Below, in pieces: positions 1 to 64,000 of a stretch of DNA of 64,000 nt. The position numbers were made by a program, and so were the translations under genes. Below the pieces are notes generated by a model. The model worked only from the letters and a program-made list of their open reading frames with translations. It searched no databases and was not told the origin of the DNA. Origin of the DNA: Aequorivita todarodis (GTDB lineage Bacteria > Bacteroidota > Bacteroidia > Flavobacteriales > Flavobacteriaceae); NCBI RefSeq assembly GCF_028561335.1, contig NZ_JAQQTG010000003.1:1-64000 (forward strand). The letters are read 5' to 3'. Position 1 is the first letter of the stretch; every line of letters begins with the position of its first letter.

Positions 1-1956
1 TCCATCTCGCAGGACACCGCTGCGGGGACGATTACCTATATAGATGAAAACGGAGACCCGACGGTATTGGACATTGCTGCCATTATCGCCCAGCACGAGA
101 CATTGACCTCGGCTACTTTCGATCCCACGACCGGTATCCTGACCTACAACGATGAGGATGGCGTGGCCACCGACCTTGACCTGGGGGCGATGATACCTAA
201 CTTCGAGACCGTTACCACATTGGTGGACAACGGCGACGGCACGTACACCTACACTTCGGAGGACGGCACCGTTACTACGGTTGATGTGCCCGCTGACATC
301 GTCAACCAGTTTGAGGACATCGTGAACAGCGGCCCTGTTACGGTCAACGGCAATACGTACAATAGCATCGAAGAATATCTTGAGTATATGGTTACAGCCA
401 ACGAGACCGTTACCACCTTGGTGGACAACGGCGACGGCACGTACACCTACACTTCGGAGGACGGCACCGTTACTACGGTTGATGTGCCCGCTGACATCGT
501 CAACCAGTTTGAGGACATCGTGAACAGCGGCCCTGTTACGGTCAACGGCAATACGTACAATAGCATCGAAGAATATCTTGAGTATATGGTTACTGCCAAC
601 GAGACCGTTACCACCTTGGTGGACAACGGCGACGGCATGTACACCTACACTTCGGAGGACGGCACCGTTACTACGGTTGATGTGCCCGCTGACATCGTCA
701 ACCAGTTTGAGGACATCGTGAACAGCGGCCCTGTTACGGTCAACGGCAATACGTACAATAGCATCGAAGAATATCTTGAGTATATGGTTACTGCCAATAG
801 TAGCGACGACCAGCAATTAAGCTTTGATTCAGGAACAAACATTTTAACATTAGAAGATGGCGGTACAGTAGATTTGAGCGGTTTAGTAAACACCGACGAC
901 CAGCAAATTACAGATTTTAGTCTAGATGGAACCACAAACGTACTTACCCTTACATTAGAAGACGGAGGTACGCAATCGGTAGACCTATCTGGATATGTAG
1001 GTATAGATACAAACACCACCAATATAAGTTTAACCGAAGACGGTACAGATTTAATTTTAACAGATAGCGATGGCGGTGAAGTAAAAATTGCATTAGCAGA
1101 TTTAGCTGCACAAATTAACACCGACGACCAGCAAATTACAGATTTTAGTTTAGATGGAACCACAAACGTGCTTACCCTTACAATAGAAGACGGTGGTACG
1201 CAAATGGTAAATTTAAGTGGTTTAAGTAGCAATCCTTCAGTAGTAACACCAGTTACAACAGCAGGAGTAACAGCGGGTCTTACACCGCAAACTATTGCAA
1301 CACACGACGATGGTGCAGGTACTACAGAAAATATCCAAGAAACCGTAACAACCTTTAACGACCTTGATAATGATGGTATTTTTACATACACTAGCGAAGA
1401 CGGTATAACTACAGATATTGCTGGGAAAGAACCTTGGTACAACCAAGATGCTGTTGGCACACAAGCTACACAAAACACCCAAAATATTTATCAAATGGGT
1501 AATGTAGGTATCGGCACAGACGATATGTTAGGGACAACAAACCCAGATGTGAAGTTAGCCGTAAATGGTTCTATTTTAACCACCAACTCTATCTATGCCG
1601 ATTACGTTTTCGAGGATTATTTTGATGGTTACTCAGTTATAAATAAAGACTATAGTTTCAAATCATTAAAAGAGGTGGAAACCTTTATTAACAACAATCG
1701 TCATTTACCAGGTATAACAAATATCGACTCTTTAGCAAAAAATGAAAAGGGCGAATACCAAATAAACATTTCTGAATTGTCTGTTCAAGTGTTGGAAAAA
1801 GTAGAAGAATTATACTTGCACACTATAGACCAGCAAAAGTTAATCGAGTCCAAAGACAAGGAAATTGAGCAACTTAAAAAGAAACAAGAAGAAATGGAAT
1901 CTAGAATGAATAGATTGGAAAGTTTGATGCTACAAAACAGCGATACCAAAAAATAG
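1..1956 (+). CDS. Repeat-rich surface protein with C-terminal coiled coil (5' truncated by window edge)
   Basis: The reading frame is open from base 1, so the true start lies upstream of the window. The visible part has three near-identical 66-residue repeats (core NGDGTYTYTSEDG) and then two copies of a shorter unit (NTDDQQITDFSLDG). A C-terminal segment follows with the motif HLPGI, common in Bacteroidota tail-fibre-like proteins, and a charged coiled coil over about the last 60 residues (KEIEQLKKKQEEMESRMNRLE). No sorting domain is seen. Base composition changes near position 800: the repeats are GC-richer than the AT-rich downstream part. It lies just upstream of a giant secreted protein on the same strand. 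I infer a secreted surface or adhesin-like filament protein; the exact role is unknown. Confidence 0.7.
   Translation, partial: SISQDTAAGTITYIDENGDPTVLDIAAIIAQHETLTSATFDPTTGILTYNDEDGVATDLDLGAMIPNFETVTTLVDNGDGTYTYTSEDGTVTTVDVPADIVNQFEDIVNSGPVTVNGNTYNSIEEYLEYMVTANETVTTLVDNGDGTYTYTSEDGTVTTVDVPADIVNQFEDIVNSGPVTVNGNTYNSIEEYLEYMVTANETVTTLVDNGDGMYTYTSEDGTVTTVDVPADIVNQFEDIVNSGPVTVNGNTYNSIEEYLEYMVTANSSDDQQLSFDSGTNILTLEDGGTVDLSGLVNTDDQQITDFSLDGTTNVLTLTLEDGGTQSVDLSGYVGIDTNTTNISLTEDGTDLILTDSDGGEVKIALADLAAQINTDDQQITDFSLDGTTNVLTLTIEDGGTQMVNLSGLSSNPSVVTPVTTAGVTAGLTPQTIATHDDGAGTTENIQETVTTFNDLDNDGIFTYTSEDGITTDIAGKEPWYNQDAVGTQATQNTQNIYQMGNVGIGTDDMLGTTNPDVKLAVNGSILTTNSIYADYVFEDYFDGYSVINKDYSFKSLKEVETFINNNRHLPGITNIDSLAKNEKGEYQINISELSVQVLEKVEELYLHTIDQQKLIESKDKEIEQLKKKQEEMESRMNRLESLMLQNSDTKK
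205..798 (+). repeat. Three tandem 198-bp direct repeats
   Basis: Units run 205-402, 403-600 and 601-798, each starting GAGACCGTTACCAC. They differ by only a few bases, for example an ACG/ATG change in unit 3 that gives TYTY versus MYTY in the protein. The length is an exact codon multiple (66 codons), so copy-number change keeps the frame. This fits recent expansion by slippage or recombination. Confidence 0.95.
889..1215 (+). repeat. Two spaced direct repeats of about 95 bp in the same gene
   Basis: Copies begin at 889 and 1117 (AACACCGACGACCAGCAAAT) and stay highly similar for about 95 bp. They encode two copies of a NTDDQQITDF...LEDGGTQ unit. A diverged third relative lies just before them (DDQQLSFDSGTNILTLEDGG, from about 808). 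The codon choice matches the AT-rich 3' part of the gene, not the 198-bp repeats. Confidence 0.8.
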
Positions 1957-1979
1957 ACAATCTTTCTTATTATGGCTTT

Positions 1980-2000
1980 TCTCCTTTTAAAAAAAGGAGA
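1980..2000 (+). terminator. A/T-rich hairpin between two surface-protein genes
   Basis: A 9-bp perfect stem, TCTCCTTTT (1980-1988) with AAAAGGAGA (1992-2000), and a 3-nt loop. It lies 23 bp after the upstream stop and 12 bp before the next ATG. It has no T-tract, so it may be a leader structure or a weak attenuator instead of a true terminator. Confidence 0.35.
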
Positions 2001-2012
2001 GAAGCTTATAAA

Positions 2013-5000
2013 ATGAAATCTATGAAAAAATTATACTTATTACTTTTATCAACATTTTTCGCCTGTGTATTTATTCCTACTATGGATGCGCAGGGTCCGG
2101 GAGGAGTTGCTCCTGCAGCTTGGTATAAGGCGGATGCTCAAAACACTGTGTTTTCAGATGCAGGGGTAACCCAGGCTACGGACAATTCCAATATACAACA
2201 ATGGAACGAATATCTCGGTGCTGTACACAACTTGAATCAATCAACTTCGGCTAGGCAGCCTTTATTTTCCGACCAAACTACATTGGTAAACTTTAACCCG
2301 ACGATAACCATTAGTGGCCCAAATGATGATTATCTAGAGTATCAACCAGCTACAGGCGTTAATATTATAGACCGTACAGAAGGCACCCTATACGTTGCAG
2401 GTTATTTAAATGTTGTTGGCCCTGCGGGTATTATGGGCTTTGATGCAACTATGGATTATCCAGGGTTGCATACCTCTAATAATGGACAGAATAACTTGTT
2501 GTTTTTTACAGGTGGCCCTGGTTACCAAGGGTTGAGTACCAACTCATTCACCGATAACAACTATTTTATATCGGGAGCCAATTGGATAAATGGAGATGGG
2601 GCAAATTCTTCATATGCCTCCTCCATTGTTTCGTTGAATGGTGTTCGGTCATCGTACAACAATACTGAACTTCAAAATGCAATAATTAATAACGCTTCTC
2701 GTGACATTAGAGTTGGGCGTGATAGCAATTGGGGTGGTATGAACGGTCAGGTAAACGAGGTTATCATTTTCGAGAACGCCTTGTCTATGGCAGAAATGGA
2801 CCGTGTAGAGTCTTATCTAGCCATAAAATATGGTAATACCTATGCACAAGGCGGTAGTGATTATGTAAACGCAGCAGGTGCAACGGTTTGGACAGCAGAT
2901 GCTACATATAATCAAAATATTTTTGGTATTGCCAGAGACGATGCTTCTGAACTCTACCAAAAACAATCAAAAAGTACCAACCAAAACCAACAATTAGTTA
3001 TTGGTGCAGGCAGTGGGCTATTCAATACCAATGCTGCAAATACTAATACGCTGACCAACGGTCAGTTTTTAATGGTTGGAGACAACGGTTTAGCACAAAG
3101 CTTAACTACGCCATTAGTATATTCAGGCGGAAACGGTGAGACCAATTTCCGTTTCGAGTCTATTTGGAAAGTACAAAACACCAATGGCGTAGGGCAAGTA
3201 ACCATAGCTTGGCCTGCAGGTATTGATAATTTATATGCAGTACAGTCTAGCGACGAAACTTTTGACGGTAGCGACAATTTTACTGCTATGACTGGTACAG
3301 TGAATATTAACGGTGTAGATTATAACACCGCAACGCTTACCCTAACAAATGGACAGTATTTTACATTTACTGGTTACGCTCATGCACCAGGTGGTGTTTT
3401 ATCCAATCTTTTAATGTGGCATAAAGCCGATGATGGTGTTACAACTCCTGGTCAAAAAGATATTTGGAAGGATGTATCAGCTAACGGACGTGATGTGTTT
3501 CAACCAAACAACAATGCAAACGAACCACTCTTGGTGACCGATGCTATGTATGCAGCCGATAGTAAAAACTATGGCTTCAACTTTAATCCGTTTTATTATT
3601 TTGACGGTACAAATGACTTTTTCTATAACGAAAACCAAGTATATTTCCCTACAACAGATAGCCCAGGTTCAGCCTATGGAGTTATGATGAATGCTGACGT
3701 AGGAGGTTGGAGAACGCCTTATGGATGGGGCGATGACGACCCTAATTTGGTCAAAGGAAACGATAATTATTACATAACTAGAGATAATGGTACGGCAATT
3801 AATGAAGATGTAGGTGCCAACTCTCTTCCAGCACACATTGGGGGGATGAGCTGGAGAGGAGCAACCAATGGAATTTACTTAAACGTTAACGGACAAATTT
3901 ATGCTAACGAAACCACCAACATCGGTTCCATACAATCAGCAGTAAACTTTGCAATAGGCTCTGAAGGATTTGGTCTTACAGGTAATGGTAGCGAGGTATA
4001 TCAAGGTGGTTTGCCAGAGGTGTTTGCCTACAGTGCAGATCACCAGAACGCTACAGGAGATGAAAAGCAAAGAATCAACTCTTACCTTGCCATTAAATAT
4101 GGTATTACACTTTTAGATGACGCAGGAACAGCAGTTCCAGATTATTTAAGTAGTGCATCAGTTACGGTATGGGATGCTACAACAAATGCCAGCTACAACA
4201 ATAATATTTTTGGTATAACCAATGATTATCTGTCTGATTTGCACCAAAAACAATCGAAAAGTATCAACGCAGGCCAACAATTAATTATTGGTGCAGGCGG
4301 CTCATTATTCGACACCAATGCAGCCAACACCAACACTTTAACAAACGGTCAATTCTTACTAGTAGGAGACAATGGTCTGGCACAAAAACTAACAACACCC
4401 TTAGTCTATTCCGGTGGTGCAAACGGCGATACCAATTTCCGTTTCGAAGCCATCTGGAAAGCACAAAATACAAATAGTGTAGGTACAGTTACTGTGGCTT
4501 GGCCAAAAGGCGTAAACAATTTGTACCTGGTACAATCTTCAGACGAGACTTTTACCAATACTGATACGTTTACATCAATGGCTACAGAAGTTACGATTAA
4601 CGGTGTGGTATACAATACAGCTACAGTTACATTAGCAGACGGACAGTATTTTACTTTGGCAGGATTCCAATATGCGCCAGGAGGTGTTACATCTGCAGCG
4701 TGGTACCGTGCAGATGCGGTGAGTACTATGTTTACAGATTCTGGTACAACTCCAGTAACAGATGGAACAACGATACAACAATGGAATGAGTTCAACAACA
4801 AACCATTCCCATTATCACAAACCGTTAACCCTTCATATCGACCAGATTTTTCTGATGCTACCACTTTAGTCAATTTCAACCCGACGGTAACCTATACAGG
4901 TGGTCAAAAATGGTTACAGTATGACGGAAATGTAGATGGAAATATGATTGACAGAAGCAGCGGAGCACTTTTCTCAGCAGGAAGCACTACAAGCCAAGCT

Positions 5001-8000
5001 CCATTTATAGGGTTTGGAGTCTCAGGCGCAGGCAATGCTATGGATGATCCAGGTTTGTATAGATTCAATCCTGATAAACTTTTATTTTACCCTAGACTAG
5101 GTGAGTATGATCCAGTAAGTACTTACACCATAGATGGTCCATTTATTGGCGGAGGTACTTGGGAGAATGGCGCCGGTACTGATGGTAATAATTTAGTTGA
5201 CATCACACTTGGTGGTTATCACGAAACTTTTGATAATGCTATAACTGATGTTCGTCTTGATGCCAACCGCAATGCCTTTATGGTAGGTAAGGCAGATGCA
5301 GGCTATCAGTTGGATGGCCAACAAAACGAAATGATTGTGTTTGACAGTAAATTATCTACTGACGAATTGAATCGCGTAGAATCTTACTTGGCGATTAAAT
5401 ACGGACAAACTTTGAGTGTAGATCAAAACAGAAATTATTTAAGTTCTACAAGTACTGTAGTTTGGGACGGAGCTGACGCCAATTATTACAACAATGTTTT
5501 TGGTATTGCCAGAGACAACATTTCTGCATTGCACCAAAAACAATCACAAAGTGCCAACGCAGGACAACAATTAATTATTGGTGCAGGTACTAGTGGTTTA
5601 GCCAATACCAATGCAGCTAACACCAATACATTATCTGACGGTCAGTTTTTATTAGTAGGAGACAATGGATTATCACAATCATTATCAGAATCGCTTGTTT
5701 ATACAGGCGGTAGCAATGGCGAAGTAAATTTACGTTTCGCAGCTATCTGGAAAGCGCAAAACACCAATGGTGTAGGTGCTGTTACAGTGGCTTGGCCAGG
5801 TAATGTGCGCAATTTGTATGTGGTAAAATCTTCAGACGAAACCTTTGATGGTAGTGACAATTTCACCGAAATGACCACAGACGCGACCATTAATGGAGTA
5901 GCTTACAAAACAGCAACCATCTCATTGGCAGATGGTGAGTACTTTACCTTTGCTGGTTATGGATACGCACCTGCAGGTGTAATCAATAATTTGAGCTATT
6001 GGTACAGAGCCGATAAAGACGCTGACAATACAGGTGACGGTACAGATGTAACCTCGTGGACTGACTTTTTCTCAGGAACGGTAACATCACAACTGGGAAG
6101 TTTAGATTTACCTAAGTATGCAGAAGGGGCTGCTAATTATTTCAACTTCAACCCGGGTATCAACTTTACAGCAGTTAACCAGTCATTAGCAAACTTAAAT
6201 GTTCAGACTTTAAGTAGTACCAACTTTGACATCTTTACACTTACCAAAGAAGGTCTAACCAATACCGGAGGAAATGCCTACTCTCGTATATTTAGTATAG
6301 GTATGGATAATACCACTTTTAATGGAACTAACTGGGACTCTCCTGGTCTAATCTATAATGGTAATTATATTTCGCGTAATAACACCGGAGGTGCTCCAAC
6401 AGGTGCTGCTAGTGTTGGCGGAGTTGTTTTTGATGCCAATATACCTAGTATTATGTATCGATACAATACAGATACTTTTGTCAATCAAGGTTTAAATGGT
6501 GCTGAAAATGGTAGCGATTTAACTTTTTCAGCAAGAGGACAAATGATAGGAGGGCATATTTTTGGTGAGCAAAGAGATGCTGGAACCGCAAACGGTGATG
6601 ACCCTGGATTTATTGGTAACCTAGGAGAAACCATCGTATATGGCGCTGGTAACTTAACAACCGAAGAAAGAAGACGTGTAGATTCGTATTTGGCAATCAA
6701 ATACGGTATCACATTAGACAGAGTAGATACAGACCACTATTTAGGGTCAACTGCTTCTGCGACCTCAATTATTTGGGATGGTGCCGATAATACAGCCTTC
6801 AACAATAATATTTTTGGTATGGCAAGAGCTGATATTGGTGGCTTTGAGCAAAAAGTATCAAAAAGTGTCAATGCAGGAACTATTTTAACTCTAGCTACTG
6901 ATGATGATTATACGGCAAGCAATATGGATGCTTCTAGAACAAGCTTTACCAACAACGAAGCCTATATATTGTTTGGAGATAACGAAGCAACTGGCGAATC
7001 CTCATTGGCTACGGACCCTTGTACGGGCGAAACATTAAACCCTGCTTTAATTACAACCAACAGAGTATGGCGTGTACAAAACACCAATGCAACTGATGCA
7101 GTGTGGTTACAAGCAGATTTAAGTGCCTATACATTCAATTCAGAAATTGAAATATGGATAGCAAATGATGATGCATTTACAACCAATTTAATTAGAGTTC
7201 CAGCAGCATCTTATGCAGCAGGTATTGCTAGCTTTAAGGCTAAATTCCCTAAAGATGCAGTAAGATACATCAAGTTTGCAGGTGTTGTAGGAGCAAGTAA
7301 TTGCGACGTATGTACTGGCGGAAACTTTATCTTTAGAACAGGTAGAAGCTGGGATACACTTGCAGAAAGAACCAATAATGTTATTGATCAAGAAAACATA
7401 GGGTCAACAGACCAAGGAATCTTGTATGTAGATATGGATGTTGCTGACCCTGCAAATGTAGAGTACGGCCCTAACAGCACGCCAAGAGCTTACGGTAGAT
7501 GGATGATTTCTAGACGTTATGATAACCAAAACGTAGCCCTTACCCATACCATTGAGCTAAACCAAGATGTGGCGGCTGCAAGTTTCCAAATTTCTAATAT
7601 CAATACCTATTTAGATAATGCGAATAAATTTACCATTAAAGGGTACGATTGTGATGGCAACGAGGTAGCACCTATTATTACAGATGCATATCCGCGCTCT
7701 GCAACAACAACCTATGATATTAATGGTAATGAAGTAGTAGGTACCAAACCGTATAGAGGATTAACTTCACTATACTCAACGGCAAATGTTAGATTTAACA
7801 AGTCTATTAATAAAATAGAAATTATTGCCGAAGTAAACCGTAACAATACGAAAAACACCTTAAGATCGTTAAATATTGGCGACATCTCATTCGAGTGTAT
7901 GGTGGCTTTACCACCTAACGAAGATGGTGTAAACATTGTTCAAGATTTTACACAAAGTGAAGATGTACCAACGTGTATGGACACTACTATGCGTTTACGT

Positions 8001-9533
8001 ATTGTAAACTCTAGTTGTGAAGACAGAACCATAAATATCTCACAAACCTTACCAGCTGGTTTAGAGTTTGTAGATGATACCTATAACGATTCTGACTTTG
8101 GAGCAGGAACAACAGCTTATACCCACAATGCTAGTACATTTACATTAAATGGATTGGTGGTGCCTGCAGGTACTACAAACTACCTGTATGTTAATGTAAG
8201 AAGCACAGCAGGTACAACAACTACCTACAATACATCTAGTAGTTATACGGTAACATCCGGATCAGGAAACACCTATTCTAGTGTAGATCCTGCAGCAAAC
8301 CCAGATAGTGAAGTTAGCTTTGAGGCTAGTACTTATACTACACCAGATGTAACAATTAACTATACGGCTAGCGAAACCTGTTTAGAAAGCGGTACGCCGG
8401 CAACTTACACAGTAGAATTTACAAATAACAGTGGAAGCGCTATTACCGGAGCTACTTTACAAGGATTCTATGCTTTAGGACAAGAAATTTCTTCTGTAAC
8501 CCTAAATAACGGAATTACAGGAACACAAGAAATTGGCGCAGCGGGCGATAGCTATATTGAATACTCCAATGTAACTATTCCAACGGGTACAAGTTCTATT
8601 GATGTGGTATTAGATATCACCAGCGACATCTTTACCGATGCCCCTACGGCATCTAGTGTTTTCCAGCTAATTACAGCACCGGGCAACGCCTGTGCCGAAG
8701 AAAACCCAATAGTGTCTAATGTACTCACATTGGAACAATGTACTGTCGATCCTGATCTATGTGTGGAAGAAGTGGCGGGAAATACCTTTTCTTCTGAAGG
8801 AGGTGTTCCGGTAACCTTTAACCAACCAGCTACCAATTTTGGTTTCCAGTTTGATATTTATACTTTGGACAATTCCTTCAATATGGATATTAACGGCGTT
8901 CAGTTAGCTACTCAAGAAATTCAATTCCAGTCGGCTGGGACAAGTGGAATTAATGTGCGATTTGTTGATGGTGACGAGTATGAGACTAATACAGCTGCAA
9001 TATGGCAGATGACCGGTAATGCTTCTGCACCACTAATACGCGTTGTTATTGCTCCTAATGGCGATGTGAGTATGTACGGAAGCAAGACTTCCGGTGGGGC
9101 ATTGCACCCTTTGGAGTTGTTTAACGGCAACAGCTTTAACTCTATTGTTTGGAATGATGGAGCACCAAACACCATCGTGGCTACCCAATCGGTAGTGGGT
9201 ACAACCTATATCAGTGGATATGGAAGCGGCTTAAATAAAATACCTTGCCCTTATTGTACCCAACCGGGAGCAACAGGAACGCCAACAGAGTTCACCAAAA
9301 CAGGTATTTCAGACAGAGACGGCGCTGTAGGTACATGGCCAGGTAATGTGCCAAATGGTTTTATTGCCATACAATCTACAGACCAAGGGTTTGTCATTAC
9401 ACGTTTAACCACTGTACAAATAGACGCATTAAATGCCGTAGAAGGTATGTTGGTGTACGATACAGACGAACAATGTGTCAAACTATACAACGGTACTGTT
9501 TGGAAATGTATAGAAAGAAGTTGTAATAATTAA
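2013..9533 (+). CDS. Giant secreted protein with four LamG-like modules (2506 aa)
   Basis: It starts with a signal peptide (KKLYLLLLSTFFACVF, cleavage near MDAQ); ATG 2022 is an equally good start nine bases later. Four homologous modules of about 400-450 residues follow, starting near residues 34, 461, 891 and 1323. Each has an N-terminal concanavalin/LamG-like half that opens AAWYKAD or YWYRAD and ends (V/I)(E/N/D)SYLAIKYG. The second half has the motifs NIFGIARD, KQSKS, GDNG and WK.QNTN. Residues about 1970-2250 resemble DUF11/CARDB-type beta repeats (TLPAGLEFVDD). The C-terminus ends GMLVYDTDEQCVKLYNGTVW, a short beta unit shared with the next gene. I see no canonical T9SS type A or B tail. 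Likely an exported adhesin or surface-layer protein; the ligand is unknown. Confidence 0.75.
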   Translation: MKSMKKLYLLLLSTFFACVFIPTMDAQGPGGVAPAAWYKADAQNTVFSDAGVTQATDNSNIQQWNEYLGAVHNLNQSTSARQPLFSDQTTLVNFNPTITISGPNDDYLEYQPATGVNIIDRTEGTLYVAGYLNVVGPAGIMGFDATMDYPGLHTSNNGQNNLLFFTGGPGYQGLSTNSFTDNNYFISGANWINGDGANSSYASSIVSLNGVRSSYNNTELQNAIINNASRDIRVGRDSNWGGMNGQVNEVIIFENALSMAEMDRVESYLAIKYGNTYAQGGSDYVNAAGATVWTADATYNQNIFGIARDDASELYQKQSKSTNQNQQLVIGAGSGLFNTNAANTNTLTNGQFLMVGDNGLAQSLTTPLVYSGGNGETNFRFESIWKVQNTNGVGQVTIAWPAGIDNLYAVQSSDETFDGSDNFTAMTGTVNINGVDYNTATLTLTNGQYFTFTGYAHAPGGVLSNLLMWHKADDGVTTPGQKDIWKDVSANGRDVFQPNNNANEPLLVTDAMYAADSKNYGFNFNPFYYFDGTNDFFYNENQVYFPTTDSPGSAYGVMMNADVGGWRTPYGWGDDDPNLVKGNDNYYITRDNGTAINEDVGANSLPAHIGGMSWRGATNGIYLNVNGQIYANETTNIGSIQSAVNFAIGSEGFGLTGNGSEVYQGGLPEVFAYSADHQNATGDEKQRINSYLAIKYGITLLDDAGTAVPDYLSSASVTVWDATTNASYNNNIFGITNDYLSDLHQKQSKSINAGQQLIIGAGGSLFDTNAANTNTLTNGQFLLVGDNGLAQKLTTPLVYSGGANGDTNFRFEAIWKAQNTNSVGTVTVAWPKGVNNLYLVQSSDETFTNTDTFTSMATEVTINGVVYNTATVTLADGQYFTLAGFQYAPGGVTSAAWYRADAVSTMFTDSGTTPVTDGTTIQQWNEFNNKPFPLSQTVNPSYRPDFSDATTLVNFNPTVTYTGGQKWLQYDGNVDGNMIDRSSGALFSAGSTTSQAPFIGFGVSGAGNAMDDPGLYRFNPDKLLFYPRLGEYDPVSTYTIDGPFIGGGTWENGAGTDGNNLVDITLGGYHETFDNAITDVRLDANRNAFMVGKADAGYQLDGQQNEMIVFDSKLSTDELNRVESYLAIKYGQTLSVDQNRNYLSSTSTVVWDGADANYYNNVFGIARDNISALHQKQSQSANAGQQLIIGAGTSGLANTNAANTNTLSDGQFLLVGDNGLSQSLSESLVYTGGSNGEVNLRFAAIWKAQNTNGVGAVTVAWPGNVRNLYVVKSSDETFDGSDNFTEMTTDATINGVAYKTATISLADGEYFTFAGYGYAPAGVINNLSYWYRADKDADNTGDGTDVTSWTDFFSGTVTSQLGSLDLPKYAEGAANYFNFNPGINFTAVNQSLANLNVQTLSSTNFDIFTLTKEGLTNTGGNAYSRIFSIGMDNTTFNGTNWDSPGLIYNGNYISRNNTGGAPTGAASVGGVVFDANIPSIMYRYNTDTFVNQGLNGAENGSDLTFSARGQMIGGHIFGEQRDAGTANGDDPGFIGNLGETIVYGAGNLTTEERRRVDSYLAIKYGITLDRVDTDHYLGSTASATSIIWDGADNTAFNNNIFGMARADIGGFEQKVSKSVNAGTILTLATDDDYTASNMDASRTSFTNNEAYILFGDNEATGESSLATDPCTGETLNPALITTNRVWRVQNTNATDAVWLQADLSAYTFNSEIEIWIANDDAFTTNLIRVPAASYAAGIASFKAKFPKDAVRYIKFAGVVGASNCDVCTGGNFIFRTGRSWDTLAERTNNVIDQENIGSTDQGILYVDMDVADPANVEYGPNSTPRAYGRWMISRRYDNQNVALTHTIELNQDVAAASFQISNINTYLDNANKFTIKGYDCDGNEVAPIITDAYPRSATTTYDINGNEVVGTKPYRGLTSLYSTANVRFNKSINKIEIIAEVNRNNTKNTLRSLNIGDISFECMVALPPNEDGVNIVQDFTQSEDVPTCMDTTMRLRIVNSSCEDRTINISQTLPAGLEFVDDTYNDSDFGAGTTAYTHNASTFTLNGLVVPAGTTNYLYVNVRSTAGTTTTYNTSSSYTVTSGSGNTYSSVDPAANPDSEVSFEASTYTTPDVTINYTASETCLESGTPATYTVEFTNNSGSAITGATLQGFYALGQEISSVTLNNGITGTQEIGAAGDSYIEYSNVTIPTGTSSIDVVLDITSDIFTDAPTASSVFQLITAPGNACAEENPIVSNVLTLEQCTVDPDLCVEEVAGNTFSSEGGVPVTFNQPATNFGFQFDIYTLDNSFNMDINGVQLATQEIQFQSAGTSGINVRFVDGDEYETNTAAIWQMTGNASAPLIRVVIAPNGDVSMYGSKTSGGALHPLELFNGNSFNSIVWNDGAPNTIVATQSVVGTTYISGYGSGLNKIPCPYCTQPGATGTPTEFTKTGISDRDGAVGTWPGNVPNGFIAIQSTDQGFVITRLTTVQIDALNAVEGMLVYDTDEQCVKLYNGTVWKCIERSCNN

Positions 9534-9599
9534 TGCGCTATAAGGCTATAGGCTATTAGCATAAGGCCTAAAACCTACAGCATAAATCATAAACAAGAA

Positions 9600-10100
9600 A
9601 TGAAAAAATCAATTTTAATAGCAATAGGATGTTGTTTCATTGGTAGTTTGGCTTATGCTCAAACCGCCATAGAAAAGCAAACCGTAGATGGCGATGCTGT
9701 TTTAGATTTTGCAGCAGGTACTACAAAAGGGATCATTCTCCCAGCAGTAGAAACGTTGCCAGCAACACCAGCTAATGGTACATTCCTTTTTGATAAAAAC
9801 GACGCTACGGTAAAAGTGTACGAAAACAGCGGATGGATGAATTTAAGCGATGCAGGCGATGATACCAATGTGTTAGCATACACAGGCACGCCAAACAATA
9901 AGCAAACGGTAATAGGTAGCCAAAGCACAACAGTAGATGGCGTTTTGGTACTTGAGTCAACAAACAAGGCTTTAATACTTCCTAAAATAGCTTCGCCACA
10001 TTTAAATGTGCCTAGCCCATATCCGGGAATGATGTGCTATGATACTGACGCCAAAGCACTTGCGGTTTTCGATGGTACTAATTGGAGCTATTGGAAATAG
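9600..10100 (+). CDS. Small secreted hypothetical protein (166 aa)
   Basis: It has a clear signal peptide (KKSILIAIGCCFIGSLAYAQ). The mature part contains two similar stretches, DAVLDFAAGTTKGIILP with YENSGWMN, and GVLVLESTNKALILP with FDGTNWSYW. These suggest a tandem repeat of a roughly 70-residue beta unit. The ending GMMCYDTDAKALAVFDGTNW matches the C-terminal unit of the giant protein just upstream. It is 66 bp after that gene and in the same direction, so the two are probably co-transcribed. Its function is not recognised; a structural or accessory surface role is inferred from context only. Confidence 0.6.
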   Translation: MKKSILIAIGCCFIGSLAYAQTAIEKQTVDGDAVLDFAAGTTKGIILPAVETLPATPANGTFLFDKNDATVKVYENSGWMNLSDAGDDTNVLAYTGTPNNKQTVIGSQSTTVDGVLVLESTNKALILPKIASPHLNVPSPYPGMMCYDTDAKALAVFDGTNWSYWK

Positions 10101-10172
10101 AATCAGAAATCAAAGTTCCTAGATTATGGAAAATGAAAGTTTTAAATAAAACAAAGTAATCTCAAAGGTAAT

Positions 10173-11414
10173 ATGAATAAGTATATATATACATTATTAA
10201 CAATATCGTTCGTAAGTTTTCGATTGAGCGCTCAAATTACAAACCAAGGAGAGGCGACTGTTGCTCCGGAAACGATTGTTAGTATGGTCAGCGATTTCGA
10301 CAATACTCCATCTGGCGAGTTCTTCAACGATGGAAACATCTATATTTACGGTCACTTTAACAATGATGGGGTTGTAGATTTTTATCAAAACACGGGGCTA
10401 ACACAGTTTACAGGGGGTTCCGACCAGAACATTAGCGGGGCAAAAGTGAGCTATCTATACGATGTTTACTTTAACAATTCTAGCAATACTGTGCCTTTTA
10501 AAGTTTCTGGAAGTATAGATATTAGTGGCGAAGCAGATTTTTACAACGGTATTTTGGACAATGATAATTATGGAGGCAAAATAACTTTCAATACGGATGC
10601 TTTTCATATAAACACTTCAGATTACAGCCACGTAGATGGACCTGTCAATAAATTTGGAAATACAGAATTCACCTATCCCATTGGCGATGGTGGGTTTTAC
10701 CGTTTCGCAGGTATTTCGGCACCTTCAAACACAGCTGCCATTTTTGAAGGAAAATTCTATTTTGAAAATTCCGACGTACTGTATCCGCACAAATTTAAAG
10801 CGGGTGTAATACAAGAAATTGACAACCAAGAATATTGGACTATTAAAAAAGAGTCCTCCACTAATGAGGAAATGTTAATTACCCTTTCTTGGCGCGATGT
10901 TACTACCCCACAACCTATGATAGATGCCGCCCAGCGCGATGCACTTACCATTGTACGGTGGAATCCAGACACCAATATGTGGGTAGACGAAGGAGGAGCC
11001 ATAAATCTAGAGGCCCAAACAATAACCACAGCCGTAAACGGTTACGGCGTATTTACTTTTGGCCGTGTAAAAACGGATCTTGTCCTTTCAGGTGATATTG
11101 TGGTATATAATTCAGTAACCCCAAACGGCGATGGCAAAAACGATTATTTCTTTATTGACACCTCAAACAGCAAAGATATTTACAATCTCAATGTTCAGGT
11201 TTTCAACCGATGGGGTGTAAAGGTTTTCGAGTCTGACAATTACGGAATAGATGGCGATGTATTTGATGGGTTTTCAAAAGGAAGGATGACCGTTGACAAA
11301 TCCGAACAATTACCTACAGGTACCTATTTTTATATTTTGGATTACCAATATGGCAACCCATCAGAAAATAAGCGACATAAACAAGCTGGTTTTTTATATC
11401 TAAGCGGCAATTAA
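10173..11414 (+). CDS. T9SS type B sorting domain protein (413 aa)
   Basis: An N-terminal signal peptide (LLTISFVSFRLSAQ) precedes an Ig/beta-sandwich-like ectodomain. The last about 90 residues form a gliding-motility-associated C-terminal domain (CHU_C, type B): VTPNGDGKNDYFFI, then VQVFNRWGVKVFES, then LPTGTYFYILDYQYG. In this family the domain directs transport through the type IX system and cell-surface retention, and needs a matched SprF-like protein. That partner follows 15 bp downstream. It is the clearest T9SS substrate in the cluster. What the ectodomain binds cannot be told from sequence. Confidence 0.85.
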   Translation: MNKYIYTLLTISFVSFRLSAQITNQGEATVAPETIVSMVSDFDNTPSGEFFNDGNIYIYGHFNNDGVVDFYQNTGLTQFTGGSDQNISGAKVSYLYDVYFNNSSNTVPFKVSGSIDISGEADFYNGILDNDNYGGKITFNTDAFHINTSDYSHVDGPVNKFGNTEFTYPIGDGGFYRFAGISAPSNTAAIFEGKFYFENSDVLYPHKFKAGVIQEIDNQEYWTIKKESSTNEEMLITLSWRDVTTPQPMIDAAQRDALTIVRWNPDTNMWVDEGGAINLEAQTITTAVNGYGVFTFGRVKTDLVLSGDIVVYNSVTPNGDGKNDYFFIDTSNSKDIYNLNVQVFNRWGVKVFESDNYGIDGDVFDGFSKGRMTVDKSEQLPTGTYFYILDYQYGNPSENKRHKQAGFLYLSGN

Positions 11415-11429
11415 TAAGAAAGAAATCTC

Positions 11430-12359
11430 ATGAATATTAAAATATCAAAATTATTTGTTTTTATGCTACTGGGATGTATGTTTTCAGCGGCTCCTGATGT
11501 TCAGGCACAGCAAGATTCACAGTTCACCCAGTATATGTATAACACCGTAAGTATAAATTCAGCCTATGCAGGTACCCGTGGCTCTTTAAGCATGCTCGGA
11601 GATTACCGAAACCAGTGGATAGGTCTTGACGGTGCACCAGAGACCTTAAACTTCTCAGTACACTCACCAATAGGTGTACAAGGTGTCGGACTTGGACTGG
11701 GTTTTACAAGTGATAAAATTGGGCCATCGGTCGAAAGTATTGTAACAGCAGACTTTTCATATACCGTAAATGTCTCGGAAGGAACACAACTATCATTCGG
11801 ATTAAAAGGTGGTTTTTCATTTTTAGATATAGATCCAACCAAGTTGGTTATTTACGATCCTAATGATTACGACCTGTCAGAAAACAATTATCGCTCTCCA
11901 ATTATTGGCGCGGGACTTTACTTGCACTCTGAGAATTGGTATCTGGGACTCTCCTCACCAAATTTTTTGGAAACAGATCACTATGACGATGTGCAAGTAT
12001 CAACCGCGACCGAAAAAACACATGTTTACTTTATAGCGGGTTATGTGTTTACCTTGAATCCAAACCTAAAACTAAAACCTACCCTATTGGCAAAAGCAGT
12101 ATCTGGTGCTCCTTTGGCAATTGATGTTTCGGCAAACGCCCTACTTTACGATCGCGTAACCCTTGGTCTAGCCTATAGATTTGATGCTGCAGTAAGTGCC
12201 TTAGCAGGGTTTCAGGTGAATGATAATATAATGATTGGCTATGCCTACGATTATGACACGACCCCATTAGGAAATTACAACGACGGATCTCACGAGATCT
12301 TTTTACGATTTGAACTAGGCACCAAGCTTAGAGCTAAGGTAAACCCGAGATTCTTCTAA
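11430..12359 (+). CDS. PorP/SprF family T9SS outer-membrane protein
   Basis: A 309-residue protein with a signal peptide ending VQAQQ. The family-typical start DSQFTQYMYNTVSINSAYAG is followed by an alternating beta-barrel pattern up to ELGTKLRAKVNPRFF. PorP/SprF proteins are outer-membrane partners in type IX secretion, and SprF-type members are needed for export of cognate type B substrates. Its position directly between the type B substrate gene and an OmpA-type partner gene supports that role. Length and both ends are normal for the family. Confidence 0.88.
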   Translation: MNIKISKLFVFMLLGCMFSAAPDVQAQQDSQFTQYMYNTVSINSAYAGTRGSLSMLGDYRNQWIGLDGAPETLNFSVHSPIGVQGVGLGLGFTSDKIGPSVESIVTADFSYTVNVSEGTQLSFGLKGGFSFLDIDPTKLVIYDPNDYDLSENNYRSPIIGAGLYLHSENWYLGLSSPNFLETDHYDDVQVSTATEKTHVYFIAGYVFTLNPNLKLKPTLLAKAVSGAPLAIDVSANALLYDRVTLGLAYRFDAAVSALAGFQVNDNIMIGYAYDYDTTPLGNYNDGSHEIFLRFELGTKLRAKVNPRFF

Positions 12360-12403
12360 AATCAAGTGATCCTTAGCCTAATAAAAATAAAAATTATCTA
12401 CAG

Positions 12404-14341
12404 ATGAAGAACAACATTACTATAACCCTCCTCTTTATATTTCTTTTGGGCTTCTTGGTGCCAATTAATGCCCAAGACCAAAAACTAACCAAGGCCACTT
12501 CCAGTTACGATCGTTTGGATTATGTGGATGCCCAAAAAATATATCTTGCCGTAGCTGAAAAGGGATATACTTCCGAAGAGCTTTTCTCCAAACTGGCAAA
12601 TACCTATTACTTTAACGCACAGTATGGCGACGCGGTAAAATGGTATGGCAAACTTTTTGAACTCAATCAAAACCCAAAATCACCTATTGATTTATTGCGG
12701 TATTCACAATCCTTGAATGCCACCGGAAACCACCAAAAAGCAGCCAAATACTACGATATTTTTATCGCTAAAAACGGTACAGACCCGAAAGCCATAAAAG
12801 TTATTGACTATTTAAACTTAATACAACAAAACTCAGGAAGATATCAGTTGCATCCCATAGATGCAATTTACGATGAAGATAGAGTAACCTTCGGCCATAC
12901 AAAGGTCGGCAACAAATTGGTTTATGCAGCAACCGTAGATAACCCTACTATACTGAACACTAAAAATGCTTGGGACGGATTGAGCTTTCTTTCTTTATAC
13001 GAAATTGAACTCGACCAAGACAATGTTGCCACTGGGAAACCTACCAAAATAAGAGGAAAATTGAACAGTAGGTTCCACGAGTCGTCTCCTATTTACACCA
13101 AGGACGGAAATACTATGTACCTTACCAGAAGCAACCTTACTGCTAAAAACAGAAAGAACGATCAAAACTTAAAAATATACAGATCAGTAAAAAAGGATAA
13201 TGTCTGGCAAAAACCCGAAGAACTTCACTTTAACAGCGATGTTTATTCTTCGGCACATCCCGCTCTAAGCCCAGATGAAACCAAACTTTACTTTTCTTCA
13301 GACCGTCCAGGCGGGTTTGGAGAATCAGACCTTTATGTGGCGAGCATTGCTACGGACGGCACCATTGGCAAACCCGTAAACCTGGGCCCAGACATAAACA
13401 CAGCCGGGAAAGAAACCTTCCCATTTGTTTCGGAAGACAATGAGCTTTATTTTTCATCCGACGGACATTTTGGTCTTGGAGGATTGGATGTATTTTATGT
13501 AAAAATCAAGAATGGAGGATACGGTAACCTACTAAACGTTGGCGCCCCTATAAACTCTTATGCAGATGATTTTTCCTTTGGAATAAACAAGGAAACAAAA
13601 AAAGGATTTATAAGCACCAACCGTTCCCAGAGCGAAGGAACCTTCGTACACGATAACATATACACGTTCATAGAAACAGAACCGATTAAAGAAGTGTACC
13701 AAGCAAAAATTGATGGATACGTAACCGATAAACAAACTGGTTTACCAATTGCAGGTGCCACTGTTGCACTAACTGATTCTGAAGGCAAGCTATTTCAATC
13801 ACTTACTACCAATGCAGATGGTTATTACGCTATTGAGACCAATAGGTATAATATTTACACAATCCGTGCAAGCCAGGAACTTTATGATACAGATGAAAAA
13901 ATATCGAAATCTGGATTAGAACAACAGACAATAAACTTCCAATTACAAAAAAACAAAGCGCAGATTATTCCAGGGACCGATTTGGCAGAAGTGTTGAACA
14001 TCCCGATTATTTACTTTGATTTTGACAAGTGGAACCTCCGCCCTGAGGCCGAGATTGAACTTCAGAAGGTATTGGAGGTGTTAAGAGAGCATCCTGCACT
14101 TAAAATAGATATCCGCTCGCATACCGATAGCCGAGGTAGTGATAGTTATAATATGACACTATCAAACAGACGCGCCAAATCCACTATGGAGTATTTTATA
14201 GCACATGGCATAGACAGGGATCGTTTAACAGCACGCGGTTTTGGGGAAACACAATTGGTAAACTACTGTGGTAACAACATTGAGTGTACCGAGGCCGAAC
14301 ACCAACAGAACAGAAGATCGGAATTTATTGTGAAGGAGTAA
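12404..14341 (+). CDS. PorE-like OmpA-family protein (TPR, beta-propeller, CRD, OmpA)
   Basis: 645 residues with a signal peptide (LLFIFLLGFLVPINAQ). Next come TPR-like helices (about 30-140), PD40/WD40-like propeller motifs (about 190-420; ESSPIYTKDG, HPALSPDETKLYFSSDRPGG) and a carboxypeptidase-regulatory-like domain (about 435-515; GYVTDKQTGLPIAGATV). The C-terminal OmpA peptidoglycan-binding domain (about 535-645) has YFDFDKWNLRPEA and SHTDSRGSDSYN...LSNRRA. This domain order matches PorE, which anchors the T9SS complex to peptidoglycan. Such genes often follow porP/sprF paralogues, as here, so this is probably a locus-specific paralogue and not the core porE. Confidence 0.85.
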   Translation: MKNNITITLLFIFLLGFLVPINAQDQKLTKATSSYDRLDYVDAQKIYLAVAEKGYTSEELFSKLANTYYFNAQYGDAVKWYGKLFELNQNPKSPIDLLRYSQSLNATGNHQKAAKYYDIFIAKNGTDPKAIKVIDYLNLIQQNSGRYQLHPIDAIYDEDRVTFGHTKVGNKLVYAATVDNPTILNTKNAWDGLSFLSLYEIELDQDNVATGKPTKIRGKLNSRFHESSPIYTKDGNTMYLTRSNLTAKNRKNDQNLKIYRSVKKDNVWQKPEELHFNSDVYSSAHPALSPDETKLYFSSDRPGGFGESDLYVASIATDGTIGKPVNLGPDINTAGKETFPFVSEDNELYFSSDGHFGLGGLDVFYVKIKNGGYGNLLNVGAPINSYADDFSFGINKETKKGFISTNRSQSEGTFVHDNIYTFIETEPIKEVYQAKIDGYVTDKQTGLPIAGATVALTDSEGKLFQSLTTNADGYYAIETNRYNIYTIRASQELYDTDEKISKSGLEQQTINFQLQKNKAQIIPGTDLAEVLNIPIIYFDFDKWNLRPEAEIELQKVLEVLREHPALKIDIRSHTDSRGSDSYNMTLSNRRAKSTMEYFIAHGIDRDRLTARGFGETQLVNYCGNNIECTEAEHQQNRRSEFIVKE

Positions 14342-14433
14342 AATATTGTAAATGAGTAGAGATTAATATTTGGTTTGTTTAGGAAACTATCCCACTAAGT
14401 GTGTTAGTTTAAATTAACAGGGGTTGGACTTTT

Positions 14434-15266
14434 TTAAAGTCTGACCCTTTTTTCATAGATCGTTAGGAACTGATTTAAAATGATGCCCCAGTTCCTTATA
14501 GGCATTGTCCATTTTTTAGTTGCTTCACGTACTGCCAAATATACAGATTCCATTACAGCATCGTCTGTTGGAAATGAAAGTTTATTCTTGGTATACTTTC
14601 TTATCTTCCCATTTAGATTCTCGATAAGATTTGTGGTGTAAATAATCTTCCTAATCTCCACAGGGAACTCATAAAACACTGTAAGGTCTTCCCAGTTATC
14701 GCACCAGCTTTTGACGGCAATATAAATAGTCTTGTTGATGACCTTTGAATTCTCCCGTACCTTGAAGACTATACGTCCTTCCAGACAATGAGATATACGG
14801 GTTCCAATGGACGGTTCTGCTAAGCAACTATATCTCCAGATATCTTTTCTGCAATCCTTGATATGGTCGAGGTAGACACGTCAAAACCATAGACTTCACG
14901 AATCTGCTCCTCAATATCGCTGTTGCTCATTCCTTTGGCATAGAGGGGCACAATTACGTTTTCGATACCATCGACCATATTGCCCCGCATAGGTACTATC
15001 GTAGGATTGAACGAGGCATCCCGATCTCTGGGAACAGTAATCTCGGATTCGCCAATGGATGTTTTGATTTTCTTCTTGGAGTGTCCGTTGCGAACATTGT
15101 TACCTGTGGATTTTTGATGCTTGTCGTAAATCAAGTGGCCATCGAGCTCACCTTCGAGCATCTTTTCAATCCCACGTTTTTGAATCTGCTTCAAAAAGCT
15201 CGTAAGCTCTTCGTGATATTTGAATTGCTTCAGAAAATCATCTGAAATTAAATCGTCTTTCTTCAT
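14434..15266 (-). pseudogene. IS256-family (Mutator-type) transposase, broken
   Basis: The N-terminal part (15266 down to 14823) has the family motifs RNGHSKKKIKTSIGE, PRDRDASF and [15 protein letters not shown]. It stops at a TAG (14820-14822) where relatives have Trp (DIVA-W-QNRP). Past the stop the match continues ([13 protein letters not shown]), then the frame shifts near 14775-14787 (to [20 protein letters not shown]). It then jumps near 14715 directly to the C-terminal region ([29 protein letters not shown]). About 120 catalytic-core residues are missing. Three independent lesions mean it is inactive. Confidence 0.88.
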
Positions 15267-15291
15267 AATGTGTACATATTTAAAATTAAAC

Positions 15292-15327
15292 AAAAAAATA
15301 GCGGGGGCCGGCCCCCGCTATTTTTTT
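15292..15327. terminator. 36-bp perfect palindrome inside the IS256 remnant
   Basis: A7-TAGCGGGGGCCGGCCCCCGCTA-T7 reads the same on both strands. It works as a bidirectional intrinsic terminator: GC-rich stem with T7 on either strand. It lies 25 nt upstream of the transposase ATG and next to the terminal inverted repeat, so it should block transcription entering from outside. Confidence 0.85.
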
Positions 15328-15339
15328 AACTTACACGCT

Positions 15340-16935
15340 TTATGAGATAGTCCCTTTCTTTACTTTTTTAATAAAATAAGAAGGAGTAACATCGGTTTCT
15401 TTCTTAAACGCAATAACAAAAACTTGTGATGATGAATATCCACACTCTTCAGCAAGATAATTGATTTTGTATTCTCTATATTTCGGATCTTCAAAAAGCT
15501 TATTGGTTATGTAATTAATTCTTAACCCATTGAGATAGTCTCTGAAATTTTTCTCCGTTTTGAGCTTAATGGTTTGAGAAAGATACTTTGTGTTTGTGTT
15601 AAAACGGGTTGCTAACCAGGTTAGATTTACTTCCTTTTTAAGGTAAATATTGTTTTTTTCAAAGTTTTTTAATTTATCTAGTAAATAACTCGTAGCTTCA
15701 TCATTTATTACAATGATCCCTTCTTCAGATTTCTCATCTTCATATAGTTTTTTAGCTTCTATTTTTTTTATTAAAGCTAAATATTTTTCATTGATTTTTT
15801 TATTTTTCCTTCTCCAAAAAATGAATAGTGCTATAATAATAGACAAGGATGCTATTGCAATAATGAGCGCATTCTTTTTATTGCTTTTTTTAAGAGATCC
15901 GCTTACTTCTGTTATTTTATGGGTCAATGGCACATCAATGCTGTTTTTTTCTGTAAGTGCAATACTGTCTTTTAAAAAAGTATATTTTCCTAGATATTCT
16001 TTCGATTTATCTTTCTCTCCAAGCTCTAAATAAGAACTGGCAAGAAACTCAAAAGATTCTACCCTATGGTAAGGTGCATTGTATTTTTTTTCTAGATTTA
16101 ATGCTCGCTTTGCAAAGCTTATAGATTCTGAGTATTCGCCCTTTTCCATGTACAACCAACTCACCTGATTAAATAGCATGATTTCATTTCTGGGCAGAAT
16201 ATTGTAATTTTCATTGATTTTTAAAGCTTTGTCAAGGTATTCCTCAGCCAATTCTAGATAGCCATTTTCATCTACTAGTTCTAAAGAATGAATGGCCATG
16301 CGCATATATGCAAAAGCAATCATGTCATACTTTAAATCTTTAGATATAAGGTTGTTTCCATCTTCAATTAGATATGCTTTTTCTATACTTTTATCTAAAT
16401 AAATCAGTGTAGAGTCTTTAGAAAACTCTTTGAAGTGTCTTGAATGGAATAATAAGGTGTAATTTTCATAACATAGTGAAAGAACGTAATTTTTTTGATT
16501 TACATCTTTTAAACTTTCGGCATAGTTAATGGCAGCTTTAAAATCTTTCCTACTATCATTAAGCATTCCAAGGTATCCAAACGCTAAACCATTAAGTTGA
16601 TAGATGCGGGCTAATAGTAATCTAGAGGATTCATCATTTGCAGTTTGTTTTTTTAGCCGATTTCCTATTTTTATAACATTATCATTTTGCCCTAAATCGA
16701 CATAGTATCGCATTAGTTTAAAGCCAGATTTTAAAATACCGTTATTGTATTCAAATTTTATAGACTCTTCCAATAACTTTTTGTACTCTATTTCTTTTTG
16801 AGCAGGATTTGTTGTGGTATCTGAAGAAATTTTAATGAATTTTTCATCGATTTTCTCTTCGCTACTTACTTCTTGAGAAAAAGTATTTGTATGAAATAAA
16901 CAAAAAAATATAAAAAGTAGATAAGGCAATTTCAA
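15340..16935 (-). CDS. TPR - membrane - AraC-type helix-turn-helix regulator
   Basis: 531 residues. The order is an N-terminal signal or anchor segment (LPYLLFIFFCLFHTNTFSQ), TPR-like helices (about 60-330), a transmembrane helix near 352-372 (ALIIAIASLSIIIALFIFW), a basic linker, and a C-terminal AraC-family DNA-binding domain (about 430-525; VNLTWLATRFNTNTKYLSQTI, EECGYSSSQVFVIAFKKETDVTPSYF). This layout is common in Flavobacteria for membrane-tethered sensors and regulators. An in-frame TAA two codons upstream forces a TTG start at 16935. The last codons and stop (GTIS-TAA) lie in the IS256 remnant end, so the C-terminus was altered by that insertion. An IS30 element sits 32 bp upstream and may have cut off the promoter. 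Confidence 0.78.
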   Translation of the reverse strand: MKLPYLLFIFFCLFHTNTFSQEVSSEEKIDEKFIKISSDTTTNPAQKEIEYKKLLEESIKFEYNNGILKSGFKLMRYYVDLGQNDNVIKIGNRLKKQTANDESSRLLLARIYQLNGLAFGYLGMLNDSRKDFKAAINYAESLKDVNQKNYVLSLCYENYTLLFHSRHFKEFSKDSTLIYLDKSIEKAYLIEDGNNLISKDLKYDMIAFAYMRMAIHSLELVDENGYLELAEEYLDKALKINENYNILPRNEIMLFNQVSWLYMEKGEYSESISFAKRALNLEKKYNAPYHRVESFEFLASSYLELGEKDKSKEYLGKYTFLKDSIALTEKNSIDVPLTHKITEVSGSLKKSNKKNALIIAIASLSIIIALFIFWRRKNKKINEKYLALIKKIEAKKLYEDEKSEEGIIVINDEATSYLLDKLKNFEKNNIYLKKEVNLTWLATRFNTNTKYLSQTIKLKTEKNFRDYLNGLRINYITNKLFEDPKYREYKINYLAEECGYSSSQVFVIAFKKETDVTPSYFIKKVKKGTIS

Positions 16936-16998
16936 TATTTAAAATTTTTAAAGGTTTATATTTCCTATGTTCAACAGATAAGTGCAACTCAAAATAAA

Positions 16999-17026
16999 AA
17001 TCATTGGGGGCTAGCCCCCAATGATT
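16999..17026. terminator. 28-bp perfect palindrome inside the IS30 element
   Basis: AATCATTGGGGGCTAGCCCCCAATGATT reads the same on both strands (halves meet at 17012/17013). It lies between the left terminal repeat and the transposase, 25 nt before the ATG, the same place and spacing as the palindrome in the IS256 remnant. It has no long T-tract, so it may be a strong hairpin that hides the start site in read-through mRNA. Confidence 0.7.
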
Positions 17027-17051
17027 GGCCAAGTGCTAAATTTGCGTTGCA

Positions 17052-18059
17052 ATGAAATATAAACAACTCAGCCGAGAGCAAAGATACCAAATTGGTGCAT
17101 TGTTGGAGGCAGGAAACAACAAAAGTGAGATAGCCGATATCCTTGGCGTCCACAAGAGTACAATTGGCCGGGAACTGAAGAGGAACATCGGCAAACGCGT
17201 GCAGCACGCGGGCCTATACCCGCCCCGACTGGCATAGGGCAAGACCGAAAAAAGGCACAGGGCCAAGCACAAGAAGGTAAAACTGACAAAAGAGCTCAAG
17301 GACCAGGCAGCCGGGTGGCTCAGGAAGGAACGGTGGAGCCCCGAGCTCATTGCGGTCGAATGGAAAGTCCTTGGCATAGAAGGGGTTTCCCTGGAGTGCA
17401 TCTATCAATGGATATGGGAATGCAAGAAAAGCAACCGAAAAGAGAACCTGCCCTATAAAGACCTTTACCGTTATCTGCGTCACGGCAGGCGGAGATCCAA
17501 GCGTGGCAACTATAAAAACAGCCGGGGCACGATAAAGGACAGGGTGTCGATAGAGCAGCGGCCAGAGGTTGTTGAGGGCCGCAGGCGCCTGGGCGATGTG
17601 GAAGTTGACCTGATGATGGTAAAGGATCACAAATCCGCCTTGTTGGTAATGACAGAACGGTCAACGTTGACAACCACGATGGATTTTTTAAAAAGCAAGG
17701 ACTCAAAATTGGTACAGGAAAAAATAAATGCACAGATATCCAGAATAGGGAGCAGCTGGATAAAAACAATGACCTTTGACAATGGAAAGGAGTTTGCGGG
17801 ACACACAGAAATAGCCAGCACGCACAATGTGAAGACCTATTTTACCAGACCGTACACCTCGCAGGACAAAGGCACGGTAGAGAACAGGATCGGGCTCATC
17901 AGGAGGTTCTTGCCCAAGAAAACAGACCTGAACCTAATAAGCGAAGACAGGATAAGGGAAATTGAAAGACTGATAAATAACAGAAGAGTGAGAAAGTTTG
18001 GCTACATTAGCCCAATAGAAAAATTAAAATCAACTTGGCCAGTTGCACTTATAACATGA
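17052..18059 (+). pseudogene. IS30-family transposase with one amber codon
   Basis: A 335-codon frame that is intact except for a TAG at 17235-17237 (RLA-stop-GKTEK, probably from CAG Gln). The N-terminal helix-turn-helix (LSREQRYQIGALLEAGNNKSEIADILG) lies before the stop. The DDE catalytic core lies after it: D in GDVEVDLMM, D in MTFDNGKEF and E in KGTVENRIG. A GTG at 17544 could start a shorter product containing the core but lacking the DNA-binding domain. The only damage is one C-to-T change, so inactivation looks recent, or the stop is occasionally read through. Confidence 0.88.
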
Positions 18060-18063
18060 ACAT

Positions 18064-18509
18064 GGCTTTTATTATAAGGTACGAATTTTTAAATTAGTGG
18101 CATAATTAAGTGTAATCAAATAACTTTTTAAGAAAGTTTAAATCAAATAAATTATTCTATAATACTTTTGCGCATAACCAAGAATAGATCGACTTGCTCA
18201 CGGCTTACTTTTTTCTGTTTTTACAAACATACAATAATCCTGATTTTTTATCTGCTTTTAGTATTCAAATAGAAATATCTTAACAATTACCTTCAATTTT
18301 GGTTTGCTTCTACCAATCGTAATTGGGATCAAAAAGTTCAAAAATATACTAAAGTTGAAACCTACATTGAACAGATTAAAACGAATTAAATGTATTTATG
18401 CGATAGATAATTACAGCTTTAAACCCGTTGTGCTTTTTGGCCAAATAGATCAGAAATCGAATGGACATCGTTTTAACATTATGCACAACAGTTAACAATA
18501 GATAAAAAC
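18064..18509. other. Gene-poor stretch after the IS30 element
   Basis: About 450 bp of AT-rich sequence. A 63-codon plus-strand frame (18304-18495) has no family features and only a weak start context, so I do not call it a gene. I see no RNA gene or hairpin here. It may hold the remains of the region that preceded the IS insertion. Confidence 0.5.
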
Positions 18510-20612
18510 TTATCTATTGATCTCTGAATTGTTTAATAGATAAAGCCCCATTTTTATTTTCCAGTACGGCATCTTTTCCTCAAAATATTCAAAATAGGGT
18601 TTTAGTGTATCCAAATTTCCTAATTGATCGTTCGCCTCCAGGATTTTCTTAATTTCATCGGAAGAAATAAATTGTAACAGGTCAATTTCCGCTCCTCCTT
18701 CGTGCATTTTTAAGAAATGTCCATATATAGAATCTTCCGAAAGACCCCGTTTTTCAGCAATTTCAGAAGCAGAGAGCTTTTCTTCAACAAACATTTTAAA
18801 ACTGCGTTCGTAGGTGGGAAGGTTGTTTTCCAAACCATCCAAATGCCGATTGATGACTTTTAGGAAATCATCTGCATATTTTTCAAGTTTCGCCTCGCCA
18901 ACACCTGAAACTTCTGCAAATGCTTTACGGGTTCGCGGTTTTTTGTGTTCCATATCTTCCAAGGTAGCATCGCTGAAAACCACAAAGGCGGGCTTGTTTA
19001 TTTCTTCAGCCAATTTCAATCGAAGTTTCCTTAGTTTGTCGAAAAGTTCGGCTCGTTTTCTCGACGCCCGTTCGGTTTTTACGGTTTCCACTTCTTGAAT
19101 GATATTTGCCAAACGTACCTTTTTGCCTTCGAACAAAACTTTTTTGGCGAGGGGTGTGAGCAATAACCGGCCATTTTCGTGGAAGTAAATTTGCAAAACC
19201 CCTTGGTTTAAAAGTTGGATGGCATATTGCTGCAGATCGCGCCATGCAATGTTTTTGGCCGCTCCGTAGGTTTTTATGTTTTGATAACCCTTATCGTGAA
19301 CCTGTGCATTTTGTGCGCCGCGGAGCACGTCGAGAACCATCCCAAGGGCTTCCTGCTCCTCTAATCGCGCCACTGCCGAACAGATTTTTTGAGCGATAAG
19401 CGTGCCGTCAAAATATTTGGGCGGTGTTTTGCAGATGTCGCAATTGCCACAATCTTCGGTGATGTGCTCACCAAAATAGCCGAGCAACGCCTTTCTACGG
19501 CAACTCAAGGCTTCGGCGTATTGCTGCATGCGCTCCAGTTTTGCCAATTGATAGGTCTCGGTTTCGGAGCCCTCGGCAAATTTCCGAAGCATAATGACAT
19601 CTGCAAAACTATAAAACAGGATGGTGTGCGCGGGCTGTCCATCGCGGCCACTCCGACCAATTTCCTGATAATAGCCGTCTATATTTTTTGGCATGTTATA
19701 ATGTATTACCCAGCGTACGTTGCTTTTGTCGATGCCCATTCCGAAGGCGATGGTCGCGACGATTATCGGTGAAATATCGTTGATGAAATTTTCCTGGATT
19801 TGCGTTCTTTCCTCGGAAGTCAAGCCGGCGTGGTACGCTTCCGCTTTATAACCTTTTGCCGAAAGGGTGGCCGCGAGTTTCTCGGTACTTTTTCGGCTTA
19901 GGCAATAAATGATGCCACATTCGCCTTTATGGTTTCTTAAGAAATCGAAAATCTGCTTATTGCGGTTTTGACCGGGGCGGACGTCCAAATAAAGGTTGGG
20001 CCTGTCAAAGGAAGCGATAAACGTTTCAGCGTTTGGAATAGCGAGCTGCACGGCAATATCTTCCCGGGTGGCGCGATCTGCGGTTGCGGTTAAGGCTATT
20101 AATGGAACGTTTGGAAATTGTTCCTTCAAACTTTTAAGTTGGGTATAGGCAGGCCGAAAATCGTGGCCCCAACTGGAAATACAGTGCGCTTCATCAACCG
20201 CAAAAAGACCGATTTTTATTGTCTTCAGAATAAAATTTAACTGCGGAAGACTCTCGGGCGCTACATATAGCAATTTTAAATTTCCGCTTTGTAATTCCCT
20301 TAAAACTTGCTGTTGTTCCTCGTAGGGTTGCGAACTGTTGAAAAACTGGGCCGGAACGCCATTTGCTTTTAAGGCATCAACCTGGTCTTTCATTAAAGCA
20401 ATTAATGGAGAAATCACTATCGCCGTACCATCCAAGGCCAAAGCCGGCAATTGAAAGCACAACGATTTCCCGCCGCCCGTAGGCATAATGGCAATCGTGT
20501 CTTTTTGGTCCATTACATTATTTATGATTTCTTCCTGGTTGGGAAGAAAGCTGTCGTATCCGAAATGCGTTTTGAGCAGCTCGAACTTATTTAGCTGGGC
20601 AGTTGTTTCCAT
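18510..20612 (-). CDS. recQ: ATP-dependent DNA helicase RecQ
   Basis: 700 residues; unwinds DNA 3'-5' during recombination and fork repair. Walker A (MPTGGGKS, about 43-50), DEAH box (about 140-143), motif VI (QEIGRSGRDGQ, about 316-326) and the RecQ zinc-binding cysteines C371, C388, C391 and C394 are all present. An RQC winged helix and an HRDC domain follow (TRKAFAEVSGVGEAKLEKYADDFL). After HRDC comes an extra helix-turn-helix tail (SASEIAEKRGLSEDSIYGHFLKM), common in Bacteroidota and Firmicutes RecQ. The start is ATG at 20612. It lies downstream of ssb, separated by a terminator-like hairpin. Confidence 0.95.
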   Translation of the reverse strand: METTAQLNKFELLKTHFGYDSFLPNQEEIINNVMDQKDTIAIMPTGGGKSLCFQLPALALDGTAIVISPLIALMKDQVDALKANGVPAQFFNSSQPYEEQQQVLRELQSGNLKLLYVAPESLPQLNFILKTIKIGLFAVDEAHCISSWGHDFRPAYTQLKSLKEQFPNVPLIALTATADRATREDIAVQLAIPNAETFIASFDRPNLYLDVRPGQNRNKQIFDFLRNHKGECGIIYCLSRKSTEKLAATLSAKGYKAEAYHAGLTSEERTQIQENFINDISPIIVATIAFGMGIDKSNVRWVIHYNMPKNIDGYYQEIGRSGRDGQPAHTILFYSFADVIMLRKFAEGSETETYQLAKLERMQQYAEALSCRRKALLGYFGEHITEDCGNCDICKTPPKYFDGTLIAQKICSAVARLEEQEALGMVLDVLRGAQNAQVHDKGYQNIKTYGAAKNIAWRDLQQYAIQLLNQGVLQIYFHENGRLLLTPLAKKVLFEGKKVRLANIIQEVETVKTERASRKRAELFDKLRKLRLKLAEEINKPAFVVFSDATLEDMEHKKPRTRKAFAEVSGVGEAKLEKYADDFLKVINRHLDGLENNLPTYERSFKMFVEEKLSASEIAEKRGLSEDSIYGHFLKMHEGGAEIDLLQFISSDEIKKILEANDQLGNLDTLKPYFEYFEEKMPYWKIKMGLYLLNNSEINR

Positions 20613-20647
20613 TTTTGTAAAAATAGCGATTCAAACTTTTAAAAATT

Positions 20648-20672
20648 AAGCCCCCACCAAAAGCGGGGGCTT
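20648..20672 (-). terminator. Intrinsic terminator of ssb
   Basis: Stem AAGCCCCC (20648-20655) with GGGGGCTT (20665-20672) and a 9-nt loop. On the minus strand it is followed by AATTTTTAAA. It lies 15 bp past the ssb stop, so ssb and recQ probably have separate transcripts. Confidence 0.75.
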
Positions 20673-20686
20673 GAATGGCCGGTCAT

Positions 20687-21022
20687 TTATTTACTCCCCA
20701 GCATGACCAGCTCGTTGCAAACTACCTCGGTTACATAACGTTTGATTCCTTCTTTGTCATCATAGGATCTTGAGGTAAGTTTTCCTTCTATTGCCACTTC
20801 TTTTCCTTTTGTGACATAATTTTCGATGATCTCGGCGGTTTTCCCCCAAGCAACAACGTGGTGCCATTGGGTGTCCGTGATTTTTTCACCTTTTTGGTTT
20901 CTGTAGGTTTCATTTGTGGCGATGTTAAACTTGGCAAGTTTTTTTCCGCCGTCAAGATTTACGATTTCGGGATCGTTTCCCAAGTTTCCAATCAACTGTA
21001 CTTTGTTTCTAAGTGTGCTCAT
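20687..21022 (-). CDS. ssb: Single-stranded DNA-binding protein (short form)
   Basis: 111 residues, nearly all one OB fold: MSTLRNKVQLIGNLGNDPEI, WHHVVAWGKTAEIIENYVTKGKEVAIEGKL, then a last strand EVVCNELVMLG. The usual Gly/Pro-rich linker and acidic C-terminal tip (DDDIPF type), which recruits replication and repair proteins in standard SSB, is absent; the protein ends LGSK. It is therefore probably a second, specialised SSB and not the replicative one. A Bacteroidota-type -7 box and a palindromic hairpin lie upstream. Confidence 0.9.
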   Translation of the reverse strand: MSTLRNKVQLIGNLGNDPEIVNLDGGKKLAKFNIATNETYRNQKGEKITDTQWHHVVAWGKTAEIIENYVTKGKEVAIEGKLTSRSYDDKEGIKRYVTEVVCNELVMLGSK

Positions 21023-21039
21023 GATTTCTAATTTTTAAT

Positions 21040-21056
21040 GCCTGCCTGAGGCAGGC
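21040..21056. repeat. Palindromic intergenic repeat in the ssb leader
   Basis: GCCTGCC-TGA-GGCAGGC, a 7-bp perfect stem with a 3-nt loop. It lies between the putative ssb promoter and its ATG, so it would form a hairpin in the leader mRNA. It shares a GCCTG/CAGGC core with the palindromes near 58953. Confidence 0.75.
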
Positions 21057-21101
21057 GGGTTAAACAATTGATACTATCGAATTTCATTTTATTCGACAGG
21101 A

Positions 21102-21109
21102 CAAACGTA
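21102..21109 (-). promoter_or_regulatory. Putative -7 box of ssb
   Basis: On the minus strand this reads TACGTTTG, matching the Bacteroidota -7 consensus TAnnTTTG. It is 80 bp upstream of the ssb start. No clear -33 TTG is seen at the expected distance. Confidence 0.4.
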
Positions 21110-21292
21110 CGATGGCTTCCAAATTTTAGTTGGTTGTTAAGTGCTTACTTTCGTTTATAGTTGTTTGTAAGCGTTTGTAAACGAATATATATTTGATAAT
21201 CAAGTTTTTAATAAATGAGATAATTATAAAAATTTCTGTACTTTAAATTGTTGAAAAACAACTTCTTTTATAATTCACATAAAAAATCCGTT

Positions 21293-21874
21293 ATGAACAG
21301 CAGCAGATTGGAAGCTTTTAGCGATGGAGTACTCGCCATAATAATTACAATTATGGTCTTGGAGTTAAAAGTGCCGCACGGAACCGAGCTAAGTGATTTG
21401 GTGCCCGTGTTGCCCGTATTCCTCAGTTACGTTTTAAGTTTTATTTATGTGGGAATTTATTGGAACAACCACCACCACATGATGCACGCCGTAGAAAAGG
21501 TAAGCGGGGAAATACTTTGGGCAAACCTGCACTTATTGTTTTGGCTGTCGTTGATTCCTTTTGTTACGGGCTGGGTGGGTGAGAACCATTTTGCCGAACT
21601 GCCTATGGCGATGTACGGTGGCGTGTTGTTAATGGCGGCGATTGCTTATTTTATTCTTCAGAATAGAATTTTGGCCGTTCAGGGAAAGGATTCATTGTTG
21701 GCAAAAGCATTGGGAAAGGATTTAAAAGGAAAGGCTTCGCCAATAATTTATATCATCGCAATCATTGGATCTTTCTTGAATCCGTGGATTGCTGGTATAT
21801 TATACATATTGGTAGCATTCATGTGGTTAATTCCCGATAAACGGATAGAAATAATTTTTAGGGACAAGGAATAA
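21293..21874 (+). CDS. TMEM175-family (DUF1211) potassium-channel-like membrane protein
   Basis: 193 residues from the ATG at 21293. Upstream in-frame TTG codons at 21248/21251 would add 15 polar residues and look unlikely. The family signature FSDGVLAIIITIMVLEL opens the first helix, followed by five more hydrophobic segments and the WNNHHHMMH stretch after helix 2. Bacterial TMEM175 relatives form tetrameric K+-selective channels of the inner membrane, with the FSD motif lining the pore. It converges on the CBS-domain gene; the two stop codons touch. Confidence 0.88.
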   Translation: MNSSRLEAFSDGVLAIIITIMVLELKVPHGTELSDLVPVLPVFLSYVLSFIYVGIYWNNHHHMMHAVEKVSGEILWANLHLLFWLSLIPFVTGWVGENHFAELPMAMYGGVLLMAAIAYFILQNRILAVQGKDSLLAKALGKDLKGKASPIIYIIAIIGSFLNPWIAGILYILVAFMWLIPDKRIEIIFRDKE

Positions 21875-22336
21875 TTACCAAGTCTGTCCCTTTAGTTTCA
21901 TAGCTGCTCGCAATACATCGCTTTGGCTAATTTGCCCCACCAACTTGCCCTTTTCCAAAATAGGAAAACGGCGGTGTTTTGATTCCAAAAATTTATTGGC
22001 CGCATCCAATACGTTCATTTCGCCATCAATAGTGTCCACATTTTTTATCATGTGCTGCTCCACTTTTACGTCTTCCATGGGATGGTTGTGGTAGCGGGCA
22101 TCGCTCAGTTCTTTTAGACAGTCGCCTTCAGAAATAATACCTACCAACTCATTTTTATCATTTACCACGGGCCCGCCGGAAATTCTTTTCTTCAAAAGCA
22201 CTTCCATTACTTCCAAAATAGATTGTTCTGGCCTGAATGTAACGAGTTTGCGAGTCATATAATCGGAGACCTTTATTTTTTCCGAAGAACCTTTTTGGGG
22301 CTTTGCCCTTCTGCCTATAAAACTTTTAATTCCCAT
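21875..22336 (-). CDS. CBS-domain pair protein
   Basis: 153 residues with a short basic N-terminus (FIGRRAKPQKG) and two CBS motifs. One is VSDYMTRKLVTFRPEQSILE...GGPVVNDKNELVGIISEGDC; the other is VEQHMIKNVDTIDGEMNV...RRFPILEKGKLVGQISQSDVLRA. CBS pairs bind adenine nucleotides and act as energy or redox sensors. No catalytic domain is attached, so it is a free-standing regulatory module; its partner is unknown. It converges with the TMEM175 gene with no spacer. Confidence 0.88.
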   Translation of the reverse strand: MGIKSFIGRRAKPQKGSSEKIKVSDYMTRKLVTFRPEQSILEVMEVLLKKRISGGPVVNDKNELVGIISEGDCLKELSDARYHNHPMEDVKVEQHMIKNVDTIDGEMNVLDAANKFLESKHRRFPILEKGKLVGQISQSDVLRAAMKLKGQTW

Positions 22337-22499
22337 AATATCAAATTTTTGCGAACTTCTAAGATAAACAATTTTATTAAATTAAATTATTGGACTATTA
22401 AGATATAAGTTAAAAGGGTTAAAACACTACTGACGGAATACTAATGAACCTTTTAACTTAACCCGATTAAAATCGTATTTTTAACCTAAATTTTTTCAT

Positions 22500-22580
22500 C
22501 CCTGCCCTAAAGGGAGGAAAATTTCTTGAATTTTGACAAATACGTTATATATCCTGCAACCCTCAGGGCTGGGGCAACAG
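22500..22580. repeat. Intergenic palindrome pair before the M28 peptidase
   Basis: The leader holds CCCTAAAGGGAGG (about 22509-22521) and CCCTCAGGGCTGGGG (about 22560-22574). A similar pair, CCCCTAAAGGGGAG and CCCTTTAGAGCTGGGG, occurs at about 43677-43720, so both look like copies of one dispersed intergenic element. Confidence 0.55.
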
Positions 22581-22608
22581 AATTTATAGCAAACAAAACT
22601 CCCCAACC

Positions 22609-24972
22609 ATGAAAAAACTTGGCGCCATTCTTTCGCTCTTGCTCATAATTACATTAGTCTATTACAGCTTTTATGGATTGACACCACATTACGATGGAGA
22701 CGAAACGGCTCCTGCCACCGAATTTTCCGTGGATAGGGCGCTTCAACCTTTAAGTGAAATTTCTAAAAAACCACATTATTTAGGTTCCGAGGGCCATGGG
22801 GAAGTTAGAAAGTTTTTGATTTCAGAAATGGGAAAATTGGGTCTCGATCCCCATATCCAAGAAGGATTTAGCCTAAATCCCGAATCGAAAACGCTAAACA
22901 AGCCCATAAACATTATTGGCCGAATTAAAGGTACCGAAGAGGGAAAGGCGCTTTTGCTGCTTTCACATTACGATAGTGCGCTTGTGCCTTCTTTTGGCGC
23001 CAGCGATGCCGGAAGTGGCCTGGTTACTATTTTGGAAAGTGTCCGTGCTTATCTGGCTTCGAGGGAACAGCCCCAAAACGATATTATAATCCTTTTTTCC
23101 GATGCCGAGGAAATTGGCCTGGACGGCGCCAAACTTTTTGTAAACGAGCATCCGTGGGCAAAAAATGTAGGCTTGGTGCTCAATTTTGAAGCGCGTGGCA
23201 CCAGCGGCCCGAGCAATATGATTTTGGAGACCAACGGCGGAAATTCAAAATTGGTAAAGGAATTTATAGCGGCCAACCCAGATTTTCCGGTTGCCTCTTC
23301 GTTGATGTACAGCGTTTACAAAATGCTGCCCAACGATACCGATTCCACTGTTTTTAGGGAAGATGGAGATATACCCAGTTTTTTCTTCGCCTTTATTGAC
23401 AGTCATTTCAACTACCACACGGCCAATGACAATATGTATCATTTAAACTGGAACAGTTTGATGCACCAAGGCAGTTATCTGCTTCCGTTGATCCATTATT
23501 TTGCCAATGCCGATCTCTCAAGCCTAAAGTCAAAAACAGATGATGTTTATGTAAACCTACCCTTGGTAAAAATGATAAGCTACCCGTTTTCGTGGATTTT
23601 GCCGATGCTCATTTTGGCAACGCTATTTTTTCTTTTTTTGATTTTTTATGGACTAAACAAAAGAAAATTGAATGGAAAAGCAATCGGCTTGGGCTTCGCT
23701 CCGTTTTTGCTTTCGCTGATTATCTGCGGGGGTGTTGGTCTTTTTGGTTGGAAATTGATTTTAATGATATACCCGCAATACGCCGAAATCCAACAAGGCT
23801 TTACCTATAACGGGCATTGGTACATTGCGTTTTTCGTCTTCCTTTCGTTGGCCATTACCTTTGCGGTTTATAAAAAATTCACTAAAAATTTCAGCGAGCC
23901 TTCCTTTTACGTTGCTCCTTTGTTTTTTTGGCTTTTGATAAACGCAGCTGTATTTATTATTCTGAAAGGAGCCGCTTTCTTCATTATTCCTGTGTTTTTT
24001 GGATTGTTGTCGTTTTTTGTGATGCTTCGGCAGGAACGCCCCAATCTTTTGGCGATGGCCCTTTTGGCGGTTCCGGCAATCTTTATTTTTGCGCCGCTCA
24101 TTCAGTTTTTTCCAGTTGGGCTGGGCTTGAAAATGCTCGTAATAAGCTGCGTTTTCACCGTTTTGCTTTTTGCGTTGCTCTGGCCCGTTTTTGGATATTA
24201 TAAAATGAAAGGGTTGCTTTCGGCTGTATGTTTGCTGCTCGCGGTACTTTTCTTCGGAATAGCCCATTCAAAAAGCGATTTTTCCGAAGAGCGAAGAAAG
24301 CCAAACAGCCTAATTTACTACAAAGATGCCGATACGGACAAAACCTATTGGCTTACTTACGACAAGGAAATTGACGAATGGACGCAGCAATATTTGGGCG
24401 AAAAGCCCGAAACGGCAACTGACAGTTTAGCTGAAGCACCTTATAATAAATATGGCTTTACCTATAGCTATATGGCTAAAGCGCCGGAAAAAAATATCCC
24501 GGATTTTAAGATAATTTTGGAAGAAGATACCTTGATCGAAAACCTTCGGAATGTCAAGTTCAGCATCGTGCCGCAACGGAGAGTGAACAAAATAGATTTG
24601 TACGGCGTAGGGAATCCAGCTTTTAAAACCCTGGAATTTAACGGTAAAACCATGCCGATCCCAAAAATTTCGAATGACTATCGGGGCACCAAAAATAGCG
24701 CCCTCATCAATTATTACGTTTCTGAAAACGATTCCTTAAAAGTGAAATTTTCCGTAGCGGAACATACACCAATTGTATTTAAAGTGATGGAATATTCCTT
24801 CGATTTAATGACAAACCCACAATTTGAAATAGCGAAAAGGCCAGACTATACAATGCCGAAACCTTTTGTAATTACCGATGCCGTGGCGGTAAAACGGACT
24901 TTTTCGGTAGATTCGCTTCCGATGAAAGCTCGCGATACGTTGCCGACTAATGCTGTAAATACTTTTAAATGA
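22609..24972 (+). CDS. M28 family peptidase with multi-pass membrane domain
   Basis: 787 residues. An N-terminal membrane helix is followed by an M28 aminopeptidase domain (about 40-310) with zinc-site motifs: SHYDS (His near 120), GASDAGSG (metal-bridging Asp), DAEEIG (Glu pair near 165-170) and HTANDN near 275. About eight hydrophobic helices follow (about 325-560), then an extracytoplasmic C-terminal domain. This layout resembles eukaryotic ERMP1 and vacuolar membrane proteases and is known in Bacteroidota. It probably trims peptides in the periplasm. Its stop overlaps the next ATG (ATGA). Confidence 0.85.
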   Translation: MKKLGAILSLLLIITLVYYSFYGLTPHYDGDETAPATEFSVDRALQPLSEISKKPHYLGSEGHGEVRKFLISEMGKLGLDPHIQEGFSLNPESKTLNKPINIIGRIKGTEEGKALLLLSHYDSALVPSFGASDAGSGLVTILESVRAYLASREQPQNDIIILFSDAEEIGLDGAKLFVNEHPWAKNVGLVLNFEARGTSGPSNMILETNGGNSKLVKEFIAANPDFPVASSLMYSVYKMLPNDTDSTVFREDGDIPSFFFAFIDSHFNYHTANDNMYHLNWNSLMHQGSYLLPLIHYFANADLSSLKSKTDDVYVNLPLVKMISYPFSWILPMLILATLFFLFLIFYGLNKRKLNGKAIGLGFAPFLLSLIICGGVGLFGWKLILMIYPQYAEIQQGFTYNGHWYIAFFVFLSLAITFAVYKKFTKNFSEPSFYVAPLFFWLLINAAVFIILKGAAFFIIPVFFGLLSFFVMLRQERPNLLAMALLAVPAIFIFAPLIQFFPVGLGLKMLVISCVFTVLLFALLWPVFGYYKMKGLLSAVCLLLAVLFFGIAHSKSDFSEERRKPNSLIYYKDADTDKTYWLTYDKEIDEWTQQYLGEKPETATDSLAEAPYNKYGFTYSYMAKAPEKNIPDFKIILEEDTLIENLRNVKFSIVPQRRVNKIDLYGVGNPAFKTLEFNGKTMPIPKISNDYRGTKNSALINYYVSENDSLKVKFSVAEHTPIVFKVMEYSFDLMTNPQFEIAKRPDYTMPKPFVITDAVAVKRTFSVDSLPMKARDTLPTNAVNTFK

Positions 24973-25778
24973 CAAATAAAACAATCGCCATTGCGGGCCT
25001 GGGATGGCTCGGACAACCCTTGGGGTATCGTTTGGCTTCACTGGGGTACACCGTAAAAGGTTCAGTGACCACTGTTGAAAAAGCTACGTTATTGCAACAA
25101 AACGGCTTTGACGCTTTTCCCGTTGAAATTTCGGAAAACGGAATTGCCGGGGAAATTCAGGCGCTTTTAAACAATTCGGATCTTTTAATTATAATGATTC
25201 CGCCCGGACTTCGGAAAAACACGGGCGCAGATTATGTTTTAAAAATGGCCCATTTGCTTTCCGCGATAAATGAAGCTGCCGTCAGGAAAATTATTTTGGT
25301 GAGCAGTACTTCTGTTTACGCCGATTCACAGGGAAACGTTACCGAAATTGACGATCCAAGACCCGAAACCATCGCGGGAAAACAACTGCGACAAGTGGAA
25401 GAATTATTCATTAATTCGGAAGAATTGCAAACTACCGTTGTGCGTTTCGGCGGGTTGATAGGCGGCGGCAGGCAACCTGCAAAATATTTGGCGGGGCGAA
25501 AGGATTTGGCAGATGGCAATGCGCCGGTTAATTTAATTCACCGTGAGGATTGTATAAATATTTTGGTTGAAATATTAAAGCAGGATGCCTTCGGAAAAGT
25601 GTTTAATGCCGTAAACCCAAACCATCCCAAAAAAGCGGACTATTACATTCAAAAGTCGAATGAACTTGGTTTGGAACCGCCAACTTTTGCGGAAGCTGAT
25701 TCAAATGAAATTTTTAAACAGGTTGATTCAGAGAATTTGAAAGCTATTTTGGATTATTCCTTTAAAACTTCAATATAA
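24969..25778 (+). CDS. NAD(P)-binding Rossmann epimerase/dehydratase-like protein
   Basis: 269 residues with an N-terminal dinucleotide-binding motif (IAIAGLGWLGQPLGYRLA) and the SDR-type strand and active-site region VSSTSVYAD. This resembles the YeeZ group of atypical extended SDRs. The usual YxxxK is not obvious; the Tyr of SVYAD is in place but no Lys lies four residues later. The substrate is unknown. It is translationally coupled to the M28 peptidase (ATGA overlap). A bidirectional terminator follows. Confidence 0.8.
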   Translation: MTNKTIAIAGLGWLGQPLGYRLASLGYTVKGSVTTVEKATLLQQNGFDAFPVEISENGIAGEIQALLNNSDLLIIMIPPGLRKNTGADYVLKMAHLLSAINEAAVRKIILVSSTSVYADSQGNVTEIDDPRPETIAGKQLRQVEELFINSEELQTTVVRFGGLIGGGRQPAKYLAGRKDLADGNAPVNLIHREDCINILVEILKQDAFGKVFNAVNPNHPKKADYYIQKSNELGLEPPTFAEADSNEIFKQVDSENLKAILDYSFKTSI

Positions 25779-25780
25779 AA

Positions 25781-25804
25781 AAAGGAGCCTGTTACAGCTC
25801 CTTT
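25781..25804. terminator. Bidirectional intrinsic terminator
   Basis: AAAGGAGC (25781-25788) pairs with GCTCCTTT (25797-25804) across an 8-nt loop, with an A-run on the left. It lies between two convergent genes (stops at 25778 and 25831) and can serve both. Confidence 0.85.
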
Positions 25805-25830
25805 CCATTTCAATAAAATACTTTAAAAAA

Positions 25831-27897
25831 CTACCAAATACGAACCCTGTCTTCAGGGGCAAGGTACATGGGGTCGCCTTCCTTAATATCAAAAGCCTCG
25901 TAAAAAGCGTCAACATTCAGCAAGGGTTGCGTTGCCCGAACCATGCCCGGGGAATGTGGGTCTGTTTTCACTTGGTTGCGAAGTGCTTCATCACGAGATT
26001 TGGTGCGCCAAACCGTTGCCCAGCTCATAAAGAACCGTTGCTCTGGCGTGAAACCGTCAATGTTGTCGGGACGTCCGTTTTCCTTGTAAAAACGCTGCAA
26101 ACCGTCATAGGCCCCAAGCACGCCACCAAGATCGCCAATGTTTTCGCCCAAGGTAAATTTTCCGTTGATATACACGCTGTCCAAAACTTCTACGTTGCTG
26201 TATTGCTCGGCAAGTTTATCGCCACGCTCGGTGAAGTTTTTAAGATCGGTATCCGTCCACCAGTTTACCAGGTTGCCGTTGGCGTCAAAACGGGAGCCGC
26301 TGTCATCAAAAGCATGTGAAATCTCGTGGCCGATTACCGCGCCGATGCCCCCGTAGTTTACAGCTTCATCTGCCTTGTAATCGTAGAAAGGCGGTTGCAG
26401 GATTGCCGCCGGGAATACGATCTCGTTGTTGAACGGGTTGAAATATGCATTGACCGTCTGTGGGCTCATTCCCCATTCGGTACGATCTACAGGCTCATCA
26501 ATTTTATCAAGATTGTCCTTAAAATTCCAAGTTTTTACGGCAATCATGTTGTCATAAAAGGTATTGGCAGGTTTCACTTCCATGGAGGAATAATCTTTCC
26601 ACTTGTCAGGATAGCCAACTTTTACGGTGAACTTGTCAAGTTTTTCAATAGCTTTCACTTTGGTGCTGTCGCTCATCCAGGTTAAAGCGTTAATTCGGTC
26701 TTTGTAGGCTGCAATCACGTTTGCAATCATTGCTTCTGCTTTTTGCTTTGCCTCTGGCGGGAACATTTCATCCACATACAGTTTGCCCAAGGCTTCGCCT
26801 ACACTTCCGTTAACGGTTGCAAGGGCGCGTTCGTCAGCAGGTTTTTGTTTTTTGGTGCCTTTCAGCGTGGTTTCATAAAAATCGAAATTGGCTTTATCTA
26901 TTTCAGTAGTCAACATTCCAGCGGAATTGTTCAAGGTGGACCAGCGTATTACGGTTCTCCAAGTATCAAAATCTGGCTTTGCGAATATTTGCTTCAAGGT
27001 TTCCATGTATTTTGGCTGCATCACGATAACGGTGTCCAGTTTTTTATCGATGCCCATTTGCTCAAATGCCTTTTCCCATTGAATCTGTGGAAGCATATTC
27101 TGCAATTCGGCAATGCTTCGTGGGTTGTTGAAGTTTCTGAAATCGCGGCTCGCAACCTTGTCCAATCTTGGCGTGGCAAGTTTGGTTTCAAAGGCAAGGA
27201 TGGTTTCGGCCTGCTGGCGGGCAGATTCTTCAGTATCTCCAAGAAATTGAAGCATACGTGTAATGTGATCTACATATTGTTGACGGATTTTTACCGAAGC
27301 GGGATCAGTATTGGTATAAAAATCACGGTCTGGAAGGCCTAAACCGCCAGGTGTAATATAAGCCGAGTTCATCGCGCTATTGCTTGGGTTTGAAAAAGCC
27401 GCAAGCCCCAAAAATGGTTGTGAAACGGCAACGGCATCTTCGCTCATCAATTTTTGAAAATCTTCCATGCTGTTCATGGCTGCAATTTTTTCAAGCGTTG
27501 GCTTTATGGGGTCAATACCGGCCTTGTCCCTTGCAACGGTATCCAGCTTAGATTCATAGATCATCAAGGCTTTGGCTTGGTCCGTATCGGGAGCGTATTT
27601 TCCGCTTTTCTTGGCTTTTTCCAAGATGTTCAGCATGTCCTTGCTTGTTTTTTTACGCAGAATCGTGAACCCGGCCCAACTGGTTTCATCATCCGGAATC
27701 TCGTTGTTTTTCATCCAGTTTCCGTTCACGTAGTTGTAAAAATCTGCTTTCGGACTCACAGTGGTGTCCATGTTTGCAAGGATAATTCCGTGTGGTTCGG
27801 TGTCTGCTACGGCCACATCGGTTTTTTCCTTACAAGCGGTTGTGGCTACTGCAACTACTGCAAAAGCCAACACAGGTTTTAAAAAATTAGTCTTCAT
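25831..27897 (-). CDS. M13 (neprilysin-type) metallopeptidase lipoprotein
   Basis: 688 residues with a lipoprotein signal (AVATTAC, Cys near 21), so it is probably membrane-anchored outside the cytoplasm. The family start is YNYVNGNWMKNNEIPDDETSW. The zinc site is GHEISHAFD (about 520-530), with the third ligand in GENIGDLGG. The ending, SPGMVRATQPLLNVDAFYEAFD, includes the substrate-binding region. It cleaves peptides on the amino side of hydrophobic residues in known members. Length is normal for PepO-type enzymes. Not in an operon. Confidence 0.93.
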   Translation of the reverse strand: MKTNFLKPVLAFAVVAVATTACKEKTDVAVADTEPHGIILANMDTTVSPKADFYNYVNGNWMKNNEIPDDETSWAGFTILRKKTSKDMLNILEKAKKSGKYAPDTDQAKALMIYESKLDTVARDKAGIDPIKPTLEKIAAMNSMEDFQKLMSEDAVAVSQPFLGLAAFSNPSNSAMNSAYITPGGLGLPDRDFYTNTDPASVKIRQQYVDHITRMLQFLGDTEESARQQAETILAFETKLATPRLDKVASRDFRNFNNPRSIAELQNMLPQIQWEKAFEQMGIDKKLDTVIVMQPKYMETLKQIFAKPDFDTWRTVIRWSTLNNSAGMLTTEIDKANFDFYETTLKGTKKQKPADERALATVNGSVGEALGKLYVDEMFPPEAKQKAEAMIANVIAAYKDRINALTWMSDSTKVKAIEKLDKFTVKVGYPDKWKDYSSMEVKPANTFYDNMIAVKTWNFKDNLDKIDEPVDRTEWGMSPQTVNAYFNPFNNEIVFPAAILQPPFYDYKADEAVNYGGIGAVIGHEISHAFDDSGSRFDANGNLVNWWTDTDLKNFTERGDKLAEQYSNVEVLDSVYINGKFTLGENIGDLGGVLGAYDGLQRFYKENGRPDNIDGFTPEQRFFMSWATVWRTKSRDEALRNQVKTDPHSPGMVRATQPLLNVDAFYEAFDIKEGDPMYLAPEDRVRIW

Positions 27898-27972
27898 TAT
27901 AGGGTTTTTGTTTAAGGTATTTATTGTTTTAAAATTATACTGAAAGTATAAGTTGCTCTTTCTCTTTGATTG

Positions 27973-28563
27973 TTACACTTTCTTGTTTTTTTTGTCCTGG
28001 AGCTCCAAGTCCATAATGGAATCTTTGTAGCGCTGTTGTTTTTTCAGTTCGGTTTCTTCATCTTCCCTTCTTTGGGAATCTATATTGTCCTTTTGAAATT
28101 TCTCGTTCAATTGCACGATCAGGTTTTTTACGGCAACGTTCAATTCTTCCATTGAATTTTGAACTTTTGAAGAGTCGATGGTGGCTTGGTGGGCAGCTTG
28201 GAACAATAATGCCGATCGGGTTTTAAGCACCAACAGCCTGCTGTTGATGGGTTTGGTGTTTAGGGTGTCGGGGATTTTTTTTAAAAGCGAATCGGAGTAC
28301 TGTTTTAAAAGCTCGGAACGGTTGCGAAGGTCTTGGTAATTGCTGCCGTTGACATTTTTTGCTTCCAAAAGGAAATCTTCCAGAACGCCCCAATGTATAG
28401 CCTGCTCCTTTGCTGGCGCGGAAAGCGGCGGAAAGTCAAAACCTTTAGTGCCAAAAATTATGGAAACGTCGTTTGAGGAAGATTGGTTTTGGTTTTCTTC
28501 GGAAGAATTTCCGCAGGAAAAAATAAAACCGATACTCAATAAAAGAGGAATTATAAACTTCAT
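27973..28563 (-). CDS. Hypothetical lipoprotein (196 aa)
   Basis: The start is ATG 28563 (KFIIPLLLSIGFIFSC); an upstream GTG at 28581 would add six residues in front of the signal and is less likely. The lipobox is IFSC-G. The rest is helical and charged with a Lys/Glu-rich C-terminus (QRREDEETELKKQQRYKDSIM), probably coiled coil. No known domain is recognised. It lies about 75 bp downstream of the M13 peptidase start on the same strand but upstream in transcription order, so the two might be co-transcribed. Confidence 0.65.
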   Translation of the reverse strand: MKFIIPLLLSIGFIFSCGNSSEENQNQSSSNDVSIIFGTKGFDFPPLSAPAKEQAIHWGVLEDFLLEAKNVNGSNYQDLRNRSELLKQYSDSLLKKIPDTLNTKPINSRLLVLKTRSALLFQAAHQATIDSSKVQNSMEELNVAVKNLIVQLNEKFQKDNIDSQRREDEETELKKQQRYKDSIMDLELQDKKNKKV

Positions 28564-28682
28564 AAAAAATAAAAGAGGCACAAAGATACTGGTTATTAAA
28601 TAAATGGCACATATAATTTTTAAGTACCGAAAGAACTGATAATATGTATCTTTACACTTTATTTTTTGAAAACAGTAAACAA

Positions 28683-29630
28683 ATGAAGAAGCGGATTCTT
28701 ATTATAGGTGCTTGCGGGCAGATAGGTACTGAATTAACAATTTATCTACGCAATAAATTTGGAAAGAACAAAGTGATAGCAAGCGACATCCGCGAGGGCG
28801 ACGAAGAGTTGATGAAAAGTGGCCCTTTTGAAATTTTGGACGCCATGGATTACAATGCGATTGAAGAAGTGGTAATTCGGCACGAGATCACGGATGTGTA
28901 TTTGATGGCGGCAATGCTTTCAGCTACGGCGGAAAAATTTCCGATGAAAGGCTGGAACCTGAATATGAATTCGCTCTTTCATGTGTTGAATTTGGCAAAG
29001 GACAAAAAAATTGAAAAGGTATTCTGGCCTTCCAGCATTGCGGTTTTTGGCCCTTCGACCCCTAAAACCGATACGCCGCAGCACACCATTATGGAGCCCA
29101 GCACTGTTTACGGCATCAGCAAGCAAACGGGGGAGCGGTGGTGCGAATATTACTTCAATCGCTATGGCGTAGATGTGCGCAGCATTCGTTACCCCGGGCT
29201 TATAAGTTACAAAACCCTTCCCGGCGGTGGAACCACAGATTATGCCGTGGATATTTATCACAAAGCCCTAAAACATAAAAAATACATCTGCTTTTTAAAT
29301 GCGGAAACAACGCTGCCCATGATGTTTATGGACGATGCCATAAATGCTACGGTAAGCATAATGGAAGCTGAAAGTGAAAAGATTAAAATTCGCAGTTCCT
29401 ATAATCTTTCGGCCATGAGTTTTGATCCTGAGGAAATTACCCGAAGCATTCAAAAATACATTCCAGAATTTAAAATCAGCTACGAACCCGACTTCAGGCA
29501 AGCCATTGCGGATAGCTGGCCACAAAGTATTGACGATAGCGAAGCTAGAAAAGACTGGGGCTGGAAAAGTAAAATTTCTTTGGATGAAATGACTGAAATA
29601 ATGCTTGAAAATTTGAAGGGGAAGTATTAA
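28683..29630 (+). CDS. NAD-dependent epimerase-fold dehydrogenase, L-threonine 3-dehydrogenase-like
   Basis: 315 residues from ATG 28683; an upstream ATG at 28644 would add a tail not expected before the Rossmann start KKRILIIGACGQIGTEL. It has the SDR active site, SS..VFGP with YGISK (YxxxK). LPGGGTTDYAVDIYHKAL and the conserved MPMMFMDDAI-type segment (LPMMFMDDAINATV) are typical of the short-chain, epimerase-like threonine dehydrogenases described in Flavobacterium. The predicted reaction is L-threonine to 2-amino-3-ketobutyrate with NAD+. A generic NDP-sugar epimerase is the alternative. The leader carries TATCTTTA, close to a -7 box. Confidence 0.82.
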   Translation: MKKRILIIGACGQIGTELTIYLRNKFGKNKVIASDIREGDEELMKSGPFEILDAMDYNAIEEVVIRHEITDVYLMAAMLSATAEKFPMKGWNLNMNSLFHVLNLAKDKKIEKVFWPSSIAVFGPSTPKTDTPQHTIMEPSTVYGISKQTGERWCEYYFNRYGVDVRSIRYPGLISYKTLPGGGTTDYAVDIYHKALKHKKYICFLNAETTLPMMFMDDAINATVSIMEAESEKIKIRSSYNLSAMSFDPEEITRSIQKYIPEFKISYEPDFRQAIADSWPQSIDDSEARKDWGWKSKISLDEMTEIMLENLKGKY

Positions 29631-29761
29631 GGGGCTAATGGCCGGTAGCGATTGGAGGGTAGCATAGGAAGACTTAAGAAAGGCACGACCGAAATGAACC
29701 CTGGCTAAACTTAAATATTTAGCTCACTACTTTCCAAAGACGACCATTTACCGACTATTTG

Positions 29762-29833
29762 TAGCCTCACCAAGAATCGAACTTGGATCTAAAGTTTAGG
29801 AAACTTCTATTCTATCCATTGAACTATGAGGCC
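29762..29833 (-). tRNA. tRNA-Arg (anticodon CCT)
   Basis: The minus strand folds as a cloverleaf. The acceptor GGCCTCA pairs with TGAGGCT, with a G-U end pair. The D-stem is GTTC/GAAT, the anticodon stem GAAGT/ACTTT with loop TTCCTAA (anticodon CCT), and the T-stem CCAAG/CTTGG with loop TTCGATT. The discriminator is A. CCA is not encoded. Confidence 0.93.
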
Positions 29834-29920
29834 GTTGTTACTGGATGCAAAGTTATATATTTTTCATCTGTCTGAAGTTTTTCTGAAATAGTATCTCGTT
29901 AAAACCAATCTTAAATAAAA

Positions 29921-29950
29921 AAACAGGTTCAGCTATATTTGAACCTGTTT
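29921..29950. terminator. Terminator of the nrdBA operon
   Basis: AAACAGGTTC (29921-29930) pairs perfectly with GAACCTGTTT (29941-29950) across a 10-nt loop. T-runs flank it on both strands. It lies 48 bp past the nrdA stop and can also stop plus-strand transcription. Confidence 0.9.
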
Positions 29951-29997
29951 TTTATTTTTTTTGACGCTCTTTGAAGCATTATTATTAAAACTGAAAA

Positions 29998-31788
29998 TTA
30001 TGCCTCGCAACTTGCACAATCCTTTTTCTGGGCGAACTTTTGGGCGGCATTCATACTGTGTTGATAGTAAAGCGATTTCAATCCTAATTTCCACGCGGTC
30101 ACGTGAATTTTATTGATCTCCTTCACGGGCATTTCAGGATGCACAATTATATTTACGGACTGGCCTTGGTCTATATGGTTTTGACGGTTGGCAGCTTGGT
30201 AAATTAAATCCATTTGATCTATTTCTGAATAGGTTTTAAAAACGTCCTTTTCCTCGTCGGTCAAAAAGTCAAGATGCTGAACGGAGCCGTCGTAATCGCG
30301 AATATTTCGCCATACCTCCAAAGTGTTCATCCCTTTTTCTTCAAGCAATTGCTCCAAAAATGGATTTTTGATAGTGGTTTTTATCTTGGCGATATCCTTC
30401 ACATACACATTGGACCATATCGGCTCTATTCCCTGTGAAACTTGCCCCAAAATGAAAGCCGATGAAGTTGTGGGCGCAATGGCGTTGAGCGTAGCATTGC
30501 GCCGTCCGTAGCCTTTCAGCACTTCAGGCTCGCCAAATTGTTCAGCCAATTCTTCCGAGGCCTTATAGGATTTCTCCTTGATACGCCTAAAAATCTCGCT
30601 GTTCAAGTCATAGGCTTTCTGACTGTCCAGCGGAAGCATTTTCGATTGTAGGAGCGAATGCCAGCCCAAAACGCCAAGCCCCAAGGCGCGGTTGTCTTTT
30701 GCAAAGTTGTACGCCCTTTCCATAAACAGAAAAGTTTGGCGGTCCTCCCTACTTTCAGAGTCGCGATATGCTTCCAATTTTTCAATAAATTCGGTAATTA
30801 CGGCGTCCAAGAAATAGACCATGGTTTCCACAGCATCGGTATCCTTCCACTTGTCATAATGCAACAGGTTTACTGAGGAAAGCACGCAGACAAACGACCA
30901 ATTGTCATTTGATGGCAGCATTATTTCAGTACAAAGATTACTGGCATATATAGGAAGGTTTTTGTCCTTATAAACATCTGCGGCAAAATTATTGGCATTG
31001 TCCTTAAAGAAGATATACGGATAGCCCATTTCACCTCTTCGCTGGAGCACTTTTGCCCAGATGGCACGCTTTTCCTCATCGCCATCTACCATTTGCTGCA
31101 TCCATTGGTTGGTTACGGTAACCCCGTGGGTTAACTCCTGGATTGGGTTTCCTTCGGTACCGATTTCCAAAAACTCCATAATATCTGGATGCTCCACTGG
31201 CAAATAGGGCGAGAAACGGCCCCGCCTAACCGAACCTTGGCTCACGACATCGACCATGGATTCAAATAATTGCATGATGTGGACAGCACCGGAAGCTTGC
31301 CCATTGTTTTTTACCTCAGCCCCGCGATGACGGATTTTTCCAAAATAGCCCGAAGTACCACCCCCAAGTTTGGACATCATGCCAACTTCAGATTGGGTGT
31401 ATAGAATGTTCCCCATATCATCGTCTATATGCGATCCAAAACAACTTATGGGAAGCCCTCTTTTCTTTCCGAAATTAGACCAAACGGGTGATGCCAAAGA
31501 GAAAAAACCTTCAGACATATAGTTGTAGAACTTGTTTGAATATCCGGGAATCCCTAATATTTGTTCGGCTCTGTCTGCTATTTCGCGAATGCGTTCTTCC
31601 GCGCTAACGCCGGGGGCAATATACCCTGAGGCCAAAAAGTTGCGACTGTGTTCGGTAAGCCATTCAAAGCCAAGCTTTTCTTTTTCTCCAGTTTGATGTA
31701 GCGCTTCTTTTCGAGCGTTTACGAGGTTGTTGGTCTCTGAATTTGTTTTTGAAGTCTGGGTGTCGAGGTTTAGATTTTGTTCGTTCAT
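29998..31788 (-). CDS. nrdA: Class I ribonucleotide reductase, large (alpha) subunit
   Basis: 596 residues, shorter than the usual about 750 because the N-terminal ATP-cone is missing. Visible are the active-site segments PISCFGSHIDDD, GGGTSGYFGKIRHRG, NLCTEIMLPSN (second redox cysteine) and NAIAPTTSSAFILG. The C-terminal redox pair is CASC, which re-reduces the active site. It reduces ribonucleoside diphosphates to deoxy forms together with NrdB. Its ATG directly follows the nrdB TAA with no spacer, so the two are translationally coupled. Activity control has moved to NrdB. Confidence 0.95.
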   Translation of the reverse strand: MNEQNLNLDTQTSKTNSETNNLVNARKEALHQTGEKEKLGFEWLTEHSRNFLASGYIAPGVSAEERIREIADRAEQILGIPGYSNKFYNYMSEGFFSLASPVWSNFGKKRGLPISCFGSHIDDDMGNILYTQSEVGMMSKLGGGTSGYFGKIRHRGAEVKNNGQASGAVHIMQLFESMVDVVSQGSVRRGRFSPYLPVEHPDIMEFLEIGTEGNPIQELTHGVTVTNQWMQQMVDGDEEKRAIWAKVLQRRGEMGYPYIFFKDNANNFAADVYKDKNLPIYASNLCTEIMLPSNDNWSFVCVLSSVNLLHYDKWKDTDAVETMVYFLDAVITEFIEKLEAYRDSESREDRQTFLFMERAYNFAKDNRALGLGVLGWHSLLQSKMLPLDSQKAYDLNSEIFRRIKEKSYKASEELAEQFGEPEVLKGYGRRNATLNAIAPTTSSAFILGQVSQGIEPIWSNVYVKDIAKIKTTIKNPFLEQLLEEKGMNTLEVWRNIRDYDGSVQHLDFLTDEEKDVFKTYSEIDQMDLIYQAANRQNHIDQGQSVNIIVHPEMPVKEINKIHVTAWKLGLKSLYYQHSMNAAQKFAQKKDCASCEA

Positions 31789-33063
31789 TTAAAAAAGGTC
31801 ATCACTGGTTATACTTTGGGTTCTTTTGCTGTAATTGATAGAGCGTTTTACGAAGAAATCGCCGTGCTTGGTGCCAATAATTTCATCGTCAAACCATTCG
31901 GTCTGTGCCAAAAGGCTTTCGTCTATCTCAAATATTTTTTCAATCCCTATGCTTTCAAGGGAATTGTTGAAGCGGTTTTTTATAAATTCATTTACGACGG
32001 CCTTGGGCAGGAAGTCAAGTTCGCCATCCTCAAAAATCCAATCCACGATTCTACTTTCAGCCGTAAAGGCTTCCCTGCAGATTTCCTGAATCATGCTGTT
32101 GTAGCCTTCGTCAAACCAATCTGGATTTTCTTCCTTGATTATTTTGATGACGTCAATTCCAAAATCGCCATGGATCTGCTCCTCTTTCGAAGTGGCCTCT
32201 ACAACGTTCGAAATGCCTTTGAGCATATTTTTATACTTGTTAAAGGCCATAATGATCAAAAATTGGGAGAATAGGGAAACGTGCTCTATAAAGAGCGAGA
32301 ACAGCAAGATAGATTCGGCATATTCCTTATTATCGTCGCTTTTGGCATTTTTAAGGGCGGTTTCCAAATAGTGGACCCGCATCATGATCACCGGTTTTTT
32401 CTTCAGATTCCGAAACTCCTCATTTAGGCCCAATATTTCGAGTAGGTGGGAATAGGCATCGTGATGGCGCACCTCGCTTTCCGCGAAGGTTGCGCCCACG
32501 GAGCCAATTTCTGGTTTTGGCATTCTGTGATAAATATCGCCCCAAAAACTCTTTACGGCCACTTCAATCTGGGAAATGGCGAGCATGGTGTTTTTAATGG
32601 CGCTTTGTTCCACATCCGAAAGGCGGGTTTTGAAATCCTGAATATCGCTTGTAAAGTTGAATTCGGTATGTATCCAATACGAATGACGGATGGCCGGCAC
32701 ATATTCGTAAAGCGCGGGATACTCATACGGTTTTAAATTTATCCGTTTTTCGAATATGTTTAACTTACGCTTTTGGGTCTGCTGATTTCGATAGAGGATG
32801 TATCGCTTTGCCACATCAAAAAACCCGCTTTCCATCAATTTGGTTTCCACAAAATCCTGGACCTCTTCAACCGTGGGAATATATTTTCCATCCAATCTTT
32901 TTCTTTCCAAAAGTGCTTTGTAAACATTCTCGGAAATGCGTTGCGCCTCTTCGGTCCCACCCTGTTTTGCAGCGGTCATCGCTTTTAAAATCGCGTCCGT
33001 AATCTTCTGTAAATGAAAGGGTTTTGTGGTTGAATCTCTTTTTATAACGTGGGTAATTTCCAT
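31789..33063 (-). CDS. nrdB: Ribonucleotide reductase radical subunit (beta) with N-terminal ATP-cone
   Basis: 424 residues. Residues 1-95 form an ATP-cone (VIKRDSTTKPFHLQKITDAI, VEEVQDFVETKLMESGF, AKRYILYRNQ), a domain normally found on NrdA. The rest is a ferritin-like radical subunit with metal ligands in FTSDIQDF, QIEVAVKSF, ESEVRHHDAYSH, FIEHVSLF and KEEQIHGDFG. NrdB proteins of this layout have been described from Leeuwenhoekiella blandensis (Flavobacteriia), where dATP binding to the cone on NrdB forms inhibited tetramers. The same control is inferred here. It is the first gene of the nrdBA operon. Confidence 0.93.
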   Translation of the reverse strand: MEITHVIKRDSTTKPFHLQKITDAILKAMTAAKQGGTEEAQRISENVYKALLERKRLDGKYIPTVEEVQDFVETKLMESGFFDVAKRYILYRNQQTQKRKLNIFEKRINLKPYEYPALYEYVPAIRHSYWIHTEFNFTSDIQDFKTRLSDVEQSAIKNTMLAISQIEVAVKSFWGDIYHRMPKPEIGSVGATFAESEVRHHDAYSHLLEILGLNEEFRNLKKKPVIMMRVHYLETALKNAKSDDNKEYAESILLFSLFIEHVSLFSQFLIIMAFNKYKNMLKGISNVVEATSKEEQIHGDFGIDVIKIIKEENPDWFDEGYNSMIQEICREAFTAESRIVDWIFEDGELDFLPKAVVNEFIKNRFNNSLESIGIEKIFEIDESLLAQTEWFDDEIIGTKHGDFFVKRSINYSKRTQSITSDDLF

Positions 33064-33141
33064 GGCAATGCGAACTAAAAATTAGAATTAAATTTGAAGT
33101 ATAAATATTAAAATATAATCGGCACAATTAAATGGGAGCCT

Positions 33142-33173
33142 AAAATTGTTGTCCAATGTTTATCAACAATTTT
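33142..33173. promoter_or_regulatory. Inverted repeat upstream of nrdB
   Basis: AAAATTGTTG (33142-33151) and CAACAATTTT (33164-33173) form a perfect 10-bp dyad with a 12-bp spacer, about 80-110 bp before the nrdB ATG and after the hsdR stop. It could be an operator for nrdBA control or a terminator for hsdR-direction transcripts. It does not resemble the NrdR box known from other phyla. Confidence 0.45.
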
Positions 33174-33273
33174 GAAAAAATCTGGAAAGAATGGGATCCG
33201 GTGGGTTTGTAAAGGAATTGTAAGGGATTTTTGGCAGAAGAGCGCAAGAGGCCCCAACGGATATCTTTAATAA

Positions 33274-35652
33274 TTAAATAGCAGACGAATATAAATGCGA
33301 CTGAAACCCGATAAATGCATTTCTGATTTCAGGAATACTGCCCAATTCATTTTTTGCATCTGTAATAGCGTGGTATTTTAAAACCAATAAGTTGCTCAAT
33401 TTGCTTTCATCCAATTCTTCAACGCCTGTTTTTACGTATTGATCCAGTACAAAGTTGAGAAATTCCTGTTGGGCTGGGTTGTAATCATTAAAATGGATTT
33501 TTGCCTTTTCAGCTCTGTGCATTCGCAGCATTAATGATTTGTTGTAAGCTATATAGGCGAGCACGTCAAATAGATCGCTGTCTTCACCTTGTACCAATTT
33601 TCGTAAATCTTCCAACTGCGCCGTGGTATATCCCTTTTCTGACAGTTCTTCAAGTAGTTTTCTGCGCGTGCTTGGAAGGCTCCATATTTTCCGTAGCTCA
33701 TCCTCACTTTTAAATAGTTGGGGGATGTCTCCAAATAAACTTCTGATAAATTCCTCGGCAGAAATAGGTTTTCCGTCAGAATTCCAGAAAGAGGTTTTTA
33801 CCATTGAATCAATTTCCACTGCTTTTTTATCTGAGAGCCTAATTTTAATAAGGGCTCTTGGCGGTTTTTCGCAAACGCACGGGTCATTTTCGCAAGCATA
33901 GCAAATTGGGTCAGGTTCTTTGGCACAAATACAGGGTTTCTCTCCGCAATCCTTACAATGCTTGGATTTTCCGCCTTCCGTGGGTTCTGCGGGATCTAAA
34001 GGTTCGCCGTCCCATTCTGGATCTTGGAAATGTTTATGGGCTTTTACAAAATCATAAATGGTGAAATAATCCTTATTGTCAAACAATCGCGTGCCGCGAC
34101 CCACAATTTGTTTGAATTCTATCATTGAATTAATAGGTCGCATCAAAACGATATTGCGTAGCTCTGGGGCATCTACACCTGTGCTCAACTTTTGTGAAGT
34201 AGTAAGTATGGTAGGGATGCTCTTTTCGTTGTCTTGAAAGTCCCGAAGGTGCATTTCGCCAATCTTGCCGTCGTCCGCCGTTACTCTGTGGCAATAATTT
34301 GGGTTTTTGCTAACAGCATACTGATTGATTAAATCTCTAATAGCAGCAGCGTGAATTTGGGTAGCACAGAAAACCAGAGTCTTTTGGGTTTGGTTGATAC
34401 TCTCCATAAAAAGCTTTACACGATAGGCTTCACGCTCTTTAATCTCAATAATTCTATTAAAATCCGCTTCTGTATATACACGTCCTTCTTCAACTTCTCC
34501 AAATTCTATGTCATCATCATTGGTATATGTATATTCATCTAATGTTGTACTGATTTCCTTTACTTTAAAAGGGGTTAGGAAACCATCATTAATGCCTTCT
34601 TTTAAGGAATAGATATATACTGGTTCACCAAAATATTTATAGGTATCGCCATTAATATCACGTTTTGGTGTAGCCGTTAATCCCAACTGGACCGCTGGGC
34701 TGAAATATTCCATAATGGCACGCCAAGAGCTTTCATCTTTGTTGCCTCCACGGTGACACTCATCTATAATGATGAAATCAAAAAAGTCTGGCGGATATTC
34801 CCCAAAGTAGGGCGAATCGTCAGGGCCACTCATAAAGGTTTGAAATATGGTAAAAAAGATATTGCCATTTTTTGGCACCCGTTTCTTCTTGCTTATTTCA
34901 GAAGGAGCAATGCGTACCAAGGCATCTTCTTCAAAAGCGTTAAAACTATTGAAGGCCTGGTCTGCCAGAATGTTTCTATCTGCCAAAAAAAGTATGCGTG
35001 GGCTTCTGCTGCCATCCCGTTTTAAATTCCATTTGGCGTGAAATAATTTCCAGGCAATTTGAAAGGCAATTGCGGTCTTGCCTGTTCCTGTTGCCAGCGT
35101 TAATAAAACCCGGTTCTTTTTTTCGGCAATCGCCTCTACTACTTTTGTAATTGCGTTTTCTTGGTAATAGCGCGGTTGCCACGTACCGCTTCTATCTTCA
35201 AAAGGGATGGCGAAGAGACGTTCTTTCCAGTCGGCAATTTCAACTTTGTATTCTTCTTTTGGGGCGGGGAAGGTCATTTCCCATAACTCCTCTGGGGTGG
35301 GAAATCTTGAAACGTCGCCTTCCGTGGCCTCGTCCATATCTACGCCATATATTTGCAGGCCATTGGTGGCGTAGGCGTAACGGATGTTTAGGCGTTCTGC
35401 ATAATCCTTGGCTTGCCCCAACCCGTCTGTATAGTATAGCTCTCTTTTTTTGGCTTCTACCACGCCAATACGCAGGTTTTTATACTCTAAAATATAATCT
35501 GCAAAAATGGGTTTGGCGCGCTTGCCGTGGCCTATTAAACGTCCTTTGGTTATGGGAAACTCCAAACGCAAGCGCGAGCCCTCAACAATGCCCCATCCGG
35601 CGGCTTGCAACGCGGGTGTAATTAGGTCGTGTTTGGTTTGGGCTTCGTTCAT
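33274..35652 (-). CDS. hsdR: Type I restriction enzyme, R subunit
   Basis: 792 residues. The N-terminal PD-(D/E)xK nuclease has D52 (ADYILEY) and E66-A-K68 (VEAKKRE). SF2 translocase motifs follow: Walker A ATGTGKT (about 187-193), DECH (297-300), FCATQIH and QIVGRGTRL. A C-terminal EcoEI-type domain contacts the methylase. Between them, at about residues 561-595, is a cysteine-rich insert with two consecutive knuckles (CKDCGEKPCIC and CYACENDPCVC). It cuts unmodified DNA after translocation when complexed with HsdM and HsdS. It is separated from the other hsd genes by a 162-bp repeat-rich spacer, so it probably has its own promoter. Confidence 0.93.
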   Translation of the reverse strand: MNEAQTKHDLITPALQAAGWGIVEGSRLRLEFPITKGRLIGHGKRAKPIFADYILEYKNLRIGVVEAKKRELYYTDGLGQAKDYAERLNIRYAYATNGLQIYGVDMDEATEGDVSRFPTPEELWEMTFPAPKEEYKVEIADWKERLFAIPFEDRSGTWQPRYYQENAITKVVEAIAEKKNRVLLTLATGTGKTAIAFQIAWKLFHAKWNLKRDGSRSPRILFLADRNILADQAFNSFNAFEEDALVRIAPSEISKKKRVPKNGNIFFTIFQTFMSGPDDSPYFGEYPPDFFDFIIIDECHRGGNKDESSWRAIMEYFSPAVQLGLTATPKRDINGDTYKYFGEPVYIYSLKEGINDGFLTPFKVKEISTTLDEYTYTNDDDIEFGEVEEGRVYTEADFNRIIEIKEREAYRVKLFMESINQTQKTLVFCATQIHAAAIRDLINQYAVSKNPNYCHRVTADDGKIGEMHLRDFQDNEKSIPTILTTSQKLSTGVDAPELRNIVLMRPINSMIEFKQIVGRGTRLFDNKDYFTIYDFVKAHKHFQDPEWDGEPLDPAEPTEGGKSKHCKDCGEKPCICAKEPDPICYACENDPCVCEKPPRALIKIRLSDKKAVEIDSMVKTSFWNSDGKPISAEEFIRSLFGDIPQLFKSEDELRKIWSLPSTRRKLLEELSEKGYTTAQLEDLRKLVQGEDSDLFDVLAYIAYNKSLMLRMHRAEKAKIHFNDYNPAQQEFLNFVLDQYVKTGVEELDESKLSNLLVLKYHAITDAKNELGSIPEIRNAFIGFQSHLYSSAI

Positions 35653-35814
35653 TTGTTTATGAAAATAATTTTCAAGATTTATCCATATTATAGGTGTTGA
35701 TAACTGTAGTTAAATGTTGATAACTATCACATAACCGTCACATAAGAATACCCTTGTATATCAAGGCGTTTGAAGCCTTTCGACTTTTTAATACGTAAAC
35801 GTATCACATAAAGA
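35653..35814 (-). promoter_or_regulatory. hsdR control region with repeat and palindrome array
   Basis: In 162 bp there are two copies of TGTTGATAACT exactly 20 bp apart (35695 and 35715), and TCACATAA three times (35727, 35738, 35804). There are also three hairpins: CCTTG/CAAGG (35752-35766), AAGGC/GCCTT (35763-35779) and ATACGT-AA-ACGTAT (35791-35804). The helical spacing of the repeats suggests protein binding sites. No factor can be named. Confidence 0.6.
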
Positions 35815-37260
35815 TTATGCCCAAAAAGGAATGTAACTTGCATATTTTCTTGATTTATTTGTGGGATCTACTTCTTTAATTACGTTTTCTTCAAGGGCAT
35901 CGCGGATTATTCTAGATGCAATGGAGTAATTTCTCGCTTCAATCTTAAAGCGTTCCCGAAGACTTTGGTTTGTCATTTTTTCATTGGAAACGTGTTTTAA
36001 ACAAGCGTGTTGATAACAGGCTCTAATTTTTTCCTTTTTATCTAAATCATTTAACTTTTTGTAGCTGTACATTGCTACTGTAGTTCTATTTTCACTTGCT
36101 TCCACATTAATTGGTGGAAGCTGAAACAATTCATTATAATAAATTACTTTATCTAAGCCACTTCCTTTTTCCTCGCAAAAACCCAAACGACGCATCAAAT
36201 CAGCTAATTTTTCATTTCTTGAACGATAGGCATCAATAAATCTATCGGGTGTTATTAATGGAATACCTGGATTAGAGATTTCAATCCTATCTGAGTAAAC
36301 TTCTATCATCGGAAAACCTTTGACTGTGAAATCTTGATGTATAAGCGCATTTGCAATTAATTCTCTTATAGCGATTTCGGGATACATTCTACTTTCTGTA
36401 CGTAAGACTTTCCCTATTTCTTCATTGGCGGGCAAATGGCTGTTTACCCAATTTACCAAACCTTCAAACCCTAATGCATAGCCCCGCCCTCCAATTTGTT
36501 CACGTTCTGTTTCAACTTTGTTCTTTCCTTTGTATAAAATTACTCGAACAGTTTTTCTATAAACCGAATCGAAATCCTGTAAATTTTTTGCAAACAAGAC
36601 AGCTCCAAGCTGTGTGATGGCATATCCTTTATTTTTTATAACTAGACCTTCTTCAACAAACTTTTCAATTACTCCTTCTTGATTCGTTGGATACGGCAAT
36701 TTCAATAAATCAAAATAGGTCTCTGTACTTAAAAGCCTTACTATATCTGCTATGGTTAAACCATCACTTGCTATTTCTTCTTCAAAAGGCTTGCTTTTTT
36801 TACGCCATATTTTAGCTTCTTTTTCTGGAAATTCTGATAGCTTTCTGGTTATGCTACCTATTCTTATATAGGCATTCTTCATAAAATCAACAGGCCTGTT
36901 GTGTGCTGCAGGAATTACAAAAACAGCAATACGCCTGTTCTCATCATAATTGAATTCGAAAATATTAAAGTCTATACGTGGATCGATACGCTGTGATAAC
37001 CAATGCTCAATTTCTTCATTCCCTTTTTTATGGGTCTTGGGCTTAAATGTGGTGCCTAAAATAGTGTGTGTTTTATCTTCAACGCCAAAAACCAAATAAC
37101 CAAAATCTTGATTGTGAATACAAGCACCGTTGGCCAAAGCGGAGATACGCTCGCCGATTTCCTCAACAGCGTGATAGTTGTGCTTAAACTCTACCCATTC
37201 ACTCTCGTGGGGCTGTTTAACCAGCTCATTAATAAGTTCTATCAACTGTTTTTCATTCAT
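35815..37260 (-). CDS. AlbA_2 (Schlafen-like) ATP-binding protein within the hsd operon
   Basis: 481 residues. The N-terminal AlbA_2 domain (about 12-145) has the signature ESEWVEFKHNY, GYLVFGVEDKTH and AYIRIGSITRKLS. A GHKL/HATPase-type segment lies at about 290-385 (IRELIANALIHQDF, IEVYSDRIEISNPG, KGSGLDKVI). The C-terminus looks like a winged helix (SLRERFKIEARNYSIASRIIRDA). Such proteins are often annotated as ATP-dependent DNA helicase-related or putative transcriptional regulators. The hsdS stop overlaps its ATG (ATGA), so it belongs to the operon. It could regulate hsd expression or act as a second effector; neither is shown. Confidence 0.82.
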   Translation of the reverse strand: MNEKQLIELINELVKQPHESEWVEFKHNYHAVEEIGERISALANGACIHNQDFGYLVFGVEDKTHTILGTTFKPKTHKKGNEEIEHWLSQRIDPRIDFNIFEFNYDENRRIAVFVIPAAHNRPVDFMKNAYIRIGSITRKLSEFPEKEAKIWRKKSKPFEEEIASDGLTIADIVRLLSTETYFDLLKLPYPTNQEGVIEKFVEEGLVIKNKGYAITQLGAVLFAKNLQDFDSVYRKTVRVILYKGKNKVETEREQIGGRGYALGFEGLVNWVNSHLPANEEIGKVLRTESRMYPEIAIRELIANALIHQDFTVKGFPMIEVYSDRIEISNPGIPLITPDRFIDAYRSRNEKLADLMRRLGFCEEKGSGLDKVIYYNELFQLPPINVEASENRTTVAMYSYKKLNDLDKKEKIRACYQHACLKHVSNEKMTNQSLRERFKIEARNYSIASRIIRDALEENVIKEVDPTNKSRKYASYIPFWA

Positions 37261-38357
37261 ACTTCAACTGCTTTATTTGTCAACTCTCCCGCAAAGGCTT
37301 TTTGGAGAATGGATTTTTTGAGTTCTTCTAATGCGGCTAACTTATTATTATAAGGAATTATAATTTTCTCTACTTCATTCTCTAAAAGACTTATTCTTTC
37401 TCTGATTTTTATTTGTGCTGTTATATTTTTTGGAAAATTTAATATTAAATCTTTTAGTGAAGAATTTGAAATCACGGGTTGGGCGGCTTGTCGGGCTAAA
37501 CTACGAAGATTTTTATGATTGAGTAAGTATGTCAAAAACTGAAAATCAAAATCGTATTTCATATTTGTAATTTGAAAAGCGTTATCTGTAAGCCAAATGG
37601 GCTGTTCGAGGTATCGTACGTTTCCACAGAGAGCACCCACTCTACCAATAATAATTTGTTTGCCAGACAAGTTGTATTTATTGTGATATCCTGCAATACC
37701 ATTACCGCCAAATACAGGATAATCGCCCTCGACCATATTTTTTGAGGTCAAGTTTTGCCCACTTTTCAATTTTATGACGTTTGCAAATTCTTGCTCCTCC
37801 CAACCTTCGCCACGCTGGCTAAAAACGGCATTTAGTTTAGACTGAAACAGCTCCTTGGCGTTTTCTATGTTTTTTTCAATATTGGCCTTGGCCTGGTCTA
37901 TTGCCGCAAAGGCCTGGTCTAAAATGGCTACTATTTGGTGTTGTTCTTGGAGAGGTGGGATTGGGATTTGGATTTTTCGCATATTCCCTTGGTTCAATTT
38001 GGGAACAGTCATCCCGGATACAAAAGGTAATAAGTTCTGAAAATTTAAATTATAAATTAACCAATGATCATTTAAGATTTCTCTTTTTGGTCTCAAAACG
38101 TGGGCGTGATTATTAACCCAAGTTTTCCCATTAATAATGAATGCGCTCTTATCTCCAGATTCCCATTTAGCTCCATCTTCACCAAGCAATACGAGTTGCT
38201 CATCAAACAGATAATTTTTTACATAACTTAAAATGCCTGTTGCTCCATAATATGGATAGTCACCCTCAATCCTATCTTTTTTTGTTATAGGCTTTCTTTT
38301 ATTATCGAGTATATCACACACATTTCCTAAATCTTGAATTTTCCAACTCTCTCTCAT
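37257..38357 (-). CDS. hsdS: Type I restriction-modification specificity subunit
   Basis: 366 residues with two target-recognition domains, about 1-150 and 180-330. Each ends in a helical conserved region: IPPLQEQHQIVAILDQAFAAIDQAKANIEKN, and the matching LLENEVEKII...ALEELKKSILQKAFAGEL. TRD folds show the usual GDYPYYGATGIL and GDYPVFGGNGIAGY strands. HsdS chooses the two half-sites methylated by HsdM and cut by HsdR. Overlaps of ATGA type on both sides tie it to the ORF6N and AlbA_2 genes. The recognition sequence cannot be read from the protein. Confidence 0.92.
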   Translation of the reverse strand: MRESWKIQDLGNVCDILDNKRKPITKKDRIEGDYPYYGATGILSYVKNYLFDEQLVLLGEDGAKWESGDKSAFIINGKTWVNNHAHVLRPKREILNDHWLIYNLNFQNLLPFVSGMTVPKLNQGNMRKIQIPIPPLQEQHQIVAILDQAFAAIDQAKANIEKNIENAKELFQSKLNAVFSQRGEGWEEQEFANVIKLKSGQNLTSKNMVEGDYPVFGGNGIAGYHNKYNLSGKQIIIGRVGALCGNVRYLEQPIWLTDNAFQITNMKYDFDFQFLTYLLNHKNLRSLARQAAQPVISNSSLKDLILNFPKNITAQIKIRERISLLENEVEKIIIPYNNKLAALEELKKSILQKAFAGELTNKAVEV

Positions 38358-38761
38358 ATTATTGTAAAGTCTTTGGATAATTGCAGCAATTGCTGATGGT
38401 TGCCTATTGTTTTTCGCATCTGTACAAAGGCGTTCATAATTTGGATGCTTACGGCAATGGCTATATCACTTTTTAATACTGCTGATAACATACTAACATC
38501 TTGTTCGGTGAAGACATAAGGTAACGTTCTTCTTTTTGCGGTCGCCATTTGCGACTGCAAATTATCCCACTCTGTTGTAGCAAGTTGAAACATAAATGAA
38601 GAAGGGAAACGCTTATTGTTTCTCTTTACCTGTTCATTTAGCCTTTTGGTTTTCACATTATATAGTTCGGCCAGATGATAATCCGTCATTATCTGTTCGC
38701 CCCGGCAAGTAAAGATTCTATTTTCAATTAAAACAGGCGTTATTTCATCTTTCCCGCTCAT
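38354..38761 (-). CDS. ORF6N-domain DNA-binding protein within the hsd operon
   Basis: 135 residues. The ORF6N domain (about 8-95) is clear: ILIENRIFTCRGEQIMTDYHLAELY-type start, VKTKRLNEQVKRNNKRFP, LPYVFTEQDVSMLSAVL. ORF6N and KilA-N domains are found in phage antirepressors and in mobile-element regulators. Here the gene sits between hsdM and hsdS with 4-bp ATGA overlaps on both sides, so it is made in fixed ratio with the methylase. A regulatory or anti-phage-sensing role is inferred; the ORF6N gene in type I operons is recurrent in Bacteroidota but its job is unproven. Confidence 0.85.
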   Translation of the reverse strand: MSGKDEITPVLIENRIFTCRGEQIMTDYHLAELYNVKTKRLNEQVKRNNKRFPSSFMFQLATTEWDNLQSQMATAKRRTLPYVFTEQDVSMLSAVLKSDIAIAVSIQIMNAFVQMRKTIGNHQQLLQLSKDFTII

Positions 38762-40212
38762 ATCAACTCCTTAACAGATTCTAACAGGGTACTGGTTTCC
38801 CTATCCAAGCGTTGCATTTCGGCCAAAATAGTTTCTGGGCTTCGCAAGGGTGCTTCTTCGGGGGTGTTTGGGTTTTTTACGCTTAAATCAAAAGTGGTTT
38901 CAGCTATTTCCGCCACTTTAATATTCCACGATTTTTCCGTTTCCGGCTTTGTGGCTTGTAGGCTTACAAATTCCTTTAAATCATCATCATTTAACGGGTT
39001 GGTCTTGCCCATATTTCTGCCCGGGTCCAATTGGTAGTACCATATATTTTTAGTGGGCTCTCCCTTTTGGAAAAACAGCACGACCGTTTTTACGCCCGCG
39101 CCCAAGAACGTGCCGCTTGGCATGTCCAAGATTGTATGTAGGTTGCAGCTTTCCAGCAATTGCTTGCGCAGGGCAATGGAGGCATTATCGGTATTGCTCA
39201 AAAAAGTGTTTTTAATTACGATTGCAGCGCGACCGCCTGTTTTTAGGCTTTTTAGAAAATGTTGTAAAAACAAAAAGGCTGTTTCGCCGGTTTTAATGTC
39301 AAAATTCTGTTGTACTTCCTTGCGTTCCTTTCCGCCAAAAGGTGGATTTGCAAGGATTACGTTGTATCGGTTCTTTTCCTGTATGTCGCGAATGTTTTCG
39401 CCCAGCGTATTGGTGTGGATGATGTTTGGGGCTTCAATGCCATGGAGGATCATATTCATAATGCCTATTACGTAGGCGAGGTTCTTTTTTTCCTTGCCGT
39501 AAAAGGTGTCTTCCTGCAGGGTCTTTAGGTTGCTCGTGGTCTTGTCCATACGTTTGTACATATAGTCGTAAGCCTCGCACAGGAAACCACAGGAGCCCGC
39601 GGCGGCATCGTATATCTTTTCCCCCATTTGTGGGTTTACTACTTCAATCATCGCCCTAATAAGTGGCCTTGGGGTGTAGTATTGCCCGCCATTGCGGCCG
39701 GCATTGCCCATATTTTTAATCTTGGTTTCGTACAGATGGCTAAGTTGGTGCTTGTCCTTTGTACTTCGGAACGGCAACTCGTCCACATAGCCCAAAATCT
39801 CGCGTAGAATGTACCCGCTTTGGATTTTATTTTTAAGCTCAGAGAAAATTTCGCCTATTTTGTATTCTATGGTCTGCGGGTTATCAGCTTTCTGTTTAAA
39901 GCTTGCCATATACGGGTATAGTTCGCCGTCCACAAACTGTATTAGGTCAGTACCGGTTAGAGCGATATGGTGGTCCAAATTGCCCTGGGCATCCTTGGGC
40001 ATTGCCCAGTTGTTCCACCGAAATTTTTCATCCAATATAAAACTGTATTCATTGCCCTGAAGTGCGGCTTCATCGGCTTTGTCTTTTTCTAAATCGTCCA
40101 AGTAGCGCAAGAACATGATCCACGAGGTTTGCCCTATGTAATCCAGTTCACTATCTGCCCCTGCATCCTTGAAGAGGAGGTCATCAATATTTTTGAATGT
40201 TTGCTCGAACAT
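38758..40212 (-). CDS. hsdM: Type I restriction-modification methylase subunit
   Basis: 484 residues; N6-adenine methyltransferase. The N-terminal HsdM domain begins TFKNIDDLLFKDAGADSELDY. Motif I, the SAM site, is DAAAGSCGF (202-210) and motif IV is NPPFGG (289-294). It is the first gene of the hsd operon; its promoter region (40213 onwards) carries TATCTTTA on the minus strand, one base off the -7 consensus. It protects host DNA by methylating HsdS-defined sites. The length is typical and no lesions are seen. Confidence 0.94.
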   Translation of the reverse strand: MFEQTFKNIDDLLFKDAGADSELDYIGQTSWIMFLRYLDDLEKDKADEAALQGNEYSFILDEKFRWNNWAMPKDAQGNLDHHIALTGTDLIQFVDGELYPYMASFKQKADNPQTIEYKIGEIFSELKNKIQSGYILREILGYVDELPFRSTKDKHQLSHLYETKIKNMGNAGRNGGQYYTPRPLIRAMIEVVNPQMGEKIYDAAAGSCGFLCEAYDYMYKRMDKTTSNLKTLQEDTFYGKEKKNLAYVIGIMNMILHGIEAPNIIHTNTLGENIRDIQEKNRYNVILANPPFGGKERKEVQQNFDIKTGETAFLFLQHFLKSLKTGGRAAIVIKNTFLSNTDNASIALRKQLLESCNLHTILDMPSGTFLGAGVKTVVLFFQKGEPTKNIWYYQLDPGRNMGKTNPLNDDDLKEFVSLQATKPETEKSWNIKVAEIAETTFDLSVKNPNTPEEAPLRSPETILAEMQRLDRETSTLLESVKELI

Positions 40213-40296
40213 TGAGTTTGTTTTAAGGTTTTAAAGATATAGAAATTTTGAGGTTTTGAATAAGGAAAGATGGCTTGAAAAAGAACCAAAAACACA

Positions 40297-40324
40297 AAAG
40301 CCTCTACATTGCTGTAAAGGCTTT
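40297..40324 (-). terminator. Terminator after tRNA-Asn
   Basis: AAAGCCT-c-TACA / TGTA-a-AGGCTTT, a nearly perfect 11-bp stem with a 4-nt TTGC loop. On the minus strand it is followed by a T-rich run. It lies 12 bp downstream of the tRNA 3' end. Confidence 0.85.
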
Positions 40325-40335
40325 CTCTAACTAAG

Positions 40336-40409
40336 CTCCTCCTCTTGGGCTCGAACCAAGGACCCTCTGATTAACAGTCAGATGCTCTAACCAACTGAGC
40401 TAAGGAGGA
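40336..40409 (-). tRNA. tRNA-Asn (anticodon GTT)
   Basis: The minus strand gives acceptor TCCTCCT/AGGAGGA, D-arm TAGCTCAGTTGGTTAGAGC, anticodon arm CATCTGACTGTTAATCAGAG (anticodon GTT), and T-arm CTTGG/CCAAG with TTCGAGC. The discriminator is G; CCA is not encoded. It lies directly upstream of the hsd operon's 5' end, a typical neighbour for an integrated island, but no attachment-site repeat was found. Confidence 0.95.
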
Positions 40410-40521
40410 ATTTTGCGTTAGCGGTTGCAAATATACCTATTTTTTGATTCCTTCAAAATAAAAAATAAAACTTTATTGAATTTGTTTTTTATGCTTGGGA
40501 AATAAGAAAATTCAGGAAAGA

Positions 40522-41256
40522 CTATAATGATTTTATTTCTTTAAGCAGTACTATACTGGCCGGGGAAGTACTTTTGGATAGCACTTGTTCGGCTTCCTTT
40601 ATTTTGTTTTCCTTTAAAAGGGCCAAAGCTAAATAGTATAGCGCGTCTTCATAAAAAGCACCTTCGGGTTTTTCCTTTGCGGATTGCAGATATTTTTTTG
40701 CTTGGCGGGCGTTGCCATTTGCCAAATTTGCGACCCCCAAAAAATAAACCACGGTATCGTTCTCTGGATTGGCAGCATAAAGAGTCTCCCAGCTCGAAAT
40801 GGCTTCGTTGTATTCCTTGCGTTTGTAGTTTACCATTCCGTAGTAAAAGTCATAATTTGAGGAAGTGCTCATGGTGGTCGGGAGACCAGGGTCTGGTTTA
40901 AAATTTGCCGCGAAGACTTTTTGGGGTGAATTGCCACTGCTTAAAATAGCCCAAGTACTTACGGAGATGAGTATTAAAAAGGAGGCAGCCAGTGCCAACC
41001 AACCGGGCGATAACCATTTTTTTTCGGGGATCTCCACGATTTCTGCATGAAAATTGTCCAGGGAATTTTTTAGGGTGTGTTCTTCCACACCTCTAATCAA
41101 GGTTTTCTGCTCCTCAACCATGGCACGAAACTCTGGGTATAGTTTCATTCGTTCCTTAAAATCTGCTTGGGCCTCCGGATCTAGAGTATCCAGCAAGTAA
41201 GCATCTATAAGCTCTTGGGTTTCCCGATTGTCTTGTATGTTGTTATTTGGGTCCAT
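40522..41256 (-). CDS. Anti-sigma factor-like membrane protein with TPRs
   Basis: 244 residues. The N-terminal cytoplasmic region (about 1-80) is acidic and helical, as in anti-sigma domains (IDAYLLDTLDPEAQADFKER). One membrane helix is at about 86-108 (LALAASFLILISVSTWAIL). The outer part carries TPR-like helices (YGMVNYKRKEYNEAISSWETL, VANLANGNARQAKKYL). It overlaps the end of the ECF sigma gene by 14 bp, so it very probably holds that sigma at the membrane. Classic zinc-anti-sigma HxxxCxxC is not present. Confidence 0.75.
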   Translation of the reverse strand: MDPNNNIQDNRETQELIDAYLLDTLDPEAQADFKERMKLYPEFRAMVEEQKTLIRGVEEHTLKNSLDNFHAEIVEIPEKKWLSPGWLALAASFLILISVSTWAILSSGNSPQKVFAANFKPDPGLPTTMSTSSNYDFYYGMVNYKRKEYNEAISSWETLYAANPENDTVVYFLGVANLANGNARQAKKYLQSAKEKPEGAFYEDALYYLALALLKENKIKEAEQVLSKSTSPASIVLLKEIKSL

Positions 41257-41830
41257 GGGGGATAATTTGGGTCATTTTTTTTAATTGTTCCTGGCATCGA
41301 TATTTTGCGTTGCGGGCCGAGGCTTCGTCCATAACCAAGATCTCTGCGATTTCTTTAAAGGATTTCCGTTCAAAATAAAAGAGTTTCAGCAACAACTGGC
41401 AACGCTCGCCAAGTTGGTTTATGGATTCCATAATTAGCTTGATCTTTCTGTTTTGCGCTTCGGTTTCATCTGTGTCGGGTTCGTCATATTCTATTTCACG
41501 ATTTATGAAGGTTGTGTTTTTATATTTCACCGAGCGCACGTGATCCAGCCATTTATATTTTGCAATCTTAAAAAGATAGCCGTTGATGGCGGTCTCGCTC
41601 TCAGCAGAAAATTTATCGTCTTTAACATTTCGCCACATTGCCACAAATGCTTCTTGATACACATCCTTTGCCTGTTGTTCATCGCCGCTGTTTTTAAGAA
41701 CGTAGCGCTTCACTTTCGCAAAGTTTGTTTTATATAATTCTTTTAATGTGGCGGCGTCATTTTGCTTAATGAGCACTGCCGTCCTGTTTAATGGCAAATC
41801 CTTTAATTTTTGGTTATTGGTTTCTTGCAT
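41243..41830 (-). CDS. ECF-type RNA polymerase sigma factor
   Basis: 195 residues. Sigma region 2 is at about 25-105 (KVKRYVLKNSGDEQQAKDVYQEAFVAMWRN). Region 4 is at about 125-190 (INQLGERCQLLLKLFYFERKSFKEIAEIL). It redirects RNA polymerase to a small regulon. It is followed by its likely anti-sigma factor with a 14-bp overlap. The site-2 protease gene rseP lies about 300 bp upstream on the same strand, which fits, but does not prove, control by regulated proteolysis. Confidence 0.88.
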   Translation of the reverse strand: MQETNNQKLKDLPLNRTAVLIKQNDAATLKELYKTNFAKVKRYVLKNSGDEQQAKDVYQEAFVAMWRNVKDDKFSAESETAINGYLFKIAKYKWLDHVRSVKYKNTTFINREIEYDEPDTDETEAQNRKIKLIMESINQLGERCQLLLKLFYFERKSFKEIAEILVMDEASARNAKYRCQEQLKKMTQIIPHGPK

Positions 41831-42132
41831 TTGTTTTAAAACAATACAGAAAGATACAATTTATCTGCAATCGTTTTAAAATTTTTGGCCAACTTAAGCT
41901 AAGTGGATATTTTTTTTCGTTTAAAGGAACCGATCCACTGCCTATTTTATTGTCCAAAAGCCGAAAAATTCAACTTTGCCATTTTAAATACATCGCGAAC
42001 GGAATGGAAATGTCATCAAAGATTTCAAAAAAAATACCCCGGCTGTTGTTCCGAAGTATTTTTTGATAATGGTAATCTTTACGGGTTTTTCCCACCTTTT
42101 GGAGAGGGAAAAAGAAAAACAAGGCGCAAGCT
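41831..42132. other. Spacer between rseP and the ECF sigma gene
   Basis: 302 bp without a gene. It holds the rseP terminator (about 42028-42066). Nearer the sigma gene the minus strand reads TATCTTTC (41849-41856), one base off the -7 consensus and 19 bp before the start. No -33 TTG is seen at normal spacing, as might be expected if the gene is read by its own ECF sigma. Confidence 0.5.
42028..42066 (-). terminator. Terminator of rseP
   Basis: AAAAAATAC pairs with GTATTTTTT around an inner CGG/CCG stem and an 8-nt loop, with T-runs on both strands. It lies about 65 bp past the rseP stop. Confidence 0.75.
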
Positions 42133-43464
42133 TTATTCGAACAGCCAACGATAGATATCGTTTACGTTGGCAAAGAGCACCAAGGCTATCAAAATAAAGA
42201 AGCCGACCATCTGGGCGTACTCCATAAATTTATCGCCGGGCTTTCGGCCCGTAACGATTTCATATAAAAGAAACATTACGTGGCCGCCGTCCAAAGCGGG
42301 AATGGGCAGAATGTTCATAAATGCCAAAATGATGGAAATCAAGGCCGTGGTGGCCCAAAAGCTCTGCCAGTCCCAAGCATCGGGGAATAGGTTGCCGATG
42401 GCGCCAAACCCGCCCACTTGTGTTGCGCCCTTGGAGGTAAATACATACTTAAACTGTTTTACGTAATCTTTCAACGTATTATAGCCATAGCCAAAACCAC
42501 CCACGATGCTCTCGCCCAGAGAATATTTTATTTTGGTTTTGCCCAATTGTGAAATAATGTCCTTCCCAAATGTATTCACCCCAATTTTTCCATCCTCGTT
42601 AGTGGTAACTCTTAGGGTGTCTTGCTGGTTTCCGCGCGCTACAACTATTGTGTATTCCGTGTTTGCTTCGGAACTTACTAGATTTTGAAAATCGTTGTAG
42701 TACTGTACCGGTTGCCCATTAACGGCAATAATTTTATCGCCTTTTTGAAAGCCGGCTTCAATGGCAGGATAATCGGGGATTAAGGTGTCAATAGTTGCCG
42801 ATTGCCGAGGGATGAAAGGAAAATGTGTGTCGTTCTGGAACATTTTGGTGCCAGCATCTTCGGGTACTGAAATGGTTTCAACGGTACCGTCGTCGTGCTT
42901 TACCTCAACTTTTGAAACATCGCGCAGAAACATATACCGGTTAATTTCCATCACATCTTCTAACGGTTCGCCATTTACGGACAAGATGTGGTCGCCATCG
43001 CGAAAACCGTAATCCTTAAATTGTTGGGTTACCGCAAAACCTTGTGGAATGTCTTCATTGGTAGTTATATTTCTTCCGTAGAAGTAGAGAATCCCCATAT
43101 AAATTACAAACCCCACAATAATATTTACCGTAACCCCACCAAGCATAATTATCAATCGTTGCCAAGCCGGTTTGCTTCGGAATTCCCACGGTTGCGGCGG
43201 CTGCGCCATTTGTTCCTTGTCCATGCTCTCGTCTATCATTCCCGAAATTTTCACGTAACCGCCCAAAGGCAACCAACCTATTCCGTAAACGGTTTCGCCT
43301 ATTTTCTTTTTGAAAAGCGAAAATTTCACATCAAAGAAAAGATAGAATTTCTCGACACGGGTCTTAAAAAGTTTGGCGGGAATAAAATGTCCCAGCTCGT
43401 GCAGCACGATAAGTAATGAAAGACTTAAAAGAAGTTGTATAGCTTTAACAGCGAATGGACTCAT
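42133..43464 (-). CDS. rseP: RIP metalloprotease RseP (site-2 protease)
   Basis: 443 residues. The zinc site HELGH is in the first membrane helix (about 22-26; LHELGHFIPAKLF) and the third ligand lies in LDGGHVMF near the C-terminus. Two PDZ domains lie between, at about 130-200 (FRDGDHILSVNG) and 220-290 (FQKGDKIIAVNG). It cuts membrane-bound anti-sigma factors and other clients within the membrane. A plausible client, the ECF anti-sigma, is encoded close by. Length and layout are standard. Confidence 0.93.
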   Translation of the reverse strand: MSPFAVKAIQLLLSLSLLIVLHELGHFIPAKLFKTRVEKFYLFFDVKFSLFKKKIGETVYGIGWLPLGGYVKISGMIDESMDKEQMAQPPQPWEFRSKPAWQRLIIMLGGVTVNIIVGFVIYMGILYFYGRNITTNEDIPQGFAVTQQFKDYGFRDGDHILSVNGEPLEDVMEINRYMFLRDVSKVEVKHDDGTVETISVPEDAGTKMFQNDTHFPFIPRQSATIDTLIPDYPAIEAGFQKGDKIIAVNGQPVQYYNDFQNLVSSEANTEYTIVVARGNQQDTLRVTTNEDGKIGVNTFGKDIISQLGKTKIKYSLGESIVGGFGYGYNTLKDYVKQFKYVFTSKGATQVGGFGAIGNLFPDAWDWQSFWATTALISIILAFMNILPIPALDGGHVMFLLYEIVTGRKPGDKFMEYAQMVGFFILIALVLFANVNDIYRWLFE

Positions 43465-43800
43465 AGTTTTTTATATAGATGTTTTAATAAATAGTCTCAA
43501 TTTTTAATCACCCGTTACCAAAATCGAGCCTAAAATGACCTTGCTTGCCAATATGGCGGTTTTCAGCAAAAAATCGCACAAAAGTAACCTTTTAGAGCTT
43601 GCAAAAAAAATAAGCGGCTGTGTTCCCGCTTATTTGTGATTTATAGTGAAGATTATTTGCCACATTCACCCCAAACCCCTAAAGGGGAGCAACCTTCGAA
43701 AGCCCTTTAGAGCTGGGGATTGTTTCAGTTTTACCCCCGGCCCCTAAAGTGTATTGCTCTGATGGCTCCCTTTAGGACCGGGAAAGCATTTGTATAAAAA
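43465..43800. other. Repeat-bearing spacer between rseP and the M1 peptidase
   Basis: 336 bp without a gene. It holds a terminator at 43608-43635 and, at about 43675-43790, a copy of the dispersed palindromic element (CCCCTAAAGGGGAG, CCCTTTAGAGCTGGGG, then CCCCCGGCCCCTAAAG). The second half of that repeat looks like a degenerate second copy. Confidence 0.6.
43608..43635 (-). terminator. Hairpin terminator
   Basis: AAATAAGCGG (43608-43617) pairs perfectly with CCGCTTATTT (43626-43635) across an 8-nt loop. It is preceded by an A8 run that becomes T8 on the minus strand, so it stops minus-strand transcripts from the M1 peptidase gene. Confidence 0.8.
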
Positions 43801-45732
43801 TTATTCCTTCACAATCGTTTTATTGATGACTCCCTGTGCAGTTTCCATTTGAAAGAACAGAATACCCTTTGAAAACTTTGAGACATCAATGGTTTCTGAA
43901 TAGGCTTCGGAATAAAGCATTTGCCCCAAAGCGTTGTATATGCGAACTTGGTTCACCTGCAATGCAGCTGGTTTGTGAAGATTGATAAGGCCCGAAGCTG
44001 GATTTGGATATAAAACCAACTGCTGGTCATATGCCAAATCGTCTGTGCCCAGAATAACTTGATTGTTTTTTGAGATAATATCGTGCTCTGGATCAAACTG
44101 AACGCCGTTTACGGTAAAGGGAACCGCAGGTTGAAAAGTCTGGCCATCAAAGGTGTTGTCCAAAACAATATCCAGTGTTTCACCCTGTGTTCCGTGAAGT
44201 CTCAAGGGAACGGGCACTTCAAAAAACGATACGGAAGGATTGCTCTGGGCCTGCGATATTCTCACATTCAGGCTTCCGGCAGTCGCTTGGTTCCAGGTAA
44301 TGGTAAAACGCGGGTAGCCTTCCCCATAAATCCAATCGTCAAAAAATTCCGAAAGGTCCTCGCCGCTGGCATTTTCCATATTTCTGATGAGGTCCGGGGT
44401 TTTTGCATAGCCATAGGCGAGCGCCGGATCGGCCAAATAATCTTTTAAGCCCTGAAAGAAAACGGCATCGCCCAGTTTTTTCCGAAGCATATGCACCACC
44501 ATGGAGCCTTTGTTATAGGTAAGCCTGCTGCTGAAAATTCTATTTACGGAGGTTGTGTCCTGTGCGGGAATATATACAGAGCCGCCAGTCTCTTGGGTAA
44601 CGGAAGAAATCTGGTCCTGTTTCCAACTTCTAAAAGCTGCCTCGCCATCCAAATTCTCTATTACCATTCCGGCCAAATAGGTGGCAAAGCCTTCATTGAG
44701 CCATATATCCTGCCAACTTCCGCAGGTAACCTTGTCGCCAAACCATTGGTGGCCGAGCTCATGGGCAATAAGTCCACGGCTCAGCCCGCCCATAAACGAA
44801 ACGGTAGTGTGCTCCATACCGCCGCCCCAGCCAAACTGGGCATGGCCGTATTTTTCATCGGCATACGGATAGGGCTCAAAAAGACCTGCGTATAAATTCA
44901 TAATATCCACCGTAATCGGAGTGCGTTGTTGCGCATAGGCCAGATCTTCGGGATATATGTAGTTTATAATATCAAAAGGGTTTCCGTTGTTTGCGACCGT
45001 ATGCGAATACACGGTATAGTTGGTTACCGCAATCGCCACCAAATAGGCGGGAATGGGGTGTTGGTGCATATAATGGGTCGTTTTGTTATTGCCATTTATT
45101 GTTTGGCCCAATTCCAAACCATTGGAAACCGCAACATACTCTTCATTGCTAGGATTGAAACGCGGCGTGGTAATATATACATCCAGCAAATCAATTTTAT
45201 CTATCAAATCTTGTTTGCAAGGCCACCAGGCTTTTGCGCCAAAAGGCTCCGAAAGCGTCCACATAACGGGGTCTCCGTTGTGGGTATCTATTTCAAAAGA
45301 ACCAAAACCTGAACTTATCGGGTTTCCGGAATAGCTCACCGAAAGCGAATCTAAAACACCCTGATTTTGCATCTGTGGCAGCGTGATTACAACTTCGTCA
45401 TTGCTGTTTTGTGTGAAGGAAAGCGGAGTGCCGCGTTGGAGGACCTGGGATACGGTCATATTGTCCACAAGTTCAAAAGTAATCGTGCTCATATTTTCCT
45501 TCGCTTCAAAATGGGAAGTAATTGTTCCGCTGATGAAGGGTTGCGTGGGATCTACGGTCAATTCCAAGCGCGCGTATTGTATGTCGTAATTGCCGGTATT
45601 CATATTGCGCTGGGTAGTAAACAAACCCGTTGCGGCTTTGGCTTCTGCTTCGCTGATGTCGTCAGTTCTAAAATTTTGGGAAAAGGAAAAAAGGGAGATT
45701 AAAAATAAAAAGGGGAGTAGTAATGTTTTCAT
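43801..45732 (-). CDS. Secreted M1 family aminopeptidase with T9SS type A tail
   Basis: 643 residues from the ATG at 45732, the start that puts the signal peptide first (KTLLLPFLFLISLFSFSQ); an upstream in-frame ATG (45822) would bury it. The zinc site is HELGHQWFG (about 324-332), with the third ligand in WLNEGFATYLAG. The substrate loop, which is GAMEN in classic members, reads GGGMEHTTVS. The last about 80 residues form a type A sorting domain (LVLYPNPASGLINL, VRIYNALGQMLYS, FSKGILFFQ, KTIVKE). It is predicted to be exported by T9SS and to trim N-terminal residues from peptides outside the cell. Confidence 0.92.
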   Translation of the reverse strand: MKTLLLPFLFLISLFSFSQNFRTDDISEAEAKAATGLFTTQRNMNTGNYDIQYARLELTVDPTQPFISGTITSHFEAKENMSTITFELVDNMTVSQVLQRGTPLSFTQNSNDEVVITLPQMQNQGVLDSLSVSYSGNPISSGFGSFEIDTHNGDPVMWTLSEPFGAKAWWPCKQDLIDKIDLLDVYITTPRFNPSNEEYVAVSNGLELGQTINGNNKTTHYMHQHPIPAYLVAIAVTNYTVYSHTVANNGNPFDIINYIYPEDLAYAQQRTPITVDIMNLYAGLFEPYPYADEKYGHAQFGWGGGMEHTTVSFMGGLSRGLIAHELGHQWFGDKVTCGSWQDIWLNEGFATYLAGMVIENLDGEAAFRSWKQDQISSVTQETGGSVYIPAQDTTSVNRIFSSRLTYNKGSMVVHMLRKKLGDAVFFQGLKDYLADPALAYGYAKTPDLIRNMENASGEDLSEFFDDWIYGEGYPRFTITWNQATAGSLNVRISQAQSNPSVSFFEVPVPLRLHGTQGETLDIVLDNTFDGQTFQPAVPFTVNGVQFDPEHDIISKNNQVILGTDDLAYDQQLVLYPNPASGLINLHKPAALQVNQVRIYNALGQMLYSEAYSETIDVSKFSKGILFFQMETAQGVINKTIVKE

Positions 45733-45869
45733 TGTAAAATGCTTGTTTTGATTATACGTTGCTGAAATTAACGGGTCGATTTCGGAAGATTTTTTAAGAG
45801 GAAATCGAAGAGTCCATTTCAACGTGAAATAAGGATGTTAAAAGTATTCATTTTGATAGAATTAGCACT

Positions 45870-45877
45870 TATTTTTG
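45870..45877 (+). promoter_or_regulatory. Putative -7 box of the Sco gene
   Basis: TATTTTTG matches TAnnTTTG, 37 bp before the ATG. A TTG at 45853 is closer than the usual 19-23 bp, so the -33 element is uncertain. Confidence 0.35.
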
Positions 45878-45914
45878 CGCCCTAATATGTGCCTTCAGTC
45901 TAAAATTTAACACG

Positions 45915-46580
45915 ATGCTTACTTTTTTCAAGAAATATAAATTCTTTGCGGTTTTCTTTCTTATCCTTTCAACTATCATTATTACAATCATTTACCAAAT
46001 AATGATACCCAAAAAAGTGTTGAAGGTCTATCAACCTGCCGATGTTTCAACGGAATTGGTAGATACCACCCTTCAATATGTGAAAAAGTACCACACTATT
46101 GCAGATTTTAGCTTGACCAACCAAAACGGAAAAACAATTACCCAAGACGATTATAAAGACAAAATCTATGTTGCGGATTTTTTCTTCACCACCTGCCAGA
46201 CCATTTGCCCGATTATGACCGACCATATGGTGGAAATACAGGAAAAACTGAAAAATGATGATGAAGTTATGCTGCTTTCGCATACCGTTACCCCAGAAAT
46301 AGATAGCGTTGCCCAGCTTAAAAAGTACGCCTTGGAAAAAGGCGTAAACGATGCAAAATGGAACTTGGTTACGGGCGATAAAAAGGAAATTTACGATCTG
46401 GCGCGAAAATCCTATCTCGCCGCGAAGGATATTCCGTATTCCGACAATGATCTGGTACACACCGAAAACTTTGTGCTCGTTGATAAAAAGAAGCGCATTC
46501 GCGGGTTTTATGATGGCACCGACTCTGAAGCTATTGAAAAGCTATTGGAAGACATCAAAATTCTGAAAAAGGAAAATTAA
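45915..46580 (+). CDS. SCO1/SenC family copper chaperone
   Basis: 221 residues. An N-terminal membrane anchor (FFAVFFLILSTIIITIIY) is followed by a thioredoxin-like domain outside the cytoplasm. The copper site is CQTIC (CxxxC, near residue 94-98) plus the His in LVHTENF. Sco proteins deliver copper to the CuA centre of cytochrome oxidase or reduce its cysteines. It is upstream of feoAB on the same strand but about 110 bp away with its own promoter-like box before feoA, so co-transcription is uncertain. Confidence 0.9.
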   Translation: MLTFFKKYKFFAVFFLILSTIIITIIYQIMIPKKVLKVYQPADVSTELVDTTLQYVKKYHTIADFSLTNQNGKTITQDDYKDKIYVADFFFTTCQTICPIMTDHMVEIQEKLKNDDEVMLLSHTVTPEIDSVAQLKKYALEKGVNDAKWNLVTGDKKEIYDLARKSYLAAKDIPYSDNDLVHTENFVLVDKKKRIRGFYDGTDSEAIEKLLEDIKILKKEN

Positions 46581-46652
46581 CTGCCGTAAACATAATTCTT
46601 CACCACAGGCGAAAAATCCTATAAGGTCTTTTCCCACGTCCTTTTTTTCCTT

Positions 46653-46660
46653 TACTTTTG
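46653..46660 (+). promoter_or_regulatory. Putative -7 box of feoA
   Basis: TACTTTTG fits TAnnTTTG, 28 bp before the feoA ATG. No good -33 TTG is seen and no Fur-like dyad is obvious. Confidence 0.35.
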
Positions 46661-46688
46661 CCTTGTTTAAAATCAATCTAAATAAAAG

Positions 46689-46916
46689 ATGATTACAATC
46701 GCTTCATTAAAAAAAGGGCAGCGCGGCATTATCAAGGAATTTTCAGTAGATGTTGTCCCCCTAAAGCTTTTGGAGATGGGCTGTCTTCCGGGCAACGAGG
46801 TTTCGTTGGTGCAAATAGCGCCATTCAACGATCCGTTGTACCTAAACATCAATGGCAGCCACCTTGCCATCAGAAAGGAAACGGCCAGTATGATTGAAAT
46901 TGAATTGATATACTAA
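46689..46916 (+). CDS. feoA: FeoA ferrous iron transport protein A
   Basis: 75 residues forming one SH3-like FeoA domain: ITIASLKKGQRGIIKEF, LLEMGCLPGNEVSLVQIAPF, LAIRKETASMIEIE. FeoA is a small cytosolic regulator of FeoB. The feoB gene starts 38 bp downstream in the same direction, the usual order. Confidence 0.93.
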   Translation: MITIASLKKGQRGIIKEFSVDVVPLKLLEMGCLPGNEVSLVQIAPFNDPLYLNINGSHLAIRKETASMIEIELIY

Positions 46917-46954
46917 AATAATACAATCTGCTATTTATAGAGCGGAGCCAAAAT

Positions 46955-49054
46955 ATGGCAAAACACATAAATGTTGCACTTATTGGAAACCCAAACACTG
47001 GAAAAACCTCAGTTTTTAATAGACTTACGGGGCTGAACCAAAAAGTGGGAAACTATCCCGGAATCACGGTTGAAAAAAAACAGGGCACCTGCAAATTTGG
47101 CCGGGCCTGCAAAGTTCACGTCCTCGATTTGCCGGGAACCTACAGTTTGAACGCTTCTTCGGTCGATGAAAATGTGGTTATAGAACTGCTTCTGAATAAA
47201 AACGACAAAGATTTTCCCGACGTTGCCGTGGTGGTTGCCGATGTGGAAAATCTAAAGCGAAACCTGCTGCTCTTCACACAGATAAAGGATTTGGGGATAC
47301 CCACGATTCTCGCGATAAATATGTCCGACAGGATGAAGCGGAAAGCCATTTCGCTGAACGTGCCTTTGCTTGAAGAAAAATTAAAGACAAAAATTGCCCT
47401 CATCAGTTCACGGAAAAACTTGGGTTTTGATTATTTAAAGGAATTGATTGAAGATTACAAGCACCTTTCCACAAAACCCAGTTTAAACGCTTCCAGCATT
47501 TCCCCGGAATATTTTGACCGCTTGCGGAAAGCCTTCCCAAACCAAGATCTTTACAAACTTTGGCTGGTAATTACGCAAGACGTGAATTTTGGGAAACTGG
47601 ACCGAAATGAGCTGAAAGGCGTGGCCTCTTTTCAAACGGAATCCGTGAGCAATCTGAAACGGCTCCAGCAAAAGGAAACCGTGGCGCGCTATCAGTTTAT
47701 CAATGAAACTTTAAAGGAAACACTTCACATAGATACGGCAAACGCAAAGGATTTAAGAAGCCGTTTGGATAGGGTTTTGACGCACAAAGTGTGGGGGTAC
47801 GTAATTTTCTTTGCCATTCTACTTTTGATCTTTCAGGCAATTTTTGACTGGAGCAGTTACCCCATGGATTTTATTGACCGCACTTTCGCTTCTCTGAGCG
47901 AATGGGCCAAAACCACATTGCCGGCAGGCGATTTTACCAATTTGATTGCCGAAGGAATTATTCCGGGACTGGGCGGCATCGTCATTTTTATTCCCCAGAT
48001 TGCCTTTCTTTTTCTTTTCATTTCAATTCTCGAAGAAACGGGTTATATGAGCCGGGTAGTGTTTTTGATGGACCGTATTATGCGCCGTTTTGGGCTCAGC
48101 GGGAAAAGTGTGGTGCCGCTGGTGGCAGGAACTGCCTGCGCCATTCCCGCAATTATGGCAACCCGTAATATTGAAAACTGGAAAGAGCGTTTAATCACAA
48201 TTTTGGTTACGCCTTTTACCACCTGTTCGGCGCGTTTGCCGGTTTATTTGATAATTATTTCGTTGGTAATTCCCGACACCCGCGTGCTCGGTATTTTTAG
48301 TTTGCAGGGGCTTACGCTCATGTTTATGTACATATTGGGCTTTGGCGCGGCTATTTTTTCGGCCTATCTGCTGGATAAAATACTTAAAATACGTTCCAAA
48401 AGTTTTTTTGTGGTCGAAATGCCCAATTACAAACTTCCACTTCCAAAAAACGTATTGATTACCGTTGTTGAAAAAACAAAAGCTTTCGTCTTTGGGGCGG
48501 GAAAAATAATACTTGCAATTTCAATTATTCTCTGGGTCTTGGCCTCGTATGGCCCGGGCGATTTCAACAATGCGGAAGAAATTATTAAAAAGGAATACGC
48601 CTCGCAGAATCTTTCTGAGGAAGAAATTGCGATGCATGTGGATTCCTATAAATTGGAACACTCCTATATTGGCCATGTGGGGCACGCCATTGAACCTGCC
48701 GTAAGGCCCTTGGGCTACGATTGGAAAATTGGGATTGCCATTGTGAGCTCTTTTGCCGCGCGCGAAGTATTTGTGGGAACCCTCGCTACCATTTATAGCG
48801 TAGGCAGCGAGGATGAACAGACCATAAAAAGCCGAATGGCCGCTGAGGTAAATCCGGTTTTGGGCGGGCCGCTCTTCAACTTTGCGAGCGGGGTTTCGCT
48901 ATTGCTGTTTTACGCGTTTGCGATGCAGTGTATGAGTACCTTGGCCGTGGTAAAAAAGGAAACCAATAGTTGGAAATGGCCCATGTGGCAACTTGTCGTG
49001 ATGAGTGCAATTGCCTATGTGGTTGCTTTGGTGGCCTATCAACTTTTGAAATAA
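46955..49054 (+). CDS. feoB: FeoB ferrous iron transporter
   Basis: 699 residues. The N-terminal G domain has G1 GNPNTGKT (11-18), G2 YPGITVEKK, G3 DLPGTYSL, and NMSD for base recognition (NKxD relaxed). A helical spacer follows, then membrane core regions with the two Gate motifs (GGIVIFIPQIAFLFLF, PFTTCSARLPVYL with the conserved Cys, and the second Gate near GVSLLLFYAFAMQCMS). It imports Fe2+ across the inner membrane. It is followed by two tiny Cys-rich membrane proteins of the FeoB-associated type. Confidence 0.95.
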   Translation: MAKHINVALIGNPNTGKTSVFNRLTGLNQKVGNYPGITVEKKQGTCKFGRACKVHVLDLPGTYSLNASSVDENVVIELLLNKNDKDFPDVAVVVADVENLKRNLLLFTQIKDLGIPTILAINMSDRMKRKAISLNVPLLEEKLKTKIALISSRKNLGFDYLKELIEDYKHLSTKPSLNASSISPEYFDRLRKAFPNQDLYKLWLVITQDVNFGKLDRNELKGVASFQTESVSNLKRLQQKETVARYQFINETLKETLHIDTANAKDLRSRLDRVLTHKVWGYVIFFAILLLIFQAIFDWSSYPMDFIDRTFASLSEWAKTTLPAGDFTNLIAEGIIPGLGGIVIFIPQIAFLFLFISILEETGYMSRVVFLMDRIMRRFGLSGKSVVPLVAGTACAIPAIMATRNIENWKERLITILVTPFTTCSARLPVYLIIISLVIPDTRVLGIFSLQGLTLMFMYILGFGAAIFSAYLLDKILKIRSKSFFVVEMPNYKLPLPKNVLITVVEKTKAFVFGAGKIILAISIILWVLASYGPGDFNNAEEIIKKEYASQNLSEEEIAMHVDSYKLEHSYIGHVGHAIEPAVRPLGYDWKIGIAIVSSFAAREVFVGTLATIYSVGSEDEQTIKSRMAAEVNPVLGGPLFNFASGVSLLLFYAFAMQCMSTLAVVKKETNSWKWPMWQLVVMSAIAYVVALVAYQLLK

Positions 49055-49071
49055 TTTTAAAGGATTTGCCC

Positions 49072-49175
49072 CTTCCGTCTTTCAAATCGCGAAAATTGCG
49101 ATTTGAAATCCACCTTCCCCTGAAAAAGGGGAAGGAACATTTACAAAATTTCACATCGAGAATCGAGGACGGAAG
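49072..49175. repeat. Structured intergenic element after feoB
   Basis: An outer stem CTTCCGTC (49072-49079) / GACGGAAG (49168-49175) encloses two perfect hairpins. One is TTCAAATCGC/GCGATTTGAA (49081-49107); the other is CCTTCCCC/GGGGAAGG (49113-49135). The RNA could form a three-way junction. It has no T-tract after it, so it may be a mobile palindromic repeat or an mRNA-stability element, not a terminator. Confidence 0.7.
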
Positions 49176-49213
49176 AAGTGGAGAATAAAAAGTATTTTTA
49201 AAATTTTTGTAGT

Positions 49214-49357
49214 ATGCAAACTTTTCTTGTCATAATAACATTCGTACTTGCCGTGTATTTTCTTATTACGAGGTTTATTTGGAATCCTTTTCAAACCGAG
49301 AAAAAAAGAAATAAACCCGGCGACCATTCTGATTGCAGTAAGTGTAGCTTCCATTAA
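49214..49357 (+). CDS. FeoB-associated Cys-rich membrane protein, copy 1 (47 aa)
   Basis: A very short frame: one hydrophobic helix (TFLVIITFVLAVYFLITRFI), then WNPF, then a hydrophilic tail ending DCSKCSFH. One-helix proteins with a cysteine-rich tail next to feoB are a recognised family (FeoB-associated Cys-rich membrane protein) thought to help iron transfer; the function is not proven. It resembles the next small gene in start, helix and Trp-Asn-Pro motif, and the bases around both ATGs are alike (TTGTAGTATGCAAAC versus TTGCAGTATGCAAAC). Confidence 0.75.
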   Translation: MQTFLVIITFVLAVYFLITRFIWNPFQTEKKRNKPGDHSDCSKCSFH

Positions 49358-49560
49358 TTGAAAGGAAAGTGTTCTTTAGAATGTGGAATTCAGATTTCTT
49401 GCTTGCTGGCTGGCAGACTTTAGTCGCGATAACTATCGGGAGAGCCGAAGAAATGTAGGCCCTCAATTCTGTTTTAAAAGTTTGGTAATTTCCACATCGT
49501 CCTAAAAATATCTCGGATTTCAGTTTTCGTTCCCCACTTCGACAAGCTCAGCACATCGCT

Positions 49561-49591
49561 TTGGGGGTTAGGGGGCTTTTCCATATCTTTG
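49561..49591 (+). promoter_or_regulatory. Promoter of the second FeoB-associated small gene
   Basis: TTG (49561-49563), 20-bp spacer, TATCTTTG (49584-49591): a full Bacteroidota-type promoter match. The ATG is only 4 bp after the -7 box, which implies a leaderless or nearly leaderless mRNA. The -33 lies inside a G-rich repeat-like stretch (CTTCGACAAGCTCAG...GGGGGTTAGGGGG). Confidence 0.65.
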
Positions 49592-49595
49592 CAGT

Positions 49596-49754
49596 ATGCA
49601 AACAATATTGGTTTTAATAACGTTTTCGCTTGCCACGGGCTTTTTGCTTAAAAAGTTTGTTTGGAACCCCATTTTTGAGTCACGCCAAAACTCTGGCGGT
49701 ACTTTGGACGGCGGAAAAACCAAATGCGGCAAGAAAGATTGTGGTTGCCACTAA
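49596..49754 (+). CDS. FeoB-associated Cys-rich membrane protein, copy 2 (52 aa)
   Basis: Paralogue of the preceding small protein: MQTILVLITFSLATGFLLKK helix, FVWNPIF, and a Cys-rich tail ending CGKKDCGCH. It has its own promoter-like sequence and no room for a standard leader. It ends 1 bp before the stop of the convergent gene at 49756. The tail cysteines and His suit metal binding; iron relay for FeoB is inferred from the family and the neighbourhood only. Confidence 0.75.
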   Translation: MQTILVLITFSLATGFLLKKFVWNPIFESRQNSGGTLDGGKTKCGKKDCGCH

Positions 49755-49755
49755 A

Positions 49756-50172
49756 CTAATTGTTCTTCTCTTCACAAATCAATAACACATAGCCTTTATC
49801 TTTCCCAGTGCTTTCTGAGGTTGGGTATGGATTGAGCGTTAGCCCGTTAATGGAAAACGCGCTGGAGCTATAAAGATTTGTATTTTTTTCCTCTCCGGGC
49901 CTTACCTCGCCAAAAGTCAAAAGTTTTTCTTCAGATTTTCCGTTTGCGGTAACCTTTGCCTTTACAATGGCACGCCCCGCCCAGATGCAGTTAACGCCTT
50001 CGGGACAGCGGGAATCTTCAACCACTTCCATAAACTTGACGGCAACACCTTTCAAAACTACAGTTTCCCCTTTGGGAATTTTCACGCCAATTTTTGGGGT
50101 TTCTGCGGAATCTTCCTGCCCAAAGGCAAAGGTTGAAAAAAGAATTATAATGGCTAAAAGTGAATTTTTCAT
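49756..50172 (-). CDS. Secreted hypothetical protein with DSRCPEGVNCIWAG motif
   Basis: 138 residues with signal peptide KNSLLAIIILFSTFAFGQ. The mature part carries the motif FMEVVEDSRCPEGVNCIWAGRA, found in many small Bacteroidota secreted proteins of unknown function; the two cysteines probably form a disulfide. The rest looks like a compact beta domain. It converges with the FeoB-associated gene. No function can be assigned. Confidence 0.75.
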   Translation of the reverse strand: MKNSLLAIIILFSTFAFGQEDSAETPKIGVKIPKGETVVLKGVAVKFMEVVEDSRCPEGVNCIWAGRAIVKAKVTANGKSEEKLLTFGEVRPGEEKNTNLYSSSAFSINGLTLNPYPTSESTGKDKGYVLLICEEKNN

Positions 50173-50273
50173 CGTTGTAAGTTTTTCAATTTTAAAGATA
50201 CATTAAAAAATAATGCCAGAAATTTCAGAAATCTTAAAATGACTGTTTGGATTTTTCAGAATAGGTGCTTTCG

Positions 50274-50642
50274 TTATTTCACCTCTGTTTGATAAAACAC
50301 TTCAAGATTCTCGGCCGTGCGGTTAAATTCGGCCTTTACGGCTTTCATCCCAATAAGCCCGCCGGACATTCCGGAAGAGCCGTTCAAAAGTTTTACGGTT
50401 AGTTTATTTTCTGAAACGAGGTATAAAAGTTCGTGCTTATGATAGCTCACAAAAGCACCAAAAAGAATCCGCTGGATTCGGCTGCCCTTTTCGTAACTTG
50501 TCTTGTTGCCAAAGTGCCCCAAATTCTTAAAACCTTTTCGGAAGAAAAATTCATCCGAAACTTCCTTTATTTTGTCCGGTTCGTTCCCTTCAAAATGATA
50601 TTCGAAGGCAATTCCATTGTTTACCGCTTTTAAAAACTGCAT
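50274..50642 (-). CDS. Hypothetical protein (122 aa)
   Basis: The start is ATG 50642 (MQFLKAVNNGIAF); upstream in-frame codons add a basic stretch without support. The sequence is soluble, mixed alpha/beta, with no signal peptide and no recognised domain (NLGHFGNKTSYEKGSR, HKHELLYLVSENKL, GSSGMSGGLIGMKAVKAEF). It lies between the DSRCP-motif gene and the Nramp-UspA gene on the same strand. The function is unknown. Confidence 0.55.
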   Translation of the reverse strand: MQFLKAVNNGIAFEYHFEGNEPDKIKEVSDEFFFRKGFKNLGHFGNKTSYEKGSRIQRILFGAFVSYHKHELLYLVSENKLTVKLLNGSSGMSGGLIGMKAVKAEFNRTAENLEVFYQTEVK

Positions 50643-50698
50643 CTTTTTTTTGAGGAAAATTACTTTCTTATTTTTAATTATGCAACCCCCGAACAATT

Positions 50699-52579
50699 CT
50701 AAACTATAAAAACAGGAATATTCACTTTATGCCGAACGCTATCAACTGTGGTTCCAAGCAATAGGTCTTTTAGCCCGGTATGCCCGTGCCCGCCCAGAAT
50801 CAGCAAATCAAAATTGGCTGCGTTCACGATTTTTGGAATACTCTTTTTAGGGGAGCCAAAGCCAAGTTTCACCGAAACCTTGAAGCCTTTTGCTTCGAGT
50901 TTTTGTTTATAGGTATTCAAAAATGCCTCATCGCTTTCGGTTTCGTAATCGTCTATTTCGTCTCCGTAAATCATTGCTCCGGGCGTTTCTACAATATGAA
51001 TTAGGGTGTATTCGGCATCCTTTCCGCCAAGTTGCAGTGCCGCGGAAATACTCTTTTCATCCGAGGTGGAAAAATCCACGGGAACCGCAATTTTTTTATA
51101 GGCAAGCGGTTGCGCCAGTTCATCAACCTTGGCATCGAGAATGTGCGGGACCATTTTTCGTTTTTCAGATTTTATATCCCTCACGGTAGTTTTGAAAGTT
51201 ATATAAATCAGTAAAACCGCCGCTCCAATTGCCGCAGGAACTACCAAAGTCCAAATGTAGATTGGGTTGTTGGCAGTTGTGAGCCAACCGGTAATTTCAT
51301 CATACACCAACTTTGCGTTCAAACCAACGATTATTAGGGTTATTACCCAAGAAGCAATCCGCAAGGGCCATTTAATTTCAAAACCGTTCATTAGTTTTTT
51401 ACTGCTTACGAAATGGATCAAAGGGATTATTGCAAACCCAAGTTGCAGGCTGAGCACTACCTGGCTCAAGACCAGTAACTTTCCGGTACCGGTTTCTCCG
51501 AAATATATCACCGTGAACAATGCAGGAATAATGGCGAGCATGCGCGTAATCAATCGGCGTACCCAAGGCTGGATTCGCAAATTCAAATGCCCTTCCATTA
51601 CAATCTGTCCTGCCAAAGTTCCCGTGAGTGTACTGCTCTGTCCCGCCGCAATTAAGGCAATGGCGAAAAAGGCAGGTGCTATTTTTGTTCCTAACAACCC
51701 TTCCAACAATTTATGTGCATCCTGAATTTCAGCCACTTCATACAGCCCGTTTTTATGAAAAACTGCCGCCGCGAGTATTAAAATAGCGGCATTTACAAAA
51801 AAGGCAAGATTGAGCGCTATGGCGGAATCTATAAAATTGAATCTTAAGGCCTGTTTGATGCCCTTTTTAGTGCGTTCAATCTTTCGGGATTGTACGAGGG
51901 AAGAATGTAAATAGAGGTTGTGCGGCATTACCGTGGCACCAATGATACCAATTGCAATATACAACGCGGCGCTGTTGGGAAGGGAGGGAATAAAACCGGC
52001 CATCAGATCGCCCATATCGGGCTTCGCAAAAAACATTTCAATAATGAAAGAACATCCGATGATAAAAATAAGGCCGATGATAAAAACTTCCATTTTGCGC
52101 ATGCCCATATTCAAAAGAAAAAGCAATAGAAAAGTATCCAAAGCGGTTATGGAAACCCCCCAGATCATCGGGAGTCCGAAAAGGAGATTTAACCCGATTG
52201 CCATCCCGATTACCTCGGCCAGATCGCAGGCCACGATTGCAATTTCTGCCAAAATGTATAGAATGAAATTTACAAAGGGATTGTAAGCCTCGCGCGAGGC
52301 CTGGGCCAAGTCGCGCCCGCGTACCACGCCCAAACGCGCGCAAAGGCTTTGCAGCAGCAGCGCCATAATGTTGCTCATCAGCAAGACCCAAAGCAGCTTA
52401 TAGCCAAATTGGCTTCCTCCCGCAATGTCTGTGGCCCAGTTGCCGGGATCCATATAGCCCACACTCACTAAATAGGCGGGGCCCAGAAAAGCGAGCAGGC
52501 GTTTCCAAGCAGATTTTTTGCCTGAGGTTTCTATTGTGCCGTGAACCTCTTCAAGGGATTCATGTCTTCCTCGTTTCAT
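50699..52579 (-). CDS. Nramp-family Mn2+/Fe2+ transporter fused to a UspA domain
   Basis: 626 residues. Residues about 25-460 are an Nramp/MntH transporter. The metal-binding motif in helix 1 is DPGNWATDI, and helix 6 has GATVMPHNLYLH (MPH). After about residue 485 comes a universal stress protein domain (KKIAVPVDFSTSDEKSISAALQL, GGHGHTGLKDLLLGTTVDSVRHKVNIPVFIV) with the G-2x-G-9x-G(S/T) ATP-binding pattern partly kept (GGHGHTG...GTT). The fusion may gate transport by ATP or second-messenger binding; this is inference. It is the last metal gene of the cluster, downstream of the mnt ABC genes. Confidence 0.9.
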   Translation of the reverse strand: MKRGRHESLEEVHGTIETSGKKSAWKRLLAFLGPAYLVSVGYMDPGNWATDIAGGSQFGYKLLWVLLMSNIMALLLQSLCARLGVVRGRDLAQASREAYNPFVNFILYILAEIAIVACDLAEVIGMAIGLNLLFGLPMIWGVSITALDTFLLLFLLNMGMRKMEVFIIGLIFIIGCSFIIEMFFAKPDMGDLMAGFIPSLPNSAALYIAIGIIGATVMPHNLYLHSSLVQSRKIERTKKGIKQALRFNFIDSAIALNLAFFVNAAILILAAAVFHKNGLYEVAEIQDAHKLLEGLLGTKIAPAFFAIALIAAGQSSTLTGTLAGQIVMEGHLNLRIQPWVRRLITRMLAIIPALFTVIYFGETGTGKLLVLSQVVLSLQLGFAIIPLIHFVSSKKLMNGFEIKWPLRIASWVITLIIVGLNAKLVYDEITGWLTTANNPIYIWTLVVPAAIGAAVLLIYITFKTTVRDIKSEKRKMVPHILDAKVDELAQPLAYKKIAVPVDFSTSDEKSISAALQLGGKDAEYTLIHIVETPGAMIYGDEIDDYETESDEAFLNTYKQKLEAKGFKVSVKLGFGSPKKSIPKIVNAANFDLLILGGHGHTGLKDLLLGTTVDSVRHKVNIPVFIV

Positions 52580-52698
52580 TTTTTTTAATAATAGATGCGT
52601 AGTCCGTGATAGTTTTCAAAATTTTTAGCTTCGATCTTATCTTCCCATTTCACTATTTTAAATAGAATAATTTGAGGTAGGTAGAAGTGTTTATAGTT

Positions 52699-53859
52699 TC
52701 AACCCCGAAAAAGGAAAAAATCCTCTTTCATGGGTTCAATTTTTTCGTCTTTGTTATTGATAATGTACTCCAGCGATTTTTCAGTAAAAGCCAAGCCTTT
52801 TTCAGTAAGGAAAACTATATCGTTTTCTATTTCCACAAGATTGTTTTTTACGGCCAAATCCAATACGGTTCTTGCACGAACGGCCTGCCAGTTTATATGC
52901 TCCTGCAAATGATTTATGTGCCTTTCACTTTCTTCCTCATGCCGATTTAAGTGAAGAAGAAATGTTATGAGTGAAACCTCGATGCGTTGTTGTTTTTGGC
53001 GGTAGAGTACCGAAATAAGTCCTTTTTTTGGAGCGAAAAGATAAACAGCCAAAAAGATAACGCCCAAGGTAGTGGCGATGGAGCCGGAGATGGAAGCATC
53101 GAGAATATTAGCTACCCAATATCCCGAAATGGCCGAAAAGACGCCAAATAATAGGGAAAGCCAAATCATTTTTTTTAAGTCCTCGGTTAGCAAATAGGCC
53201 GTGGCGGCAGGTGCTATCATTAAAGCTACCACTAATATTGCGCCCACGGCATCAAAGGCACCAACGACGGTAATGGATGAAACCGACATTAACCCATAAT
53301 GCATAACCACTGGTGAAATTCCCAGCACTGAAGATAGCCCGGCATCAAAGGTGGTTACCTTTAATTCCTTGAAAAATAGTAGGAGAAGGCTTATGGTTAT
53401 CATTAAAATGCTTCCCATAACCCACAGGGATTTCGGGCCCCAATCCGAGCCACCCAACATAAGTCTGTCAAAGGGCGCGAAGGCGAGTTCGCCCAATAAA
53501 ACGGCGTCAACATCCAGATGCACATCGTTCGCATTTTTCGCAATAAGGATAACCCCGATGCTAAACAAAACCGGAAAAACAAGGCCTATGGCGGTATCTT
53601 CCTTTACCAATCCAGTTTTCTGGATAAATTCCACTAAAACCACGGTAATCACTCCAGTGAATGCCGCCAAAAGAATAAGTAAGGGGGAATTCAAATCCTG
53701 CGTTATAAAAAACCCGATGACGATGCCCGGAAGAATGGCGTGGCTAATGGCATCGCTTATCAGTGCCATTTTCCGAAGCACCAAAAACACGCCAGGAATG
53801 GCGCAGGCCATAGCCACAATGGCCGCAATAAGCTGTATTTCAATCTGCGGGTTACTCAT
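52699..53859 (-). CDS. Metal ABC transporter permease with winged-helix tail (second permease)
   Basis: 386 residues. The N-terminal about 280 residues form an ABC-3 (ZnuB/MntC/TroD) permease with about nine helices (KMALISDAISHAILPGIVIGF is the conserved loop). The remaining about 100 residues are cytoplasmic and winged-helix-like (ARTVLDLAVKNNLVEIENDIVFLTEKGLAFTEKSLEYI). The start overlaps the previous permease stop by 8 bp. Together with the upstream permease it would form the heterodimeric channel for Mn2+ or Zn2+. The tail could sense metal or tune transport; this is not established. Confidence 0.9.
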   Translation of the reverse strand: MSNPQIEIQLIAAIVAMACAIPGVFLVLRKMALISDAISHAILPGIVIGFFITQDLNSPLLILLAAFTGVITVVLVEFIQKTGLVKEDTAIGLVFPVLFSIGVILIAKNANDVHLDVDAVLLGELAFAPFDRLMLGGSDWGPKSLWVMGSILMITISLLLLFFKELKVTTFDAGLSSVLGISPVVMHYGLMSVSSITVVGAFDAVGAILVVALMIAPAATAYLLTEDLKKMIWLSLLFGVFSAISGYWVANILDASISGSIATTLGVIFLAVYLFAPKKGLISVLYRQKQQRIEVSLITFLLHLNRHEEESERHINHLQEHINWQAVRARTVLDLAVKNNLVEIENDIVFLTEKGLAFTEKSLEYIINNKDEKIEPMKEDFFLFRG

Positions 53860-54967
53860 TTTTTTGCTGATTATACATTTCCTGTGCCTGTTTATAGCCC
53901 TTGGGGGTCATTGCCCATTGCTGTCCCTCAATGGATATCCAGCCTTCGTGCTCTAACTTTTTAAGCGAATCTCTTGTGTAACCTTGAAAGTTGTTGAGAA
54001 TACGAATGGCGTGCGGATGCGAAATATTCTCGTGGTCCTGTGCAATTCCGTACATAAATTGAAGGGTTTTCATCAGTTTTAGATCGGTACGGTTTTTACG
54101 AAAACGTATTTCGCGGAACAATAGTCCCCGCTTCGGAGAAAATATAAAGGAGAATAAAACGAATGCGCCGGCAACCAAAACGATTACAGGACCAGTGGAA
54201 AGATTGTTCTGGCTGGCGCTAATGGCCGTGCCGAATACCCCTGAAAAGGCTCCAATCAAGGCCGAGAGCAAAACCATAGTGCCCAGATTGTTGGTCCATT
54301 GGCGTGACGCGGCCGCTGGAGCAAGCAGGATGGCGCTCATCAAGACCACGCCCACGGTCTGCAGGCCTAAAACTATGGCCAATACTATTAAGAAGGTAAT
54401 CAGCACGTCTATAAATTTTGTGTTGAAACCCAGGGTTTTGGTATAGTCTGCATCAAAAAGTAGTATTTTGAATTCCTTCCAAAAGAGAAGCATTACGAAA
54501 AGTGAAATTCCGGTAACGGTAATCATCAATTTCACATCACTTTCCACAAGTGTTGCAGCTTGTCCAAAGAGGTATTTGTCCAGTCCTGCCTGATTGGCGT
54601 TGGGTTGTTTTTGAATGAAAGTAAGCAACAACATCCCAAAACCGAAAAAAATGGAAAGTATCAGCCCCAGGGCCGTGTCGCTTTTTAAATGTGTTTTTGA
54701 AGTAATGCCCCGAATCCAAAAAGTTCCTATCAAACCACTCACCAACGCCCCCAACAATAGCGTTCCAGAATCTTTGGCGCCAGTAATCAAAAAGGCCAAA
54801 GCGATGCCCGGAAGAGCCGCGTGTGAAATTGCATCTCCCAATAAACTCTCCTTTCGAAGTACCGCAAAACTGCCCAACATCCCGCAAATAGCGCCCAATA
54901 CCGCCGTCCCCAGCGTTATGGTGCGCAGGGTGTAATCGGTCCAGAGTAAGTTGAAATATTCTTGCAT
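53852..54967 (-). CDS. Metal ABC transporter permease with winged-helix tail (first permease)
   Basis: 371 residues: an ABC-3 permease core (RKESLLGDAISHAALPGIALAF loop; helices to about 285). A C-terminal cytoplasmic winged-helix domain follows (HENISHPHAIRILNNFQ, TRDSLKKLEHEGWISIEGQQWAMTPKGYKQA). Similar repressor-like tails exist on some Mn permeases such as B. subtilis MntC. It precedes its partner permease with an 8-bp overlap. Between it and the ATPase gene lies an inserted four-helix-bundle gene, so the operon is interrupted. Confidence 0.9.
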   Translation of the reverse strand: MQEYFNLLWTDYTLRTITLGTAVLGAICGMLGSFAVLRKESLLGDAISHAALPGIALAFLITGAKDSGTLLLGALVSGLIGTFWIRGITSKTHLKSDTALGLILSIFFGFGMLLLTFIQKQPNANQAGLDKYLFGQAATLVESDVKLMITVTGISLFVMLLFWKEFKILLFDADYTKTLGFNTKFIDVLITFLIVLAIVLGLQTVGVVLMSAILLAPAAASRQWTNNLGTMVLLSALIGAFSGVFGTAISASQNNLSTGPVIVLVAGAFVLFSFIFSPKRGLLFREIRFRKNRTDLKLMKTLQFMYGIAQDHENISHPHAIRILNNFQGYTRDSLKKLEHEGWISIEGQQWAMTPKGYKQAQEMYNQQKNE

Positions 54968-54987
54968 TTTTGTTGACAGTTTTTTTT

Positions 54988-55019
54988 AGTCGGTGGTCTT
55001 TAGTCGGTAGTCGGTAGTG
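54988..55019 (-). repeat. Inverted heptamer block (TCGGTAG units)
   Basis: AGTCGGT, then TCGGTAG twice in a row, 20 bp upstream of the permease start. These units are the reverse complement of the CTACCGA units in the two arrays at 55075 and 55508, so the three blocks can pair into large hairpins. Confidence 0.75.
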
Positions 55020-55074
55020 GGTTTGGTCTTGGGTTTGTTATTTGGTACTTTATTATTTCAAATTTTTCTATCAT

Positions 55075-55116
55075 CTACCGTCTACCGTCTACCGTCTACC
55101 GACTACCGTCTATTTA
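55075..55116 (+). repeat. Heptamer array at the 3' end of the four-helix-bundle gene
   Basis: Five head-to-tail CTACCGT/CTACCGA units (55075-55109), then CTATTTA. The CTA of the final unit (55110-55112) is the TAG stop codon of the gene on the minus strand. Confidence 0.9.
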
Positions 55117-55478
55117 TTTTTTTTAAGATATTTTTGGAGTGAAATCGTCATTTTCGCTAATTCTGATAGTTTTATTCTTGCGGCCTTATCATCATCTTCC
55201 GTGATAAAACCTTGCCTTTTAGCAATGGTAGAGCACACAACGCATTCTTTTGATGAATCCCAAGCCATTTGTAAATATCTGTTGAATTGCGTATCGGTAT
55301 CACCAGCTCCTTCCGCTATATTTAATGGAATGGAAACCGATGCTCTTTTGTATTGCGACGTTAAACCGTACAATTCATCTTTAGGAAATTTTTTCGTAAT
55401 TGAATACACATCATCCACAAAATCCAGTGATTTTTGATAAACCGTCAATTCTTCAAATTTAAATTTAGGATTTTCCAT
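55110..55478 (-). CDS. Four-helix-bundle protein (23S rRNA intervening-sequence type)
   Basis: 122 residues. The family pattern is clear: FEELTVYQKSLDFVDDVYSITKKFP, YGLTSQYKRASVSIPLNIAEGAG, FNRYLQMAWDSSKECVV. These proteins form pentameric four-helix bundles, and the family first came from intervening sequences in 23S rRNA. Relatives include the Avd accessory protein of diversity-generating retroelements. There is no rRNA or reverse transcriptase nearby. It sits inside a metal-transport operon, flanked by heptamer arrays, so it looks like an inserted cassette. Its role is unknown. Confidence 0.85.
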   Translation of the reverse strand: MENPKFKFEELTVYQKSLDFVDDVYSITKKFPKDELYGLTSQYKRASVSIPLNIAEGAGDTDTQFNRYLQMAWDSSKECVVCSTIAKRQGFITEDDDKAARIKLSELAKMTISLQKYLKKNK

Positions 55479-55507
55479 AACTGTATCTTTTTACAAATCA
55501 TTAAATT

Positions 55508-55556
55508 CTACCGTCCACCCTCTACCGTCTATCGACTACCGACTACCAACTATTTA
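55508..55556 (+). repeat. Heptamer array at the 5' side of the four-helix-bundle gene
   Basis: Seven units: CTACCGT, CCACCCT, CTACCGT, CTATCGA, CTACCGA, CTACCAA, CTATTTA. The last unit contains the TAG stop codon of the ATPase gene (55550-55552), just as the array at 55075 contains the stop of the four-helix-bundle gene. Both arrays end CTATTTATT. Confidence 0.9.
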
Positions 55557-56290
55557 TTAACCGCCACCTTATAATTAATCCCATACGTCTTGGTAAGGTT
55601 ATCATCATTAAAAATATCCTTCACCGGTCCCGTGGCTATTTTCTTCACATTTAAAAATGTTACCCAATCAAAGTATTCGGGAACGGTCTGCAAATCGTGA
55701 TGCACCACGACTACCGTTTTTCCCGCCTTGCGCAATTCCTTTAAAATATTGATGATGGCAATTTCGGTAGTAGCATCAACACCTTGGAAGGGTTCGTCCA
55801 TAAAATAAATGGAAGCATCCTGTGCCAAGGCCCTTGCCAGAAAAACCCGTTGCTGCTGTCCGCCGCTCAATTGGCTTATTTGTCTGTTTTTATAGGGAAG
55901 CATTCCCACCTTTTCCATGGATTCCAAGGCAATCTTTTTCTCTTTCTGCCCCGGGCGCTTTATCCATCCCAAACTGCCGTAGGTGCCCATCATCACCACA
56001 TCAAGGGCCGTGGTGGGGAAATCCCAGTCCACGCTTCCCTTTTGGGGAACGTACGCTACCAATTTTCGTTGCTTGGCATACGGTTTTCCGAATATGGAAA
56101 TGGTACCCGCAATAGGTTTAATAATGCCTAAAATAGCTTTTATAAGCGTAGATTTTCCAGCGCCGTTGGGGCCCACGATTGCCATTAGCACCCCTTCGGG
56201 AACCGATAGGTCTATGTCCCACAAGACGGGTTTATAGTTGTAGGCTACGGTAAGGTCGTCTATCTGTACTGCCAGGCTTTGATTTTCCAT
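55550..56290 (-). CDS. Metal ABC transporter ATP-binding protein
   Basis: 246 residues with Walker [10 protein letters not shown] (about 38-46), signature LSGGQQQR (about 142-149), Walker B DEPFQGVD (VDATTE D-loop; about 165-172) and the switch His in VVVHHD. It powers the Mn/Zn importer with the two permeases. Its stop codon lies within a heptamer array, after which the four-helix-bundle gene follows. The binding-protein gene is 20 bp upstream. Confidence 0.93.
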
Positions 56291-56310
56291 GTTTGGTGCT
56301 GTTTATCTAT

Positions 56311-57216
56311 TTATTTCAGCGCGTTTACGATAGTGTTTACGTTGTATTTAAACATCCCGATATACGTGCCTTCCTCGGTCCCAGGGTCGCCGAGCGCATC
56401 ACTATAGAGCGAGCCGCCGATTTCTACCTCGTGGTTCTTTGAAAGTACTGCCTGTTGCAGTGCCTCGATGGTTCTTCGGGGTACGGAACTTTCCACGAAA
56501 ATGGCTTTTATGTTGTTCTGAATGATAAATTCCGAAAGGTTCTGAACGTCTTTTACGCCCGCTTCGGTAGCGGTGGAAATTCCCTGCAATCCCACCACTT
56601 GAAAATCGTACGCCTTTCCAAAATAATTGAAGGCATCGTGGGCGGTAACCAAAATTCGCTTTTCCGGAGGAAGCGTCGCGATAATGGCCTTGACTTCACT
56701 TTCAAGAGCGTCCAATTTTTTCTGATAATCTTTGTTGTTTTCGAAATAGCTTTCGGCATTTTCGGGATCTGCTTTTGAAAGCTCGTCGGTTACAATTTGT
56801 GCAAACTGCTTAAAGAATTGAATATTGAACCAAACGTGCGGATCGTAATTTGAGGCGAAATATTCCGAAGAAATCAATTCCTGATTCGGCAACTTATCTC
56901 CCAGGGAAACGGTATTTTTTTGCCCTTCCATTTTTTCGAAAATATCCACCAGTTTTCCTTCCAGATGCAGGCCGCTGTAAAAAATAATGTCGGCCTCGTA
57001 AAGTTTTGACACATCGCCCTCACTCGCCTTGTAAAGATGCGGATCTACGCCAGCGCCCATCAAACCTTGCAATGAAACGTGCTCGCCGCCAATTTCAGAA
57101 ACCAGGTCGGTAAGCATGGTCGTGGTGGTGACAACCTTTAGTTTGCCATTGTCTTCGGGCGCATTGTTGCAGCCAAAGGCGGAAGCAAAAAGGATTAGGA
57201 CTATAAATTTTTTCAT
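56311..57216 (-). CDS. Metal ABC transporter substrate-binding lipoprotein
   Basis: 301 residues with lipobox FASAFGC (Cys near 16). Cluster A-I metal-binding fold: the four ligands are probably His in DPHLYKASEGD, His in NYDPHVWFN, Glu in IFVESSVPRRT, and Asp in SDALGDPGTEEGTY. These match Mn/Zn/Fe-binding proteins of the PsaA/TroA group. No His-rich loop is seen between the lobes, which favours Mn2+ over Zn2+. It is first of the transport genes after the regulator. Confidence 0.92.
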   Translation of the reverse strand: MKKFIVLILFASAFGCNNAPEDNGKLKVVTTTTMLTDLVSEIGGEHVSLQGLMGAGVDPHLYKASEGDVSKLYEADIIFYSGLHLEGKLVDIFEKMEGQKNTVSLGDKLPNQELISSEYFASNYDPHVWFNIQFFKQFAQIVTDELSKADPENAESYFENNKDYQKKLDALESEVKAIIATLPPEKRILVTAHDAFNYFGKAYDFQVVGLQGISTATEAGVKDVQNLSEFIIQNNIKAIFVESSVPRRTIEALQQAVLSKNHEVEIGGSLYSDALGDPGTEEGTYIGMFKYNVNTIVNALK

Positions 57217-57262
57217 TTTTAGTTTCTTTTAATTTGAAAAAGACATTTCCGAAGAAAACCTG

Positions 57263-57919
57263 TTAAAGCGTTTGTACGTAAAGATTTTCCGCTATTTTAT
57301 GTGAAATGAAAAACTGATCGTTCCCCACTTGGATTACCATGGAACCGTCAAAAAATTCCTTGCCCAAAACCTTGATTTTGGTGCCGATGCTTATTTTCTT
57401 TTTATCGAGATATTGCAGAAACTCGGGGCTGGATTCTTTCACGCCCACGCAAACGCCCTGTTCGTTTTTTTCGATTTCAGAGAGCAATTTCTTTTCCGTG
57501 CGTTTCAGTACGCCGTGCTTGTCTGGGATGGGGTCGCCGTGGGGATCAAAATCGGGGCTGCCCAAGTATTTGTCGAGGCGGGTAATGAGTTCGTCCGACT
57601 GTATGTGCTCCAGTTGCTCGGCTATATCGTGGACCTCGTCCCAATGAAAATGTAGCTTTTCAACCAAAAACACTTCCCACAGCCTATGCTTTCTTATCAC
57701 GTTTGCGGCTATCTTTTTCCCTTTCTCGGTTAGTTGTGTCCCTTTATACCGCTTATAGATGACCAACTTTTTTTCTGCCAATTTTTGAATCATATCCGTC
57801 ACGGAAGAGGGTTTGGTATCCATACTTTCGGCAATGGCATTGGTGCTTACTTCCCCAGTGCTTTCGTGCTCCAAATGAAAGATGGCTTTCAAATAATTTT
57901 CTTCGGCTAATGTAAACAT
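57263..57919 (-). CDS. DtxR/MntR-family metal-dependent repressor
   Basis: 218 residues. The N-terminal winged helix is at about 1-65 (TLAEENYLKAIFHLEHE, IAESMDTKPSSVTDMIQKLAEKKLVIYKRYKG). The metal-binding dimerisation domain is at about 70-140 (HRLWEVFLVEKLHFHWDEVHDIAEQLEHIQSDELITRLDKYLG, with the HxxxE ligands). A FeoA/SH3-like C-terminal domain follows. It represses metal import when Mn2+ or Fe2+ is plentiful. It heads the metal cluster and a DtxR-like dyad lies 45 bp upstream, so autoregulation is likely. The -7 box is 5 bp from the ATG. Confidence 0.93.
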   Translation of the reverse strand: MFTLAEENYLKAIFHLEHESTGEVSTNAIAESMDTKPSSVTDMIQKLAEKKLVIYKRYKGTQLTEKGKKIAANVIRKHRLWEVFLVEKLHFHWDEVHDIAEQLEHIQSDELITRLDKYLGSPDFDPHGDPIPDKHGVLKRTEKKLLSEIEKNEQGVCVGVKESSPEFLQYLDKKKISIGTKIKVLGKEFFDGSMVIQVGNDQFFISHKIAENLYVQTL

Positions 57920-57924
57920 AGGTA

Positions 57925-57932
57925 CAAAGGTA
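57925..57932 (-). promoter_or_regulatory. -7 box of the mntR-type regulator gene
   Basis: The minus strand reads TACCTTTG, a full match to TAnnTTTG, only 5 bp before the ATG. Transcription would start at or near the start codon, giving a leaderless mRNA. No -33 TTG is clear. Confidence 0.55.
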
Positions 57933-57963
57933 AAAACATTTTTCTATATGTGTCTATTTTATT

Positions 57964-57979
57964 TTTAGTTATGTCTAAA
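57964..57979. promoter_or_regulatory. Putative DtxR/MntR-type operator
   Basis: TTTAG-TTATGT-CTAAA: perfect 5-bp half-sites with a 6-bp spacer, in the -33 to -60 region of the regulator's promoter. The TTTAG/CTAAA arms and 16-bp length resemble MntR-family boxes. A related GTCTATTTT run lies just inside (57951-57960). Confidence 0.6.
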
Positions 57980-58063
57980 AAAGTAGATTTGAAAGCTATT
58001 TTCAATTTAAGCTGAAGGCTATTTTAAGAAAAATTAGATGGAAATGAATTTGGAAAAAACCGC

Positions 58064-58795
58064 TTAGAACCCGCGTTCCTTTTGAAGCTGTTCATAAGCT
58101 TCCTGGACTTTTTTGAATTTTTCCTCACCACCTTTTTGGTGCGCCTCGTCCATATGCTGCAGTTTGTCCGGATGGTATTTTTTTACCATCGTTCGATATG
58201 CGGCCTTAATTTCGGGGATGGTGGCGGTTCTGTCAATCTCTAAAATTTTATAGGCACTGTCCGGATTTTTGAAGAACATCGCCTTAATACTTTCAAAATC
58301 GCGACCGTAAACGCCCAAATATCCGGCAATTCGGTTTATTTCATTTACTTCGGCCGTAGAAACGCTGCCATCGGCATTGGCAATGCTGAAAAGGAAATGG
58401 AGAATCTGCAGGCGAGCTTCGTATCGGGTTCTTTGTTGTAAAAGGCTGCAAATGTTCTGGGCCGAAATTTCACGCTTTTTTATTACTTCGTTAAAAATTC
58501 GAAAGGTAGCATTTGCCCGCTCCCGTCCGTAGGCCTGCACGAAATATTGACGTACGTAATCAAGCTCTGTTTGGCTCACATTTCCATCGGCTTTGATTAC
58601 CAAGGAGGCAAGGGAAAGAAGGTTCAATTCAAAATCGGCGGGTGTTACCTGTTGCTGCGAAGTGCCGAACGAAGTTTGAAACCTACCGCCCTTTACGCTT
58701 AGGTTGTCCAGTAAGCTTCCCAAGACAAACCCGACGATAGCGCCAGGAAAACGGTACACAAAATAACCCAGAACGGCCAATAACCAACGAAGCAT
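58064..58795 (-). CDS. DjlA-like membrane TerB/DnaJ-domain protein
   Basis: 243 residues from ATG 58795, which places the membrane anchor at the N-terminus (MLRWLLAVLGYFVYRFPGAIVGFVLGSLL). A TerB domain follows at about 60-165 (LLSLASLVIKADGNVSQTELDYVRQYF, IANADGSVSTAEVNEINRIAGYLGV). The J domain is at about 175-240 (AYKILEIDRTATIPEIKAAYRTMVKKYHPDKL) with the HPD motif, so it can stimulate DnaK. Topology as in E. coli DjlA. Alone on the minus strand. Confidence 0.88.
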   Translation of the reverse strand: MLRWLLAVLGYFVYRFPGAIVGFVLGSLLDNLSVKGGRFQTSFGTSQQQVTPADFELNLLSLASLVIKADGNVSQTELDYVRQYFVQAYGRERANATFRIFNEVIKKREISAQNICSLLQQRTRYEARLQILHFLFSIANADGSVSTAEVNEINRIAGYLGVYGRDFESIKAMFFKNPDSAYKILEIDRTATIPEIKAAYRTMVKKYHPDKLQHMDEAHQKGGEEKFKKVQEAYEQLQKERGF

Positions 58796-58862
58796 AGAAT
58801 TGTAATTTTCTTTTTTTAAGCCGACAAAGGTAATGTTTTTAAGTGCCAAATCTCAAATTCCA

Positions 58863-58979
58863 TCCCGATAGCTTTCGGGACCAAAAGGGACTGTTTGATT
58901 CGTTTTTGAATTTTTTGAATTTGTGGTTTGAGATTTATTTGGCCCCGATAGCCCTGTCTGCCGACAGGCAGGTATCGGG
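58863..58979. repeat. Cluster of palindromic intergenic repeats
   Basis: TCCCGA/TCGGGA (58863-58880) is one hairpin. A second one is nested: CCCGATA (58943-58949) / TATCGGG (58973-58979) encloses CCTGTC-TGCC-GACAGG (58953-58968). The CCCGATA and CCTG cores recur at other intergenic sites (ACTATCGGGAG near 49432; GCCTGCC at 21040). Confidence 0.75.
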
Positions 58980-59001
58980 ATTGTTATTTGGAATTTGTGA
59001 T

Positions 59002-59034
59002 TTGGATTTTTCCCTTTCAAAATTAGTATCTTTG
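59002..59034 (+). promoter_or_regulatory. Promoter of the bacilliredoxin gene
   Basis: TTG (59002-59004), 22-bp spacer, TATCTTTG (59027-59034), a full Bacteroidota-type match. It is 35 bp before the ATG. Confidence 0.6.
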
Positions 59035-59069
59035 CAGACACATTTTAATAGTAATCAAAATACAAAAAT

Positions 59070-59480
59070 ATGTACCCACCTGAATTAGTAAAACCCATGC
59101 GCGAAGACCTTACAAGAGTAGGTTTTTCCGAATTACATACGGCAAATGATGTGGAAGAAGCACTGAAGAAAGAAGGGACCACCCTTGTAGTTGTAAATTC
59201 CGTTTGTGGCTGTGCTGCCGCCAATGCACGTCCCGGTGCTGCAATGTCGCTTCAAAATGATAAAAAACCCGATCATTTGGTAACCGTATTCGCGGGCGTT
59301 GACCGCGAAGCCGTGGATGCCGCAAGAGCCAATATGGTTCCATTTCCTCCCAGTTCGCCTTCTATGGCACTTTTCAAAAATGGCGAATTGGTGCATATGT
59401 TGGAGCGCCACCACATTGAAGGCCGCCCCGCACAAATGATTGCCGAAAACCTAAAAGGCGCCTATAACGAATATTGTTAA
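59070..59480 (+). CDS. BrxA/BrxB family bacilliredoxin
   Basis: 136 residues, the usual family length. Thioredoxin-like fold with the CGC active site (VNSVCGCAAANARPGA) and YPPELVKPMREDLTRVGF at the start. Bacilliredoxins remove thiol-cofactor adducts from proteins in Firmicutes. Bacteroidota mostly lack bacillithiol or use related thiols, so the exact substrate here is uncertain. A good promoter lies upstream. A small membrane protein follows 18 bp after the stop. Confidence 0.88.
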   Translation: MYPPELVKPMREDLTRVGFSELHTANDVEEALKKEGTTLVVVNSVCGCAAANARPGAAMSLQNDKKPDHLVTVFAGVDREAVDAARANMVPFPPSSPSMALFKNGELVHMLERHHIEGRPAQMIAENLKGAYNEYC

Positions 59481-59498
59481 AATTTTAAATCAATCTCT

Positions 59499-59738
59499 AT
59501 GAAATTGAGCAAGCCTTTAGTCATAATCGCGGGCATTATAGCATTGGGAGCAATAGTATATAATTTTTATGATAACCCAAAAGTGTCCCACCTCTTCGGA
59601 AAAGAAATAAACGATTGGTATTACAGAGCTTTTTGGTTGTTGATCGTGGGCCTTTGCGTATATAATTATATTGAAATAGACAGAAATACGTTAAAGGACA
59701 AATCGAAATCTAAAAGGAAACAGAAATCGAAACATTGA
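59499..59738 (+). CDS. Small membrane protein (79 aa)
   Basis: It has two hydrophobic helices (PLVIIAGIIALGAIVYNFY and AFWLLIVGLCVYNYIEI) and a basic tail (KDKSKSKRKQKSKH). No domain is recognised. It follows the bacilliredoxin gene by 18 bp and is probably co-transcribed; a terminator lies 38 bp after its stop. The function is unknown. Confidence 0.65.
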   Translation: MKLSKPLVIIAGIIALGAIVYNFYDNPKVSHLFGKEINDWYYRAFWLLIVGLCVYNYIEIDRNTLKDKSKSKRKQKSKH

Positions 59739-59775
59739 AGTTTTTGAAAATACGAAACTGAAAATTGCAAAAAGA

Positions 59776-59800
59776 AAAACCGTCTCATAAGGGCGGTTTT
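59776..59800 (+). terminator. Terminator of the bacilliredoxin/small-membrane-protein unit
   Basis: AAAACCG (59776-59782) pairs with CGGTTTT (59794-59800) across an 11-nt loop, followed by CTTATTTTT. The T-tract also forms the -7 box of the next gene. Confidence 0.8.
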
Positions 59801-59802
59801 CT

Positions 59803-59810
59803 TATTTTTG
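59803..59810 (+). promoter_or_regulatory. -7 box of plsC overlapping the terminator tail
   Basis: TATTTTTG matches TAnnTTTG, 6 bp before the ATG, so the mRNA would be nearly leaderless. No -33 TTG at normal spacing; the nearest is 59765. Confidence 0.4.
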
Positions 59811-59816
59811 AACGGA

Positions 59817-60560
59817 ATGAAAGCACTATCAAAAATTATAAGTTATCCTTTTTCGGTTTTGTTTTACCTGCTTTTTGGTATTACGATTGTTGTTTTCCAT
59901 CCCATTCAATGGATTTGCTTTAACTGGTTTGGCTACCAAGCGCACAAAAAAAGTGTGGACTATCTCAACTGGACGTTGTTGCGCTGTCTGAATGTTTTGG
60001 GAACCACATTTCATATTGACATCAATACGAGCATCCCGAACAACGTTGCGATTATAATCGTTTCAAACCACCAAAGTATGTGGGATATTTCGCCTATTAC
60101 GTGGTATTTGCGAAAATACCATCCCAAATTTATTTCCAAAGTAGAATTGGGGAAAGGAATACCTTCAGTCTCCTACAATCTACGGCATGGCGGCTCCATA
60201 TTGATCGACCGAAAAAATCCGCGGCAGGCTATTGTTGAAATGGTGAAGTTTTCAAAATACCTACAGAAATTCAACCGAAGTGGTGTAATCTTTCCCGAAG
60301 GAACACGCAGCAAAACCGGTATTCCAAAACCCTTTAAAAGAACCGGTTTGCAAACGCTCTTTAAGAAAATACCTGAGGGATACGTTATTCCCGTAACATT
60401 CAATAACTCCTGGAAATTGCAGCGCTGGGGGATGTTTCCGATACAAATGGGCGTCCGGCTGGAAATGACGGCGCATCCTGCAATAAAAATTGGGGATTAT
60501 GAGGTGGAAACGCTGATTGACAAAGTGGAGGCAACCATCATTTCAAAAATCCATAAATAA
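59817..60560 (+). CDS. plsC: 1-acyl-sn-glycerol-3-phosphate acyltransferase (PlsC family)
   Basis: 247 residues from ATG 59817; a TTG three codons upstream is less likely. The motifs are complete: I NHQSMWD (HxxxxD, about 82-88), II the segment VELGKGIPSV, III FPEGTRSK (about 160-167) and IV VIPVTFNNSW. An N-terminal hydrophobic segment (VLFYLLFGITIVVFHPI) anchors it to the inner membrane. It makes phosphatidic acid from lysophosphatidic acid. Length and motifs are normal. Confidence 0.92.
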   Translation: MKALSKIISYPFSVLFYLLFGITIVVFHPIQWICFNWFGYQAHKKSVDYLNWTLLRCLNVLGTTFHIDINTSIPNNVAIIIVSNHQSMWDISPITWYLRKYHPKFISKVELGKGIPSVSYNLRHGGSILIDRKNPRQAIVEMVKFSKYLQKFNRSGVIFPEGTRSKTGIPKPFKRTGLQTLFKKIPEGYVIPVTFNNSWKLQRWGMFPIQMGVRLEMTAHPAIKIGDYEVETLIDKVEATIISKIHK

Positions 60561-60592
60561 TAACTAACAAAGACCTCCTTCATTTCCCTTTG

Positions 60593-60627
60593 GGGTTAGG
60601 GTAAAACCCTTTAGGGTTAGGGTAAAA
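60593..60627 (+). repeat. Direct repeat of GGGTTAGGGTAAAA
   Basis: Two identical 14-bp copies (60593-60606 and 60614-60627) 21 bp apart, with CCCTTT between them. Probably part of the same dispersed CCCTAAAGGG-type intergenic repeat family. The spacer from plsC to the next gene holds nothing else obvious. Confidence 0.7.
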
Positions 60628-60674
60628 AATGAAGTAAATATTTGTTGTTCTTTGCTTTTTAAAAATTTTAAACT

Positions 60675-61337
60675 ATGGCCTTATTTTCTTCGGATGAAAT
60701 AATCCAGCATACAATCCAATTCGTTAAAAATGAATTGAAAAATGCCGAAGGTGGCCACGATTGGTTTCATATTGAACGGGTCTATAAAAACGCACTGCTC
60801 ATTTCCGAAAATGAAAAAGTTGATAGAACCATCGTTTCGCTCGGCGCATTGCTTCACGATATTGCAGACTCAAAATTCCACAAGGGCGATGAAACCGTCG
60901 GCCCGAAAAAAGCGCGACAGTTTTTAGAATCGCAAAATATTTCAGGGAAAGTTGTAGAACACGTTATAAAAATCATTGAAAACATTTCTTTCAAAGGTGG
61001 AAATAAACCTCAAAATTTCACTTCAAAAGAATTGGAGGTCGTGCAGGATGCCGATAGGCTCGACGCGCTGGGAGCTATTGGAATTGCCAGAACTTTCAAC
61101 TACGGCGGTTTCAAAAATAGAAAATTGTACGACCCTAAAATAAAGCCGAATTTAAAGATGACACCTGCAGAATACAAAGCTTCCGATGCGCCGACCATCA
61201 ATCATTTTTACGAAAAACTATTGCTTTTAAAAGATAGAATGAATACTGAAACCGGGCGAAAAATCGCGGAGGAAAGACATGCCTTTATGGAAAAATTTCT
61301 GCAACAGTTTTATGCCGAATGGGAAGGGAAGAAATAA
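60675..61337 (+). CDS. HD-domain phosphohydrolase
   Basis: 220 residues. The HD metal site is visible: HDWFHIERVYKNAL (first His), LLHDIAD (HD pair), and DRLDALGAIGIARTF (last Asp). This matches the YedJ/HDIG-type HD phosphohydrolase group (PF01966). Substrate unknown; nucleotides or phosphate esters are likely. It is the last ordinary gene before the TIR cassette. Confidence 0.88.
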   Translation: MALFSSDEIIQHTIQFVKNELKNAEGGHDWFHIERVYKNALLISENEKVDRTIVSLGALLHDIADSKFHKGDETVGPKKARQFLESQNISGKVVEHVIKIIENISFKGGNKPQNFTSKELEVVQDADRLDALGAIGIARTFNYGGFKNRKLYDPKIKPNLKMTPAEYKASDAPTINHFYEKLLLLKDRMNTETGRKIAEERHAFMEKFLQQFYAEWEGKK

Positions 61338-61361
61338 AACTTTACTTCTGCTGCACCTTTT

Positions 61362-61381
61362 CGGTGGAATATTTACCGCAA
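61362..61381 (+). repeat. 20-bp direct repeat, left of the TIR cassette
   Basis: CGGTGGAATATTTACCGCAA, 25 bp after the HD-gene stop. An identical copy in the same orientation lies at 63368-63387, on the far side of the TIR pair. The arms CGGT/ACCG also make a small hairpin. Confidence 0.9.
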
Positions 61382-61547
61382 AGACACAGCGATATTTTCA
61401 AAATATTTTAAGCTCAAAAAAACGCAACTTATTCGTATTAATTGACTTAAAAAAATATTTTTTAACACTATTCGGGATAAATTACCTAAATTTAGTCTTT
61501 TAATAACATATTTTAAAAAAGTAATATCCTCACATTACAATTTTAAT

Positions 61548-61566
61548 CCTCCATTTTTTTTGGAGG
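61548..61566 (+). promoter_or_regulatory. Hairpin in the leader of the TIR gene
   Basis: CCTCCA-T7-TGGAGG, a perfect 6-bp stem with a 7-T loop, ending 27 bp before the ATG at 61594. It may control translation or be a weak terminator for transcription from the left. Confidence 0.45.
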
Positions 61567-61593
61567 CTAACCCTAAAATTAATTTTGGATATT

Positions 61594-62061
61594 ATGGCAG
61601 ATTCTTCACAAAGAAAAGTTCAGATCTTCACATCCTACGCTCACGAAGATGAGGACCTTAAAAACGAAATGGACAAATACCTTAAGGTATTAAAACGCTC
61701 CGGAAAAATCGACGCTTGGAACGATAGGGCTCTTATTGCGGGCCAGGAATGGAATGATTCCATCATGAACGAATTGCGGAAGGCAGATGTAATTTTGCTC
61801 CTAATCAGTGTGGACTTTAATGCTTCAGACTTTATTTGGGACAAAGAGTTGGCAGAAGCCATGCGCCGCCACGAAGCGGGCGAGGCTTATGTAGTGCCCA
61901 TTATTCTTAGAAACTGCAAATGGACCTCTTTGCCTTATGCAAAATTGCAGGCTTTGCCCCGCAATGCCCGTCCAATCTTGGACTACCCAGATCGGGATGC
62001 TGCGTTTACGGAAGTGGCAGACGGGATCGAGCGGCTCGTTGACCATATTTTGGCAAAATAA
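61594..62061 (+). CDS. Stand-alone TIR-domain protein (155 aa)
   Basis: Start ATG 61594 (MADSSQRKVQIFTSYAHED); a TTG three codons upstream is less likely. The whole protein is one TIR_2-type domain. Strand A with the SYAHEDE loop is present, as are WNDRALIAGQEWNDSI, ADVILLLISVDFNASDF and box WDKELAEAMRRHEAGEA, whose Glu is the expected catalytic residue of NAD+-cleaving TIRs, then VVPIILRNCKW. Bacterial TIRs cleave NAD+ or make cyclic-ADP-ribose signals in anti-phage defence (for example ThsB). No sensor domain is attached; the next gene is its likely partner. Confidence 0.88.
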   Translation: MADSSQRKVQIFTSYAHEDEDLKNEMDKYLKVLKRSGKIDAWNDRALIAGQEWNDSIMNELRKADVILLLISVDFNASDFIWDKELAEAMRRHEAGEAYVVPIILRNCKWTSLPYAKLQALPRNARPILDYPDRDAAFTEVADGIERLVDHILAK

Positions 62062-62113
62062 TTTGCTGTATGAGTATAGTAGTTATTTAAACTAACCAAT
62101 AAAATTTTTTAAA

Positions 62114-63280
62114 ATGGCAACCAATCAGTCAGAAGTATCCACAGATACAATAAACATCTATTTTTTAGCGGCACCGGAGGATGAACAACAGTGTATTGCC
62201 GTAAAAAAATATCTTGGCCCTGTAATAAGAAATTCAAAACGGCCCATTGAAATTGAAAGCGATTTTGAAATTCCGCCAGGGCAGGATGTAAAGCAATACA
62301 AAGAGAAATTGTATCAGGCAGATATTGTACTCGCTTTTATAAGTGCCGATTTTATCAACGATGATGAAACGTATCTGCGCACGCAAAAAGTGATAGAACG
62401 GTACAACAGAAACGAAACCGTAATGCTCCCTATTTTGGTTCGCAACTGTATGTGGAAATCTACTCCGTTTGTAAACCTGCCATTCTTGCCAAAAAACATC
62501 CAACCCCTTAACAACAAGCAATTTTGGAACAGTGAAGACGATGCCTTAACGGCGGTAGTAACCGATATTTATGAGGCCATACAGAATTTCAGCTATGAGG
62601 ATAAAGAGGAATCTGATTTAGCTGAAGAAAAAGTTTCTGAATTGTTGACCGAGACCCATATTGAAAGAACACCACCAGAACCTGAAACGAATGGGACGGC
62701 AAGCGATAATGAGGCACCCCATGTTGAAAAAACAAAGGAAAAAGTAGAAACCAAAAATGTTGCGCAACACCCGCCTAAAGCGAAACCCAAAAACATCCAG
62801 AACGTCGCCATGGACGTGGATTGGCGAAAAAGCTACTTCAAGGATGTGCTGTGGAAACGTGCCGTGGCCTTTATTCTGGACAATATAATCACCGCAATTC
62901 CTTCCATATTAATAGCCGTTGTATTATGGTCGCTGGTGTCGGTACTTATTACTGATGCGGAAGATGTTTCTGATACCGAGTTTACTTTTATTACCCTTTT
63001 CAGCTTTTTCTTCTACTTTATTATTTGTGCCATTTTCGAATCTTCCAAATATCGGGGCACTTTTGGCAAACAGATTATGAAACTGGAAATTACAGATAGA
63101 AATGGGCATCGGGTTTCTTTTCTTAAAGCCTTTGTGCGAAATATTTTCCGAATGCTTACAGCCATTTCCTATCTTTTGGTAATTCCTTTTATCCTTCAAA
63201 TTTTCACATTTCTTAAAACCAAAAAATTCTTTCACGATCAAATCTCATATACGGTAGTGGGTGAAAAGATGAAGCGGTAA
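62114..63280 (+). CDS. TIR-like domain fused to an RDD membrane domain (388 aa)
   Basis: Residues about 10-160 align with the TIR of the preceding gene (FLAAPEDEQQ; ADIVLAFISADFINDDE; LPILVRNCMWKSTPF). The catalytic-Glu position (WDKEL in the neighbour) reads YLRTQ, so it is probably a non-enzymatic pseudo-TIR. A charged linker (about 160-235) follows. The C-terminus is an RDD domain (about 245-385) with about three membrane helices (RAVAFILDNIITAIPSILIAVVLW, FFFYFIICAIFE, AFVRNIFRMLTAISYLLVIPFIL). It lies 52 bp after the TIR gene. I infer a membrane-anchored partner of the soluble TIR. Confidence 0.88.
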   Translation: MATNQSEVSTDTINIYFLAAPEDEQQCIAVKKYLGPVIRNSKRPIEIESDFEIPPGQDVKQYKEKLYQADIVLAFISADFINDDETYLRTQKVIERYNRNETVMLPILVRNCMWKSTPFVNLPFLPKNIQPLNNKQFWNSEDDALTAVVTDIYEAIQNFSYEDKEESDLAEEKVSELLTETHIERTPPEPETNGTASDNEAPHVEKTKEKVETKNVAQHPPKAKPKNIQNVAMDVDWRKSYFKDVLWKRAVAFILDNIITAIPSILIAVVLWSLVSVLITDAEDVSDTEFTFITLFSFFFYFIICAIFESSKYRGTFGKQIMKLEITDRNGHRVSFLKAFVRNIFRMLTAISYLLVIPFILQIFTFLKTKKFFHDQISYTVVGEKMKR

Positions 63281-63367
63281 AAGATTTCTGAAATAAGCTT
63301 TTTTTCAACAGTATTTATTCGAAAAACAGAATAATTTTTAGAGGAATGGGAGCGAAAGAAATCTCTG

Positions 63368-63387
63368 CGGTGGAATATTTACCGCAA
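63368..63387 (+). repeat. 20-bp direct repeat, right of the TIR cassette
   Basis: Same 20 bases and same orientation as 61362-61381. It lies 87 bp after the RDD-gene stop and 22 bp before the end of the convergent radical SAM gene. The copies bracket exactly the two TIR genes. Confidence 0.9.
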
Positions 63388-63408
63388 GCAGCGGATGCCA
63401 AGAAAATT

Positions 63409-64000
63409 CTAAAACAATTTTAGCTGTGGATTTTTAAGTTGCAAAAAATGTGAATTGTCCAAAGGTTCAATTTCCCTATTTTTCAAATATTTCTTTTTTG
63501 CGATTGCCATCGTGTCCTTCACTTGTTCGCTGATGGTTCCCTCGCCTTTTATGCGTCTTCCCCAATGGCTGTCGTTGAGGTTTCCGCCGTGGCATTCCGC
63601 TATTTGGTTTAAGATCCGTTCCGCTTTGTCGGGAATGGTTTTGTGTGCCCAATCCTTAAAGATCTCCGCAATTTGCCCATTCAAACGGACAATGGTATAA
63701 CCAACATCCTGCGCCCCGAGTTCCGCAACTTTTTTTACCAAAGGAAGAATTTCGTGGCTATTGAGTGATGGAATTATAGGCGCCATCATTACCCGAACGG
63801 GAATGCCGTTTTCTGAAAGCGTTTCCACGGTTTTGAGCCGTTGTTTGATGCTTGTCGTGCGAGGCTCCAGCAACCGCCGCGTATCTTCGGAAAGGGAAGT
63901 GATGGAAATATTTGCCGAAATAAGGTTCAGCTCTGCCATTTCCTTCAAAATATCGAGATCGCGAAGAATCAGCGAATTTTTGGTAATGATGCCCGTGGGG
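63409..64000 (-). CDS. Radical SAM protein, SplB/PA0069 type (5' end beyond window)
   Basis: The frame runs open to the window edge on the minus strand (PTGIITKNSLILRDLDILKEM precedes the internal ATG at 63948), so only the C-terminal about 197 residues are seen. Visible motifs are TKNSLILRD, ISITSLSEDTRRLLEPRTTS and VRVMMAPIIPSLNSHE, typical of PA0069/spore-photoproduct-lyase-like radical SAM proteins. The CxxxCxxC cluster site would lie upstream of the window. Function unknown; the family name comes from the SplB resemblance. Confidence 0.82.
   Translation of the reverse strand, partial: PTGIITKNSLILRDLDILKEMAELNLISANISITSLSEDTRRLLEPRTTSIKQRLKTVETLSENGIPVRVMMAPIIPSLNSHEILPLVKKVAELGAQDVGYTIVRLNGQIAEIFKDWAHKTIPDKAERILNQIAECHGGNLNDSHWGRRIKGEGTISEQVKDTMAIAKKKYLKNREIEPLDNSHFLQLKNPQLKLF

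What the first reader, a model, noticed from the sequence alone, without database searches (positions are those of the whole stretch)
61594..63280. TIR / pseudo-TIR-RDD two-gene system
A soluble TIR with its catalytic Glu in place is followed by a diverged TIR whose matching position is not Glu, fused to a three-helix RDD membrane domain. I know of no named defence system with this pair. A model: the membrane protein holds or scaffolds the enzyme, and infection releases or clusters it to destroy NAD+ or signal. The RDD part could alternatively be a pore effector.
Basis: partly seen in the sequence, partly recalled or inferred. Interest (0 to 1): 0.8.

Follow-up and report, generated by a model that had tools for sequence, protein, structure and literature searches.

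The report
Active TIR with membrane pseudo-TIR partner
Two neighbouring bacterial genes, one for a TIR enzyme and one for a membrane protein carrying a TIR domain that has lost its catalytic residue, recur together in distant bacteria and look like a two-part, TIR-based immune or cell-death switch that has not yet been tested in the laboratory.

Summary
Window 61594-62061 encodes a 155-aa TIR protein (TIR1) with the catalytic-type Glu (E85). Window 62114-63280 encodes a 388-aa protein: a diverged TIR without that Glu (pTIR), a fast-evolving linker and an RDD membrane domain. The pair recurs, adjacent and in the same order, in all 8 members found: four Aequorivita-type genomes, a Flavobacteriaceae MAG, a Chitinophagaceae MAG and two Chloroflexota MAGs. 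Glu is kept in 8 of 8 TIR1 and lost in 8 of 8 pTIR. Within Aequorivita both TIR domains are under equally strong purifying selection, so pTIR is maintained, not decaying. pTIR is most conserved in the betaE/EE loop, the face that completes a neighbour's active site in known TIR enzymes, and poorly in its own BB loop and catalytic helix; TIR1 shows the opposite tendency. I favour a hetero-TIR complex: pTIR-RDD holds TIR1 at the membrane and supplies the non-catalytic half of its site, as scaffold, activator or brake. A defence role is plausible (sparse spread over two phyla, one TIR1-EAD7 fusion) but untested, and no defence island was seen. My searches found no description of a TIR plus TIR-RDD system. 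New variant of a known kind.

The parts
61594..62061 (+). TIR1: 155-aa soluble single-domain TIR protein with catalytic-type Glu E85
   Evidence: PF13676 1.5e-12; ThsB profile 2e-51; E85 invariant in 7 of 7 aligned; 8 of 8
62114..63280 (+). pTIR-RDD: 388-aa pseudo-TIR / linker / RDD membrane protein
62150..62593 (+). pseudo-TIR domain (residues about 13-160), catalytic Glu absent
   Evidence: low-confidence model resembles TIR folds
62498..62542 (+). pTIR-specific betaE/EE-loop motif (residues about 129-143, PLNNKQFWNSxDDA); 12 of 15 positions invariant over five diverged lineages
62594..62809 (+). variable, charged linker (residues about 161-232), dN/dS 0.21-0.37
   Evidence: low pLDDT
62810..63277 (+). 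RDD membrane domain (residues about 233-388), with R249, D256 and D375 invariant
61363..61381 (+). left copy of a perfect 19-bp direct repeat bracketing the two genes (seen in this genome only)
63369..63387 (+). right copy of the 19-bp direct repeat

Best explanation
A two-gene, TIR-based switch at the inner membrane. TIR1 is the enzyme: by family it should cleave NAD+ (inferred, not assayed). pTIR-RDD is a non-catalytic membrane partner. Its pseudo-TIR offers the betaE/EE-loop face to the BB-loop/Glu face of TIR1, so the two make a heteromeric TIR complex in which the enzyme is held, and its site completed or blocked, by the membrane subunit. A trigger, perhaps phage-induced, would change the RDD part or the complex and set TIR1 to deplete NAD+ or make a signal. 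Shown: the genes, domains, loss of Glu, recurrence as a pair, strong selection on both TIRs, and the unusual conserved face of pTIR. Inferred: physical interaction, NAD+ cleavage, sign of control (activating or restraining), trigger, and role in defence.
Against: No interaction, NADase or phage data. The segment limits of the TIR fold were set by me from the alignment, not from a confident model; strand E and most of the EE loop have pLDDT below 50. TIR1's CC+alphaC stretch is only averagely conserved for TIR1 (67 of 144 windows as high), its EE stretch is low but not the lowest segment (betaA 0.54, alphaB 0.52), and pTIR's CC+alphaC is low but not extreme (22 of 147 windows as low): the contrast rests mainly on pTIR's EE loop. 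The background pairs are not independent. Only 8 members, four of them from one genus. Conserved EE residues could bind a ligand or another protein instead of TIR1. No defence-gene neighbourhood was seen. Tree congruence is imperfect: pTIR data reject the TIR1 and RDD trees (p-AU 0.001, 0.013), RDD data reject the TIR1 tree (0.008) and TIR1 data the RDD tree (0.011).
Confidence: 0.45

Rival explanations
1. Second-messenger relay like type II Thoeris: TIR1 converts NAD+ into a nucleotide signal, the pseudo-TIR is its receptor, and binding makes the RDD domain oligomerise or open and damage the membrane.
For: Same logic as ThsB plus TM-macro ThsA, where ThsB proteins make nucleotides that activate the membrane effector (PMC11204291, passages). 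TIR1 scores 173 bits with a PADLOC ThsB profile. R249, D256 and D375 of the RDD are invariant, so the membrane part may be more than an anchor; RDD of Halobacillus is reported as a Na+(Li+,K+)/H+ antiporter (passage in PMC7568657). The RDD part of this protein matches the C-terminal part of PADLOC's PD-T4-6 defence model (4.9e-10).
Against: pTIR lost or varies at the usual nucleotide side: the betaA S-Y of TIR1 stands against L-A or L-S, the BB-loop R against F or Y, the Glu is gone and alphaC is variable. Its conserved patch is in the EE loop. No macro, SLOG or SIR2 domain was matched.
Confidence: 0.25
2. Toxin plus membrane-bound restraint: pTIR-RDD mainly keeps a toxic TIR1 inactive, and loss of the brake kills the cell.
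For: A pseudo-TIR sharing ancestry with the enzyme is a natural blocking partner. Precedents for restraint: the RDD protein SppI inhibits its partner SppA (PMC7568657, title, start of abstract and passages); an N-terminal membrane helix makes the TIR protein TirC tolerable in amoebae (PMC13142454, passages). That plant RRS1 TIR restrains RPS4 TIR is recalled, not read here.
Against: TIR1 comes first in the operon, and features of a labile antitoxin were not tested. Conservation of the EE face fits activation equally well.
Confidence: 0.2
3. A housekeeping or stress-sensing membrane module unrelated to defence, for example ion or osmotic sensing.
For: Four carriers in one genus share one chromosomal site beside housekeeping genes; low dN/dS, no sign of arms-race diversification in either TIR; no hit in 50,697 phage records and no match over 80% of the query in 72,556 plasmid records.
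Against: No full-length match in 24 of 28 genomes of the genus and sporadic in two phyla; fused to EAD7 in one member; in L028 a nearby TPR-cyclase matches a Pycsar cyclase model.
Confidence: 0.1

Closest known systems
Thoeris, type II (ThsB TIR proteins plus TM-macro ThsA)
   Same: Compact locus with a soluble TIR enzyme candidate and a membrane protein; TIR1 matches a ThsB profile
   Different: Membrane protein has a pseudo-TIR and RDD domain, no macro, SIR2 or SLOG match; no ThsA gene among the neighbours
RPS4-RRS1 paired plant TIR proteins
   Same: Two TIRs as a heterodimer; the pTIR model's best fold match is a chain of that heterodimer
   Different: Plant proteins are NLR receptors (recalled), not membrane RDD proteins; the model is low-confidence and other TIRs are tied or nearly tied
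PD-T4-6 (PADLOC defence model)
   Same: The RDD part matches positions 320-471 of its 476 (4.9e-10)
   Different: No TIR part; that its N-terminal part is a kinase is recalled (the passages seen mention a kinase-related C-terminal module). A Streptococcus homologue gave a very mild phenotype in Lactococcus (passages of PMC11514479)
EAD-linked bacterial conflict systems (Kaur, Aravind and co-workers)
   Same: One member (L026) has TIR1 fused to EAD7, and its genome has 17 EAD7 matches, 16 over the cut-off
   Different: The other 7 TIR1 are single-domain in length; the word RDD does not occur in the main text of the two papers (word search)
RDD proteins such as SppI and Halobacillus RDD
   Same: RDD family, with conserved R, D, D
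   Different: Described as a protease inhibitor and an antiporter (passages); no TIR domain is mentioned there

Membership tests
TIR NAD+-cleaving enzymes (TIR1) | TIR domain with catalytic Glu | tested here: met
   PF13676 1.5e-12; E85 aligns with a Glu of Cat1 and AbTir chains; kept in 8 of 8
TIR NAD+-cleaving enzymes (TIR1) | cleaves NAD+ | not testable with these tools
   needs an assay
TIR NAD+-cleaving enzymes (pTIR-RDD) | catalytic Glu | tested here: not met
   absent in 8 of 8
Thoeris | ThsB-type TIR | tested here: met
   PADLOC PDLC00420 2e-51 for TIR1
Thoeris | ThsA effector (SIR2-SLOG or TM-macro) beside it | tested here: not met
   partner has RDD and pseudo-TIR only; nearest window genes are acyltransferase, HD and radical SAM. 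The whole genome was not searched for ThsA
Thoeris | infection-induced NAD-derived signal | not testable with these tools
   needs biochemistry
RDD family | conserved R, D, D in a membrane domain | tested here: met
   Pfam RDD 1e-18; R249, D256, D375 invariant in 7 of 7 aligned members; that these three are the signature residues is my reading of the motif
Anti-phage defence systems in general | location in defence islands or on mobile elements (usual, not obligatory) | tested here: not met
   nearest genes only: housekeeping-type in Aequorivita; of 10 neighbour proteins in the four MAG loci one matched PADLOC, a TPR-cyclase in L028 against Pycsar cyclase PycC, 3.6e-16; none in phages, no full-length match in plasmids
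Anti-phage defence systems in general | protection against phage | not testable with these tools
   needs phage challenge
EAD conflict systems | EAD fused to effector | tested here: inconclusive
   EAD7 on TIR1 of L026, 1 of 8 members; no EAD7 match in the other 7 carrier genomes

The most novel reading that the evidence does not exclude
A split TIR enzyme: the pseudo-TIR has given up its own catalytic face and specialised as the trans-acting half-site that completes (or caps) the active site of its soluble partner, and is wired to a membrane RDD module that acts as sensor or ion-conducting effector. It would be a bacterial paired-TIR system working like a plant enzyme/pseudo-enzyme TIR pair, but membrane-bound.
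Probability: 0.3. Interest if true: 0.8.

Novelty: new variant of a known kind. Interest (0 to 1): 0.6.

Why it matters
TIR enzymes need a neighbouring TIR to complete their active site. A natural pair in which one copy keeps the catalytic face and the other only the partner face would let the two halves be taken apart genetically. It would also give the RDD domain, common but poorly understood, a defined role in a TIR system, and add a membrane-tethered architecture to bacterial TIR systems.

Tried and rejected
Chance or mis-called ORFs: rejected by recurrence of the pair in 8 genomes and by dN/dS far below 1.

Pseudo-TIR as a decaying gene: rejected; within Aequorivita pTIR is as constrained as TIR1.

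Other fusions of the pTIR domain: in the 27 larger loci scanned (L024-L029 and L135-L155; ORFs of 90 aa or more) the pTIR profile gives at least 259 bits for members and at most 84 for every other TIR, and no RDD match outside the members. RDD proteins without a TIR do exist in relatives.

Phage, plasmid or viral carriage: no match in phages; 8 plasmid records with a partial, TIR-side match covering at most 40% of the query; 61 pattern matches in viral contigs, none a relative.

Recent mobile insertion: the pair sits where non-carriers join the HD gene to another gene, and a perfect 19-bp repeat brackets it in the window. But the three other Aequorivita carriers share the site and lack the repeat, and no exact copy is in any fetched locus of another genome; of four empty-site loci tested for near copies two had one 3-mismatch match to a 17-bp core. 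I do not call it a mobile element.

Carriers as one clade of the genus: in a four-gene local tree of 20 genomes the four carriers are scattered, with many weak supports; one gain with losses, and exchange between species, are both possible.

Limits. Absence counts are lower bounds: in the phylum scans up to four (A1) or nine (A2) candidates per genome were scored; the 84,980-species scan used six short patterns from one sequence. The phylum of the MAG members rests on record titles; mis-binning was not tested. Seven of the 8 members are in alignments A1 and A2; L155 was left out because the structure tool does not name its source among those accepted, and was added in scripts. The bootstrap of the 82-TIR tree had not settled.

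Not obtained: a structure of TIR1, and the Foldseek 'pdb' search. The RDD fold was not tested by fold search: the rows cover about residues 9-162. By sequence A1 matched one PDB chain at E 0.047, a de novo designed protein, which I take as chance.

Full report
What is there. Two co-oriented genes, 52 bp apart, lie at window 61594-62061 and 62114-63280. The first, TIR1, is a 155-aa single TIR domain (PF13676, 1.5e-12; PADLOC ThsB profile, 2e-51). The second, 388 aa, has a diverged TIR (residues about 13-160), a charged linker and an RDD membrane domain (1e-18). Its TIR_2 score is under Pfam's cut-off, but the ThsB profile (1.9e-18), profile-profile comparison with TIR1 (probability 99.2) and pairwise BLASTP (2e-16) show it is a TIR.

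Recurrence. A search of the 84,980-species collection gave six relatives of the second protein, and a search of 59 related genomes gave four full-length matches including the own genome; two are the same records. In all, 8 members: window, Aequorivita sp. CIP111184 (L024), A. lipolytica (L025), an unnamed same-genus genome G021 (L155), a Flavobacteriaceae MAG (L028), a Chitinophagaceae MAG (L027) and two Chloroflexota MAGs (L026, L029); MAG names are those of the record titles. All 8 have TIR1 immediately upstream on the same strand. Gaps are 34-71 bp in 7 and 297 bp in L026. TIR1 is 60-94% identical to the window's, the partner 43-81% (seven rows each). The pair is rare: full-length matches in 4 of 28 genomes of the genus; in 395 Bacteroidota 24 genomes had a match but only the own genome a full-length one; in 400 Chloroflexota 15 had a match but only G453 a full-length one; 1 of 107 and 1 of 52 in two families centred on carriers, the carrier itself. 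These are lower bounds because of the first-look limits.

No orphans seen at family level. With the TIR1 profile the four carriers score above 300 bits and the next of 59 genomes 84; in 395 Bacteroidota the next after the own genome is 202 (G121); in 400 Chloroflexota the next after G453 is 188. In a tree of 82 TIR domains the pTIRs form one group (100/100) on a long stem (2.18); the TIR1s form one group against pTIR, although the G121 protein may lie inside it with weak support (87/12); the bootstrap had not settled. TIR1 data accept the pTIR tree (p-AU 0.49) and RDD data accept the pTIR tree (0.33), but pTIR data reject the TIR1 and RDD trees (0.001, 0.013), RDD data reject the TIR1 tree (0.008) and TIR1 data the RDD tree (0.011). 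The pTIR tree is thus the one all three accept; the pair is best read as inherited together, with noise or exchange among relatives.

Catalytic state. Glu is kept in 71 of 82 TIRs, among them all 8 TIR1; it is absent in 11, among them all 8 pTIR. Aligners differ in whether pTIR has a substitution or a one-residue deletion there. Against the betaA S-Y of TIR1 stands L-A (L-S in L027), and against its BB-loop R stands F or Y. By sequence this is an inactive domain; no assay exists.

Selection. Among the four Aequorivita pairs (6 comparisons, Nei-Gojobori, some dS above 1) dN/dS is 0.050-0.070 for TIR1, 0.034-0.067 for pTIR, 0.127-0.209 for RDD, 0.207-0.367 for the linker and 0.064-0.108 for the neighbouring HD gene. 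The pseudo-TIR is kept as strictly as the enzyme. Neither TIR shows arms-race diversification.

Conserved faces. Over five diverged lineages TIR1 is most uniform in betaC and betaD (0.82, 0.81), high in the BB loop (0.76) and 0.70 in CC+alphaC, and low in betaE/EE (0.58), though betaA (0.54) and alphaB (0.52) are lower. pTIR has betaE/EE 0.87 with 12 of 15 positions invariant (PLNNKQFWNSxDDA), BB 0.45, CC+alphaC 0.47. By sliding windows the pTIR EE stretch is high (6 of 147 windows as high), pTIR CC+alphaC low (22 of 147 as low), TIR1 CC+alphaC average (67 of 144 as high), TIR1 EE low (126 of 144 as high). The contrast EE minus mean(BB, alphaC) averages 0.39 in pTIR, -0.14 in TIR1 and -0.08 (sd 0.18) in 1191 pairs of 60 other TIR rows, one of which reaches 0.39 (pairs not independent; 60 of 66 other rows had a partner at 40-75% identity). 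None of the 66 other TIRs has the FW of the motif in that stretch. Segment limits were assigned by me. [quoted passage not shown] So pTIR is unusually conserved on the face that a catalytic neighbour would need, while TIR1 keeps the catalytic side. This is the main argument for a hetero-TIR complex; it is indirect.

Variants. L027 has an FHA domain in front of pTIR-RDD (1.8e-14), and L026 has EAD7 behind TIR1 (2.2e-10, over the cut-off). The L026 genome has 17 EAD7 matches, 16 over the cut-off; the other 7 carrier genomes have none. By my reading of two translations (no family search) EAD7 there stands in a kinase-TPR protein and in an NTPase-like protein. EADs are described as adaptors of conflict systems (PMC8195603, PMC7159879; passages), so this is a single link to such systems.

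Location. In all four Aequorivita carriers the pair follows the HD phosphohydrolase gene. In 16 of 16 non-carrier genomes of the genus examined the HD gene is followed by something else: the radical SAM gene in 8, family F10 in 5, F21 in 2, an unrelated gene in 1. In G005 HD and radical SAM are 4 bp apart; in the window the pair lies between them. The carriers are scattered in a local tree with weak supports. A perfect 19-bp direct repeat brackets the pair in the window, with no other copy at up to 3 mismatches in the window or in 287,558 further bases of this genome; the other carriers tested lack it. Defence genes were not seen beside it: the nearest window genes are acyltransferase, HD and radical SAM; of 10 neighbour proteins in the four MAG loci one, a TPR-cyclase in L028, matched PADLOC (Pycsar cyclase, 3.6e-16). 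Of five window proteins scanned with PADLOC, apart from the pair only a TerB-DnaJ protein had a weak match (PDC-S48, 0.0053). This does not favour a defence-island setting.

Mechanism. Best supported: a hetero-TIR complex at the membrane with TIR1 as enzyme and pTIR-RDD as half-site partner (0.45). Rivals: second-messenger relay (0.25), toxin with membrane brake (0.2), non-defence module (0.1). The first and the brake share the same physical contact and differ in sign. RDD may be more than an anchor, since R249, D256 and D375 are invariant; in Halobacillus RDD four of six conserved R or D residues are needed for antiport, and SppI, an RDD protein, inhibits its partner (PMC7568657, passages and start of abstract).

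Known or new. Text searches found one paper with the words TIR, RDD and phage, which uses the first two in a figure legend about CRISPR-linked proteins, and none with 'TIR domain' and 'RDD domain'. The PADLOC and NCBIfam scans hit no model that names such a pair. The paper library holds open-licence papers only, so a description elsewhere cannot be excluded. It is not Thoeris as defined: no ThsA was found beside it. I rate it a new variant of two-gene TIR systems.

Noticed in passing
window 61363-61381 and 63369-63387: Perfect 19-bp direct repeat (25 nt at 92%) bracketing the two-gene unit, found only in this genome; expected 0.04 matches by chance in the window at up to 3 mismatches.
   Followed up: partly
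   Followed up: partly
   Followed up: no
   Followed up: no
L027 7599-9038: FHA domain fused in front of pTIR-RDD, suggesting phospho-dependent control.
   Followed up: partly
L001 490-1863 and L003 1471-2988 (own genome): Two other TIR genes of this genome: TIR with Fib_succ_major domain, and TIR with a DUF4062 match.
   Followed up: partly
L187 3215-5001: In non-carrier G002 the junction behind the HD gene holds two unrelated genes instead, so the site may accept different inserts.
   Followed up: no
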